The notes beneath the pieces are model-generated. The model was given only the letters and a program-made list of their open reading frames with translations, was not told the DNA's origin and made no database searches. The position numbers and the translations under genes are program-made. Below, in pieces: positions 1 to 35,520 of a DNA stretch of 35,520 nt. Numbering within the stretch: position 1 is the stretch's first letter; the number at the start of each line of letters is the position of its first letter. Source of the DNA: a virus. The DNA lies in IMG/VR virus record IMGVR_UViG_3300017605_000508, positions 1 through 35,520 of that record. One strand, given 5' to 3'.

Positions 1-141
1 AATTTCATTATGTTTCTTAAAATAAACTAATGCGTTTTTTAAAATATTAAGATCATCTTTACAAAATCCTAACATTCTATTGCAATTTGCACACAATAAT
101 CCTCTGGATTTTCCTGTTGAATGATTACGATCAAAAGCCAA
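1..141. repeat. Terminal direct repeat, left copy
   Basis: Bases 1-141 are identical to 35380-35520. Both copies lie inside the same leftward gene, whose reading frame continues without interruption across the join. This means the window is a circular or circularly permuted molecule written with an overlap, not a genome with a functional terminal repeat. An overlap of exactly 141 bases is also a common assembler k-mer length, which favours an assembly origin (inference). Confidence 0.95.
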
Positions 142-441
142 TTTTTCTGGTTGTTTACAAATATCGCATTGTCCTTTTTGTTCTTCAAATAATGCTTTAT
201 AATGAGCATTAGAAAATTCGTATCCTTTTTCTTGTTTAATTTTGATTCCTTGTATTTCATCGTTAATGTCTTTTTCATTTACTTTTAAACCACCATTTGT
301 CAATCGTTGTAGCTTAAATTGTGTTTGAAGTGGGATATATCCATAAGAAAGCCAATTTTTTATATTGCTAGGAGACAAACCAACCTCTTTGTGCATAGCA
401 TAACCGCTTCCAAAATAGCTTAAAACATCATCAACAGTCAT
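1..441 (-). CDS. Cro-like HTH fused to endonuclease VII-like HNH domain (runs across the circular join)
   Basis: The frame opens at an ATG at 439-441 after an AAAGGGG ribosome site and is still open at base 1. Across the join it ends two codons later at TGA (35371-35373), for a total of 149 residues. Residues 1 to about 55 look like a phage Cro repressor: a short helical start, an HTH around LSPSNIKNWLSYGYIP and the family's LTNGGLKV ending. Residues about 85-147 match recombination endonuclease VII: CDIC, then FDRNHSTGKSRGLLCANCNRMLG, here cited as FDRNHSTGK followed by RGLLCANCN, and a final helix. The usual DHDH is DRNH, so the first histidine is arginine and activity is uncertain. The gene heads a leftward operon and diverges from the early operon, the classical cro/repressor place. 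A DNA-binding nuclease or a regulator that kept a nuclease fold as a zinc module are both possible. Confidence 0.8.
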   Translation of the reverse strand, partial: MTVDDVLSYFGSGYAMHKEVGLSPSNIKNWLSYGYIPLQTQFKLQRLTNGGLKVNEKDINDEIQGIKIKQEKGYEFSNAHYKALFEEQKGQCDICKQPEKLAFDRNHSTGKSRGLLCANCNRMLGFCKDDLNILKNALVYFKKHNEI

Positions 442-562
442 TTTTTTAACCCCTTTCCTAATATTCCAAATATTATATTATAAGTTGTTGACACATTCCA
501 GTAATTATTATAAACTGGCTTTACGTCAATACCGACGCACTACATAAAGTAAAGAGGTAAAT
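442..562. promoter_or_regulatory. Divergent promoter/operator region, early operon versus Cro-like gene
   Basis: Rightward: TTGACA at 488-493, 17 bases, then TAAACT at 511-516 (TATAAA overlaps at 509-514). The first early gene starts at 563 behind AAAGAGGT. Leftward: the AT-rich 467-485 stretch gives TATAAT-like -10 boxes for the Cro-like gene. ATTCCA occurs at 463-468 and at 495-500, the second between -35 and -10 of the rightward promoter, as expected for repressor operators. TTGACA followed by ACATTCCA recurs at the promoter at 30664, so the same regulator may act on both. Confidence 0.6.
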
Positions 563-976
563 ATGCAATCTTATAATATCGTTGAGTTTCAGGGGTTAGG
601 TACCCAAATACGGGAATTGGAAAAGGTAAACAAGCAGTTAGCAAAGCTTACCCTCCGCAAAGAAGAATTAACCGACATGATTATCTCGGGCATGAGTCAC
701 AATCATGAAGGCCAAAAAACATACGAGTATGAAGCTTGGAAAGTGGAGATTAAAACACCGATTACCTACGTATTCAACAAAAAGTTGTATGAATCAGGAA
801 ATATTATCCTGCCAGATAATTTCAATCCGATTAAAGAATCGGTGTCTTATTCCATCGATAAGGGGCTTTGCGATAGATACATGCTGGATGCACCTAAAAA
901 AGTGCGTGATACACTCGCAAAGTTAATCGATAAAAAACCGGGGAAGGCAAGTGTCACTATCAAGGAGAGATTATGA
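563..976 (+). CDS. Early phage protein of unknown function, first gene of the recombination operon
   Basis: 137 residues. The first 45 residues form a probable coiled coil (LEKVNKQLAKLTLRKEELTD), followed by a mixed alpha/beta part and a basic C-terminus (KKPGKASVTIKERL). The start follows a good AAAGAGGT site. Its last bases overlap the next gene by four (ATGA), so translation is coupled to the Sak4-like ATPase. Small coiled-coil proteins of this type commonly precede recombination genes in phages, but I do not recognise a characterised family. Confidence 0.8.
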   Translation: MQSYNIVEFQGLGTQIRELEKVNKQLAKLTLRKEELTDMIISGMSHNHEGQKTYEYEAWKVEIKTPITYVFNKKLYESGNIILPDNFNPIKESVSYSIDKGLCDRYMLDAPKKVRDTLAKLIDKKPGKASVTIKERL

Positions 977-1773
977 TGAGGAACGCAAAACTAAAAGAGC
1001 CAGAGAATAATATTTTAAGTTTTATAAGAAAGTCAGTTCCCGTTGCTCCACGAATTACAATTTATGGAACACCCGGTATTGGCAAATCAACACTAGCAAG
1101 TCAATTCCCTTCACCTCTGTTTTTTTTAACAGAGGAATGTACCTTGAATAATGTTGACTATATTGGTGTTGTAAAATCTTACGATAAATTTATAGAAGGC
1201 ATTTCTAAATTAGCGGACATTCCTAATCCACCTTTTAAAACATTAATTATCGACAGTATTTCAAAGTTAGATGCGTTGATAGTAAATCAAATTTTACGCG
1301 GTGAAAATTTATCAAAGAATGGAAAGCAGCCCTCTTTAAATTCCGCTTGTGGAGGATATGGCGCAGGTTTTCAAGCGGCTCAACAAGAGCATCGTTATGT
1401 GAAAAGCATATTAGATAATTTTCAAAAGAAAGGTGTGACCGTAATTTATATAGGGCATTTGACTACTACTAAATACAAAGCACCCGACCTTGATGATTAT
1501 GACCGTTACTCGATTGTGATGAATCATGACAAAAGTCGTGAAGTATATATTGACGATGTTGATGCAGTATTTTTCTGCAAACTGAAATCTTTTGTTAATA
1601 CGACAGAATCAGGAAGGAGCCTAATTTCTAGTACTGATGACAGAATTATATTGAGCGGTGTTTCTGACGCTCATATAAGCAAAAATAGATTCAATATGCC
1701 AATGGAAATGGAAATGAGTTTTGAATCTATCAAAGAATATATACCTTTTTATCAATTAAGTGAGGGAAAATAA
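973..1773 (+). CDS. Sak4-like RecA-fold ATPase (AAA_24 type), ssDNA annealing/recombination
   Basis: 266 residues. Walker A is GTPGIGKST at residues 32-40 and Walker B is LIIDSISKLD at about 91-100, followed by a sensor-like strand (VTVIYIGHLTTTKYK, about 157-171). This layout is that of the phage AAA_24/Sak4 group, single-domain RecA-like proteins that anneal or exchange single strands together with a phage SSB. The SSB-like gene begins two bases after its stop and a Cas4-like nuclease follows, the usual Sak4 neighbourhood. The gene is coupled to its upstream neighbour by an ATGA overlap. MMRN at the start leaves two candidate methionines. Confidence 0.85.
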   Translation: MMRNAKLKEPENNILSFIRKSVPVAPRITIYGTPGIGKSTLASQFPSPLFFLTEECTLNNVDYIGVVKSYDKFIEGISKLADIPNPPFKTLIIDSISKLDALIVNQILRGENLSKNGKQPSLNSACGGYGAGFQAAQQEHRYVKSILDNFQKKGVTVIYIGHLTTTKYKAPDLDDYDRYSIVMNHDKSREVYIDDVDAVFFCKLKSFVNTTESGRSLISSTDDRIILSGVSDAHISKNRFNMPMEMEMSFESIKEYIPFYQLSEGK

Positions 1774-1775
1774 TC

Positions 1776-2363
1776 ATGAGCTTTTGGGAATCAGAATTAG
1801 GTGATGTAACCGGAAAAGCAGAAGATGCGTTTGCAAAATCATTCATGCAAATACCGGATGGAACAAAGGCGCTTGCGAAGATTCAGAGTTTCACTAACCA
1901 AGTTTACAAAAACACTGGTTTTAAATATCTGAATATCGAGTGGGTTTTACAAGACGGCGATTTCAAAGGGCAGAAAGTCCAACAGAAATTAAAAGTCTAT
2001 GGTGGAGATCAGTATGATAAAGATTCAGCAAAAACTCGGCATCGTGCATTGAACATGCTTAAGCTTTTATATGAGTTATTCAAAATAAAGCCTAAGCATT
2101 CTGACGAACCAACCGACCAAGACTTAGCGTCATTTGGTGGCAAGATTGCGGGTCTCTTGATTCGTGAAACAGCGCCGAATGAAAAAGGTAGGCAATATAA
2201 CTGGGTGGCAGAAGTGCATGCGTCGCAGGGATTTAAAAGTGAAACTGGCTCTGGATTGCCTGTGATTGCGCAAGCTTCCATAAGCAACTACTCTGCTCCT
2301 CCAACTAACAGTTATTTCCAGGATGACCCGGGGCACGACCTATCACTAGATGTTCCATTTTAA
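1776..2363 (+). CDS. Single-stranded DNA-binding protein of DUF669 type
   Basis: 195 residues. The N-terminal 120 residues form a compact beta-rich domain (FKYLNIEWVLQDGDFKGQ), as in DUF669 proteins that sit next to Sak4-like ATPases. The rest is low complexity and ends in the acidic tip HDLSLDVPF. That tip resembles the DDIPF tail bacterial SSBs use to recruit repair proteins, and is the strongest hint of function. The probable job is coating phage ssDNA and loading the upstream annealase. Translation starts two bases after the ATPase stop. Confidence 0.75.
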   Translation: MSFWESELGDVTGKAEDAFAKSFMQIPDGTKALAKIQSFTNQVYKNTGFKYLNIEWVLQDGDFKGQKVQQKLKVYGGDQYDKDSAKTRHRALNMLKLLYELFKIKPKHSDEPTDQDLASFGGKIAGLLIRETAPNEKGRQYNWVAEVHASQGFKSETGSGLPVIAQASISNYSAPPTNSYFQDDPGHDLSLDVPF

Positions 2364-2377
2364 GATGAGGAAAAGAT

Positions 2378-3031
2378 GTGACGAAAAATGTATTAACTAA
2401 AAAGATAGACAAAATACAGTCGCGGGATGATAGAAAAACCCGCGACTATATTGGGGCTTCAATGATTGGCTCAGATTGTTTAAGACAAATTTGGTATGAA
2501 TTTAAAGGCACTATAGCATCGGAGGTGCCTACCAAAACACGCAGAACATGGGCCATAGGCCGTCATCTTGAAGGATTAATACTGGATTGGTTAGACCAGA
2601 CGGGGATGGATATTACCAGGACGTGGATGGATCTTGAAGCAGAAGGAATGCCCTATTTTAAAGGACACGTTGACTCGGTATGGATGAAGAAAGACAAAGC
2701 ATTCGCCATCATCGAAATTAAAACCGCCAAGGATTCGAGCTTTAATATGTTCGTTAAAAAAGGGCTTCGTGCTTGGAACCCACAATACTATGCTCAAATT
2801 CAATCGTATATGGGAATGAGTAGAATACATACGGCTTATATTCTTGTACTTAACAAAGATAGCAGCGATATTGCCGATGAGTTAGTTACTTTTGACGAGG
2901 TTTTTTATGAGCAATTACGCAGAAAAGCTTTTTTAATTGCAAATATAGAAGCGGCTCCCTCAAAGATAAATGACTCGCCTTTGTGGTTTCAATGCAAGAT
3001 GTGTAAATTTAATAAGGTCTGTCACAAATGA
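2378..3031 (+). CDS. Cas4-like PD-(D/E)XK exonuclease with probable Fe-S cluster
   Basis: 217 residues, GTG start behind GAGGAAAAG; the nearby ATG at 2376 is out of frame. The nuclease core is readable: a GHVDSVW strand carrying the Asp (about 93-99), IIEIKTAK with the E-x-K pair (about 110-117), and a downstream Gln (YYAQIQSYMG). One cysteine in DCLRQIW near residue 29 plus CKMCKFNKVC at the C-terminus give the four-cysteine arrangement of Cas4/AddB-type 4Fe-4S nucleases. It probably resects DNA ends to feed the Sak4/SSB pair. No CRISPR genes are near, so a Cas role is not indicated. The stop overlaps the next start (ATGA). Confidence 0.85.
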   Translation: MTKNVLTKKIDKIQSRDDRKTRDYIGASMIGSDCLRQIWYEFKGTIASEVPTKTRRTWAIGRHLEGLILDWLDQTGMDITRTWMDLEAEGMPYFKGHVDSVWMKKDKAFAIIEIKTAKDSSFNMFVKKGLRAWNPQYYAQIQSYMGMSRIHTAYILVLNKDSSDIADELVTFDEVFYEQLRRKAFLIANIEAAPSKINDSPLWFQCKMCKFNKVCHK

Positions 3032-3279
3032 ACGACAAAATATCTATACATAAACAAATTGCTTCGTATGCTCAAGAGATAGCGCTTCAATTTTCACACG
3101 CAATGGAAAAAGATCTTTTGTATTTAATTAATAACGAGGGTCATCCAAAAGATGAACTGGAATTATGTTTTTATCGTTTAGAACCTTATCGCTATTCAAT
3201 TAGACGAGCAAATAAAATATTACTTGATAGATGGGTTCAACTTGAATTTGTTGCTGTAAGACCGAGACACGAGGAATGA
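3028..3279 (+). CDS. Small early protein, unknown
   Basis: 83 residues, coupled by ATGA overlap to the Cas4-like nuclease. It is mainly helical, with alternating charged and hydrophobic residues (DELELCFYRLEPYRYSIRRAN), and has no cysteine pairs or membrane segment. I do not recognise a family. The tight coupling suggests a role in the same recombination or replication process. Confidence 0.7.
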   Translation: MNDKISIHKQIASYAQEIALQFSHAMEKDLLYLINNEGHPKDELELCFYRLEPYRYSIRRANKILLDRWVQLEFVAVRPRHEE

Positions 3280-3308
3280 ATGCTATTGAATAAAAGTGGA
3301 GGGTTCAA

Positions 3309-3698
3309 GTGGAGTTATCTGAACAAATAGTTTCGTTAAAATTATCCAAGCCATTAAAAGAGCTTGGAGTTAAGCAAGAGAGTTTATTTTATTGGGTAAA
3401 TGGAGAATTAATAAGTAATGAAAATTTTCAAAACATGGATTTACTAGAAAGAATCTTATTCTCACAAGAGGTACACGAATATTATTCAGCATTTACTGTT
3501 TCAGAACTTGGCGGAATGCTTCCTGATTGGACTGAAACAGTTAAGCGAATGAAAGATGATTGGGTTTGTATTATTCGCCATAAACATAATGATATTAATG
3601 ATTATTCATTTGGGGAAACCGAAGCTAATGCCCGCGCAAAAATGCTTATTTATCTTTTAGAAAATAAATTAATGGAATTACCAAATGAACAAACATGA
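3309..3698 (+). CDS. Early protein of unknown function
   Basis: 129 residues, GTG start eight bases after GGAGGG. The sequence reads like a small acidic helical protein: FYWVNGELISNENFQ near the start, then TVSELGGMLPDW and a late helix beginning ETEANARAKMLIYLLENK. Phage proteins with such an EAxARAxMLIYLLEN ending often sit in early operons and have no assigned activity. It overlaps the next small reading frame by 14 bases. Confidence 0.75.
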   Translation: MELSEQIVSLKLSKPLKELGVKQESLFYWVNGELISNENFQNMDLLERILFSQEVHEYYSAFTVSELGGMLPDWTETVKRMKDDWVCIIRHKHNDINDYSFGETEANARAKMLIYLLENKLMELPNEQT

Positions 3699-3846
3699 CT
3701 CTGTTATTGAAATCTTAAAAAGACGCGTTGAATATTACGAACGTGTAGTACATGAATATGAATTCATGTGTCATCAACTCCATATGGAGTTGATATTTTT
3801 GATAAACACCTTCGCTATTGTATTAGCGAAATATTTGGATATATAG
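3685..3846 (+). CDS. Possible 53-residue membrane-anchored peptide
   Basis: The frame starts with ATG inside the end of the preceding gene and reads 53 residues: an amphipathic charged helix (VIEILKRRVEYYERVVHEYE) and then a hydrophobic stretch (MELIFLINTFAIVLAKYL) that could cross the membrane. There is no clear ribosome site, so it would rely on coupling. Three inverted repeats lie inside it, so the segment may instead be a structured non-coding or regulatory stretch. Either reading is open. Confidence 0.35.
   Translation: MNKHDSVIEILKRRVEYYERVVHEYEFMCHQLHMELIFLINTFAIVLAKYLDI
3751..3830. repeat. Cluster of three consecutive inverted repeats
   Basis: Three stem-loops follow one another within 80 bases. 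The first is CATGAAT and ATTCATG around four bases (3751-3768). The second is a perfect 22-base palindrome centred on CATATG (3773-3794), with arms ATCAACTCCAT. The third is TTCGCTA and TAGCGAA around six bases (3811-3830). None has a following T-tract, so terminators are unlikely. They could be binding sites or mRNA structures controlling the downstream half of the operon. Confidence 0.7.
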
Positions 3847-3933
3847 ATGAAAGTAAGATTTTCAAAACAGAGGAAACAGGCACGTGACGAGCTCAACGAA
3901 TTGTTAAGAACTTCACGGAGTATTTATGACTGA
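3847..3933 (+). CDS. Possible 28-residue basic peptide
   Basis: ATG directly follows the previous stop and the frame ends at TGA overlapping the next gene's start region. The peptide is basic (MKVRFSKQRKQARDELNELL). It may only be a leader that couples translation to the gene at 3926; there is no independent evidence that it is a stable protein. Confidence 0.25.
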   Translation: MKVRFSKQRKQARDELNELLRTSRSIYD

Positions 3934-4165
3934 AATAATAAGCCACAGAAATTTAGTAATAAGCCACGGAAATTTAGTATTTCGTGGTTCTGATGATAAA
4001 AAAATATTAGAGAACGCTATAGCTCCACCATTGTTACTTGCTATCTCTAAACAAATAAGTAATTTTTGCAATGAATTACCTAATGATGAATTTTACTGTT
4101 TATCATGGCGTATTCATAAAGGGCCTATTTTAAAAAATCATTCTGAGGAAAATAATAATGAATGA
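3926..4165 (+). CDS. Small early protein with a 7-residue tandem duplication, unknown
   Basis: 79 residues, ATG behind CGGAG. Near the N-terminus a 21-base unit is duplicated in tandem, giving ISHRNLV then ISHGNLV. The remainder is a short helix-rich domain (LLLAISKQISNFCNELPNDEF) followed by CLSWRIHKGP and a polar tail. No family is recognised. It overlaps the next gene by eight bases. Confidence 0.6.
   Translation: MTEIISHRNLVISHGNLVFRGSDDKKILENAIAPPLLLAISKQISNFCNELPNDEFYCLSWRIHKGPILKNHSEENNNE
3938..3979 (+). repeat. 21-bp tandem duplication
   Basis: ATAAGCCACAGAAATTTAGT at 3938-3957 is followed directly by a second unit at 3959-3979 differing at one base (CACAG versus CACGG). The unit is 21 bases, so the frame is kept. 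The second copy can also pair with ATTTCGTGG just downstream, forming a hairpin near the gene's start. Confidence 0.85.
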
Positions 4166-4472
4166 ATTAAGTAAACCAAATGGTGCAACAGAAATAACAC
4201 CGCTTGACCAAGTGCTAGATGCTCACCAATTTTTAAAAGATTTTTTAGCTAAATTCGATCATGCAAAACGTGGTGGTATTCATGACTTCATGGAAATTTC
4301 ATTGTTTAACATGATTAATCTATCAATCAAAAATATTGATAATTACTTGCAAACAGGTCACCACGAAGTCAGTGCCACTGAAATCATGCACATTGTTGTT
4401 GATTCCTACCAAAAGATTTTGGATGGAATTAAGCGTAATTTAGGTGAAATGCGCCCGGTGAATTTTCGATGA
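4158..4472 (+). CDS. Helical early protein, unknown
   Basis: 104 residues, mostly helical, with a His/Asp-containing central helix (KFDHAKRGGIHDFMEISLFN) and a second helix pair (ATEIMHIVVDSYQKILDGIK). It starts after GAGGAAAATAATA and overlaps the next gene by four bases, so it is part of the coupled early series. I do not recognise it. Confidence 0.7.
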   Translation: MNELSKPNGATEITPLDQVLDAHQFLKDFLAKFDHAKRGGIHDFMEISLFNMINLSIKNIDNYLQTGHHEVSATEIMHIVVDSYQKILDGIKRNLGEMRPVNFR

Positions 4473-4663
4473 ATGAAGAATGGAAACAAGAAATACCAAA
4501 TGCCATTGAATTAAAAATTTGTCCTAGATGTGAAGGACAACTTAATAGAGATATTTTTCAATTTCCAGAAAGTGATAAACCATATAGTGGACGTCTTTTT
4601 GAAGCTGATGCATGTTTCAATTGTAAAATAATTTATAAAATATTAGGTGATAAATGGATATAA
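4469..4663 (+). CDS. Small zinc-ribbon protein
   Basis: 64 residues. CPRCEG (residues 18-23) and CFNCK (about 49-53) form a CxxC...CxxC zinc ribbon with about 28 residues between the pairs. Such mini zinc ribbons usually bind nucleic acid or a protein partner. It is coupled by ATGA to its upstream neighbour and overlaps the next zinc-finger gene by ten bases. Confidence 0.7.
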   Translation: MNEEWKQEIPNAIELKICPRCEGQLNRDIFQFPESDKPYSGRLFEADACFNCKIIYKILGDKWI

Positions 4664-4860
4664 AAAAGAGAACACTTGTGACACCGATGCAGACACATGA
4701 TAACGACAGGCTGCGTAACATGGTAAGAATATGTGGAGTATGTCAAGTGACACTAGGGCCACAAAACACGGGCCCATTAAAATGGCTGCAACCTGATTGC
4801 AATGACTGTACTAAAAAACAATTGCTAGAAGAGCGTCAAGCACTCTTCACAGGAAAGTAA
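4654..4860 (+). CDS. Small zinc-finger protein next to the helicase
   Basis: 68 residues. A CGVC pair (residues 27-30) and a CNDC pair (about 49-52) make a four-cysteine zinc site, followed by a charged helix (KKQLLEERQALF). An internal ATG at residue 12 is an alternative start. The helicase begins two bases after its stop, so the two are likely made together, and the helicase itself has further CxxC pairs. The protein may be a helicase accessory (inference). Confidence 0.7.
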   Translation: MDIKKRTLVTPMQTHDNDRLRNMVRICGVCQVTLGPQNTGPLKWLQPDCNDCTKKQLLEERQALFTGK

Positions 4861-4862
4861 GC

Positions 4863-6605
4863 ATGATTAAAATTCTGAGACCTTATCAACAAAAAATATT
4901 AGATACACTAAAAAAAAGATTAAAGGAAGTTGATTATCCCTTATTAGTGAACGCTAGTGTAGGATCAGGAAAAAGTTTAATTATAGCTAGCTTGTTATTA
5001 GCAATTGAACGTGCTGGCTGGCGCGCACTTTGCTTAACAATGAATAGCACACTTATCAAACAAAATGCTGAAACCTACATTGCTCAAGGTGGTCATGCAG
5101 GAATTTATTGTGCGGCTCTTGGGATGAAAAACACTGTTGAACCTGTTATTTTTGCCTCTCCTCTATCAGTCAGAGGCAGCATTAAAAAGTCAGGCAAGCT
5201 TTCTAAAATTCCATTTAATTTAATCGTTGTTGATGAATGTCATAACATTAACGTCAATGATAGAAGCACTACCTACATGCGGATATTTAACCATTATTCG
5301 TATATGTCTCAATTACTCGGTCATAAGCTTCGCTTTGTTGGTTTAACCGGTACGCCTTATCGTGGCAAAGGGCATACTATTGTTGGCGAAAAACTTTTCT
5401 TCAAAGAAGAAGTGTGTGCTATTACTGCGGAATGGTTGATTGATAATTTTTATCTGACGCAGCCAATATGGGGCTATCCAGACAAAAATTTACAATATGA
5501 TTTTCAAAAATTAAAAGTTAATTCGATGGGCAAGTTTAATGCCAATGAATTGGATGAAGTCATTCACAAAACGCCACGCTTAACCGGCATGATTATGCAG
5601 GAAGTTAAAGAGATAGTTAAAGATCGAGTCGGTGCTTTTATCTTTGCATCAAGCGTTAAACACTGTCAGGAATGCGCAGAATGGCTACTACCCGAAGAAA
5701 CGGCAATTATTACAGGTGACACGCCAGACGATAAACGTGAGGAATATATTGCCAAAGCACGTGCTGGAATCATCAAATATTTGGTTAACGTCAATGTTTT
5801 GTCTACAGGGGTAGACGTACCTACCTTTGACACAATCGTCTTTGTACGCCCTACAGAATCGCTTGTATTGTATGTCCAATGCGTAGGCCGTGGATTGCGT
5901 CTTGCAGACGGTAAAACAGATTGTCTTATTCTGGATTATGCAGGAAATCTTGACCGTCATGGCGATATTGATAACCCTATTATTAATAAAGCTCTACAGC
6001 CTAAAATTAACGATGATCCTGACTATTGTATTGAATGTTTTAACTGCAATACGCTTAATACATTAATGGCGCGCCGTTGTATCGGCAGCAAAGAAGATAA
6101 ACGCTGTGACCATTGGTTTGAATGGAAAGATTGTATTTACTGTGGAACAAAGAATGATATTGTTTCACGCCATTGCAGGTCGTGCAAAATTGAATTAATT
6201 GACCCTAACCGCAATCTTAAAGACAAAGCGTCTAACAGAGAAAGATTTATTTTTGATGTATCTGAAACAGAATATTTGCTTTCAATAGCCAATGAACGGC
6301 CGCTTTTCATTATTAAATATTCTGTGATAGGTCAGACTGGTTATATTTCCAAACGAAAAATCCATGAAAGTTTTTCATTAGGAAGCGAAAAGTCTAGGAA
6401 TTTGTTTTATCATACCATCGTTAAAAAACATTTTAAAAATCACAATTTAAACAATTACGATTTAGAGGACATGGAATGTTTAAAAAATATTATCCAAAAA
6501 AATTGGCTTTATTCACCTACCAAAATTGAATGTGTAATCAATAATAACCAAACCTTAAAAGTCGTTAAAAAGCATTTTATTCATTTACAACACAAAGCAT
6601 GTTAA
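4863..6605 (+). CDS. Superfamily II DEAD/DEAH-type helicase with C-terminal zinc ribbons
   Basis: 580 residues. The motor is clear: LRPYQQKIL (5-13), Walker A SVGSGKS (32-38), DECH box (about 124), GLTGTPYRG (about 166), LSTGVDVP (about 316) and QCVGRGLR (about 342). It resembles SSL2/RadD-type phage helicases that replace a host replication or repair helicase. After residue 385 come at least six cysteines in pairs (CIECFNC, then CIYCG and CRSC), so zinc-ribbon modules follow the motor. The last 120 residues form an unknown domain (SVIGQTGYISKRK and onward). It is the last and largest gene of the early operon and probably unwinds DNA during phage replication or recombination. Confidence 0.88.
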   Translation: MIKILRPYQQKILDTLKKRLKEVDYPLLVNASVGSGKSLIIASLLLAIERAGWRALCLTMNSTLIKQNAETYIAQGGHAGIYCAALGMKNTVEPVIFASPLSVRGSIKKSGKLSKIPFNLIVVDECHNINVNDRSTTYMRIFNHYSYMSQLLGHKLRFVGLTGTPYRGKGHTIVGEKLFFKEEVCAITAEWLIDNFYLTQPIWGYPDKNLQYDFQKLKVNSMGKFNANELDEVIHKTPRLTGMIMQEVKEIVKDRVGAFIFASSVKHCQECAEWLLPEETAIITGDTPDDKREEYIAKARAGIIKYLVNVNVLSTGVDVPTFDTIVFVRPTESLVLYVQCVGRGLRLADGKTDCLILDYAGNLDRHGDIDNPIINKALQPKINDDPDYCIECFNCNTLNTLMARRCIGSKEDKRCDHWFEWKDCIYCGTKNDIVSRHCRSCKIELIDPNRNLKDKASNRERFIFDVSETEYLLSIANERPLFIIKYSVIGQTGYISKRKIHESFSLGSEKSRNLFYHTIVKKHFKNHNLNNYDLEDMECLKNIIQKNWLYSPTKIECVINNNQTLKVVKKHFIHLQHKAC

Positions 6606-6629
6606 TTATTATTGAAGAGACAAGCACTA

Positions 6630-6857
6630 TTAACATTCCAAAAATATTTCTATTTGCTCTTCTTGATAAATGGCATCAATTAAAATTTGTGCTTCTTCAT
6701 GGCCTGATGCAACCATACCTTCCAAAAAACCTATATGCTCATAAGTTAGTTTTTGAGGAAATCCAAATTTTCTATCCAGAATATCTCTAAAGCTTCCCCT
6801 ACCTACATACTCACCTTTTTTAGGATCAACCTTTCTCCACAATACTGAACAGCTCAT
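6630..6857 (-). CDS. Small protein of unknown function
   Basis: 75 residues from the ATG at 6857, chosen because GGAG lies eight bases before it; an upstream ATG (6869) lacks a site. The sequence is soluble, with WRKVDPKKGEYVGRGSFRDI then a helical C-terminal half (YEHIGFLEGMVASGHEEAQI). It converges on the helicase gene, with 24 bases between the two stops. No family is recognised. Confidence 0.65.
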   Translation of the reverse strand: MSCSVLWRKVDPKKGEYVGRGSFRDILDRKFGFPQKLTYEHIGFLEGMVASGHEEAQILIDAIYQEEQIEIFLEC

Positions 6858-6932
6858 TTTATACTCCATTTATGTTCGACGTCAGGCATAAAAATCACGG
6901 ATAAACATTCTCCTTTACCATCTTCCCAAAAG

Positions 6933-7196
6933 TTATTTTATGAAATGAAACAAAGCTTGTATACCACCTAAAATACTAACTGTAAACATGGCAACCTTCA
7001 CTGTAAATCCGTACATATCCATTTTCAAACCATCAATTGCACTTTTTAAATCTTGTTTAGTAACAAGTTGATTTACTGTTAACTCAGTTAATATCCGTGC
7101 TGTTTCCTCGGCTTGAACATCTGCTAATGATGGATTCATTCCGGCGCCTTTTAGCTTATTTGCAAAGGCTAATGTATCAAATGCAACTACTGTCAT
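6933..7196 (-). CDS. DUF1640-like coiled-coil membrane protein
   Basis: 87 residues. The opening FDTLAFANKLKGAGMNPS is the hallmark of bacterial DUF1640 (CCDC90-like) proteins. It continues with a helical stretch ending in LVTKQDLKSAIDGLK and one C-terminal membrane helix (FTVKVAMFTVSILGGIQALF). The function of the bacterial family is unknown; these are small tail-anchored coiled coils often found on mobile elements. It lies immediately downstream of the partition pair, past the repeated sites at 7224-7255. Confidence 0.7.
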   Translation of the reverse strand: MTVVAFDTLAFANKLKGAGMNPSLADVQAEETARILTELTVNQLVTKQDLKSAIDGLKMDMYGFTVKVAMFTVSILGGIQALFHFIK

Positions 7197-7223
7197 ACTT
7201 AACTCATAAAAATAAACTATTAG

Positions 7224-7255
7224 GACATCTTGATATTATGACATCTTGATGTCAT
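7224..7255. repeat. Partition-site candidate downstream of parA
   Basis: GACATCTTGAT occurs at 7224-7234 and 7240-7250, exactly 16 bases apart. The second copy is also half of an inverted repeat, ATGACATC-TT-GATGTCAT (7238-7255). The same ATGACATC/GATGTCAT core, with the same 16-base spacing, occurs upstream of parA at 8110-8137. Repeated sites beside a ParA/RHH pair are typical centromere or operator sites. Confidence 0.65.
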
Positions 7256-7261
7256 ACATCA

Positions 7262-7462
7262 TTATGACTTTAAATATTGCTTCAACATCTGAATCAAAAC
7301 AGGCTGAAGTTTTTTATTTTCCTTGACCAACTTCATTTTCACCTGCTTATAAAGATGTGCAGGAATGCGCAAAGTATATTGCTGATTATCAACCGCAAGC
7401 TTCGTTAGCTTGCCATGATTTTTGTTTTTGTCAAATTCCTTCCCTGATTTAATTAGCGCCAT
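7262..7462 (-). CDS. Ribbon-helix-helix partner of ParA (ParB/ParG-like centromere binder)
   Basis: 66 residues. A basic flexible N-terminus (KSGKEFDKNKNHGKLTK) precedes a ribbon-helix-helix core: the strand QQYTLRIPAHLYKQVK, then a second helix to the end. This is the plan of ParG/omega-type partner proteins, which bind the partition site with RHH and stimulate ParA ATPase with the N-terminal arm. It overlaps the end of parA by 14 bases and has GAGG before its ATG, so the two are co-expressed. Confidence 0.75.
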   Translation of the reverse strand: MALIKSGKEFDKNKNHGKLTKLAVDNQQYTLRIPAHLYKQVKMKLVKENKKLQPVLIQMLKQYLKS

Positions 7463-8081
7463 GATAGAATTCCTCTAGTTCGTTAACAATAGCTACAATC
7501 TCTCTCATGGCTGCGGTATCACTTTCACATACTGTGCGACCTTCTTCGACAGATCTTGCATATTCTTGGCGCTGGCATGTCCCGTGGATAAATACAGGAA
7601 GGCCAAGGGCAAAAAGCTGCTCTGTGATTTCTCTGCCTAATTTGGTGCCCTTGATGTTTCTGCAAACCACAAATGCAGCTTTGAGTTTCCCCTCGGTTAT
7701 ATCGATTCGTTCCTGCACCAAGCGTACCAAGTCCTCAGTCGCCCAAATATCATAAGGGGATGGCTGTACCGGGATTAAAACCATGTCCGCGGCTTTGATA
7801 GCGCAAACAGTCAGAGGCGACACCCGTGGGATACCATCGATGATGATTCGCTCATAACGGTCTTTAAATTTGATAACATCCTTATCAAGTGTATTGACAG
7901 GTAAACAGGTCAAGTCAATCAATTCACCACCGGACTCTTCATGCCAGCGTAATGCTGACCCTTGGCTATCCGAGTCCACAAGTAGAGTTTTCAAACTGCG
8001 CTTGGTATATTCACGTGCCATATTAACTGCAAGGGTTGTTTTTCCCGTACCGCCCTTTTGATTTAATATTGAAATTATCAT
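7449..8081 (-). CDS. parA: ParA-family partition ATPase
   Basis: 210 residues from the ATG at 8081. A longer reading from 8117 adds 12 residues, but the shorter form starts directly with the family's first strand. The deviant Walker A KGGTGKTT is at residues 9-16, followed by LLVDSDSQGSALRW (Walker A') and IIIDGIP (Walker B). The ATPase forms a DNA-bound gradient that positions plasmid copies before division, using a small site-binding partner, here the RHH gene overlapping its end. No chromosomal-type N-terminal HTH is present, so it is the short plasmid-type ParA. In a phage this points to extrachromosomal prophage maintenance. Confidence 0.9.
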   Translation of the reverse strand: MIISILNQKGGTGKTTLAVNMAREYTKRSLKTLLVDSDSQGSALRWHEESGGELIDLTCLPVNTLDKDVIKFKDRYERIIIDGIPRVSPLTVCAIKAADMVLIPVQPSPYDIWATEDLVRLVQERIDITEGKLKAAFVVCRNIKGTKLGREITEQLFALGLPVFIHGTCQRQEYARSVEEGRTVCESDTAAMREIVAIVNELEEFYHGAN

Positions 8082-8109
8082 ATCCTGATGCCTTAATGTA
8101 TTGTTGTCT

Positions 8110-8137
8110 GATGTCATGATATAATGATGTCATGATA
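8110..8137. repeat. Repeated operator/partition site upstream of parA
   Basis: GATGTCATGATA is present twice, at 8110-8121 and 8126-8137, with 16-base periodicity, and AT-rich sequence between. It lies in the short gap between parA (leftward) and the methyltransferase remnant (rightward). Its GATGTCAT core also occurs at 7248-7255. The RHH protein probably binds here to autoregulate and/or to partition. Confidence 0.7.
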
Positions 8138-8147
8138 GGATAATAAA

Positions 8148-8297
8148 ATGCAACTATTGGATTTATTTTCAGGAATAGGCGGTTTCTCATTAGCTGCGCA
8201 ATGGGCTGGAATTGAAACCATACAATTTGTAGAAAAAGATAAATTTTGCAGAAAAGTATTAATGAAAAATTTTCTCAAAAATGTGAAATGGTTATAG
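8148..8297 (+). pseudogene. 5' remnant of a C5-cytosine DNA methyltransferase
   Basis: 49 codons after AGGATAATAAA and ATG. The peptide LLDLFSGIGGFSLAAQWAG is the AdoMet-binding motif I of Dcm-type methyltransferases, and FVEKDKF is motif II. The frame then stops at TAG, before the catalytic PC motif and target-recognition region, so it cannot be active. No continuation is present elsewhere in the window. The intact ribosome site and start suggest a recent deletion fused it to the DUF551 remnant just downstream. Confidence 0.8.
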
Positions 8298-8413
8298 TTT
8301 ACTGCCCCCAAGAAGTAACAAAAATAAGACCATGTCAATTTAGTGATTGGGAAGACGCCGAACAATTGGGAATTACTCACTGGATGCGATTGCCCGAACC
8401 ACCTAAAATCTAA
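8243..8413 (+). pseudogene. DUF551 protein remnant fused behind the methyltransferase fragment
   Basis: This frame overlaps the methyltransferase remnant in another phase. It reads SINEKFSQKCEMVIVYCP and then, after about 20 residues, the DUF551 signature GITHWMRLPEPPK before TAA. The normal N-terminal tryptophan-containing start (W-I-S-x-x-x-x-L-P) is missing and there is no good start codon; ATG at 8288 would give only 41 residues. DUF551 proteins are small phage/prophage proteins of unknown role. I read this as the tail of a gene joined to the methyltransferase by deletion. Confidence 0.55.
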
Positions 8414-8778
8414 GTTCTACATGGAACATAATCTTTAAGATAGGAACTAATAACTTCCTTTGCGGCATCAAATCCCCATACACAGGCGCATTCATACCCA
8501 CGCTGTGCCTTACGTGCCAAGAATGCCTTTTGTTCTTTGGTTGGTCTACCATCATCCACTTTAAGCTCAATCCAAAGCCCACATTTGCCGTTCTGCGGGA
8601 AAGCTAGGAAGAAGTCAGCCACCCCCTTTTTAACGCCCATACGCTTTAATAAAGCGCCTTGCATTCGACTGCATTTTCGCTCATTGGCAAAGTGATGAAA
8701 GTCATCCTCAAGCTCAGGAAAGTCATGCTTAAACCAATTCACCGTATTGATATGGGCTGCAATTTCATTCCGAGCCAT
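8410..8778 (-). CDS. VRR-NUC domain nuclease
   Basis: 122 residues. The pattern GVKKGVADFFLAFP (Asp), then LWIELKVDDGRPTKEQ with the E-x-K pair, and AFLARKAQRGY is that of phage VRR-NUC proteins, a PD-(D/E)XK branch that cuts branched DNA such as Holliday junctions. It comes last in the late operon after lysozyme, suggesting a role in resolving DNA before or during packaging. Its stop overlaps the end of the DUF551 remnant on the other strand by four bases. Confidence 0.85.
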   Translation of the reverse strand: MARNEIAAHINTVNWFKHDFPELEDDFHHFANERKCSRMQGALLKRMGVKKGVADFFLAFPQNGKCGLWIELKVDDGRPTKEQKAFLARKAQRGYECACVWGFDAAKEVISSYLKDYVPCRT

Positions 8779-8880
8779 ATCGTAACTCGATATGGCCGCA
8801 TCTCAAACAAACATGGCGGTCTAAACCTGTTGCCTTAGAAACTGACCATCTATGCAAGCTTAACCAACATAAGAGACGTC

Positions 8881-9288
8881 TCATTTGCCCTCCCTGAGCA
8901 TTACAGCAACGTCTTTGGCTCGATCCCCTACTTGGATAGCCCAAAGACTGTTAAGCGCTTCCTGCGCCGCCAACGCGTGGTTTTTAATGGTTAAAGCCGC
9001 AATCATTTTCTTAAATCCAAGCAATTTTCCAATGCCAAGGTTGAAATTCATATTGATAAGAGCATCTTTCACGCCTTGTGGTTGTGAGTCATACCAATCG
9101 AAATGCTCTAATTGAGAGACTGCTTGCTTGTAATCATTTTGAAACATAAGCTCTGCTTCATCGACGCTTATGCCTTTTCGAATGTTCCGGCCCCACCCGA
9201 TGGTGGGGTTTCCGGTTTGATCGACGTAAATGGTCAGCCGCAAGGCTTCACATTTTTTTATCCATGTCTGTAGCTCACTATTAGTCAT
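8881..9288 (-). CDS. GH24 (T4-type) phage lysozyme
   Basis: 135 residues from the ATG at 9288, which has AAGGA upstream; a longer open frame to 9462 only overlaps the neighbour. The catalytic triad of T4-type lysozymes is visible: Glu in CEALRLTIYVD, the Asp nine residues later and Thr in PTIGWGRNI. The NMNFNLGIGKLLGF segment is also typical. It cleaves peptidoglycan between MurNAc and GlcNAc at lysis. No signal peptide is present, so a holin should be needed, but none is recognised next to it. Confidence 0.9.
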   Translation of the reverse strand: MTNSELQTWIKKCEALRLTIYVDQTGNPTIGWGRNIRKGISVDEAELMFQNDYKQAVSQLEHFDWYDSQPQGVKDALINMNFNLGIGKLLGFKKMIAALTIKNHALAAQEALNSLWAIQVGDRAKDVAVMLREGK

Positions 9289-9334
9289 TTTACAATCCTT
9301 GTAAAAAGACGATGCCCCGAAGGGTCTGACTCGG

Positions 9335-10165
9335 TTATGCAGTCGGTATAACGCGGTACCAAATGTGTGCAACAAAATCACTATCACCCGTTGTGAAGGC
9401 TCCTGATTGGTTAGACAAGTAAATACCCTTGTCAACCGTTGTGCTGAACGGAGCAACTGCAACGCTAGACAATGAACGGAATGTTGTGCTTGCAGCAGCG
9501 CCTGTAAAGTCGGCAGCCGCTTCCGTAGCTGTCGCTAATACACCTGCGCCATGAGCGGTTGAGTCGTACTGAGCCGCTACTACACCACCAGCCGCATACT
9601 GTGCAGCACCAAATGTCATAGCCAATGCCATTTGTTCAACTATGATTTGCGTATCAGCACCTTGAGCAGCAATAAGCTGTTTGGGTGTTGCATACATTCC
9701 ATTGAATTCAGTGGCTGAAATTGGCACCGCTGCGTATTTTAATACTAATGGGGAAATCATTGAGGAAAGCACTTTGTTTGCACCAATAGCAGTGACAGCA
9801 GTATTTGAAATTGTTATATCACCTGTCATTGCAAGACCGGTTGCAACATTTGAAGCATTCCCTACAAATATACGGCCATTCGATAATGTATTGCTTAAAC
9901 CACCAGCCGCAGGATTAGCAACGAATGCGCCATTAGCTGCATCGTATTTAAACCAGTTTACGATGAAATCAGGGTCATAAGAAATCAACACCATATCGGT
10001 ATCTTGCCATTGCCATTCACCATTGTTTAACAATTCAACTTGCGACTTGATAGGATCGGTCGTGAAGTAATCAGCAGTCGTAATTTCTGCTAACGTGTTA
10101 TCCGAAACAATCGTAACAATGTTCGGGTCACCGTCAAAGTTACGTGCAATCGCTAAAATAGACAT
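9335..10165 (-). CDS. Probable tail/fibre-associated structural protein
   Basis: 276 residues, rich in Ala, Thr and Gly. The middle (LSNTLSNGRIFVGNASNVA, then MTGDITISNTAVTAIGANKV) is the kind of repeat found in phage tail fibres and tail-tip proteins. The C-terminal 100 residues (GVLATATEAAADFTGAAAS and onward) could form a beta-rich head that ends in FVAHIWYRVIPTA. It sits between the small basic proteins and lysozyme. A receptor-binding or fibre-accessory role is likely but unproven. Confidence 0.6.
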   Translation of the reverse strand: MSILAIARNFDGDPNIVTIVSDNTLAEITTADYFTTDPIKSQVELLNNGEWQWQDTDMVLISYDPDFIVNWFKYDAANGAFVANPAAGGLSNTLSNGRIFVGNASNVATGLAMTGDITISNTAVTAIGANKVLSSMISPLVLKYAAVPISATEFNGMYATPKQLIAAQGADTQIIVEQMALAMTFGAAQYAAGGVVAAQYDSTAHGAGVLATATEAAADFTGAAASTTFRSLSSVAVAPFSTTVDKGIYLSNQSGAFTTGDSDFVAHIWYRVIPTA

Positions 10166-10182
10166 TCCTTTATCTCCTTAAG

Positions 10183-10392
10183 TTATCGGGTTTGTTTGTT
10201 AAGTCTTTTACGTCTGATACGGTCTAAGTCATCCATGCCCAAATAGCCTACGCCTTCAGCGGCTGCGTCTGTGCGTACACCATATTTACCAGAAGAAGCC
10301 GCACGAGCAATCAGTTCATCATGACCAGCGCGACCGCCCCCTTTTCCCTCTCTAATTTCTATCGGTTTACGTGGAACATCGTCATAAGCCAT
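10183..10392 (-). CDS. Small charged late protein, unknown
   Basis: 69 residues, rich in Gly, Arg and Asp (EIREGKGGGRAGHDELIARA and a basic end RIRRKRLNKQ). It is probably disordered in part. It is one of a run of small basic late genes. The start follows AAGGAGCGAAATC. No family is recognised. Confidence 0.7.
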   Translation of the reverse strand: MAYDDVPRKPIEIREGKGGGRAGHDELIARAASSGKYGVRTDAAAEGVGYLGMDDLDRIRRKRLNKQTR

Positions 10393-10408
10393 GATTTCGC
10401 TCCTTGAT

Positions 10409-10516
10409 TTATTTACGGCCTTTTTTAACGGGTTGCTTTTTCTTCTCTAGCTTTGGCTCTTTGCTATCTAAATTTCGGATATTCTTTTCAGGAATCTTTT
10501 GAGTTTGCTTTTTCAT
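10409..10516 (-). CDS. Lysine-rich 35-residue peptide
   Basis: The ATG overlaps the upstream stop (ATGA) and has GGAGG seven bases before it. The peptide is about one third Lys/Arg (ending KKKQPVKKGRK). Such tiny basic phage proteins may bind DNA or be packaged, but this is inference. Confidence 0.55.
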   Translation of the reverse strand: MKKQTQKIPEKNIRNLDSKEPKLEKKKQPVKKGRK

Positions 10517-10737
10517 CCTTTACCTCCACGCTTGCCTTTGTCCAATACACGATTGGCCTTAGCATCAATTTTGGCTTTGGAGGATGGAGAAAGTTTGCCC
10601 TTTTTCACCATTTGAGTGGCGCGGGCTTTAGCGTTGGCTGCTCGACCTTTTGTGTCCACTGGATATTTTTCTTGACCAGGTAACCCAAAATCACTTTTGG
10701 GTAGCTTGTTTCTTTGCTTCGATGTCAATTTTGCCAT
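10513..10737 (-). CDS. Small basic phage protein (DUF6582-like)
   Basis: 74 residues. The pattern MAKLTSKQRNKLPKSDFGLP, a short linker, then a basic helical region with ARATQMVKKGKL and repeated KAK/KAN is that of the small lysine-rich proteins often found beside phage structural genes; their role is unknown. GGAGAG precedes the ATG. It overlaps the upstream gene by 47 bases in another frame and is coupled to the tiny lysine-rich gene downstream. Confidence 0.65.
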   Translation of the reverse strand: MAKLTSKQRNKLPKSDFGLPGQEKYPVDTKGRAANAKARATQMVKKGKLSPSSKAKIDAKANRVLDKGKRGGKG

Positions 10738-11020
10738 CTTTAATCTCTCCTAGATTATCAGTTGACATTAAGGAATCCGCAGGTTTAACTATATCCTTCG
10801 CTAATTTAACTACGGTTTGTTTGAGTTCATTTTCATATTGAGAAATCATTTGCTCGCATACAAATATAGCACCATTTAACTGCTCAAATTGCGTTTTTGT
10901 TTGCTCTCTTTGCATCTTATAATTTTCTAATTGCATTTTAAATTGCATAATTAAAGTTGGTTCTTTTGGAGCCTGAACGGGTGTTTGTGCTGGACATTCT
11001 GCTTGTGCTGCTTGTGACAT
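10691..11020 (-). CDS. Coiled-coil late protein, unknown
   Basis: 109 residues: a Pro/Gln/Ala-rich N-terminus, a central coiled coil (LIMQFKMQLENYKMQREQ and onward) and a charged tail. It follows the fibre gene after a probable terminator, and TATAAT with TGT before it (minus strand near 11057) could give it its own promoter. GGAGAG precedes the ATG. It may be a virion-associated or chaperone protein for the fibre (inference). Confidence 0.7.
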   Translation of the reverse strand: MSQAAQAECPAQTPVQAPKEPTLIMQFKMQLENYKMQREQTKTQFEQLNGAIFVCEQMISQYENELKQTVVKLAKDIVKPADSLMSTDNLGEIKDGKIDIEAKKQATQK

Positions 11021-11080
11021 TTTTCTCTCCTTGAAAATTAATTTTTTAAATATTATAACAGTTTGTATAAAACTAAAACT

Positions 11081-11103
11081 ATAGAAGAATGATAATATTA
11101 TTC
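11081..11103 (-). terminator. Probable terminator after the tail fibre gene
   Basis: GAAGAAT and ATTCTTC form a stem on the minus strand just past the fibre stop, extendable by two pairs including one G-U. It is followed by TATAGTTTTAGTTTTAT. The U-rich part is interrupted, so termination may be partial. Confidence 0.5.
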
Positions 11104-11118
11104 TTCGAAATATTTGTT

Positions 11119-13359
11119 TTAACGCACACGTCTAGCATATATTCCGCCACATCCAAGGCTAGTTCCAGCAAAACCACCTGCATTACACGATAAATAGTAC
11201 GTTGTGGTTCCAGATAAAGATGCTCGCAACCCAGGAACAACAAGTGAAAACTCACTCGATGAAGCTGCCAGTATTCCACCAGAATATAAGGATTGATCAG
11301 GTTTTGTCGCTGATGTTGTACTAATCCATCCAAAAAAATTAGAGCCACCACCTACGGCAAAAGCTACTCCTACATTCCCCCATACATCCCAATCACCAGC
11401 AGTTAAGCTAATTGAGGTAATATTCGCAGAAGTCCCAGAAGAAAGATTGACAGTACCAGAAGAAATAACACTAGAAATCAATTCCCCAACACTTCCAGCG
11501 GCTGCATTATTATTTGTAGTTGTACCAACAATCCCTGTTGTACTACTAAACGTAATGCTTGTTGCAGATGCAGCACCTATAGTCGGTGTTGTTAAATTCA
11601 TATTAGTTGCAGCTATACCAGATGGTAAAGTTGAACTAATACTCGGAACACCGCCTGAGCTTGTAATTAAAACACCGTTATTGGCTATTGCAAGTCCGGA
11701 TACTGTTGTTCCATTAGCTGCATACCATGTCAATTGATTTTGTAAACCACTCGTAACAGTACCTGATCCTGTTGCAGCCGACGAAATCCAGTTAGTACCA
11801 TCAGAAGTTAAAACATTACCTATTGTACCCGCCGCTGACGGATAAGTTGCTGTTGACCAAGTAGGTGCACCAGCGCCACCAGAACGTGGGATTTGACCTG
11901 TACTGCCCGCTGCTAAAATCGCTAATGCGGTAGAGGTTGAATAAACAAGTCCACCGTTACTTGCTGTTAAAGAAGCCGCAGTCCCTCCGCGGGTTAACCC
12001 TAATTGACCCGTCCAGCCGAGTGTGAGTGAAGCTGCTCTTAATAGAGCAGTACTTGGTGAACCGCCAAGTGTTAATGTGACATTCGTATCGTCTGTTTTG
12101 GTAAGTGCTGCACCGGTAATGTCACCACCATCAATAGTCGCCCAAACAGGTGCAGCAGAAACGGCACCTGTACCTGTTTGAGAAAGATATTGTTTCACCG
12201 CCGTTATATTACCAGCAAGTTTTGATAAGGTATTTGCAGCGGACGCATAAAGGGTGTCACCTAACGTATAGGTGCTTTGCGCCGTTCCACCTCTAGTTTC
12301 TGATAACTGACCAGTCCATCCAAGGGTTAGGGATGCGGCATGAACTAACGAAGTTGATGCGGAACCACCTAAAGTTAATGTGACGTTTGTATCATCAGTC
12401 TTAGTTAATGCAGCCCCACCGTCTAATGTTACTGTGCTACCGGAAGCCGAAAATGTTAATCCACTACCTGTACCGGTAAATGTAATAACCCCACCACTTG
12501 GGGTCGCACTTCCTGAATCACCATTAATAGTTTGGACAGAGCTACCGGTCAAAGCAACCGTGCCGCTCGCATCAGGAAGAGTCCATGTACGTGCTGCACT
12601 GGTTGAGGCATTCGTCAAGATATTAGCATAATCACCCGCATTATCGGCTGCCTGTAAAGTCGTGCTACCCATAGCTGCCGTTGTAGAAAATGCCGTGAAC
12701 TTACCTTGAGCGCCACCCGTCGCAGATCCAGACGAAAAAGTTCCTAATGTTGCAAACATAGAACCTGTCGCAAGACTCAAATTATGTGCTGTAATCGTCT
12801 GATTACCAGATGGATTTAATAAAACCGCATCCGTTAAATAGCCAGCAGGTGCCCATGTAGCATTTCCACTGGAATCGGATGTCATTACATATCCAGTTGA
12901 GCCGCCGGTTAAATCAATTGTTAATATTCCATTATCGATCCCTGTTCCACCTTTAGCACCTCTTAATGGAATCGACAAAATATCAATAGTTGCAACACCG
13001 GCAGTAATAGTCTGGATTAAGATACCATCAGCCAATATCCCTAAATTTTGACCATCAGGAATGCTAGGATCGGCTGTATAAATGACAAAAGGCCCTTGTG
13101 TAAACGCGCTCGCTTGTAGCTGCGTCCACACGCCTAAAATCGCATCATAATACTCGTAAAGCTGCTCTTCGGTATTAAGACGCAATCGATAATTCACCTC
13201 AGCCGAAGGCGTCGGTCTTGAGGCAGTATCACCAGGAGGTAAAAAAGTCCATGGATTATTAAACAAGACATTCCCCCCAGACTTTAACCCAGGAGTTTTC
13301 TTGTTATTATCAATGTCGCCGCCATCCGTCATCTGGCTAAACTTAATAGTATCGACCAT
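11119..13359 (-). CDS. Long repetitive tail fibre
   Basis: 746 residues from the ATG at 13359 (AAGGA seven bases upstream). Residues 1-100 probably attach to the virion (IKFSQMTDGGDI, then RLNTEEQLYEYYDAILGVW). The middle contains near-repeats of LTKTDDTNVTLTLGGS followed by TLGWTGQL and RGGTA, the beta-rich building blocks of phage fibres. The last 100 residues (DVWGNVGVAFAVGGGSNFFG to GGIYARRVR) form a compact beta domain, likely the receptor-binding tip. It takes the place of P22's enzymatic tailspike; no spike-like catalytic motif is seen. Confidence 0.85.
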   Translation of the reverse strand: MVDTIKFSQMTDGGDIDNNKKTPGLKSGGNVLFNNPWTFLPPGDTASRPTPSAEVNYRLRLNTEEQLYEYYDAILGVWTQLQASAFTQGPFVIYTADPSIPDGQNLGILADGILIQTITAGVATIDILSIPLRGAKGGTGIDNGILTIDLTGGSTGYVMTSDSSGNATWAPAGYLTDAVLLNPSGNQTITAHNLSLATGSMFATLGTFSSGSATGGAQGKFTAFSTTAAMGSTTLQAADNAGDYANILTNASTSAARTWTLPDASGTVALTGSSVQTINGDSGSATPSGGVITFTGTGSGLTFSASGSTVTLDGGAALTKTDDTNVTLTLGGSASTSLVHAASLTLGWTGQLSETRGGTAQSTYTLGDTLYASAANTLSKLAGNITAVKQYLSQTGTGAVSAAPVWATIDGGDITGAALTKTDDTNVTLTLGGSPSTALLRAASLTLGWTGQLGLTRGGTAASLTASNGGLVYSTSTALAILAAGSTGQIPRSGGAGAPTWSTATYPSAAGTIGNVLTSDGTNWISSAATGSGTVTSGLQNQLTWYAANGTTVSGLAIANNGVLITSSGGVPSISSTLPSGIAATNMNLTTPTIGAASATSITFSSTTGIVGTTTNNNAAAGSVGELISSVISSGTVNLSSGTSANITSISLTAGDWDVWGNVGVAFAVGGGSNFFGWISTTSATKPDQSLYSGGILAASSSEFSLVVPGLRASLSGTTTYYLSCNAGGFAGTSLGCGGIYARRVR

Positions 13360-13385
13360 CACGTCATCCTTGTGATTGAGTGATA

Positions 13386-13721
13386 TTAACCTTGAAGCTG
13401 TCTTAATGACACGCCGATGTAAGCGTTAGTATCCGGTGTTATAAAATGGAGTACATCACCACCACGAACGTAGCGTTTCTTCGGTTTAAATTCACTGTAT
13501 CGCTCCTCACCAACTGTTCCACCCGCTGGAACCGCAGGTGTTCCATTTAAGCGAACAAACACATTTGAATTTGATGCGTATTCAAAATATGCTTGATATT
13601 GTTGGGTTTCAGTGCCAGGAACCGTGAAGGTTTTCTCAACATTAGCAAGACAATTTACCTGTATACAAGTATCGCTAAAGGGCATTGTTTCGATGTAATT
13701 TGCATTGTATTGAATAGTCAT
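13386..13721 (-). CDS. Small structural protein, possibly fibre-associated
   Basis: 111 residues, beta-rich, with KTFTVPGTETQQYQAYFEY, a PAVPAGG loop and RYVRGGDVLHFITPD. Such 110-residue proteins next to fibre genes are often minor structural or decoration proteins. It lies 26 bases after the fibre start. The exact role is unknown. Confidence 0.65.
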   Translation of the reverse strand: MTIQYNANYIETMPFSDTCIQVNCLANVEKTFTVPGTETQQYQAYFEYASNSNVFVRLNGTPAVPAGGTVGEERYSEFKPKKRYVRGGDVLHFITPDTNAYIGVSLRQLQG

Positions 13722-13738
13722 GTTATCCGTCCTTGTGA

Positions 13739-15346
13739 TTATTGATACCTAATGTACTTTTTAACCAACTTCGTAGGCTGCACGTTGTTATGTGCTTCAC
13801 CACCGCCGGTATCTTCAGTATTTGCTACTTCAGCAAATTGTGCAGCACCGACAGGGCTATAAGTAAATCCTGCACCCGCTACACGGAAGAAACCGCCAAC
13901 TGCCGCATGATGATGCGCTGGTGTTTCAGGAACCGTTAGCGTATGTGTTGCTTCACCACCTGGAAGACCTACACCATTCTGATTGGCGAATAACGTACCA
14001 TTAGCACCAGCCGTTCCATATCCACGTAAATCTGGCACATTAAATGTTGTTGAACCATCGCCAGCACCCCACGCAAAGAATGTAAGTGTTTTTGCGCCTG
14101 TAGCTGTGGCATTGTTCGACATCGTAATAGTTAAACCAGAGATATTCGTAATGGTGGTACTTGCTGCAATTCCATCGCCTTCAAGCGCCATTCCGATATG
14201 TAAATCATCACTGGATGTCACATTAAAAGTATTATTACCCGTTACCAAGTTAGTGCTTAATTTCAATGTAGTAGCATTAAATAATAAATAATCTCTGACA
14301 CGATCTTTTGCCGATCCATCGCATAAATAGAAATGTTCAAGCGGCCCAAACCCACCAAAATCAATAATGGTTCCAACCGGCACAAGAGGATATGACCGAT
14401 TATAGGTATGGTCTATTTGACGATTAATCGAGTCTTGCTCGAAAGATGGTTGTAACGGCAAGTCTTGGACGACAAGCTGAAAACTCGTTAAGTAAATATC
14501 AATATTACTCGGCAAATGCAACAAATAATCAATATAAGCGGATGGGGGATCATCAGGGTTTGTCGTTTCTGGTAATTCAGCATAGCCTGTAAATTCATTC
14601 CATGCTTCATTGACCGCCGTTAATGGCAAGACTGTACCTAATACTGAATTATTAGAGTCAGCAAGCGTTGCGCTAATGGATTGTGGGGTTCCCTCAAGAC
14701 GAGCAGTAACTGTAGATGAAACAATCTTATCAGCCCATAACATCCCGTTTTGCTCGAAACGCTGACGCAAAATAACAGAATCATTTGTCCAGCCATTCAT
14801 CGTCAATCGAAGCGCATACGGCGCATTGGATGGGTTTATATTAGAATTATCCAAAGACACACGCGAAATAGTAAGCGTACCCGTACCTGCTAATAGAAGT
14901 GTCCAACCCGGCGCAATTTCAATTGGGTCTGGATCAGTGACATTAAAACTAACCGGATTTTCTAAGCTCAATAAGGAAAACTGAGGGTTTGTTATCTGAT
15001 TACTCGATGCAAATGCGACTGTATCAACAGGGCTTGAACCACCTGTTCCAGCGACATAGTTATTCACTTCATAAATAAGCGGGTCTTGTTGTGTCGGGCC
15101 TTGTCGAAATTCAAGTCGATAAACAACATCGGCTTCAAAGTAAATATCGATAGGTAATGTGCCATTTGCTAAAAAGCGAATGGGTTGCGTCCACGGTATA
15201 TCCAAATCCGGGTCATGATAAACAGTCGCAGGAATATAAGGGATGTTATTTTCTAACACGAACAAATAAAACGTGTCGTCAAATAGCTTTCCCTGCAAAT
15301 CCACTTCCGACCATATTGGGTTAAAACCCCTTATCCCTAATGCCAT
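13739..15346 (-). CDS. Tail protein with collar domain
   Basis: 535 residues. The N-terminal 110 residues (GIRGFNPIWSEVDLQGKLF, then TQPIRFLANGTLPIDIYFEA) look like the start of podovirus tail proteins that join the fibre to the virion. The middle is a beta-sandwich, perhaps carbohydrate-binding. Residues about 325-535 hold the phage tail collar fold: VPVGTIIDFGG, LCDGSA and FNVPDLRGYG, then a His-rich loop (PETPAHHHAAVGG). It is probably a baseplate/fibre component that contacts the host or holds the long fibre. Confidence 0.8.
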   Translation of the reverse strand: MALGIRGFNPIWSEVDLQGKLFDDTFYLFVLENNIPYIPATVYHDPDLDIPWTQPIRFLANGTLPIDIYFEADVVYRLEFRQGPTQQDPLIYEVNNYVAGTGGSSPVDTVAFASSNQITNPQFSLLSLENPVSFNVTDPDPIEIAPGWTLLLAGTGTLTISRVSLDNSNINPSNAPYALRLTMNGWTNDSVILRQRFEQNGMLWADKIVSSTVTARLEGTPQSISATLADSNNSVLGTVLPLTAVNEAWNEFTGYAELPETTNPDDPPSAYIDYLLHLPSNIDIYLTSFQLVVQDLPLQPSFEQDSINRQIDHTYNRSYPLVPVGTIIDFGGFGPLEHFYLCDGSAKDRVRDYLLFNATTLKLSTNLVTGNNTFNVTSSDDLHIGMALEGDGIAASTTITNISGLTITMSNNATATGAKTLTFFAWGAGDGSTTFNVPDLRGYGTAGANGTLFANQNGVGLPGGEATHTLTVPETPAHHHAAVGGFFRVAGAGFTYSPVGAAQFAEVANTEDTGGGEAHNNVQPTKLVKKYIRYQ

Positions 15347-15364
15347 ATTGATATCCTTATCAAA

Positions 15365-15508
15365 TTATTTTTTTTTAGGTTTCTTTGATTTCCCAGCCTT
15401 AGAGAAAGCGATTGCTATAGATTGCTTTCTAGGATATTTCTTAGTAGATTGTAATTCTTTTATATTTTCACTTATAACTTTTTTTGAACTTCCTTTTTTA
15501 AGAGGCAT
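15365..15508 (-). CDS. 47-residue basic protein, DUF6496-like
   Basis: ATG follows AGGAGAATTCACA. The sequence MPLKKGSSKKVISENIKEL, then YPRKQSIAIAFSKAGKSK, matches the small basic proteins (DUF6496-like) seen in many phages, with a KQxIAIA helix. Lysine-rich, probably DNA- or virion-associated; role unknown. Confidence 0.7.
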   Translation of the reverse strand: MPLKKGSSKKVISENIKELQSTKKYPRKQSIAIAFSKAGKSKKPKKK

Positions 15509-15570
15509 TGTGAATTCTCCTATTAAACACATTGTTATTCATGTGTAATCAACTCCCTGTTGATATGTGT

Positions 15571-17064
15571 TTATTGATTAGACTCATTAGTTAAAATTCT
15601 ACTTAAGTAACGTATGCCTGGCACGCCAATAGCAGTTGCCGCGGCACCACCTAATCCATAACCAATTTTTTGTCTTGCTGAAATTCTATTACCCATAATT
15701 TCTTGTAACTGCTTTTCAAGATCCATTTTTTTCGCCAATGAAATATCTTTTAATTTCGATGTTTGATTTAAAAGATTAATTTTTTTATCTATCAAACCTT
15801 TAAATTCTGGCATTTCATCCAGATACGAACGCATGGTTTCATCGGGCGAAAATATTTCCTTGGGTTTTAATTTGTATCGTTGCCCAACGACATTTTTCAT
15901 CAACTCCGGGTCTTGTTTTACCATGTCTCTTAAAAGAGGCATTCCGGATTCGTTTGTTTCTAAATCCCGCATCACATTCGAAGAAACCTTACCCTCTTTT
16001 GCATTTTGAAAAACAGGATTTTCACGCAATGGAAATACCTGCTCTGAATACCCTTTGTTAACACGCTCAAATTCAGGCTTGAACTCTCCCAATCCTTCAT
16101 CAAGAACACTTTTCATCTGTTTTTGCATGTCAGAAGCCTTGTTCAAGGCTTCTTCCATTTTCTGTTTTGTAACTTCTTCAGTTCGAGGGTCTTTCCATTG
16201 TTGACGCAATTTAAAAGTGCGATCACGGAAATCCTTATATTTTGCTAAAAAATCAGCCGCGTTATTATCTGCCGATGTTGGAGCAACCTCCATTAATTTT
16301 TTAAGATAAGGATTGTTTGATTGTGTTTCCAAAGCCTCATTCATTTTTTGTTTTTTTATAAAATCATTGATTTTCCCTTTTTTTAAGGCTTCATAAGCAT
16401 CAGGGCCAAAGTTTTTTATAAGATGTGATGGCGACATAGAATCATAATCAATTTTTTGCATGGCAGTTTCTGGCATTTTGAAATTTGCATCAGCAACATC
16501 ACTATGAAATTTTCCATATGCATCTTTCCAATAATCAATCGCTGAATTCACACGATCTGTTATGCCTTGAGAAATTCGAGATCTATGATTACCTTCAATA
16601 TTAAGATGCTTTCCAATTTCATTTTCAGTATTTTCCAAATCCGTTACCGGATTTGGAATCAAGGAACCTGTTTTCGGAACCTTCGCCTGTCTTTCGGCAT
16701 TAGCGGCATCCAATGCAGCCTGCTCTGCTTCCTGTTCTAACGGTTTCGTATTGGCAGTGGCTTTTTTGACAAACTGTTTTAATAAATTGTAACCAGAACC
16801 AATCGGTTTACTTAAAATATTCATTTCAGTTGTTGGAGCCGCATTAATCATATCTTCAATCAAAGCTTTATTTTCCGGTGTTCCAAGTTTAAATTGTGGT
16901 AAATTTCTCGGCATTTTCCCCAAGAAAGTATCAACCATACCATCATCCTGAGATACATTTTTAGAAACTGGTTGTTCTTCGTTGTATGACGATAAATCAG
17001 ATAACGAAGGTTGATAACCTACGTCAATTCCAGAAATATCATTTAATGAAGGTGTATAAGCCAT
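15571..17064 (-). CDS. Ejection protein 3 (P22 gp16-position), predicted pilot protein
   Basis: 497 residues from the ATG at 17064 (two bases after the upstream stop); a longer form from 17079 adds five. The protein is highly helical and charged, with a short repeat at the start (PSLNDISGIDVGYQPSLSDL). A hydrophobic Gly-rich segment near the C-terminus (IGYGLGGAAATAIGVPGIRY) could insert into membrane. P22-like phages inject three such proteins (gp7, gp20, gp16) to build the DNA conduit. Assignment rests on order, size and helical make-up, not on a recognised domain. Confidence 0.7.
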   Translation of the reverse strand: MAYTPSLNDISGIDVGYQPSLSDLSSYNEEQPVSKNVSQDDGMVDTFLGKMPRNLPQFKLGTPENKALIEDMINAAPTTEMNILSKPIGSGYNLLKQFVKKATANTKPLEQEAEQAALDAANAERQAKVPKTGSLIPNPVTDLENTENEIGKHLNIEGNHRSRISQGITDRVNSAIDYWKDAYGKFHSDVADANFKMPETAMQKIDYDSMSPSHLIKNFGPDAYEALKKGKINDFIKKQKMNEALETQSNNPYLKKLMEVAPTSADNNAADFLAKYKDFRDRTFKLRQQWKDPRTEEVTKQKMEEALNKASDMQKQMKSVLDEGLGEFKPEFERVNKGYSEQVFPLRENPVFQNAKEGKVSSNVMRDLETNESGMPLLRDMVKQDPELMKNVVGQRYKLKPKEIFSPDETMRSYLDEMPEFKGLIDKKINLLNQTSKLKDISLAKKMDLEKQLQEIMGNRISARQKIGYGLGGAAATAIGVPGIRYLSRILTNESNQ

Positions 17065-17065
17065 A

Positions 17066-18196
17066 TTAATGCCATCCACGTCGTTTCATTTCTGCCGCAA
17101 CAATTTTTTTGTTTTGTGGGCTCAATGAATTAAAAGCATTGATAAATTGATCTTTGCTATCATATTTGTAGTCAAGCATTTGAATAGGATTGTAACCACC
17201 TTTTGAAGAAGGTGGTGAACTTGCTTCACTTTGTGTTCTCCATTTCTCATAAAAAGGCGACAATTTTTGAGGTAGATTATTTCCTGTCAAACGTTTATAT
17301 CGATCATTCAACGTATCGTAAGTGTTGATAATATCGTTCGTGGTCGACTTTCTAATGCCTGTATTATAATCATGGCTTTTCGCAAGATTGTATTTACCCC
17401 CTTGAGCCAGTTTTGCAACAACAGCACCGCCTCTTGTCGATAATTGTTTAGCCAACTGTCCCTGCATCGGAATCGATAAATTGTTAAATTCACCAGTATC
17501 TTCACTGCCCAAATTCAGGAAATTACGGAACGCTGGAAGATTCCCCGTAGCATTGAGATTTCTGTCTAAAATATCGGAAATCTTTTCGTTATTAAACGCG
17601 TACTGCATTAATGTGTCGGCCGTATCTTCCAAATCTGTTGCTTTTTTAGTATTAGCTTTGGCCTGCTCAATAGAAGTTGCTTTTGACACATCGGCTTGTT
17701 GCTTTTCTTCAGGAGTTTGCTGCAAAGGGTCAACCCCAAACGTTTTTTTAAAAAATCCGCGCAATAATGGGTTGTTTCTCATTAGCTCAAGATTGGCGTT
17801 ACTATTTTTATTTGAAGACTCAGGTGCCATATTATTCACAGACTGTGAAGCTCCAATCCCGGCATCAATACCTGCCGTTCCTGATGAATTATCACCACCC
17901 GTCAAAAGGTCTTGGATATGCTTGTATTTGTTATAGTCATACATGGGGTCATTACCATGTTCCAAAGACAACAAATTTTGCTGCATTATTTGTCGTTGTA
18001 AATCAAGATTTGCGCCTGAACGCGCGAATTGAGCCTTTCTTAAGGCTAATTCCTGCTGAAATTGGTCTTGTGCCTGCTTCAGCCTTTCACGTTCAAGAAT
18101 AGGCTGCATAATACGACTCATAAGAGTCGAGCCAGTATCTATGCCTTGTAACAAACTTTTTCCCGGCAAATCCGGCATGGGTATATTAAGCGCCAT
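17066..18196 (-). CDS. Ejection protein 2 (P22 gp20-position)
   Basis: 376 residues. It has a long helical, Gln-rich N-terminus (MQPILERERLKQAQDQFQQE), a variable middle, and a helical domain with TSIEQAKANTKKATDLEDTA and LDRNLNATGNLPAFRNFL. Such composition is typical of podovirus DNA-ejection proteins. It begins two bases after the first ejection gene's stop and ends next to the third, so the three are made together. Confidence 0.7.
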   Translation of the reverse strand: MALNIPMPDLPGKSLLQGIDTGSTLMSRIMQPILERERLKQAQDQFQQELALRKAQFARSGANLDLQRQIMQQNLLSLEHGNDPMYDYNKYKHIQDLLTGGDNSSGTAGIDAGIGASQSVNNMAPESSNKNSNANLELMRNNPLLRGFFKKTFGVDPLQQTPEEKQQADVSKATSIEQAKANTKKATDLEDTADTLMQYAFNNEKISDILDRNLNATGNLPAFRNFLNLGSEDTGEFNNLSIPMQGQLAKQLSTRGGAVVAKLAQGGKYNLAKSHDYNTGIRKSTTNDIINTYDTLNDRYKRLTGNNLPQKLSPFYEKWRTQSEASSPPSSKGGYNPIQMLDYKYDSKDQFINAFNSLSPQNKKIVAAEMKRRGWH

Positions 18197-18198
18197 AG

Positions 18199-18894
18199 TT
18201 AACCTCCAAAATTCCAGCGACCGCTGCCGCCCCCGCCGCCACCGCTCATGTATTTAGCGAGTCCAGGCATACCGCCTGTCATATAATTAGCACCAGCGCC
18301 GATGCCCGCACCCAATAGATTTCCAAATAAGTTACCCGGCGCATTCTGTTGTCCAAATGCCATTTGCGCTGAGTTATTACCCATATCCATCGTATTTCTG
18401 CCAAAATTCATAGCATTACCGCTCATGGTACTTGCGGCACCAGCACCCGTATTAAAGATATTACCGGCAATACCTGTACCTGCTAAATATTTCTGCATGA
18501 GGTCATTAAGATAATTTTGTCGATCATCCAATCCGATTTGAGTCGTACCACCCTGAATAGCATTAAGCGCAGAGTTAGAACCCATAAGCCCTAAGCCACT
18601 TGCCGCATCTAATCCATGTTCTTGCGCCATGGCCTCAGCATTTTTAGCTGACGGCGACTCGCTATAACCTTTTACCCAGTCAGCCTGCAATTCTGCCGGG
18701 TCAAGTAACCTCTTCATGGCATCTGAATAGTTACTATAAGCTGATTGCCCAAATTGGTTATAGGGTTGTAGATAGCCTTGACCTTGATTATAAAGATCAC
18801 GTGCTTGATTGTAGTATTTATCAAGTTGAGCTTGACCTTTTTTATATCCCTTATCAGGATTTAAAAAGCTATCAATCATATCGAATAAGCTCAT
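18199..18894 (-). CDS. Ejection protein 1 (P22 gp7-like)
   Basis: 231 residues. The N-terminus is helical (KKGQAQLDKYYNQARDLYNQ). The C-terminal half is Gly/Ala/Asn-rich with hydrophobic glycine stretches (NLFGNLLGAGIGAGANYMTG), suggesting membrane insertion. It ends in a glycine run. This plan and the place after the tail-needle position match the gp7-type DNA transfer proteins of P22-like phages. Confidence 0.75.
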   Translation of the reverse strand: MSLFDMIDSFLNPDKGYKKGQAQLDKYYNQARDLYNQGQGYLQPYNQFGQSAYSNYSDAMKRLLDPAELQADWVKGYSESPSAKNAEAMAQEHGLDAASGLGLMGSNSALNAIQGGTTQIGLDDRQNYLNDLMQKYLAGTGIAGNIFNTGAGAASTMSGNAMNFGRNTMDMGNNSAQMAFGQQNAPGNLFGNLLGAGIGAGANYMTGGMPGLAKYMSGGGGGGSGRWNFGG

Positions 18895-18904
18895 ACCATA
18901 CTCC

Positions 18905-19201
18905 TTATGGATAAGCAGCCGTTGTGAATTTCACTAAAGAACCGGCTTGTCTCCCTACATATAAATCATTAGTGGTGTCATACAGGATAACACCATTTAC
19001 AAGTTGTCCGGCTGTATTCATATCTGTAATTTGCGTTTGTGTATATCCAATTGCAGTTAATAGATTAAATGCATTTTGAATATCACTCATGTTTTCATTA
19101 AGCGAATCAACCAGTACCCATATCCACTGTACAAATTGATAATTGAACTCAAAAATGTTGGCAATGGGTGAGGAGTCTATTCTATCCAGAAAGATAGTCA
19201 T
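18905..19201 (-). CDS. Short protein at the tail-needle position
   Basis: 98 residues. It begins at ATG overlapping the upstream TAA (TAATG). The N-terminal half is helical and aromatic (NYQFVQWIWVLVDSLNENMS). The C-terminal half (GVILYDTTNDLYVGRQAGSL, then VKFTTAAYP) resembles the short beta module found at tips of phage tail proteins. In P22 the gene here is gp26, the 233-residue needle that plugs the tail. This one is less than half as long, so it is either a reduced plug or a different tail-tip protein. Confidence 0.6.
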   Translation of the reverse strand: MTIFLDRIDSSPIANIFEFNYQFVQWIWVLVDSLNENMSDIQNAFNLLTAIGYTQTQITDMNTAGQLVNGVILYDTTNDLYVGRQAGSLVKFTTAAYP

Positions 19202-20991
19202 TAATTAGCCCCTCCACTCACACGTTTAGTATTGCGAACACCCCCCAAAATAACAATAGGCGCGGATGAAACACATACTAATCGGTAGCATCGGTTTCTT
19301 GAACATCCTAACTCATACCAACGCATTCGCCATCGGTACTCACCTAATGGACTAAACTCTCTTAAATCGGCTGGTAGGTACGTTTCTCCGCCATCGTCAG
19401 AATAATAAAGTTCAATGTAAGGCTTAAACAAATCGCAATAATGGTTATCGTCAAATGTCGGCGTATTGCCTTCCGCAATAATAAACTTATCATCCTCAGT
19501 GACCATGTAAATAGGATGAGTTGGTGTACTATCTTCATCAACGATAAATTTGGTATTGAGGAAAGGCACACAACTTTGGTAAAAAGTTTTATTACCAAAT
19601 ACAAAGTCAATTTCGACATATTCATCGACAAATTCCGAATAATTCTCTAAGAATAGGTGCTTTGTCACCAACTCATAACGCATTGGGAATTTTAAAAACG
19701 CATCATCCGCTTGGTCATTTGGCTGATCAGGATTTCTAAGCTCGTTGTAATAGATATTTCCTGCCATTTGATAGATTGCTGGATCATCTTGCACAATGAC
19801 TAAATGTGTATTGTTAAAATAAACGTGTTTTTGTATACGATTTCGCTCACCGTTTAATTCAATACAACGACCCCATGTTTGGGTTTCAAAGTTATATTCG
19901 ATGGAATTGGCGTTGTCTATAATATCCAAATCACCAAATCCAACGAACGTACCTGCAACTGCACGATAGAAAATCGTATTTTCATACTGATACAAAAACC
20001 CGTCCACTTCGGTATTTAAAAATGGACTTAATGTGTCAGGATGGGTGGAATTTTCAAGTAAAACGTTAATCGCCTGACTTGATATATCCTGTGGGTTTTG
20101 TCCATTACTCATCATGAATGACACAAGCCCTTCTTGATTTTTAGCAAGCCAAACCATCATACTAAACCCAATTGCCAAACTGTTTGGGTCAGCAATGCCA
20201 TAATCCAAGTTATAGGACGAGTTCAATTTCCATGGAAATTCACGTGTCACACTACCTACAGTAATTTGAGTAATAATGTTTGCCCAAACATCTGTCGTAA
20301 AGTCACACATGATATACAACTGGTTGTGCAACACTGCAAATTGCCCAATGATACCAGACGCTCGACCATTCAGTGCAGCACCATTAATCGTAAAATAAGT
20401 GCCTGCATTACCAGAAAGATTGATCGTGCTTAGATAAAAGTCTGGTGTTCCTTCTACGCTCACAACAAAGCGGTTACCGAACGCCGCAACGTAGAGAGGT
20501 TTTCCCCCGGTAGTAGCGCCACCAGGAGCATTCGGGTCGGTAACCACCTCGGCGGTGACGTTGGAGACATCTTCTTTAATTACAAAGATGTGATTACCAT
20601 CCGTCAGCATGTTATAAACCAATGTACCAACTGCAAGGGTCGCAAACCATATAGGCGTACCCAATGACACATTGATTGGCAAAACTTTCCGATTATAGAA
20701 CGAGTCATATTGATAAACCGTTGTCCCATCCACCACGTATAAATAGTTAATGGACTTGAACTCAACGCGAGGTTGGGCATTAAAAATAAGGCGGTTTTGA
20801 TTAAGAAAGTGAACGTGCTTACGACCCATTGTTGGGTAAAGAGCTTGTTTTTTCTTAGCAGAATCAACTTGAATACCATACCAATTCGCACAATCCATTG
20901 CGCCAAATTGTACGAATCGCTGTTTGTCGTAGTAACAAAATATCGGCAACGCTTCAATGTTAGCAACATCTTGTTTTTGTAAGGCAGCCAT
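19201..20991 (-). CDS. P22 gp10-like tail accessory factor (packaged DNA stabilisation)
   Basis: 596 residues from the ATG at 20991, which overlaps the gp4-like stop (TAATG). The N-terminal part (INYLYVVDGTTVYQYDSFYN, then VYNMLTDGNHIFVI) and internal repeats (FGNRFVVSVEGTPDFYLS) mark a beta-propeller-like protein as in gp10. gp10 hexamers bind under gp4 and close the head after packaging. At 596 residues it is longer than P22 gp10 (472). The last 130 residues add a beta domain (IELYYSDDGGETYLPADLRE). Order and fold support the call. Confidence 0.85.
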   Translation of the reverse strand: MAALQKQDVANIEALPIFCYYDKQRFVQFGAMDCANWYGIQVDSAKKKQALYPTMGRKHVHFLNQNRLIFNAQPRVEFKSINYLYVVDGTTVYQYDSFYNRKVLPINVSLGTPIWFATLAVGTLVYNMLTDGNHIFVIKEDVSNVTAEVVTDPNAPGGATTGGKPLYVAAFGNRFVVSVEGTPDFYLSTINLSGNAGTYFTINGAALNGRASGIIGQFAVLHNQLYIMCDFTTDVWANIITQITVGSVTREFPWKLNSSYNLDYGIADPNSLAIGFSMMVWLAKNQEGLVSFMMSNGQNPQDISSQAINVLLENSTHPDTLSPFLNTEVDGFLYQYENTIFYRAVAGTFVGFGDLDIIDNANSIEYNFETQTWGRCIELNGERNRIQKHVYFNNTHLVIVQDDPAIYQMAGNIYYNELRNPDQPNDQADDAFLKFPMRYELVTKHLFLENYSEFVDEYVEIDFVFGNKTFYQSCVPFLNTKFIVDEDSTPTHPIYMVTEDDKFIIAEGNTPTFDDNHYCDLFKPYIELYYSDDGGETYLPADLREFSPLGEYRWRMRWYELGCSRNRCYRLVCVSSAPIVILGGVRNTKRVSGGAN

Positions 20992-21935
20992 TAAATACCT
21001 GCCCTGACACGCCACGCGCCATTAAGAAGTGACTGTTTATCACCGACAATAGATAGATTAACTTCAGAAGCTGCCTCCATTTGAGCTTTTAACTCCCGAT
21101 AGTCGGTTTCTAAATCTTGCGTCCATGCACCACTACGTCCTTTAAACTTACTCACATACTTTGCCACTGCATAAAGCAAAAATAGCTCCTGATAGTCTGG
21201 CAATCCTTCCAGCGTATCGTTTGAAGTTAGCGGCAATTTTTGAAACTTACCCCGACAGAAAAACTCGAAAAACTGGCTAGGCGCAGGATAAAGCTGCGCT
21301 CTCACCAAGTGTGTTTCGGGATAAGTGATAAGAAAGCGCGGCAAGCCCTGTAGAGGCTCATATTTCCATGCCGCCAAGAATTCATCCCTGCTTTGGATAA
21401 TCAACGGGTAAGTAACCCCGCTTAATTGGAGCCATGCGCTATCAAGATTAGCCATCCTGCCTTCTTTAATATACGCAATGGTGGGCGTTGGTATCTCATG
21501 CGAGAACGTCAATACCGACGCACCAGTTATCGTCGCATTCATAGTCATCGTGACCGTGTTTACGACGATATCCAATATCTTTGCACCTAGTGGAATCCCA
21601 CCGCCTGACACACCATCACCGATGCTATAAATGCTACCGTCTGCCACCGTAAAGGTGGGCGAAACTGCCGTCAACGTACATGTTTCTTGTTGTGTACTCA
21701 CAGGCCCCACGTAATCAGGGGAAGTAAACCAAATCTCTTTGACAGGCAAATTAATCGGAACAGTTACAGTTTTAGCAATGGTTAATAACAAACCTGTTGA
21801 TGCATAGCTCGTTAAAAGTTGGTTCAACACTTGAATAGCAAGTTTCTGGTCGTCACCATGTTCAGGTACGACAGGGCTCGCCGCCGTAATCAAACGATAC
21901 ATTTGAAATACAAACTCACGAACGGTACTCGCCAT
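20991..21935 (-). CDS. P22 gp4-like tail accessory factor (head completion)
   Basis: 314 residues. The N-terminal helices (EFVFQMYRLITAASPVVPEH, then LAIQVLNQLLTSYASTG) match the gp4 family, which binds the portal ring after packaging. About 85 residues in the middle (about 88-150, TFTVADGSIYSIGDGVSGGG and onward) look like an inserted beta module; P22 gp4 is only 166 residues. The C-terminal helices (YQELFLLYAVAKYVSKFKGR) resume the gp4 pattern. The gene is coupled to gp10-like by a one-base overlap. Confidence 0.8.
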   Translation of the reverse strand: MASTVREFVFQMYRLITAASPVVPEHGDDQKLAIQVLNQLLTSYASTGLLLTIAKTVTVPINLPVKEIWFTSPDYVGPVSTQQETCTLTAVSPTFTVADGSIYSIGDGVSGGGIPLGAKILDIVVNTVTMTMNATITGASVLTFSHEIPTPTIAYIKEGRMANLDSAWLQLSGVTYPLIIQSRDEFLAAWKYEPLQGLPRFLITYPETHLVRAQLYPAPSQFFEFFCRGKFQKLPLTSNDTLEGLPDYQELFLLYAVAKYVSKFKGRSGAWTQDLETDYRELKAQMEAASEVNLSIVGDKQSLLNGAWRVRAGI

Positions 21936-21946
21936 AGTCTGCTCTC

Positions 21947-22267
21947 TTATTTATACACCGAGTCATCGTCCTCTACCACATCCTCTTCGTCGCTTTGCTT
22001 TTCGGCTACTTGAGGTTTTGGCTTAGGCTTTGGCTTGGGTCTGGGCTTCTTTTTTCCCACTGGATTAGGTTTGCTACGAGCTTCGGATTGGGCTTTACTG
22101 GCTTCTGCATCTTCCTGTGTCGCAAACCACACACCAGATTGCATGTTTGCTTCGAACTCTTCCCATGATCTAACCAGTCTTATTTGACCGTTTGGGTTAT
22201 AGATAAATGCACGGAAATTATCTTTACTGATTATTCGACCTAGATACGTTGCTGGAACTCCCTTCAT
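21947..22267 (-). CDS. Small late protein with KP-repeat linker
   Basis: 106 residues. A compact N-terminal part (ATYLGRIISKDNFRAFIYNP, then WEEFEANMQSGVWF) is followed by a Lys-Pro repeat (KKKPRPKPKPKPKP) and an acidic tail (SDEEDVVEDDDSVYK). The rigid KP repeat suggests a spacer between two binding ends. It lies between coat and gp4-like genes, where head decoration or assembly factors are common. Not recognised as a family. Confidence 0.7.
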   Translation of the reverse strand: MKGVPATYLGRIISKDNFRAFIYNPNGQIRLVRSWEEFEANMQSGVWFATQEDAEASKAQSEARSKPNPVGKKKPRPKPKPKPKPQVAEKQSDEEDVVEDDDSVYK

Positions 22268-22287
22268 TTCCCACCTCTCTAAAGTGA

Positions 22288-22305
22288 TACCCCCTTGCGG
22301 GGGTA
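22288..22305. terminator. Strong hairpin after the coat gene
   Basis: TACCCCC-TTGC-GGGGGTA forms a seven-pair stem directly downstream of the coat gene stop. There is no T-tract on the minus strand (TATCACTTTAG follows), so it is more likely a processing/attenuation hairpin that lifts coat above downstream genes than a full terminator. Confidence 0.55.
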
Positions 22306-22317
22306 ACGAAGTTTTGC

Positions 22318-23562
22318 TTATGAACAGATACGAACCGCAAACTCAGGGTTAATTGCGACACCGCAGATAACGTCGATACGATCTAACTGTTCGTAGTTTC
22401 TGATGTCCGCGCCAAGAGAGTAGGTCATTGCCAACTTGTAGAGGTCGGAATAACGGGTGACTGCTTCAACACCACCGCGTAGTTCTTTGATTGGAGGGGC
22501 TGCAAACACAACAGCTTGTGTATGATATGCAAGCGATACATTATGCGAGGCTCTCAACAGGATTTGCGCACCATTTGGAATCGACGCAGAAATGTTTTGG
22601 CGAGCACCATCAATAACGATAGTCGGATTTACTGGAATAATAGCCGTATCACCATCTGCGGATATAACATCAGCAGTAACAACAAATTGAGCACGTTGTT
22701 CCAAAGGTTCATAAGTTAATGGGTTAACCATAAACACTTCGGAAGCATCATCAATTTCGATAATGTCACCCAATCTGAATACAAGTGTTCCGCCTGCTTG
22801 GCCTAAACTGTCGACTTCAATGGTATTACCATCAACAATTGGGCCATTTGTTACAATACCGCCCAATAGGAATCCAGCAGGAGGAGAGCCACCTGCTTGA
22901 CCTGCACCTGCGATTTGACGCTTCAAGAAGTTGGTCTTGAAGAAATCAAACCCGCTTAAGTGACCAACAAAGCCGTCAATCAATGCACCTGTATTAACGG
23001 TGTTGTTGAAGGTATTGAAAAGGTCATTTGAAAGGTTTGCTGCAACACGAGGAGAAACAGCACAGTAACGTTTTCCATCTTCTGGAATCGCCAATTCTGT
23101 CATGTAAGCATCAGCACTTAAAATTGTATTGAAGTCTACAGGTACGCCGGGGGTTCCGACTGCTTGATAAGTCTTGTCTTGAAATTCTTGAGCAATGAAA
23201 CGTTCAACCATATTACCTAAACGTTTTGCTCTTGGCGCATTCGCCATTTCAAGGTAAGGTTCGTCACGTGCGCGATCAAAGGTTAAGTTAAAACCTGTGT
23301 ATTCGAGCATGATGCGAAACTGCTTGGTAATAGAAAGCGGTCTGATGACCTGTACACGAGCTTCAGAAGTCGCACTTGCACCTTCACCACCTAAATATCT
23401 TTCTTCTAAGCGATAGTCTAAGGTTTGGCCGGTTGCGAAACGAAGATTTTTAAAATCACCTTCAAGATTGCGGTTTGAGGTTCTTGCAAAAGATAAACTA
23501 TTCCAGAAACGTACAAATACGTCATCCAGAACGTATTGAGTTTCCCTAAATAAATTAGGCAT
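22318..23562 (-). CDS. Major capsid (coat) protein, P22 gp5-like
   Basis: 414 residues from the ATG at 23562, chosen for GGGAG upstream and the MPNLFRETQYVLDD opening; the longer frame from 23628 lacks a site. Features typical of P22-type coat proteins: TGQTLDYRLEERYLGGEGAS, VQVIRPLSITKQFRIMLEYT near the start, and the C-terminal RIDVICGVAINPEFAVRI. It forms the icosahedral HK97-fold shell with the scaffold encoded upstream. The rightward cargo sits between scaffold and coat, and a sigma70-like promoter at 23706-23735 reads into coat. Confidence 0.9.
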   Translation of the reverse strand: MPNLFRETQYVLDDVFVRFWNSLSFARTSNRNLEGDFKNLRFATGQTLDYRLEERYLGGEGASATSEARVQVIRPLSITKQFRIMLEYTGFNLTFDRARDEPYLEMANAPRAKRLGNMVERFIAQEFQDKTYQAVGTPGVPVDFNTILSADAYMTELAIPEDGKRYCAVSPRVAANLSNDLFNTFNNTVNTGALIDGFVGHLSGFDFFKTNFLKRQIAGAGQAGGSPPAGFLLGGIVTNGPIVDGNTIEVDSLGQAGGTLVFRLGDIIEIDDASEVFMVNPLTYEPLEQRAQFVVTADVISADGDTAIIPVNPTIVIDGARQNISASIPNGAQILLRASHNVSLAYHTQAVVFAAPPIKELRGGVEAVTRYSDLYKLAMTYSLGADIRNYEQLDRIDVICGVAINPEFAVRICS

Positions 23563-23705
23563 CGTTGTTCTCCCTGAACAAACAAATGAATTCGATAATT
23601 GCTCTTGCGAGCACCTATTACTTTTCATTCGTCCGACGGGAGACTACTAACAGCTTACGCGTCTATGTAAATCTTGGGTGATGGAATCCCTTACTCATCA
23701 AGGAA

Positions 23706-23735
23706 ATAGTATCTCTGTGGTTATGGTTTTGTCAA
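23706..23735 (-). promoter_or_regulatory. Probable promoter for the coat gene
   Basis: On the minus strand TTGACA (23735-23730), an 18-base spacer and TACTAT (23711-23706) make a sigma70-type promoter. Another TTGACA lies seven bases upstream (23742-23737). It would restore coat transcription downstream of the rightward cargo and the hairpins at 23752-23783 and 24519-24551. Confidence 0.55.
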
Positions 23736-23751
23736 ATGTCAAGCATACGCT

Positions 23752-23783
23752 AAAGAGTAAAACCGATTTCAGTTTTACTCTTT
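23752..23783. terminator. Terminator-like hairpin at the left edge of the cargo
   Basis: AAAGAGTAAAAC and GTTTTACTCTTT make a perfect 12-pair stem around an eight-base loop. AATTTTT follows on the plus strand, but no rightward gene ends here. On the minus strand it would stop or slow late transcription arriving from scaffold. It may also be the left boundary structure of the inserted element. Confidence 0.6.
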
Positions 23784-23883
23784 AATTTTTATCAAAGATA
23801 CCGTAAAACATCGCCATTCATGGCAGCGATGTAAGGCACACAATCGCAAAGCGGTTTTTCTTTCTTTTCTGTTAACCAGAAAG

Positions 23884-24065
23884 TATAATCCTCGGCTTAA
23901 AGATTGTATAAGGGCGGGGCGCGCCCGGTTAGCCTGTGAAGTGAACGGTGCACCAAGGCCGTCAGCAGCAGGAACCCGCTGAGGTGAGCTGGCAGGATAC
24001 TGCCAGCCACGGTAGGAATCCCCTTCATTCATGGATGGGAGGATGTCAATTTCGACTGTGACTTC
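23884..24065 (+). ncRNA. Orphan IS200/IS605-type guide-RNA scaffold (omega-RNA-like) with candidate guide
   Basis: A GC-rich segment in an AT-rich region. TATAAT at 23884-23889 could be its -10 box. Then follow GGGCGGGGCGCGCCCGGTTA, GTGAACGG...CCAAGGCCGT, a perfect GCTGGCAG-GATA-CTGCCAGC hairpin (23988-24007), and CCACGGTAGGAATCCCC paired imperfectly with ATGGATGGGAGG, ending GGATGTCAA at 24049. AATCCCC...GGGGAGGATGTCAA endings are familiar from right ends of IS605/IS1341 tnpB elements, where the RNA scaffold abuts a guide of about 16-20 bases. Here the guide would be TTTCGACTGTGACTTC (24050-24065). No TnpB or IscB gene is present in the window. The match is from memory, not from an alignment. 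Confidence 0.55.
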
Positions 24066-24087
24066 AAAACTCTTATTAAGGAAAATC

Positions 24088-24513
24088 ATGAAAAAGAAAA
24101 TTACTTTTCTTGCTGCTATGTTTTTAATATCTAGCAATACTTTTGCTGCTGTTAATACCACTGCTTATATCGACCCACTTCAAAAAGTTACATATTATTA
24201 TCCTGGCGTATCATCTGCTCGCCATACTTATAATGTTGTAAATGATTCAACTGCAACACAAACGGTTTCGGTATGTACAACTACTGATATTTGTTATGAA
24301 AATCCGAACACTCCACAGTATTATAAAACATTACATTCTTGCGAAAGTTTTACTTTAAAACCCGGTGAATCAAAAAATAAAAACTTTGTTACAAATCTGC
24401 CTTTTAGTTACCATTTTTATGGTTATTGCGATACAAGAGCTATCACTGAAGTAATAGGATGGCAACCTAGTATTGCAACTTCTTACGGCAAATTATCTGT
24501 AGGGCCAAATTAA
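24088..24513 (+). CDS. Secreted protein of unknown function (moron-type cargo)
   Basis: 141 residues, ATG after AAGGAAAATC; the longer frame from 24031 runs through the RNA-like region. MKKKITFLAAMFLISSNTFA is a textbook Sec signal peptide with cleavage after TFA. The mature part of about 121 residues has four cysteines (SVCTTTDIC, HSCES, GYCDT), enough for two disulfides, and is beta-rich. It is the only rightward gene in the leftward late block, is AT-rich, and has its own bidirectional terminator, the usual look of a moron expressed by the prophage. A role at the cell surface, such as host fitness or superinfection exclusion, is inference. Confidence 0.75.
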   Translation: MKKKITFLAAMFLISSNTFAAVNTTAYIDPLQKVTYYYPGVSSARHTYNVVNDSTATQTVSVCTTTDICYENPNTPQYYKTLHSCESFTLKPGESKNKNFVTNLPFSYHFYGYCDTRAITEVIGWQPSIATSYGKLSVGPN

Positions 24514-24518
24514 AAAAT

Positions 24519-24551
24519 AAATTAAGGTGCCAATTAAGCACCTTAATTTTT
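24519..24551. terminator. Bidirectional terminator of the secreted-protein gene
   Basis: AAATTAAGGTGC and GCACCTTAATTT form a perfect 12-pair stem around seven bases, starting five bases after the stop. TTTTT follows rightward and TTTATTTTTT leftward, so it can terminate both the cargo transcript and late transcription from the scaffold side. Confidence 0.85.
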
Positions 24552-24559
24552 ATGATATA

Positions 24560-24778
24560 CTATTCTGTTTTATATTTATCATTCTTTGCCAAAGCTGTGC
24601 CAAAGTGCATCAATGCAAGATGTAGCGCCCTTAGTGCTAACATTAATTCAGCACATTTTGGAGAGGCTGCACACATAAGTGTTGCAATACTTTTTACAGC
24701 ATCATAAGCACAGTTATGCCTGTTTAAATCTTCAGCATCCAATTTAACACGATCAAAAATTTCATTAATTAAACTCAT
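24560..24778 (-). CDS. Small helical protein, possibly Acb2-like
   Basis: 72 residues, all helical, with CAYDAVKSIATLMCAASP, then LMLALRALHLALMHFGTALA and a charged end. The size, two-helix plan and the ALxxAxMHxGTALAK-type second helix recall Acb2 anti-CBASS sponges, which bind cyclic nucleotides and often sit among phage structural genes. The resemblance is weak and from memory. It starts 12 bases after the scaffold stop with GGAGAAAAGACA before the ATG. Confidence 0.6.
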   Translation of the reverse strand: MSLINEIFDRVKLDAEDLNRHNCAYDAVKSIATLMCAASPKCAELMLALRALHLALMHFGTALAKNDKYKTE

Positions 24779-24790
24779 TGTCTTTTCTCC

Positions 24791-25768
24791 TTATCGATTT
24801 CTAGCATGTCGGTTTTTAACAACGGCCAAGCGTTTTGCATCCGCTTTAGCCAATAGATCATCGCCCGATGTGTCTTTCTGTTTAGGCACAACTTTGGCGG
24901 TCGCATCCTCTTTAGTTCGACCCAATGGCCTTGGCGCTTTTGTTACAGGTTTATTTTTACGCATACGTTCCTCAAGTTTACCCATCTCAACCATTCGCGC
25001 ATAAGGGTCTGGTAGCTTTGAAATGCGCTCAAGTTCTTGTGGATTACGCTTGCTGGCCGCATAAATGAACGCTGATGGGTCGGACATCCCACGCAATGCC
25101 AATGTCATGGCATCATCAATAGGTTGGCTCCCCACCACATCCCTAAAGTCACCGAAACGTTCCATGCCACGGGTAAATTTTTGCGCAAACTGGTGCTCTG
25201 CCTGCCTTTCTTGGACTTCACGCTGTTTTTGTTGTTCGTCACGCTGCATGTTAGTGACTGTGTTTTTCACAAAGTCAGATAACTGCTGTTCCCACGACAC
25301 TTCATCACTTGGGTCATACTTAAAGTCTTTGACAGCTTGCTGAACTTCCTTACTGGCACCTTGACTCGATAATTGCTGGCGTAAAGCCTGCAATTCTCGG
25401 TCTCGTTGCTCAATTTCTCGCTGGTGTTGTTTCTCTTTTCGATCAAGGCGCTCTTTCATACCCTTGCTCATACGCTCTTTCTTGTTGCCGTATTCGTCTA
25501 TGTCGTCCTCATGTGACTCTGATTCATCCGATTTTCTAGTTTCGGTTATCTCTTCGTCCTCATTTTCATCATGAGAGGCTTTCTTTTCCGGTTCAACGTC
25601 ATCTCCATCGTCATAGCTGACATTTTCCTCTTGTTTGGTTTCATTCTGTTCTACATCGCCCATTTCTTCCGGTTCAGCCTCCAACTTTTCCTTATGTTCC
25701 GGTGTCATCGGCTGTTGGGAATTACCTACACCCATCAATAAATCATCAATACTACTTATTTCGCTCAT
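24791..25768 (-). CDS. Scaffolding protein
   Basis: 325 residues, very rich in Glu, Asp, Lys and Gln, with an acidic first third and a long coiled coil (KERLDRKEKQHQREIEQRDR and onward). It ends in a short basic stretch (KNRHARNR), as in P22 gp8, where a C-terminal basic helix binds coat. Its place between portal and coat, with good GAGGGAA before the ATG, supports the call. It is thought to guide procapsid assembly and then exit. Confidence 0.8.
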   Translation of the reverse strand: MSEISSIDDLLMGVGNSQQPMTPEHKEKLEAEPEEMGDVEQNETKQEENVSYDDGDDVEPEKKASHDENEDEEITETRKSDESESHEDDIDEYGNKKERMSKGMKERLDRKEKQHQREIEQRDRELQALRQQLSSQGASKEVQQAVKDFKYDPSDEVSWEQQLSDFVKNTVTNMQRDEQQKQREVQERQAEHQFAQKFTRGMERFGDFRDVVGSQPIDDAMTLALRGMSDPSAFIYAASKRNPQELERISKLPDPYARMVEMGKLEERMRKNKPVTKAPRPLGRTKEDATAKVVPKQKDTSGDDLLAKADAKRLAVVKNRHARNR

Positions 25769-25789
25769 AGTTCCCTCTCTACGTTTGGT

Positions 25790-28123
25790 TTATTGAACTT
25801 TGTGAGTCAAAATCTTAACCAGATTATCTGCATGTGCGATAGCCTTATCAGATTCTGTGCGGTGTGTTTCGGCAGCAAAATTCATCTTTTCTTTCTCCAT
25901 TTTAGCTGCCAATTCAAGTTGCGCAATTTCAAGTCTCATTTGCTCAACTTCAATATCCGCTTGCGTTTGCTTTTGTTTTAACGCTAATTCTTGCTGTTTA
26001 AGCTGAATTTGCGCTTGTTGGTATTGCTGTTGTATCTGTAAAGCCTCCTGTTCTGGTGTGGGGCCTTGCTGCTTTGGCATATCTCCTGTCTTACCTGCTT
26101 CAATAATTTCAGGTGGCACCCTTGTTTTGAGTCGATTTGTGATTTCGATTGTGTTGGACAATGGCAAGTTTTGCGCAAATAGATCGGCAATCAATACCCA
26201 TGATGTTGGGTCGGCCTTCAATACTTCACGTAATGACTGCAAAGCTTGCTCTTTTTGACCTTCGTATGATGGCCCTGGTTTCAGGCGTACTTGATAGGTG
26301 CCTTTACGAATATCGTTTTCAATCTGTTCTCCGTAGTCATCCATTTGACGGTTGATGGTAACGTTTTGCATCCCCTTATCCGGCATCATAATCGTCATGA
26401 CTCGTTCAGTATCATAAACACGAGGTATCATTTCGTTGACTATCTCACCACCTGTCGCAATAGCTCGATTAATCGAGTTAAAAAACACAAATGTCGAGTA
26501 ACTACCTTGTCGGGTTCTTGCATCAATAGCAGCACCACTGGCTTCATCACCAGCCTGCCCCATGCGCGCAGGGTACAACCCTGTCGAGGTGTATAAATCT
26601 TGAATAGCGAGTTGGTATTGCTGAAACAGTGATTGTGATAACTCAGGCGGTCTGATTTGTTCTGGTTTAAGCCCGTCTGGGTCTTTGTCATACGCAAGCA
26701 ATCCTTGTGTGTTGGTAGGGTCTGACCAGTTGGCCTTGGTATCCATGCTGGACACAACCGTTTTGGGGCCAATCCATTGGTCATAGCGTGACACTTTCAG
26801 GATGTAGGCTGATTGAGTACGTAAATAATTGATGTAACGTTGAGTATCTTCACAATCATCAAAGAACGAACGGCAAATTTGTTTGCCTGTCTTGTCGTAA
26901 TAACTGTTATTATCAACAAAAACTAACGGCAATTGTTCACTCGGAAACTCTGTTTTATCCAGTTCATACTCACCAGCAATACGGTAGTGAACGATTTTGT
27001 GTTTCTTCGACGGTCTTTTTTCTTCAATACGCACCATTTCACCGTCTTGCCACAACATCATGCGACCATCATCGTCTTGCTCGGCTGGTTGTGCGCCTGG
27101 TGTCACATCAACACCATTATCTTGAGGCAATATGTCATGGTCACCGTCCATTCCAAACCCTTGTGGATCATACACTTGGCCTGTCCTATTGGTTTGTGGC
27201 CCCATTTGTGCCAATTGCTGTGCCAAACCTTGGGTGTTACTCATTCCTTGTTGACCCCCGCTCATCATTTGCACCTGTTGCATTTGCGCTTCAAGCTCTG
27301 CATTTCTGGCATTAATCTCTTTAGATTTTTCGATTAATTCGTCCATTTCCTCTTGATTAAGCACATTGCCGTTTGAAAGCTTGTAAAGTGTGTCCTTTTC
27401 AAACTTGCGCACATAGTGATCAATAATGGTAATTGAATCATCATCTGCCCACACAAACGGATTGCCCGATTCATCTGGTTGTACGGCAAGCGCTATTTCC
27501 TCTTCTGTTTGAGTAATACTGCTTGATTTCAAGATGCTTTCTTCAACTTCTTTGCCATAGACATCACGAACCTTTTGCCGTGTCATACGAGAGAGGTAAC
27601 CACACACAGTGCCATCGGTTTTACTAATAGATTCTGCACCCACATCCCAATAGCATCGTGTTGCATCATGAAAATAGTAATAGCAGATATCAAGGTCAAA
27701 AGATTTTCTATGGTTGTAGTCGGTACCAACACAGTAAGCGCCATACCCACCAATGGCCGCTTGTCCGGCAGCCACTTGATATGTCAAGGTAGCATTGGAT
27801 GAAAACATAATGTCTTTGGTGATGACTTCACGTAAAGCTGCAACCTTTTCGGTGCAACCCATCATCGGTACGACTTGTAACTGCGGGGTATTTTGCTGCT
27901 GTTCACCTAACAAGGAATTAGCCATTGTGCCTAACTGATTGGCAGTCAATGGTGTCTTTCTGTAGGTTTCTACCATGTCTTCGCGATCTTCGTCCGACCA
28001 CTGTTTACCGAGAACAAATTCGTGCATTAAATGGTAATTATCAATGTTTCGTTTAAACGATTGATAAAATTTCTCATAAGCAATACGGGCTTCACGTGCA
28101 ACCTTTTCATTTAGTTTAGGCAT
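25790..28123 (-). CDS. Portal protein, P22 gp1-like
   Basis: 777 residues, close to P22 portal (725). The N-terminus ends in helices typical of the family (YHLMHEFVLGKQWSDEDRED, then TPLTANQLGTMANSLLGEQQ). The middle carries the barrel part (GPKTVVSSMDTKANWSDPTN). The C-terminal 130 residues are Gln/Lys-rich helices (QQQYQQAQIQLKQQELALKQ), like the barrel of P22. A Gln/Gly/Met-rich loop near 275-345 is extra. It forms the 12-mer gate for DNA packaging and ejection. Confidence 0.9.
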   Translation of the reverse strand: MPKLNEKVAREARIAYEKFYQSFKRNIDNYHLMHEFVLGKQWSDEDREDMVETYRKTPLTANQLGTMANSLLGEQQQNTPQLQVVPMMGCTEKVAALREVITKDIMFSSNATLTYQVAAGQAAIGGYGAYCVGTDYNHRKSFDLDICYYYFHDATRCYWDVGAESISKTDGTVCGYLSRMTRQKVRDVYGKEVEESILKSSSITQTEEEIALAVQPDESGNPFVWADDDSITIIDHYVRKFEKDTLYKLSNGNVLNQEEMDELIEKSKEINARNAELEAQMQQVQMMSGGQQGMSNTQGLAQQLAQMGPQTNRTGQVYDPQGFGMDGDHDILPQDNGVDVTPGAQPAEQDDDGRMMLWQDGEMVRIEEKRPSKKHKIVHYRIAGEYELDKTEFPSEQLPLVFVDNNSYYDKTGKQICRSFFDDCEDTQRYINYLRTQSAYILKVSRYDQWIGPKTVVSSMDTKANWSDPTNTQGLLAYDKDPDGLKPEQIRPPELSQSLFQQYQLAIQDLYTSTGLYPARMGQAGDEASGAAIDARTRQGSYSTFVFFNSINRAIATGGEIVNEMIPRVYDTERVMTIMMPDKGMQNVTINRQMDDYGEQIENDIRKGTYQVRLKPGPSYEGQKEQALQSLREVLKADPTSWVLIADLFAQNLPLSNTIEITNRLKTRVPPEIIEAGKTGDMPKQQGPTPEQEALQIQQQYQQAQIQLKQQELALKQKQTQADIEVEQMRLEIAQLELAAKMEKEKMNFAAETHRTESDKAIAHADNLVKILTHKVQ

Positions 28124-28168
28124 AACAAATCCTTTTGTTTTATCAACTTATCTGTTGTTGATTAACAA

Positions 28169-29698
28169 TTAAAGCAATCTTCCTGCGTGTCTTGCTGGCA
28201 GTTTCTTTACCTGATAACCGCCATCAGAAACGTATTCTCCTCCATAAAACGTAAGCATCAAGGCTTCACCACAATCTGGCGACAAACACCCACGCTTTTT
28301 CATATCTTCTTTTTTTTCAATCAATAATCTGTCGCTTGAATCGTATTTATACCCAAACACGGTTAAATCAGTTTGTAACTCATCACTATCGGGTATCTCA
28401 ACTGGCATGTCTTGCGTCAACCAGTCTCGTGTTCTATCCCATAATTCAGCACGTGTGTTCCTATACTTTTTGGGTTGCTCTGGTTTCCTTGCAACATTGA
28501 CGCCTACTACAATATCACCATAACCAAGTTCGTGCAGTCTATCCACAACACCTGCACCAATCCCAATGCAATCAATACAAACGCGTTTTGGTTTCTCGTT
28601 ATCGATAATACGCTTAACAATTCCTGCAAGTTCCATGGTGTCTAGGTTGTAGTGTGTTTCAAGCTTATAAGCCTTACGAGCTTTGCGACGAATAATCGCA
28701 ATGCGGTCATCGCCCATACGTGATGGGTCAACACCAATAACTAATGCCGCATCACTTTCAACTTTGGTGACTCTTGCCTTTTGCACCGTATCAACATGAA
28801 TGAATGTGTCCATAATTGATGACAGGAATGCTTCATCATCGGTAAAAGGATATTCTTGCCGAAACTTTCTGCGTTTCTGGTCATCATCCCCTTTGAAATC
28901 TTGGAACTTAATGCGTCTCCAGTTCAAATGCCCCGCGGTCAACCCATTTGACCCAAACTTCTCAAGCCAGTCGTTTTCTTCCTCAGTCGGTTTGAAGTTT
29001 GGGTCATCGATGGAATATTCATCTTGCCAATACCAAGGCACAAAGATGGCTTGATATCTTGTTTTACCGTTCTTAGCTTCCTTCCAGTCCGAATAAAAGT
29101 CATTGTCGATACCATTTGCTGTTGATTCTTTTATGACCTCAGTATCACTCATTTCAGCGACAGTATTAAGCAATCCCATACCGATTTTGGCAGCGTCTTT
29201 GTAGAACGCATACTCAGACAAATGCAAATACTGATTAGTCATCCCTCGGCCAACCTCAGTACTACCGGCTGTACCTACACGATAGCCAGACCCCAATAGG
29301 TTGTACATGAGAGTATTATCATTTTTTTTGTCTGGACGTGGGAAAATAAGGTTATCCACATTTTCGCTATAACGTTTAGTCATTCCAAAGATGGCACGTG
29401 TCGCATCCGATAAATGAGTCAAAATGAATGCTTGTTTGCCACGCTTCGTAATAATCTTGTGGAAGTATCGAGCCTGCACGTAGGTTGAAACACCCTGTTG
29501 TCGGCCTTTTAATATCAATGCGCGCACTTTGCCTGTGGCCTTGTATTGCGCCTCTAATCGTTCATGGATGTAAAGTTGTGCGCGGTTCATGACAAACTTA
29601 AGCTCAACGCCGGCTTTGTCATGGATAATGAGAAAGTTTTTCGCAAAACTAGGCAATGATTTCAATATTCGAATTAGCTTGGCTTCATCCATTTGCAT
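28169..29698 (-). CDS. terL: Terminase large subunit
   Basis: 509 residues. Walker A-like KGRQQGVST lies at residues 64-72 and the Walker B region at YLHLSEYAFY (about 165). The RNase H-like nuclease follows with VIGVDPSRMGDDRIAI (first Asp) and KRVCIDCIGIGAGVVDRL (second Asp); the third acidic site is near SPDCGEALML, where many relatives have Asp. It cuts concatemeric DNA and pumps it into the head, consistent with headful packaging. The start overlaps the zinc-ribbon gene by 14 bases. Confidence 0.92.
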   Translation of the reverse strand: MQMDEAKLIRILKSLPSFAKNFLIIHDKAGVELKFVMNRAQLYIHERLEAQYKATGKVRALILKGRQQGVSTYVQARYFHKIITKRGKQAFILTHLSDATRAIFGMTKRYSENVDNLIFPRPDKKNDNTLMYNLLGSGYRVGTAGSTEVGRGMTNQYLHLSEYAFYKDAAKIGMGLLNTVAEMSDTEVIKESTANGIDNDFYSDWKEAKNGKTRYQAIFVPWYWQDEYSIDDPNFKPTEEENDWLEKFGSNGLTAGHLNWRRIKFQDFKGDDDQKRRKFRQEYPFTDDEAFLSSIMDTFIHVDTVQKARVTKVESDAALVIGVDPSRMGDDRIAIIRRKARKAYKLETHYNLDTMELAGIVKRIIDNEKPKRVCIDCIGIGAGVVDRLHELGYGDIVVGVNVARKPEQPKKYRNTRAELWDRTRDWLTQDMPVEIPDSDELQTDLTVFGYKYDSSDRLLIEKKEDMKKRGCLSPDCGEALMLTFYGGEYVSDGGYQVKKLPARHAGRLL

Positions 29699-29858
29699 GG
29701 GTTACCTCACTAATTTTGTATTCACTTATTCCATAGTGACAATTAGTGCAAACCAAAGTTAACTTATTTGATGATGAGCAGTGTAGGTAGTAATTATCAT
29801 TGCCGCAGCTACAAATTAATACTTTAATTCCCCTAAATAATGGCACGACATTAGACAT
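29685..29858 (-). CDS. 57-residue zinc-ribbon protein between the terminase genes
   Basis: ATG two bases after the small terminase stop; the end overlaps the large terminase start by 14 bases. CSCG (16-19), C27, and CTNC (37-40) give a zinc ribbon (LICSCGNDNYY, then LVCTNCHYGISEY). Zinc-ribbon insertions between terminase genes are unusual. It could help the terminase, bind DNA or be a small regulatory protein. It is translationally locked to both neighbours. Confidence 0.65.
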   Translation of the reverse strand: MSNVVPLFRGIKVLICSCGNDNYYLHCSSSNKLTLVCTNCHYGISEYKISEVTHANG

Positions 29859-29860
29859 AT

Positions 29861-30343
29861 TTACTCTACCAATTTATCAATAAGCATTCCGATAACGGTT
29901 TTATCATTTACTTTGTTTTCGTCCGTCTTATCGCCATATTGTCTAGGTAATAATTTAGCAGCCAGAAACTTTCGCGTATCAATACGTAACCGTGAACGTT
30001 GTACATGTTCACCGTTTAATTTATGACCAACCTCACCGTCCTCACCGAAACTTTCCATCCAGTCGTTCGTACCATCGTCTGCAATATCAAGGCATTCTTC
30101 TGCCAATAAATCAGCTTGTTTGAGCTTAGCTTGTGCGTATTGGGCGGAAAAGTTTGGATATTGATAACGCCAAAGATTTACAGTTGATTTATCGGGAATG
30201 TCGTCGTGTAGCGCACAAAGTCTGGCAAGCCCAAAGGTTGAAGTTGCCACACGTTGACAAATAAGGTCAGCCAACTCTTGAGTATAAAGAGTGGGCCTTC
30301 CTAATTTCTTTCTTTCCTCCGGCTTTTTCTTTGGAGTAGCCAT
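29861..30343 (-). CDS. terS: Terminase small subunit (Sf6 gp1-like)
   Basis: 160 residues. The order matches Sf6/P22-type small terminases: basic N-terminus with GRPTLYTQELADLICQRV, an HTH (ARLCALHDDIPDKSTVNLW), then LAEECLDIADDG and RLRIDTRKFLAAKLLPRQYG. The C-terminal tail (DKTVIGMLIDKLVE) probably contacts the large subunit. It recognises the packaging start site, which probably lies in or near this gene in P22-like phages. Confidence 0.88.
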   Translation of the reverse strand: MATPKKKPEERKKLGRPTLYTQELADLICQRVATSTFGLARLCALHDDIPDKSTVNLWRYQYPNFSAQYAQAKLKQADLLAEECLDIADDGTNDWMESFGEDGEVGHKLNGEHVQRSRLRIDTRKFLAAKLLPRQYGDKTDENKVNDKTVIGMLIDKLVE

Positions 30344-30345
30344 AG

Positions 30346-30534
30346 TTACGGCCCTGCTTGTTCGTTTCTCTTTTCGCCCTTCATATCGTCGCCAGGGGCA
30401 CCCGGCTCACAATATTTAGGCTGCATTTTATTCTGCATGTCAACACGCTTGCCATAAGAACTTGGCACGCCGTTGTAATGGGTGTTACCAGACTCACTGT
30501 CACTAGAAGTATAGTCTTTGACATCATCGCTCAT
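30346..30534 (-). CDS. Small hydrophilic late protein, unknown
   Basis: 62 residues, Ser/Asp/Gly-rich (TSSDSESGNTHYNGVPSSYG, then KYCEPGAPGDDMKGEKRNEQ), likely disordered. It is the first gene of the late block, with AGGAGTAAAAATC before the ATG, and ends two bases before the small terminase. No family is recognised. Confidence 0.65.
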   Translation of the reverse strand: MSDDVKDYTSSDSESGNTHYNGVPSSYGKRVDMQNKMQPKYCEPGAPGDDMKGEKRNEQAGP

Positions 30535-30556
30535 GATTTTTACTCCTGTAAATGAA

Positions 30557-30595
30557 TTATTAATCGATTAATAACTGTTAGCTATATGCTAGCAG
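30557..30595. promoter_or_regulatory. Adjacent palindromes between late and rightward accessory operons
   Basis: TTATTAATCGATTAATAA (30557-30574) is a perfect 18-base palindrome. It is followed without a gap by CTGTTAGC-TATAT-GCTAGCAG (30575-30595), an inverted repeat with one mismatch. They sit 20-60 bases before the first late gene and opposite the rightward promoter at 30664, the place expected for operators controlling late transcription. TTGACT on the minus strand at about 30618-30613 may be the late -35. Confidence 0.6.
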
Positions 30596-30663
30596 ATCAA
30601 CAATATCACAAAAGTCAAGGATTTGTGAGAGGTAATAAGTTAATAAATATTATGATCCAACTG

Positions 30664-30692
30664 TTGACATACATTCCAATTATTGATACATT
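30664..30692 (+). promoter_or_regulatory. Rightward promoter with the same operator as the early promoter
   Basis: TTGACA (30664-30669), 17 bases, TACATT (30687-30692). The spacer starts TACATTCCAATTATT, close to the ACATTCCAGTAATTATT that follows TTGACA at 488. The likeness covers both the promoter and the spacer, so it suggests a shared regulator rather than chance. Confidence 0.6.
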
Positions 30693-30724
30693 GCTCGCAT
30701 CAACAACGTAGTGAGGGCAACAAA

Positions 30725-31102
30725 ATGGTAAAGATGACGAAAACCACCTTTAAAAGCTTCATCAAAAAGAATGAAGGCAAACTATTTATTCAAATCAACG
30801 GTGACTTTGACGGCATGAGTGATTGCGTCGAATTTGTCCCCTCAGACCAACGCCGTTTTGTTGAAATCAAAAGAGATAAACCTACAGATTCAGATTATCA
30901 ATATGGTGCAGAAAATGGTCGTTCGCGTGAGGAAGTAGAAGCACGTCATTTAGCTAACGAACACACATTAGGTTATCGTGGTATATGGCTTGTTAATAGC
31001 TCACGCGATTGGTTTCAACCATACGAAGATGCAAATTTTCATGGCATCCAAGTTGATAACTGCTGCGGTAGTTTTATTGTAGCCATTCTAAAGAGGGCTT
31101 AA
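30725..31102 (+). CDS. Accessory protein of unknown function
   Basis: 125 residues from the ATG at 30725 (GAGGGCAACAAA upstream); an earlier ATG at 30683 would overlap the promoter. The N-terminus is a short basic helix (TKTTFKSFIKKNEGKLFIQ), then GDFDGMSDCVEF and later GYRGIWLVNSSRDWF and DNCCGSFIVAIL. It has the look of a small alpha/beta protein encoded on many plasmids and phages, but I cannot name it. Confidence 0.7.
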   Translation: MVKMTKTTFKSFIKKNEGKLFIQINGDFDGMSDCVEFVPSDQRRFVEIKRDKPTDSDYQYGAENGRSREEVEARHLANEHTLGYRGIWLVNSSRDWFQPYEDANFHGIQVDNCCGSFIVAILKRA

Positions 31103-31104
31103 CT

Positions 31105-31221
31105 ATGATAAATCAAAATAACGAATATGAATGCGATGATTGCGAGGAGGTTATTGATGATAATGACGATTGTGTAGAGGTTAAATACGGCTATATTTGC
31201 TTGAAATGTGCAGGTCATTAA
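31105..31221 (+). CDS. 38-residue zinc-ribbon peptide
   Basis: ATG two bases after the previous stop, behind AGAGGGCTTAACT. CDDC (residues 10-13) and CLKC (about 32-35) make a mini zinc ribbon, with an acidic centre. It is too short to be more than a single metal-binding module. Confidence 0.6.
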   Translation: MINQNNEYECDDCEEVIDDNDDCVEVKYGYICLKCAGH

Positions 31222-31233
31222 ATTTACAAGTAA

Positions 31234-31269
31234 AAATGAGCTAGAGGTGTTCAGACCTCTAGCTCATTT
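31234..31269. terminator. Perfect hairpin between accessory genes
   Basis: AAATGAGCTAGAGGT and ACCTCTAGCTCATTT form a 15-pair stem around a six-base loop. Only TTTAA follows rightward and TTTTTA leftward, so it may be a weak terminator, or an RNA-processing or regulatory hairpin separating the first two genes from the rest. Confidence 0.65.
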
Positions 31270-31302
31270 AACACAAACAATCTCGGACTAAGGAGAAATA
31301 TT

Positions 31303-31470
31303 ATGTCAACCGATAGAAGTATATCACACCCCATAGTTTATACTATCTTTGAATTATTCAGTACCGACAAAAGCAAATGGATCAATGGAAGGCCAATGCT
31401 GCTAAACGGTGATGTGTGGTGTCTCATGTGTGAGACATGGCATGCCAATAACAGTTTATGTCAACAATAA
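31303..31470 (+). CDS. 55-residue protein, unknown
   Basis: ATG behind AAGGAGAAATATT. Three cysteines (WCLMC, then SLC) with a nearby His may bind zinc. The peptide runs VYTIFELFSTDKSKWINGRP and LLNGDVWCLMCETWHANN. It overlaps no real gene, since the next gene's best start is at 31488. Confidence 0.55.
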   Translation: MSTDRSISHPIVYTIFELFSTDKSKWINGRPMLLNGDVWCLMCETWHANNSLCQQ

Positions 31471-31487
31471 CGTTAAGGATAACGACC

Positions 31488-31838
31488 ATGAACAGACAAT
31501 TACGTAGTTTTTCAAAAGAATGTATTGATCACTATGCTAAATACGATAAACTTAGCGATTTTTATAGCTTAGATGTACATGACTTACCGGATTTTGTACA
31601 GCATAAATTTGCAGCCCTCATTATGGCTGATGATGAAGCCTATGCCAGTGAAGCGACAGGCCCTGACAATAAACACTGGGAAACCAGAATGTTGCCTGCT
31701 CTCACAAGATATCTTAAAAATTCTACCGACAAAGACGAAGCGATTGAGTTTAACCGGGTATGGCGTGAATGCGTCACTGATTACATGAACAACAAAATGC
31801 AGGAGTTAGTAGATGATTCAATACCAGAAGTTTTTTAA
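31488..31838 (+). CDS. Acidic helical protein, unknown
   Basis: 116 residues from the ATG at 31488, which has AAGGATAACG upstream; a longer frame from 31458 overlaps the previous gene. It is helix-rich with an acidic middle (LIMADDEAYASEATGPDNKH) and no recognisable motif. Confidence 0.65.
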   Translation: MNRQLRSFSKECIDHYAKYDKLSDFYSLDVHDLPDFVQHKFAALIMADDEAYASEATGPDNKHWETRMLPALTRYLKNSTDKDEAIEFNRVWRECVTDYMNNKMQELVDDSIPEVF

Positions 31839-31855
31839 TTATTTGAGGAAATACA

Positions 31856-32041
31856 ATGGAAAAGTTTGGACTTTACAATTTTAGGATATACAGAAATCCG
31901 CCCCATACTGGGTGGGTTTATGAGATATTCGATGACCAAGGAAAACTACTAAGGCAATCAAACGAATCGTATGTGTATGAAGGCATAGCACGCTTTGCAG
32001 TTATTGGTCATATTTCATTGCTTGAACAAGGTAAAGGATAA
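31856..32041 (+). CDS. 61-residue protein, unknown
   Basis: ATG behind TTGAGGAAATACA. The fold is probably a small beta-sheet with one helix (FRIYRNPPHTGWVYEIFDDQ, then YEGIARFAVIGHISLLEQ). It is coupled to the next gene by four bases. Not recognised. Confidence 0.6.
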   Translation: MEKFGLYNFRIYRNPPHTGWVYEIFDDQGKLLRQSNESYVYEGIARFAVIGHISLLEQGKG

Positions 32042-32045
32042 AAAT

Positions 32046-32234
32046 ATGAGAAATATTGAAGTAACTGAAACTGGAAATCCTACACCGGACAATTCTCAAG
32101 ATTATTGTGCAACTTTTGAAGATTATGATGGTGCACCTGATTCTGGTCACCATTGTTTAGGAATGGGTAAAACGCCAAAAGAAGCAATTATTAATTTAAA
32201 AGATTGCTGTCATAATAGCAAATCGGATGATTGA
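32046..32234 (+). CDS. 62-residue protein, HicB-like fold possible
   Basis: ATG behind AAAGGATAAAAAT; a longer frame from 31995 overlaps the neighbour. CATFEDYDGAPDSGHHCLGM followed by GKTPKEAIINLKDCC recalls the HicB-type strand-helix arrangement (G-x-T-x-x-E-A-i-x-n-L). No HicA toxin is next to it, so a toxin-antitoxin role is not claimed. It is the last gene of the rightward accessory operon. Confidence 0.6.
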   Translation: MRNIEVTETGNPTPDNSQDYCATFEDYDGAPDSGHHCLGMGKTPKEAIINLKDCCHNSKSDD

Positions 32235-32277
32235 TAAAATACTAAATTAGGGCATCAGTCAAATGCCATAACAAGTT

Positions 32278-32478
32278 CTATTTTTCAATATGGACGTTTT
32301 TCGCCACTGGCCCTTTGGGTGACTGTGCAGATTCAAAGGTAACACGGTCACCCTCTTTCAAGCTTTTAAACCCTTGACCTTGAATCTCTTTGAAGTGCAC
32401 GAAATAGTCGCCATCTTCAGATGCAATAAAACCAAAACCTTTTCCATTGTTAAACCATTTTACGGTACCTTTTTGCAT
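32278..32478 (-). CDS. Cold-shock-domain protein (CspA-like)
   Basis: 66 residues. RNP1 is KGFGFI and RNP2 is DYFVHF (usually VFVHF), within the standard [15 protein letters not shown] opening and the [11 protein letters not shown] end. It is an RNA/ssDNA-binding OB-fold protein that melts RNA secondary structure. It is a stand-alone leftward gene converging with the accessory operon. Host-derived cold-shock genes in small phages are uncommon; it may aid phage mRNA translation. Confidence 0.92.
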
Positions 32479-32553
32479 TGAGTCTGTGTCCTTACATTAA
32501 AAATCAAATCCTATGGGGTAAATTAACGATTCTAGCCACTTTCTATGTTAACC

Positions 32554-32817
32554 CTACCTTACCCATACCCTTTTGTTAATATAATCTCTAAAGTGTTCGT
32601 ATGGCTTTCCTGTACCATTTGCGTAGTTGCGCATTCGATACTCTTTCCATGCCTCTACAAAACAATCCAGCGTCTCAAATGATATCAGCCCTTGTAACAT
32701 ATCTTCTTTGTCCTCTTTGCTCAAGAGTCTTTCAGAAATTAACTTGGGCGGTACCACATGCTTAATTGCGAGTTTAAACAACATCCTTTTGCATTCTTCC
32801 ACCATCCGTGTGGTCAT
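32554..32817 (-). CDS. Protein co-transcribed with the replication gene, unknown
   Basis: 87 residues, basic and helical (ECKRMLFKLAIKHVVPPKLI, then FVEAWKEYRMRNYANGTGKP). It starts seven bases after the replication protein stop with GAGGTAACC before the ATG, so the two form an operon. In lambda-like phages a helicase loader follows the initiator; this protein is too short and unlike P proteins to be called one. Confidence 0.65.
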   Translation of the reverse strand: MTTRMVEECKRMLFKLAIKHVVPPKLISERLLSKEDKEDMLQGLISFETLDCFVEAWKEYRMRNYANGTGKPYEHFRDYINKRVWVR

Positions 32818-32824
32818 GGTTACC

Positions 32825-33589
32825 TCAGCATTTCATTTTTTTAATAAGCACTCGTAATTCTTCTGGCATAGCTACCCGCTTGTATACCTCATTGCGGGCG
32901 ATGTTTTCAGCCTCCCTATCCATTTGCTTTTGGCTCTGAGCCTTATTATTCATGCTTTCAGCAAAATCATGAGGTTTTGCATTCTCTTTCCTCCACGCGC
33001 TTTTGGGCTTTTCGCTTTTGGGCTTTTTTTGTGCAGATGCACAAAAGCTTTTATCTTTTTTTATTTTTTTTATTTCTTTATATTTGAGGGGGACGTTTTT
33101 GTCACTAGGTGGTGACATTTTTGTCCCTGGGGCAGTGACATTTTTGTCCCTGGGTCTGCCTGACTTATCCACAATTACTAACTTATCCACAGGTGCGGTT
33201 TCCGCACCACTGGTTTTTAATGGCGTGGGTGTATGTTGCTCGTAATAGTCTAGACAATCTTGAAGAGGGCGGTGCATGAATTCATGGTCTAGGAATATGA
33301 AACTGTTAGCGCCACCTTTTTTTATTTGATATGTTTCTATTAATCCGACATCCCTTAACTCTTTCAAGCCGCGCTTAATGACTCTAACTTGACATCCCAT
33401 TTCAACACTTAATTGAGGGGCTGAACGGCTGACATATCCTTTCGTATTGCTCCATTGAGCGAGTCGCCCATATAACATTTTTGCTAAATGGGATAATTCG
33501 TTATGGGGTACTTGAATAAGCCAGCATGGGATATAAATAGCTGGTGCGTGTGATTTGGGGTTGTGCAGTTTACGTTCTGGTTGTGACAT
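32825..33589 (-). CDS. Winged-helix replication initiator candidate (lambda O-like plan)
   Basis: 254 residues. Residues 15-115 form a winged-helix domain (WLIQVPHNELSHLAKMLYGR, LSVEMGCQVRVIKRGLKELR, GLIETYQIKKGGANSFIFLD). The middle (about 125-185) is disordered and Lys/Pro-rich and is encoded by the iterons and DnaA boxes of the origin, followed by a charged helical end. Like lambda O, it has a DNA-binding N-terminus, an origin inside its own gene and a C-terminus that could recruit helicase. TTAGGAGAAGGAACTT precedes the ATG. It is most likely the replication initiator. Confidence 0.75.
   Translation of the reverse strand: MSQPERKLHNPKSHAPAIYIPCWLIQVPHNELSHLAKMLYGRLAQWSNTKGYVSRSAPQLSVEMGCQVRVIKRGLKELRDVGLIETYQIKKGGANSFIFLDHEFMHRPLQDCLDYYEQHTPTPLKTSGAETAPVDKLVIVDKSGRPRDKNVTAPGTKMSPPSDKNVPLKYKEIKKIKKDKSFCASAQKKPKSEKPKSAWRKENAKPHDFAESMNNKAQSQKQMDREAENIARNEVYKRVAMPEELRVLIKKMKC
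33027..33191. other. Origin-like region inside the replication gene
   Basis: In order: an inverted repeat TTTTGTGCA-GA-TGCACAAAA (33027-33046), an almost pure A/T tract (33047-33087), three iterons starting at 33090, 33112 and 33135 (two identical: GTGACATTTTTGTCCCTGG; one variant GGGACGTTTTTGTCACTAGG) spaced 22-23 bases, and two perfect DnaA boxes TTATCCACA at 33165-33173 and 33183-33191. A/T tract, iterons, DnaA boxes and a cognate initiator are the components of plasmid and lambda-type origins. Confidence 0.75.
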
Positions 33590-33669
33590 AAGTTCCTTCT
33601 CCTAAAATTCTGTTAGTGGAATATAGGCAAAAAGGACGATATAGAGTTTTTACTTTTGGAGATCTCATG

Positions 33670-33885
33670 TATAATACGTCTTGTATGCCTATAGTTTCGG
33701 TGTATGTAACCCTATAAATATTGATGTTGTCAGGGTTGTTGCTAAGTCAGTTGTAAATGCTCCGTCTCCAAACTTCACATTTACATCCTTATTCTAATGG
33801 CAAGGATGCCACCCGTACAGGGTAATCAAATTAATAGTTGAAACAAAAAAAGCCCGTAGGTCATATCAACTTACAGGCTTTTTCA
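33670..33885 (+). ncRNA. Candidate structured RNA beside the replication gene
   Basis: A gene-free stretch. TGTATAAT at 33668-33675 is a strong extended -10 box. Downstream are stems AACCCT/AGGGTT, TGTAAATG/CATTTACA (33752-33785) and ATCCTT/AAGGAT, and a terminator stem AAAAAGCC...GGCTTTTT with TTTTTC at 33882. This fits a transcript of about 200 bases diverging from the replication gene. The stretch 33590-33669 holds TATAGGCA (33622-33629) inverted relative to TGCCTATA (33686-33693), which may be operators. Existence of the RNA is inference. Confidence 0.4.
33843..33882. terminator. Bidirectional terminator ending the leftward small-gene operon
   Basis: AAAAAGCC-C-GTA pairs with TAC-A-GGCTTTTT around an AT-rich loop, followed leftward by TTTTTTTG and rightward by TTTTTC. 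Its right arm overlaps the last codons of the leftward gene at 33861. It ends that operon and would also end a rightward RNA from 33680. Confidence 0.8.
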
Positions 33886-34046
33886 TTAATAATTTCCATC
33901 AAAAAATCTTTTAACCATCGCTCTGCTAGCTGAACCTCTGTAGTACTAAAACACATTAAATTCGCGTTCTTTGGGTCTCTTTCATGTACGGAGTTAGCTA
34001 TTCTTTCCAAAAGCTGTATGGCTTTGGCATGTAAATCGATGTCCAT
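33861..34046 (-). CDS. Small helical protein, unknown
   Basis: 61 residues (AKAIQLLERIANSVHERDPK, then STTEVQLAERWLKDFLMEII). It is the last gene of the leftward small-gene operon and ends inside the terminator. Not recognised. Confidence 0.6.
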   Translation of the reverse strand: MDIDLHAKAIQLLERIANSVHERDPKNANLMCFSTTEVQLAERWLKDFLMEIINEKACKLI

Positions 34047-34100
34047 TCAGACAGACTCCTTTGCATTGTGCCTTCCTATTGGTATCCAAATTATATTAGC

Positions 34101-34265
34101 CTAATTAGAATCTATAGGACAGTCGCCAATGTATCGCCAAAGATCACACTTTCTACAACCCAGATATTGTGCCTTGGTTATCCAAAAAGGTTTGATGATT
34201 TCCTTGTGATGAAATAATTGACAATGCCATTCTCTGAGCTTCTGTTTAATACGATACATGATCAT
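34101..34265 (-). CDS. 54-residue Cys/Trp/His-rich protein
   Basis: The start overlaps the upstream stop (ATGA); a second ATG follows two codons later. The sequence KLREWHCQLFHHKEIIKPFW, then QYLGCRKCDLWRYIGDC, has one CxxC pair and further Cys/His residues, a probable zinc site. Unknown function. Confidence 0.6.
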   Translation of the reverse strand: MIMYRIKQKLREWHCQLFHHKEIIKPFWITKAQYLGCRKCDLWRYIGDCPIDSN

Positions 34266-34489
34266 TGAGGCTGACTCCCAACTGGTGGCGTGTTCTGCTC
34301 AATAACCGCTTGAAGTTCACCCATGAGTCGATCATTGATGTACCGATGTAAACACCACGCTGCATATCCTGCACGTGCACGTAATGCTTTGTCTGTGCCG
34401 TTCAAATGCTTGAGTAGTGATTCAAAGAATGCAATATGGGCTTTCACACTTTTTTTCGCTTGCAGTATGGTGTTATATTCCTGTGTCAT
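34262..34489 (-). CDS. 75-residue helical protein, unknown
   Basis: The ATG at 34489 follows AAGGAAAAGGAAA; the longer frame from 34588 is antisense noise over the small membrane gene. The sequence runs YNTILQAKKSVKAHIAFFES, then RAGYAAWCLHRYINDRLMGE. It is coupled at both ends by ATGA overlaps. Confidence 0.65.
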   Translation of the reverse strand: MTQEYNTILQAKKSVKAHIAFFESLLKHLNGTDKALRARAGYAAWCLHRYINDRLMGELQAVIEQNTPPVGSQPQ

Positions 34490-34617
34490 TTTCCTTTTCC
34501 TTGCCTTAAAAAAATTGCAAATAAAGAGGTTGCAGTAAAATATTGGTAAGGATCCCAATGTCCAAACAATCCTATTCCTAAAGTGCAAATACTAGCTAAT
34601 ATCCAGCTTGTCATCAT
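34486..34617 (-). CDS. 43-residue membrane protein, holin-like size
   Basis: ATG (34617 or 34614) behind GCGGGG; the stop overlaps the next start (ATGA). Two hydrophobic stretches (WILASICTLGIGLFG and YFTATSLFAIFLR) with a short loop and a basic tail fit a tiny holin or other membrane peptide. It is not near lysozyme, so its part in lysis is speculative. Confidence 0.5.
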   Translation of the reverse strand: MMTSWILASICTLGIGLFGHWDPYQYFTATSLFAIFLRQGKGK

Positions 34618-34666
34618 TCATCCCCGCAAATTTTGTTGCATCCTAAGCAAAAATATATTTTGCATT

Positions 34667-34942
34667 TCATTTCGTAAACCTCCAAAATTCATCCATTTCT
34701 TTAATTACATTCTCATTGCGTTGCATGTTGTAATAAGTCGAAACACTGTCCCACGTACTTTTTTCTTTAATATAACGACGTGTACAATCGCAGCCCGAGT
34801 CATAGACTACTTCCGGCCAACCTTCATTAAAAAAAATATATCCGCATCCATATCCACAAATAGAACAATCATGCACTTTCCAAAAATGAATATTGTTTTT
34901 TAGTGCTTGATTTCTAAAATCTAACTCTGTTTTTCTATTCAT
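34667..34942 (-). CDS. Cysteine-rich phage protein, unknown
   Basis: 91 residues. CSICGYGCGYIFF, then VVYDSGCDCTRRY gives five to six cysteines in the first half, typical of a zinc-bound fold, followed by a helical tail. Phage proteins with a YDSGCDC motif are widespread but have no assigned role. GGGG precedes the ATG, which overlaps the upstream gene by eight bases. Confidence 0.7.
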   Translation of the reverse strand: MNRKTELDFRNQALKNNIHFWKVHDCSICGYGCGYIFFNEGWPEVVYDSGCDCTRRYIKEKSTWDSVSTYYNMQRNENVIKEMDEFWRFTK

Positions 34943-35141
34943 TTAATCCCCGCAAATCATCATTTTTTTCCTTTTCATATCGTTCAGCATAGCCGCGACC
35001 CAAGCTATCAAACATCTCAACTGCGTCTTTAAAATGTTTTAACTCGTCGGCATGATCTTTTTCACATCGTTCAATGATTTTTCTAGCAAATCGGTATAAC
35101 TCATAAATTTCGTCTTTCGTTTCGACTTCACTTTGACTCAC
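34935..35141 (-). CDS. Small helical protein, second of a duplicated pair
   Basis: 68 residues. IYELYRFARKII, then FKDAVEMFDSLGRGYAERYE matches the upstream gene's IYMLYRVAKKLL and IKIFDRLVCGYAERYE position by position, so the two arose by tandem duplication. Both are short helical proteins ending in GYAERYE-N/K-E. ATGA overlaps with the upstream stop. Confidence 0.7.
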   Translation of the reverse strand: MSQSEVETKDEIYELYRFARKIIERCEKDHADELKHFKDAVEMFDSLGRGYAERYEKEKNDDLRGLNE

Positions 35142-35356
35142 TTTTTGTTTACTCCGTTTTTAATTTCATTTTCATATCGTTCTGCATAACCACAAACTAA
35201 CCTATCAAAAATTTTAATAGCATGTCTGAATTCTTGGAACATAAGAAAATCGCTATAATTTGTATCACAACGTTCCTCTTCCCTTTTAAGAAGTTTTTTA
35301 GCTACTCGATATAACATATAAATACATTCATCTTTTCCATGTTCAGTTTTATTCAT
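35138..35356 (-). CDS. Small helical protein, first of a duplicated pair
   Basis: 72 residues, the paralogue of the next gene (see there), with a slightly longer linker (EERCDTNYSDFLMFQEF). It lies 14 bases after the stop of the Cro-like/endonuclease VII fusion and is probably in its operon. Unknown function. Confidence 0.7.
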   Translation of the reverse strand: MNKTEHGKDECIYMLYRVAKKLLKREEERCDTNYSDFLMFQEFRHAIKIFDRLVCGYAERYENEIKNGVNKK

Positions 35357-35370
35357 CTTTTTTCGTCCAT

Positions 35371-35520
35371 TCAGTTTTTAATTTCATTATGTTTCTTAAA
35401 ATAAACTAATGCGTTTTTTAAAATATTAAGATCATCTTTACAAAATCCTAACATTCTATTGCAATTTGCACACAATAATCCTCTGGATTTTCCTGTTGAA
35501 TGATTACGATCAAAAGCCAA
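35371..35520 (-). CDS. C-terminal end of the Cro-like/endonuclease VII fusion (repeat copy)
   Basis: This is the same gene as the one at 1-441, seen again because the window overlaps itself. It supplies the last two codons (Lys-Asn) and the TGA stop. It carries the RGLLCANCN and MLGF motifs of the endonuclease VII domain and the closing helix LNILKNALVYFKKH. It should be merged with the left copy into one 450-base gene. Confidence 0.85.
   Translation of the reverse strand: MAFDRNHSTGKSRGLLCANCNRMLGFCKDDLNILKNALVYFKKHNEIKN
35380..35520. repeat. Terminal direct repeat, right copy
   Basis: Second copy of the 141-base repeat at the start of the window. Removing it leaves a unique circle of about 35,379 bp. 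Headful-packaging P22-like phages have circularly permuted DNA, which would give this kind of closing contig. Confidence 0.95.

Follow-up and report, generated by a model that had tools for sequence, protein, structure and literature searches.

A putative ParF/RHH partition locus between two arrays of 8-bp repeats in an integrase-less P22-like phage

Introduction

What is a plasmid-type partition locus doing in a phage with a P22-type virion? The question arises from IMG/VR record IMGVR_UViG_3300017605_000508, whose 35,520 nucleotides were analysed at full length (here called the window). A first-pass annotation of this DNA had described a ParA gene overlapping the gene of an RHH partner, repeated sites on both sides of the pair, an initiator/origin and no visible integrase, and had proposed a phage-plasmid lifestyle. 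Here we follow these elements through the window and through related loci, which were gathered by scanning IMG/VR and GTDB with ParA, RHH and portal.

Results

Genome organization and virion genes

The record ends in an exact 141-bp direct repeat (positions 1..141 equal 35380-35520), indicating that the window is a complete closed circle of 35379 bp; its G+C content is 39.7%. The structural genes include one for an ejection protein, together with the following:

19201..21015 (-), head closure Hc3, packaged-DNA stabilisation type (phrog_578)
22318..23628 (-), major capsid protein (phrog_283)
24791..25768 (-), scaffold (phrog_8865)
25790..28123 (-), P22-type portal (phrog_156, 286 bits)
28169..29698 (-), terminase large subunit (phrog_2)
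29861..30343 (-), Sf6-type terminase small subunit (PF20901, 108.6 bits)

With portal, scaffold, capsid, head closure and an Sf6-type small terminase all present, the predicted virion is that of a P22/Sf6-like podovirus, in agreement with the P22-type virion named in the first-pass annotation. In the phage collection it has distant relatives among phages of Vibrio, Shewanella and Thalassomonas, and some of their records carry the annotation "phage P22 like portal protein". A second block of genes encodes a Sak4-like annealing protein, an SSB, a Cas4-type exonuclease and a helicase.

Other regions of the window contain genes of separate interest. In the ORF at 1-441 (minus strand) a P22_Cro-like HTH domain is fused to a recombination endonuclease VII domain; in a relative (G015) the Cro-like domain is free-standing. 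The ORF may encode a chimeric Cro-nuclease in which the nuclease was possibly inserted behind cro. The 72-aa protein encoded at 24560-24778 (minus strand), which has a 61% identical counterpart in the same relative, gave a sub-threshold match to the Acb2/Tad1 hairpin domain (E 0.038) and is a possible candidate anti-CBASS protein. Two neighbouring small genes, 34935-35141 and 35138-35356, share a 77-nt stretch of 73% identity (within 34967-35240) and look like a tandem duplication.

Replication functions map to a lambda-O-like gene with intragenic iterons, which bears out the initiator/origin claimed earlier:

32825..33589 (-), lambda-O-like replication initiator (HTH_36; phrog_270, 3.1e-11; the HTH_36 score is below its cut-off)
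33090..33154, three 20-bp iterons GTGACATTTTTGTCCCTGGG inside the initiator gene, spacing 22-23 bp
33165..33191, two TTATCCACA DnaA-type boxes adjoining the iterons

DnaA boxes counted over the whole window showed no excess over chance, and the TTATCCACA pair beside the iterons is the only suggestive DnaA-box candidate. Near the initiator is a cold-shock protein gene (32278-32478, minus strand), found in all four mapped relatives at 59-79% identity.

Genes of the partition locus

The locus consists of two minus-strand genes lying between two repeat arrays:

7224..7255, downstream array, parS-like candidate site 2, 32 bp, four abutting 8-bp units
7262..7462 (-), predicted ParG/omega-like RHH centromere-binding protein, 66 aa (tail, QYTLRIP strand and two helices)
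7449..7462 (-), 14-bp overlap of parA and rhh
7449..8081 (-), parA, ParF/type Ib Walker ATPase, 210 aa, with the motif KGGTGKTT
8110..8141, upstream array, candidate parS/operator site 1, 32 bp, four abutting 8-bp units, in the presumed parA promoter region

ParA is a small protein without an N-terminal HTH, with a deviant Walker motif and the N-terminus MIISILNQKGGTGKTT. It scored 216.5 bits against partition family NF041546, above the curated cut-off of 180, matched phrog_164 (ParA-like), and matched ParF of TP228 (4dzz) with 102.5 bits over profile positions 2-202, that is, over the full length. The listed ORF spans 7449-8117 (minus strand), but homology starts only at residue 13, where the conserved start MIISILNQKGG is found; MIISILN opens all 12 aligned relatives. 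Homology and the conserved start thus move the true parA start from the ATG of the ORF list (8117) to 8081, which makes the upstream array intergenic and not part of parA.

The overlap of parA with the gene of its RHH partner, as first annotated, is confirmed at 14 bp; 21 of the 22 loci in our first locus set share it, and it may provide translational coupling. The RHH product matched Arc-like phrog_582 (E 0.0018) and, weakly in a profile search, the omega structures 1irq and 2bnw (E 0.08-0.09). A structure model of the 66-aa monomer was of low confidence and found no matches in a Foldseek search; the RHH fold is thus tentatively assigned from these profile matches and this model.

Directly upstream of the operon is a gene remnant, a 49-codon fragment of a C-5 cytosine DNA methylase (8148-8297, plus strand; PF00145 residues 1-44 of 324).

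Repeat arrays and their co-variation with the RHH domain

On the plus strand the downstream array reads GACATCTT, GATATTAT, GACATCTT, GATGTCAT and the upstream array reads GATGTCAT, GATATAAT, GATGTCAT, GATAGGAT, so that units stand in direct and inverted order. The word ATGACATC occurs five times in the window, four times in the two arrays and once elsewhere (12878), while whole-window shuffles had a mean of 1.27 copies and reached five or more in 1 of 100. The earlier statement that repeats flank the genes on both sides thus holds, but its 16-base spacing corresponds to two units of 8 bp; of its two array positions, 7224-7255 stands and 8110-8137 extends to 8110-8141. A sigma-70 promoter scan gave a signal not clearly above shuffles.

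The site sequence varies among 25 related loci, but both flanks retain the 8-bp period. In class A loci the RHH strand QYxLRIP pairs with GACATC units, in class B the strand PYLxNIP pairs with ATATTTAT units, and a third class, represented by L182, has the strand KFTIRIP and GC-rich GCCAGCAT-type units on both sides. When the 25 loci were tested as class A, class B and the remainder against dinucleotide shuffles, the strongest self-match lag was 8 or 16 in both flanks and in every site class (z 5.9 to 13). Over 24 loci, the upstream and downstream arrays of the same genome had 192 8-mer positions in common; 5000 permutations of the genomes gave 82 on average and never more than 163.

These results bear on the possibility that the repeats are mere noise, arising by chance or from AT-richness, near an otherwise ordinary ParA gene. 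Such noise would suit the few exact words in several relatives, the AT-rich sites of class B and the three loci (L017, L018 and L168) in which word matches are weak or missing. However, this reading is already contradicted by the periodicity, by the within-genome matching of the arrays and by the GC-rich units of L182, and we regard it as extremely improbable.

The RHH strand class equals the site class in 20 of 21 scorable loci, a count that carries no probability because the loci are non-independent; the site call of the sole mismatch, L017, rests on one AT-rich word. Phylogeny gives a stronger argument for co-variation than this count. Class B forms one clade in the RHH tree (100/97), but the ParA data reject such a clade (AU p 0.004), and in the ParA tree class A and class B loci are intermingled in one supported clade (95/91). 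An independent-pairs test of RHH class against site class gave no significance, with too few supported contrasts (2 pairs); the case for co-variation is therefore built on the matching of arrays within genomes, on the AU test and on the distance correlations given below.

Detailed comparison of the window with L004 locates the exchange. Although the two ParAs are 90% identical, the RHH domain of L004 and its arrays on both flanks belong to class B. Along the pair, DNA identity drops from 90% where parA meets rhh to 55-58% over the RHH domain, and to 53% upstream of parA; the breaks lie just inside rhh and just upstream of parA. As judged from these alignments, the RHH domain and both arrays appear to switch together, while the RHH tail stays with ParA. 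The co-variation can be regarded as an in-silico stand-in for footprinting, and it predicts that the RHH protein binds the arrays.

The plasmid-type partition locus proposed in the first pass is upheld by a ParA above the NF041546 cut-off, an RHH partner, and arrays on both flanks that co-vary with the DNA-contact strand of that partner. We consider it very probable that 7224-8141 is a real type Ib (ParF/RHH) partition locus.

A two-part adaptor

Over 21 loci, the distance between RHH tails (first 20 residues) followed ParA distance (rho 0.54, p 0.003) and had no relation to site class (rho -0.02), whereas RHH-domain distance followed site class (rho 0.79, p 0.001) and was weakly related to ParA distance (rho 0.22). 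ParA distance itself had no relation to class (rho 0.00). The correlation between domain and class is partly built in, because class was defined by the strand; with the strand left out, rho was still 0.60.

In TP228 the DNA is bound by the RHH fold of ParG (PMC5016525), and work cited in PMC9178275 (reference B17) attributes the action of the ParG tail on ParF to an arginine-finger-like motif. The natural reading of our correlations would be a double demand on the adaptor, for a tail suited to ParA and a domain suited to the DNA. The tail of the window RHH has no arginine, and Lys12, nearly invariant in the family alignment, could be a candidate for an arginine-finger-like role. There is about an even chance that the adaptor evolves as two exchangeable parts, a ParA-matched tail and a DNA-binding domain swapped together with both arrays, and that phages with near-identical ParAs so change their partition specificity; related phage-plasmids could then share a cell without being incompatible.

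The same data bear on whether the RHH protein is mainly an Arc/Mnt-like repressor of its own operon or of phage genes, the arrays being only operators and ParA having drifted to another role. This would agree with its matches to Arc-like repressors and with the location of the upstream array, where the operon promoter should be. It would not explain a second array beyond rhh that changes sequence in step with the first, a tail that co-varies with ParA, or the Walker motif, which is intact in 12 of 12 aligned ParA sequences, and we consider it highly unlikely.

Integrase, relatives and lifestyle

The absence of a visible integrase, noted in the first pass, was verified on the complete circle, in which no tyrosine recombinase (PF00589), resolvase (PF00239) or protelomerase was found. 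The tyrosine integrase PF00589 was detected in none of 32 phage-sized portal records (window included), and protelomerase PF16684 in none of the 12 records searched, so that the mark of N15/VP882-type linear phage-plasmids is missing. The only site-specific recombinase among near-full-length portal relatives is a serine recombinase (PF00239, 127 bits) in the par-negative relative G036 (L213, G036:C1:28772-29176).

Neither par nor tyrosine integrase is present in 23 of 32 near-full-length portal relatives, and for this reason the absence of an integrase proves nothing by itself about lifestyle. At least three of these are closed circles (G016, G017 and G026); in the two that were mapped, G017 and G026, the helicase-VRR nuclease slot is occupied by other small genes. 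Supported branches of the portal tree force at least four gains or losses of par. The par-negative relatives and this repeated gain or loss indicate that in this phage family par is an accessory module, which a genome may or may not carry.

The only GTDB genome match to the portal was BMAG01000039.1, a stand-alone contig of 36,484 bp whose 55-bp end overlap indicates a closed circle (36.4-kb). It has a portal 80% identical to that of the window, the same ParA family and a class A RHH. Its source is the soil single-cell genome BBSC-SA01, Legionellales UBA4722, with a G+C content of 39.4% (PMC7453286). The integrases of BBSC-SA01 are on other contigs (C40 and C1). In this circle, at L132 (G012:C39 29864-30502), a gene judged by eye to be metallophosphoesterase-like lies directly upstream of parA, and such genes are also present on a Marinobacter plasmid. 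No further close portal was found in the other genomes of the host's order that were searched. An integrase or attachment site in close relatives with integrated prophages had been named beforehand as evidence against the phage-plasmid proposal; no tyrosine integrase was found in the 32 records, and no integrated prophage in a GTDB genome scan made with two peptide patterns only, by which distant integrated relatives could be missed.

For phage-plasmids as defined in PMC12977533, the relevant findings are the missing integrase of the window and the closed circular contig of its relative in a single-cell genome. With respect to a temperate lifestyle, the window has a Cro-like HTH domain and no detected HTH_3 repressor. 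A search for CI-type and HTH_3 repressors recognised none in the window and none in 30 of the 31 relatives covered; the 32 records together yielded one HTH_3.

A real ParA/RHH module could also belong to a virulent or chronic phage, in which it would spread or position intracellular genomes during infection (carrier state, pseudolysogeny) with no stable prophage plasmid. The lack of a recognised CI-type repressor would fit such a phage, as would the many close relatives missing both par and integrase, the lambda-O-like origin, and the initiators that par-negative relatives have at the same position as that of the window. Against it are the tight overlap and the arrays at both ends, a layout shared with the par loci of plasmids and with RedRock, whose prophage is extrachromosomal and of low copy number (PMC7157519), and the closed circle in the genome assembly of a cell. 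A circular par-positive relative in a single-cell genome is what would be expected of a phage-plasmid, although a cell in lytic infection would look the same. Overall we consider a virulent or chronic phage unlikely. Plasmid-like persistence is probably what the par locus serves, and the proposed phage-plasmid lifestyle is supported in that all of its testable elements came out favourable.

Discussion

Our preferred explanation, for which the chances are good, is that the window carries the complete type Ib partition locus of an integrase-less P22-like phage, which keeps a low-copy episome in both daughter cells. The RHH protein would bind both arrays of 8-bp sites, repressing the parA-rhh operon at the upstream array and building the partition complex at both. 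Its N-terminal tail would contact nucleoid-bound ParA-ATP and trigger ATP hydrolysis, which would move or tether the copies of the phage genome, and each daughter cell would thereby receive the low-copy episome. As far as sequence comparison can tell, plasmid maintenance of the phage is the likely function.

A group of small P22-like phages would thus join those for which persistence as a plasmid is likely, and the single-cell genome points to a Legionellales host. The relatives also provide naturally matched adaptor/site pairs around an almost constant ParA, in three site classes that are swapped between close relatives, within loci of less than 1 kb. This is an unusually clean natural experiment on adaptor/site specificity, by which the RHH recognition code, and what underlies partition incompatibility, can be tested directly.

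The literature searched described no version that combines a P22-like virion with a Legionellales host and no tail/domain mosaicism, which is no proof of novelty. ParA-bearing plasmid-like phages have been assembled earlier from environmental viromes (PMC4490671). No portal relatives were found among 72,556 plasmids, and the two annotated records inspected of Vibrio phages with 26-31% portal identity list no par genes.

The phages VP882, phiHAP-1, VP58.5 and MAR carry ParAs of the same broad family, 43-44% identical to that of the window. Their virions differ from the one encoded here. VP882 belongs to the linear phage-plasmids of the N15 type (PMC13230959). The hallmark of this type is the protelomerase, for which the window has no detected gene. 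ParAs of higher identity (49-51%) are found in plasmids of Pleionea sp. HL-JVS1 and Marinobacter (p36788), where parA overlaps with a short gene of about 70 codons behind it. These 35-kb and 37-kb plasmids, respectively, were considered as phage-plasmids and rejected, as they are ordinary plasmids without annotated virion genes.

The partition design itself is known from RedRock, pB171 par2 and TP228. The par2 locus of pB171 has the order parC1-parA-parB-parC2, with the sites parC1 and parC2 (PMC4270457), and it is compared here by layout, being a plasmid and not a phage system. The parFGH system of TP228 has a ParF-type ATPase, an RHH partner with a flexible tail, and direct and inverted centromere repeats (PMC5016525), although no relation of the window RHH to ParG was detectable by profile. 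In TP228 the OF site lies between the centromere parH and the genes, both sites being on one side (PMC5016525), whereas the arrays of the window are split to both sides. RedRock, an integrase-less mycobacteriophage, has parS-L and parS-R sites of 8-bp repeats and is extrachromosomal at about 2.4 copies per cell (PMC7157519). The window resembles it in having no integrase and a parA with a small parB, but RedRock is an actinobacterial phage with eight repeats per parS, and ParAs of RedRock-type mycobacteriophages are about 30% identical to that of the window, which combines four units per array with a P22-like virion and a proteobacterial-type ParF.
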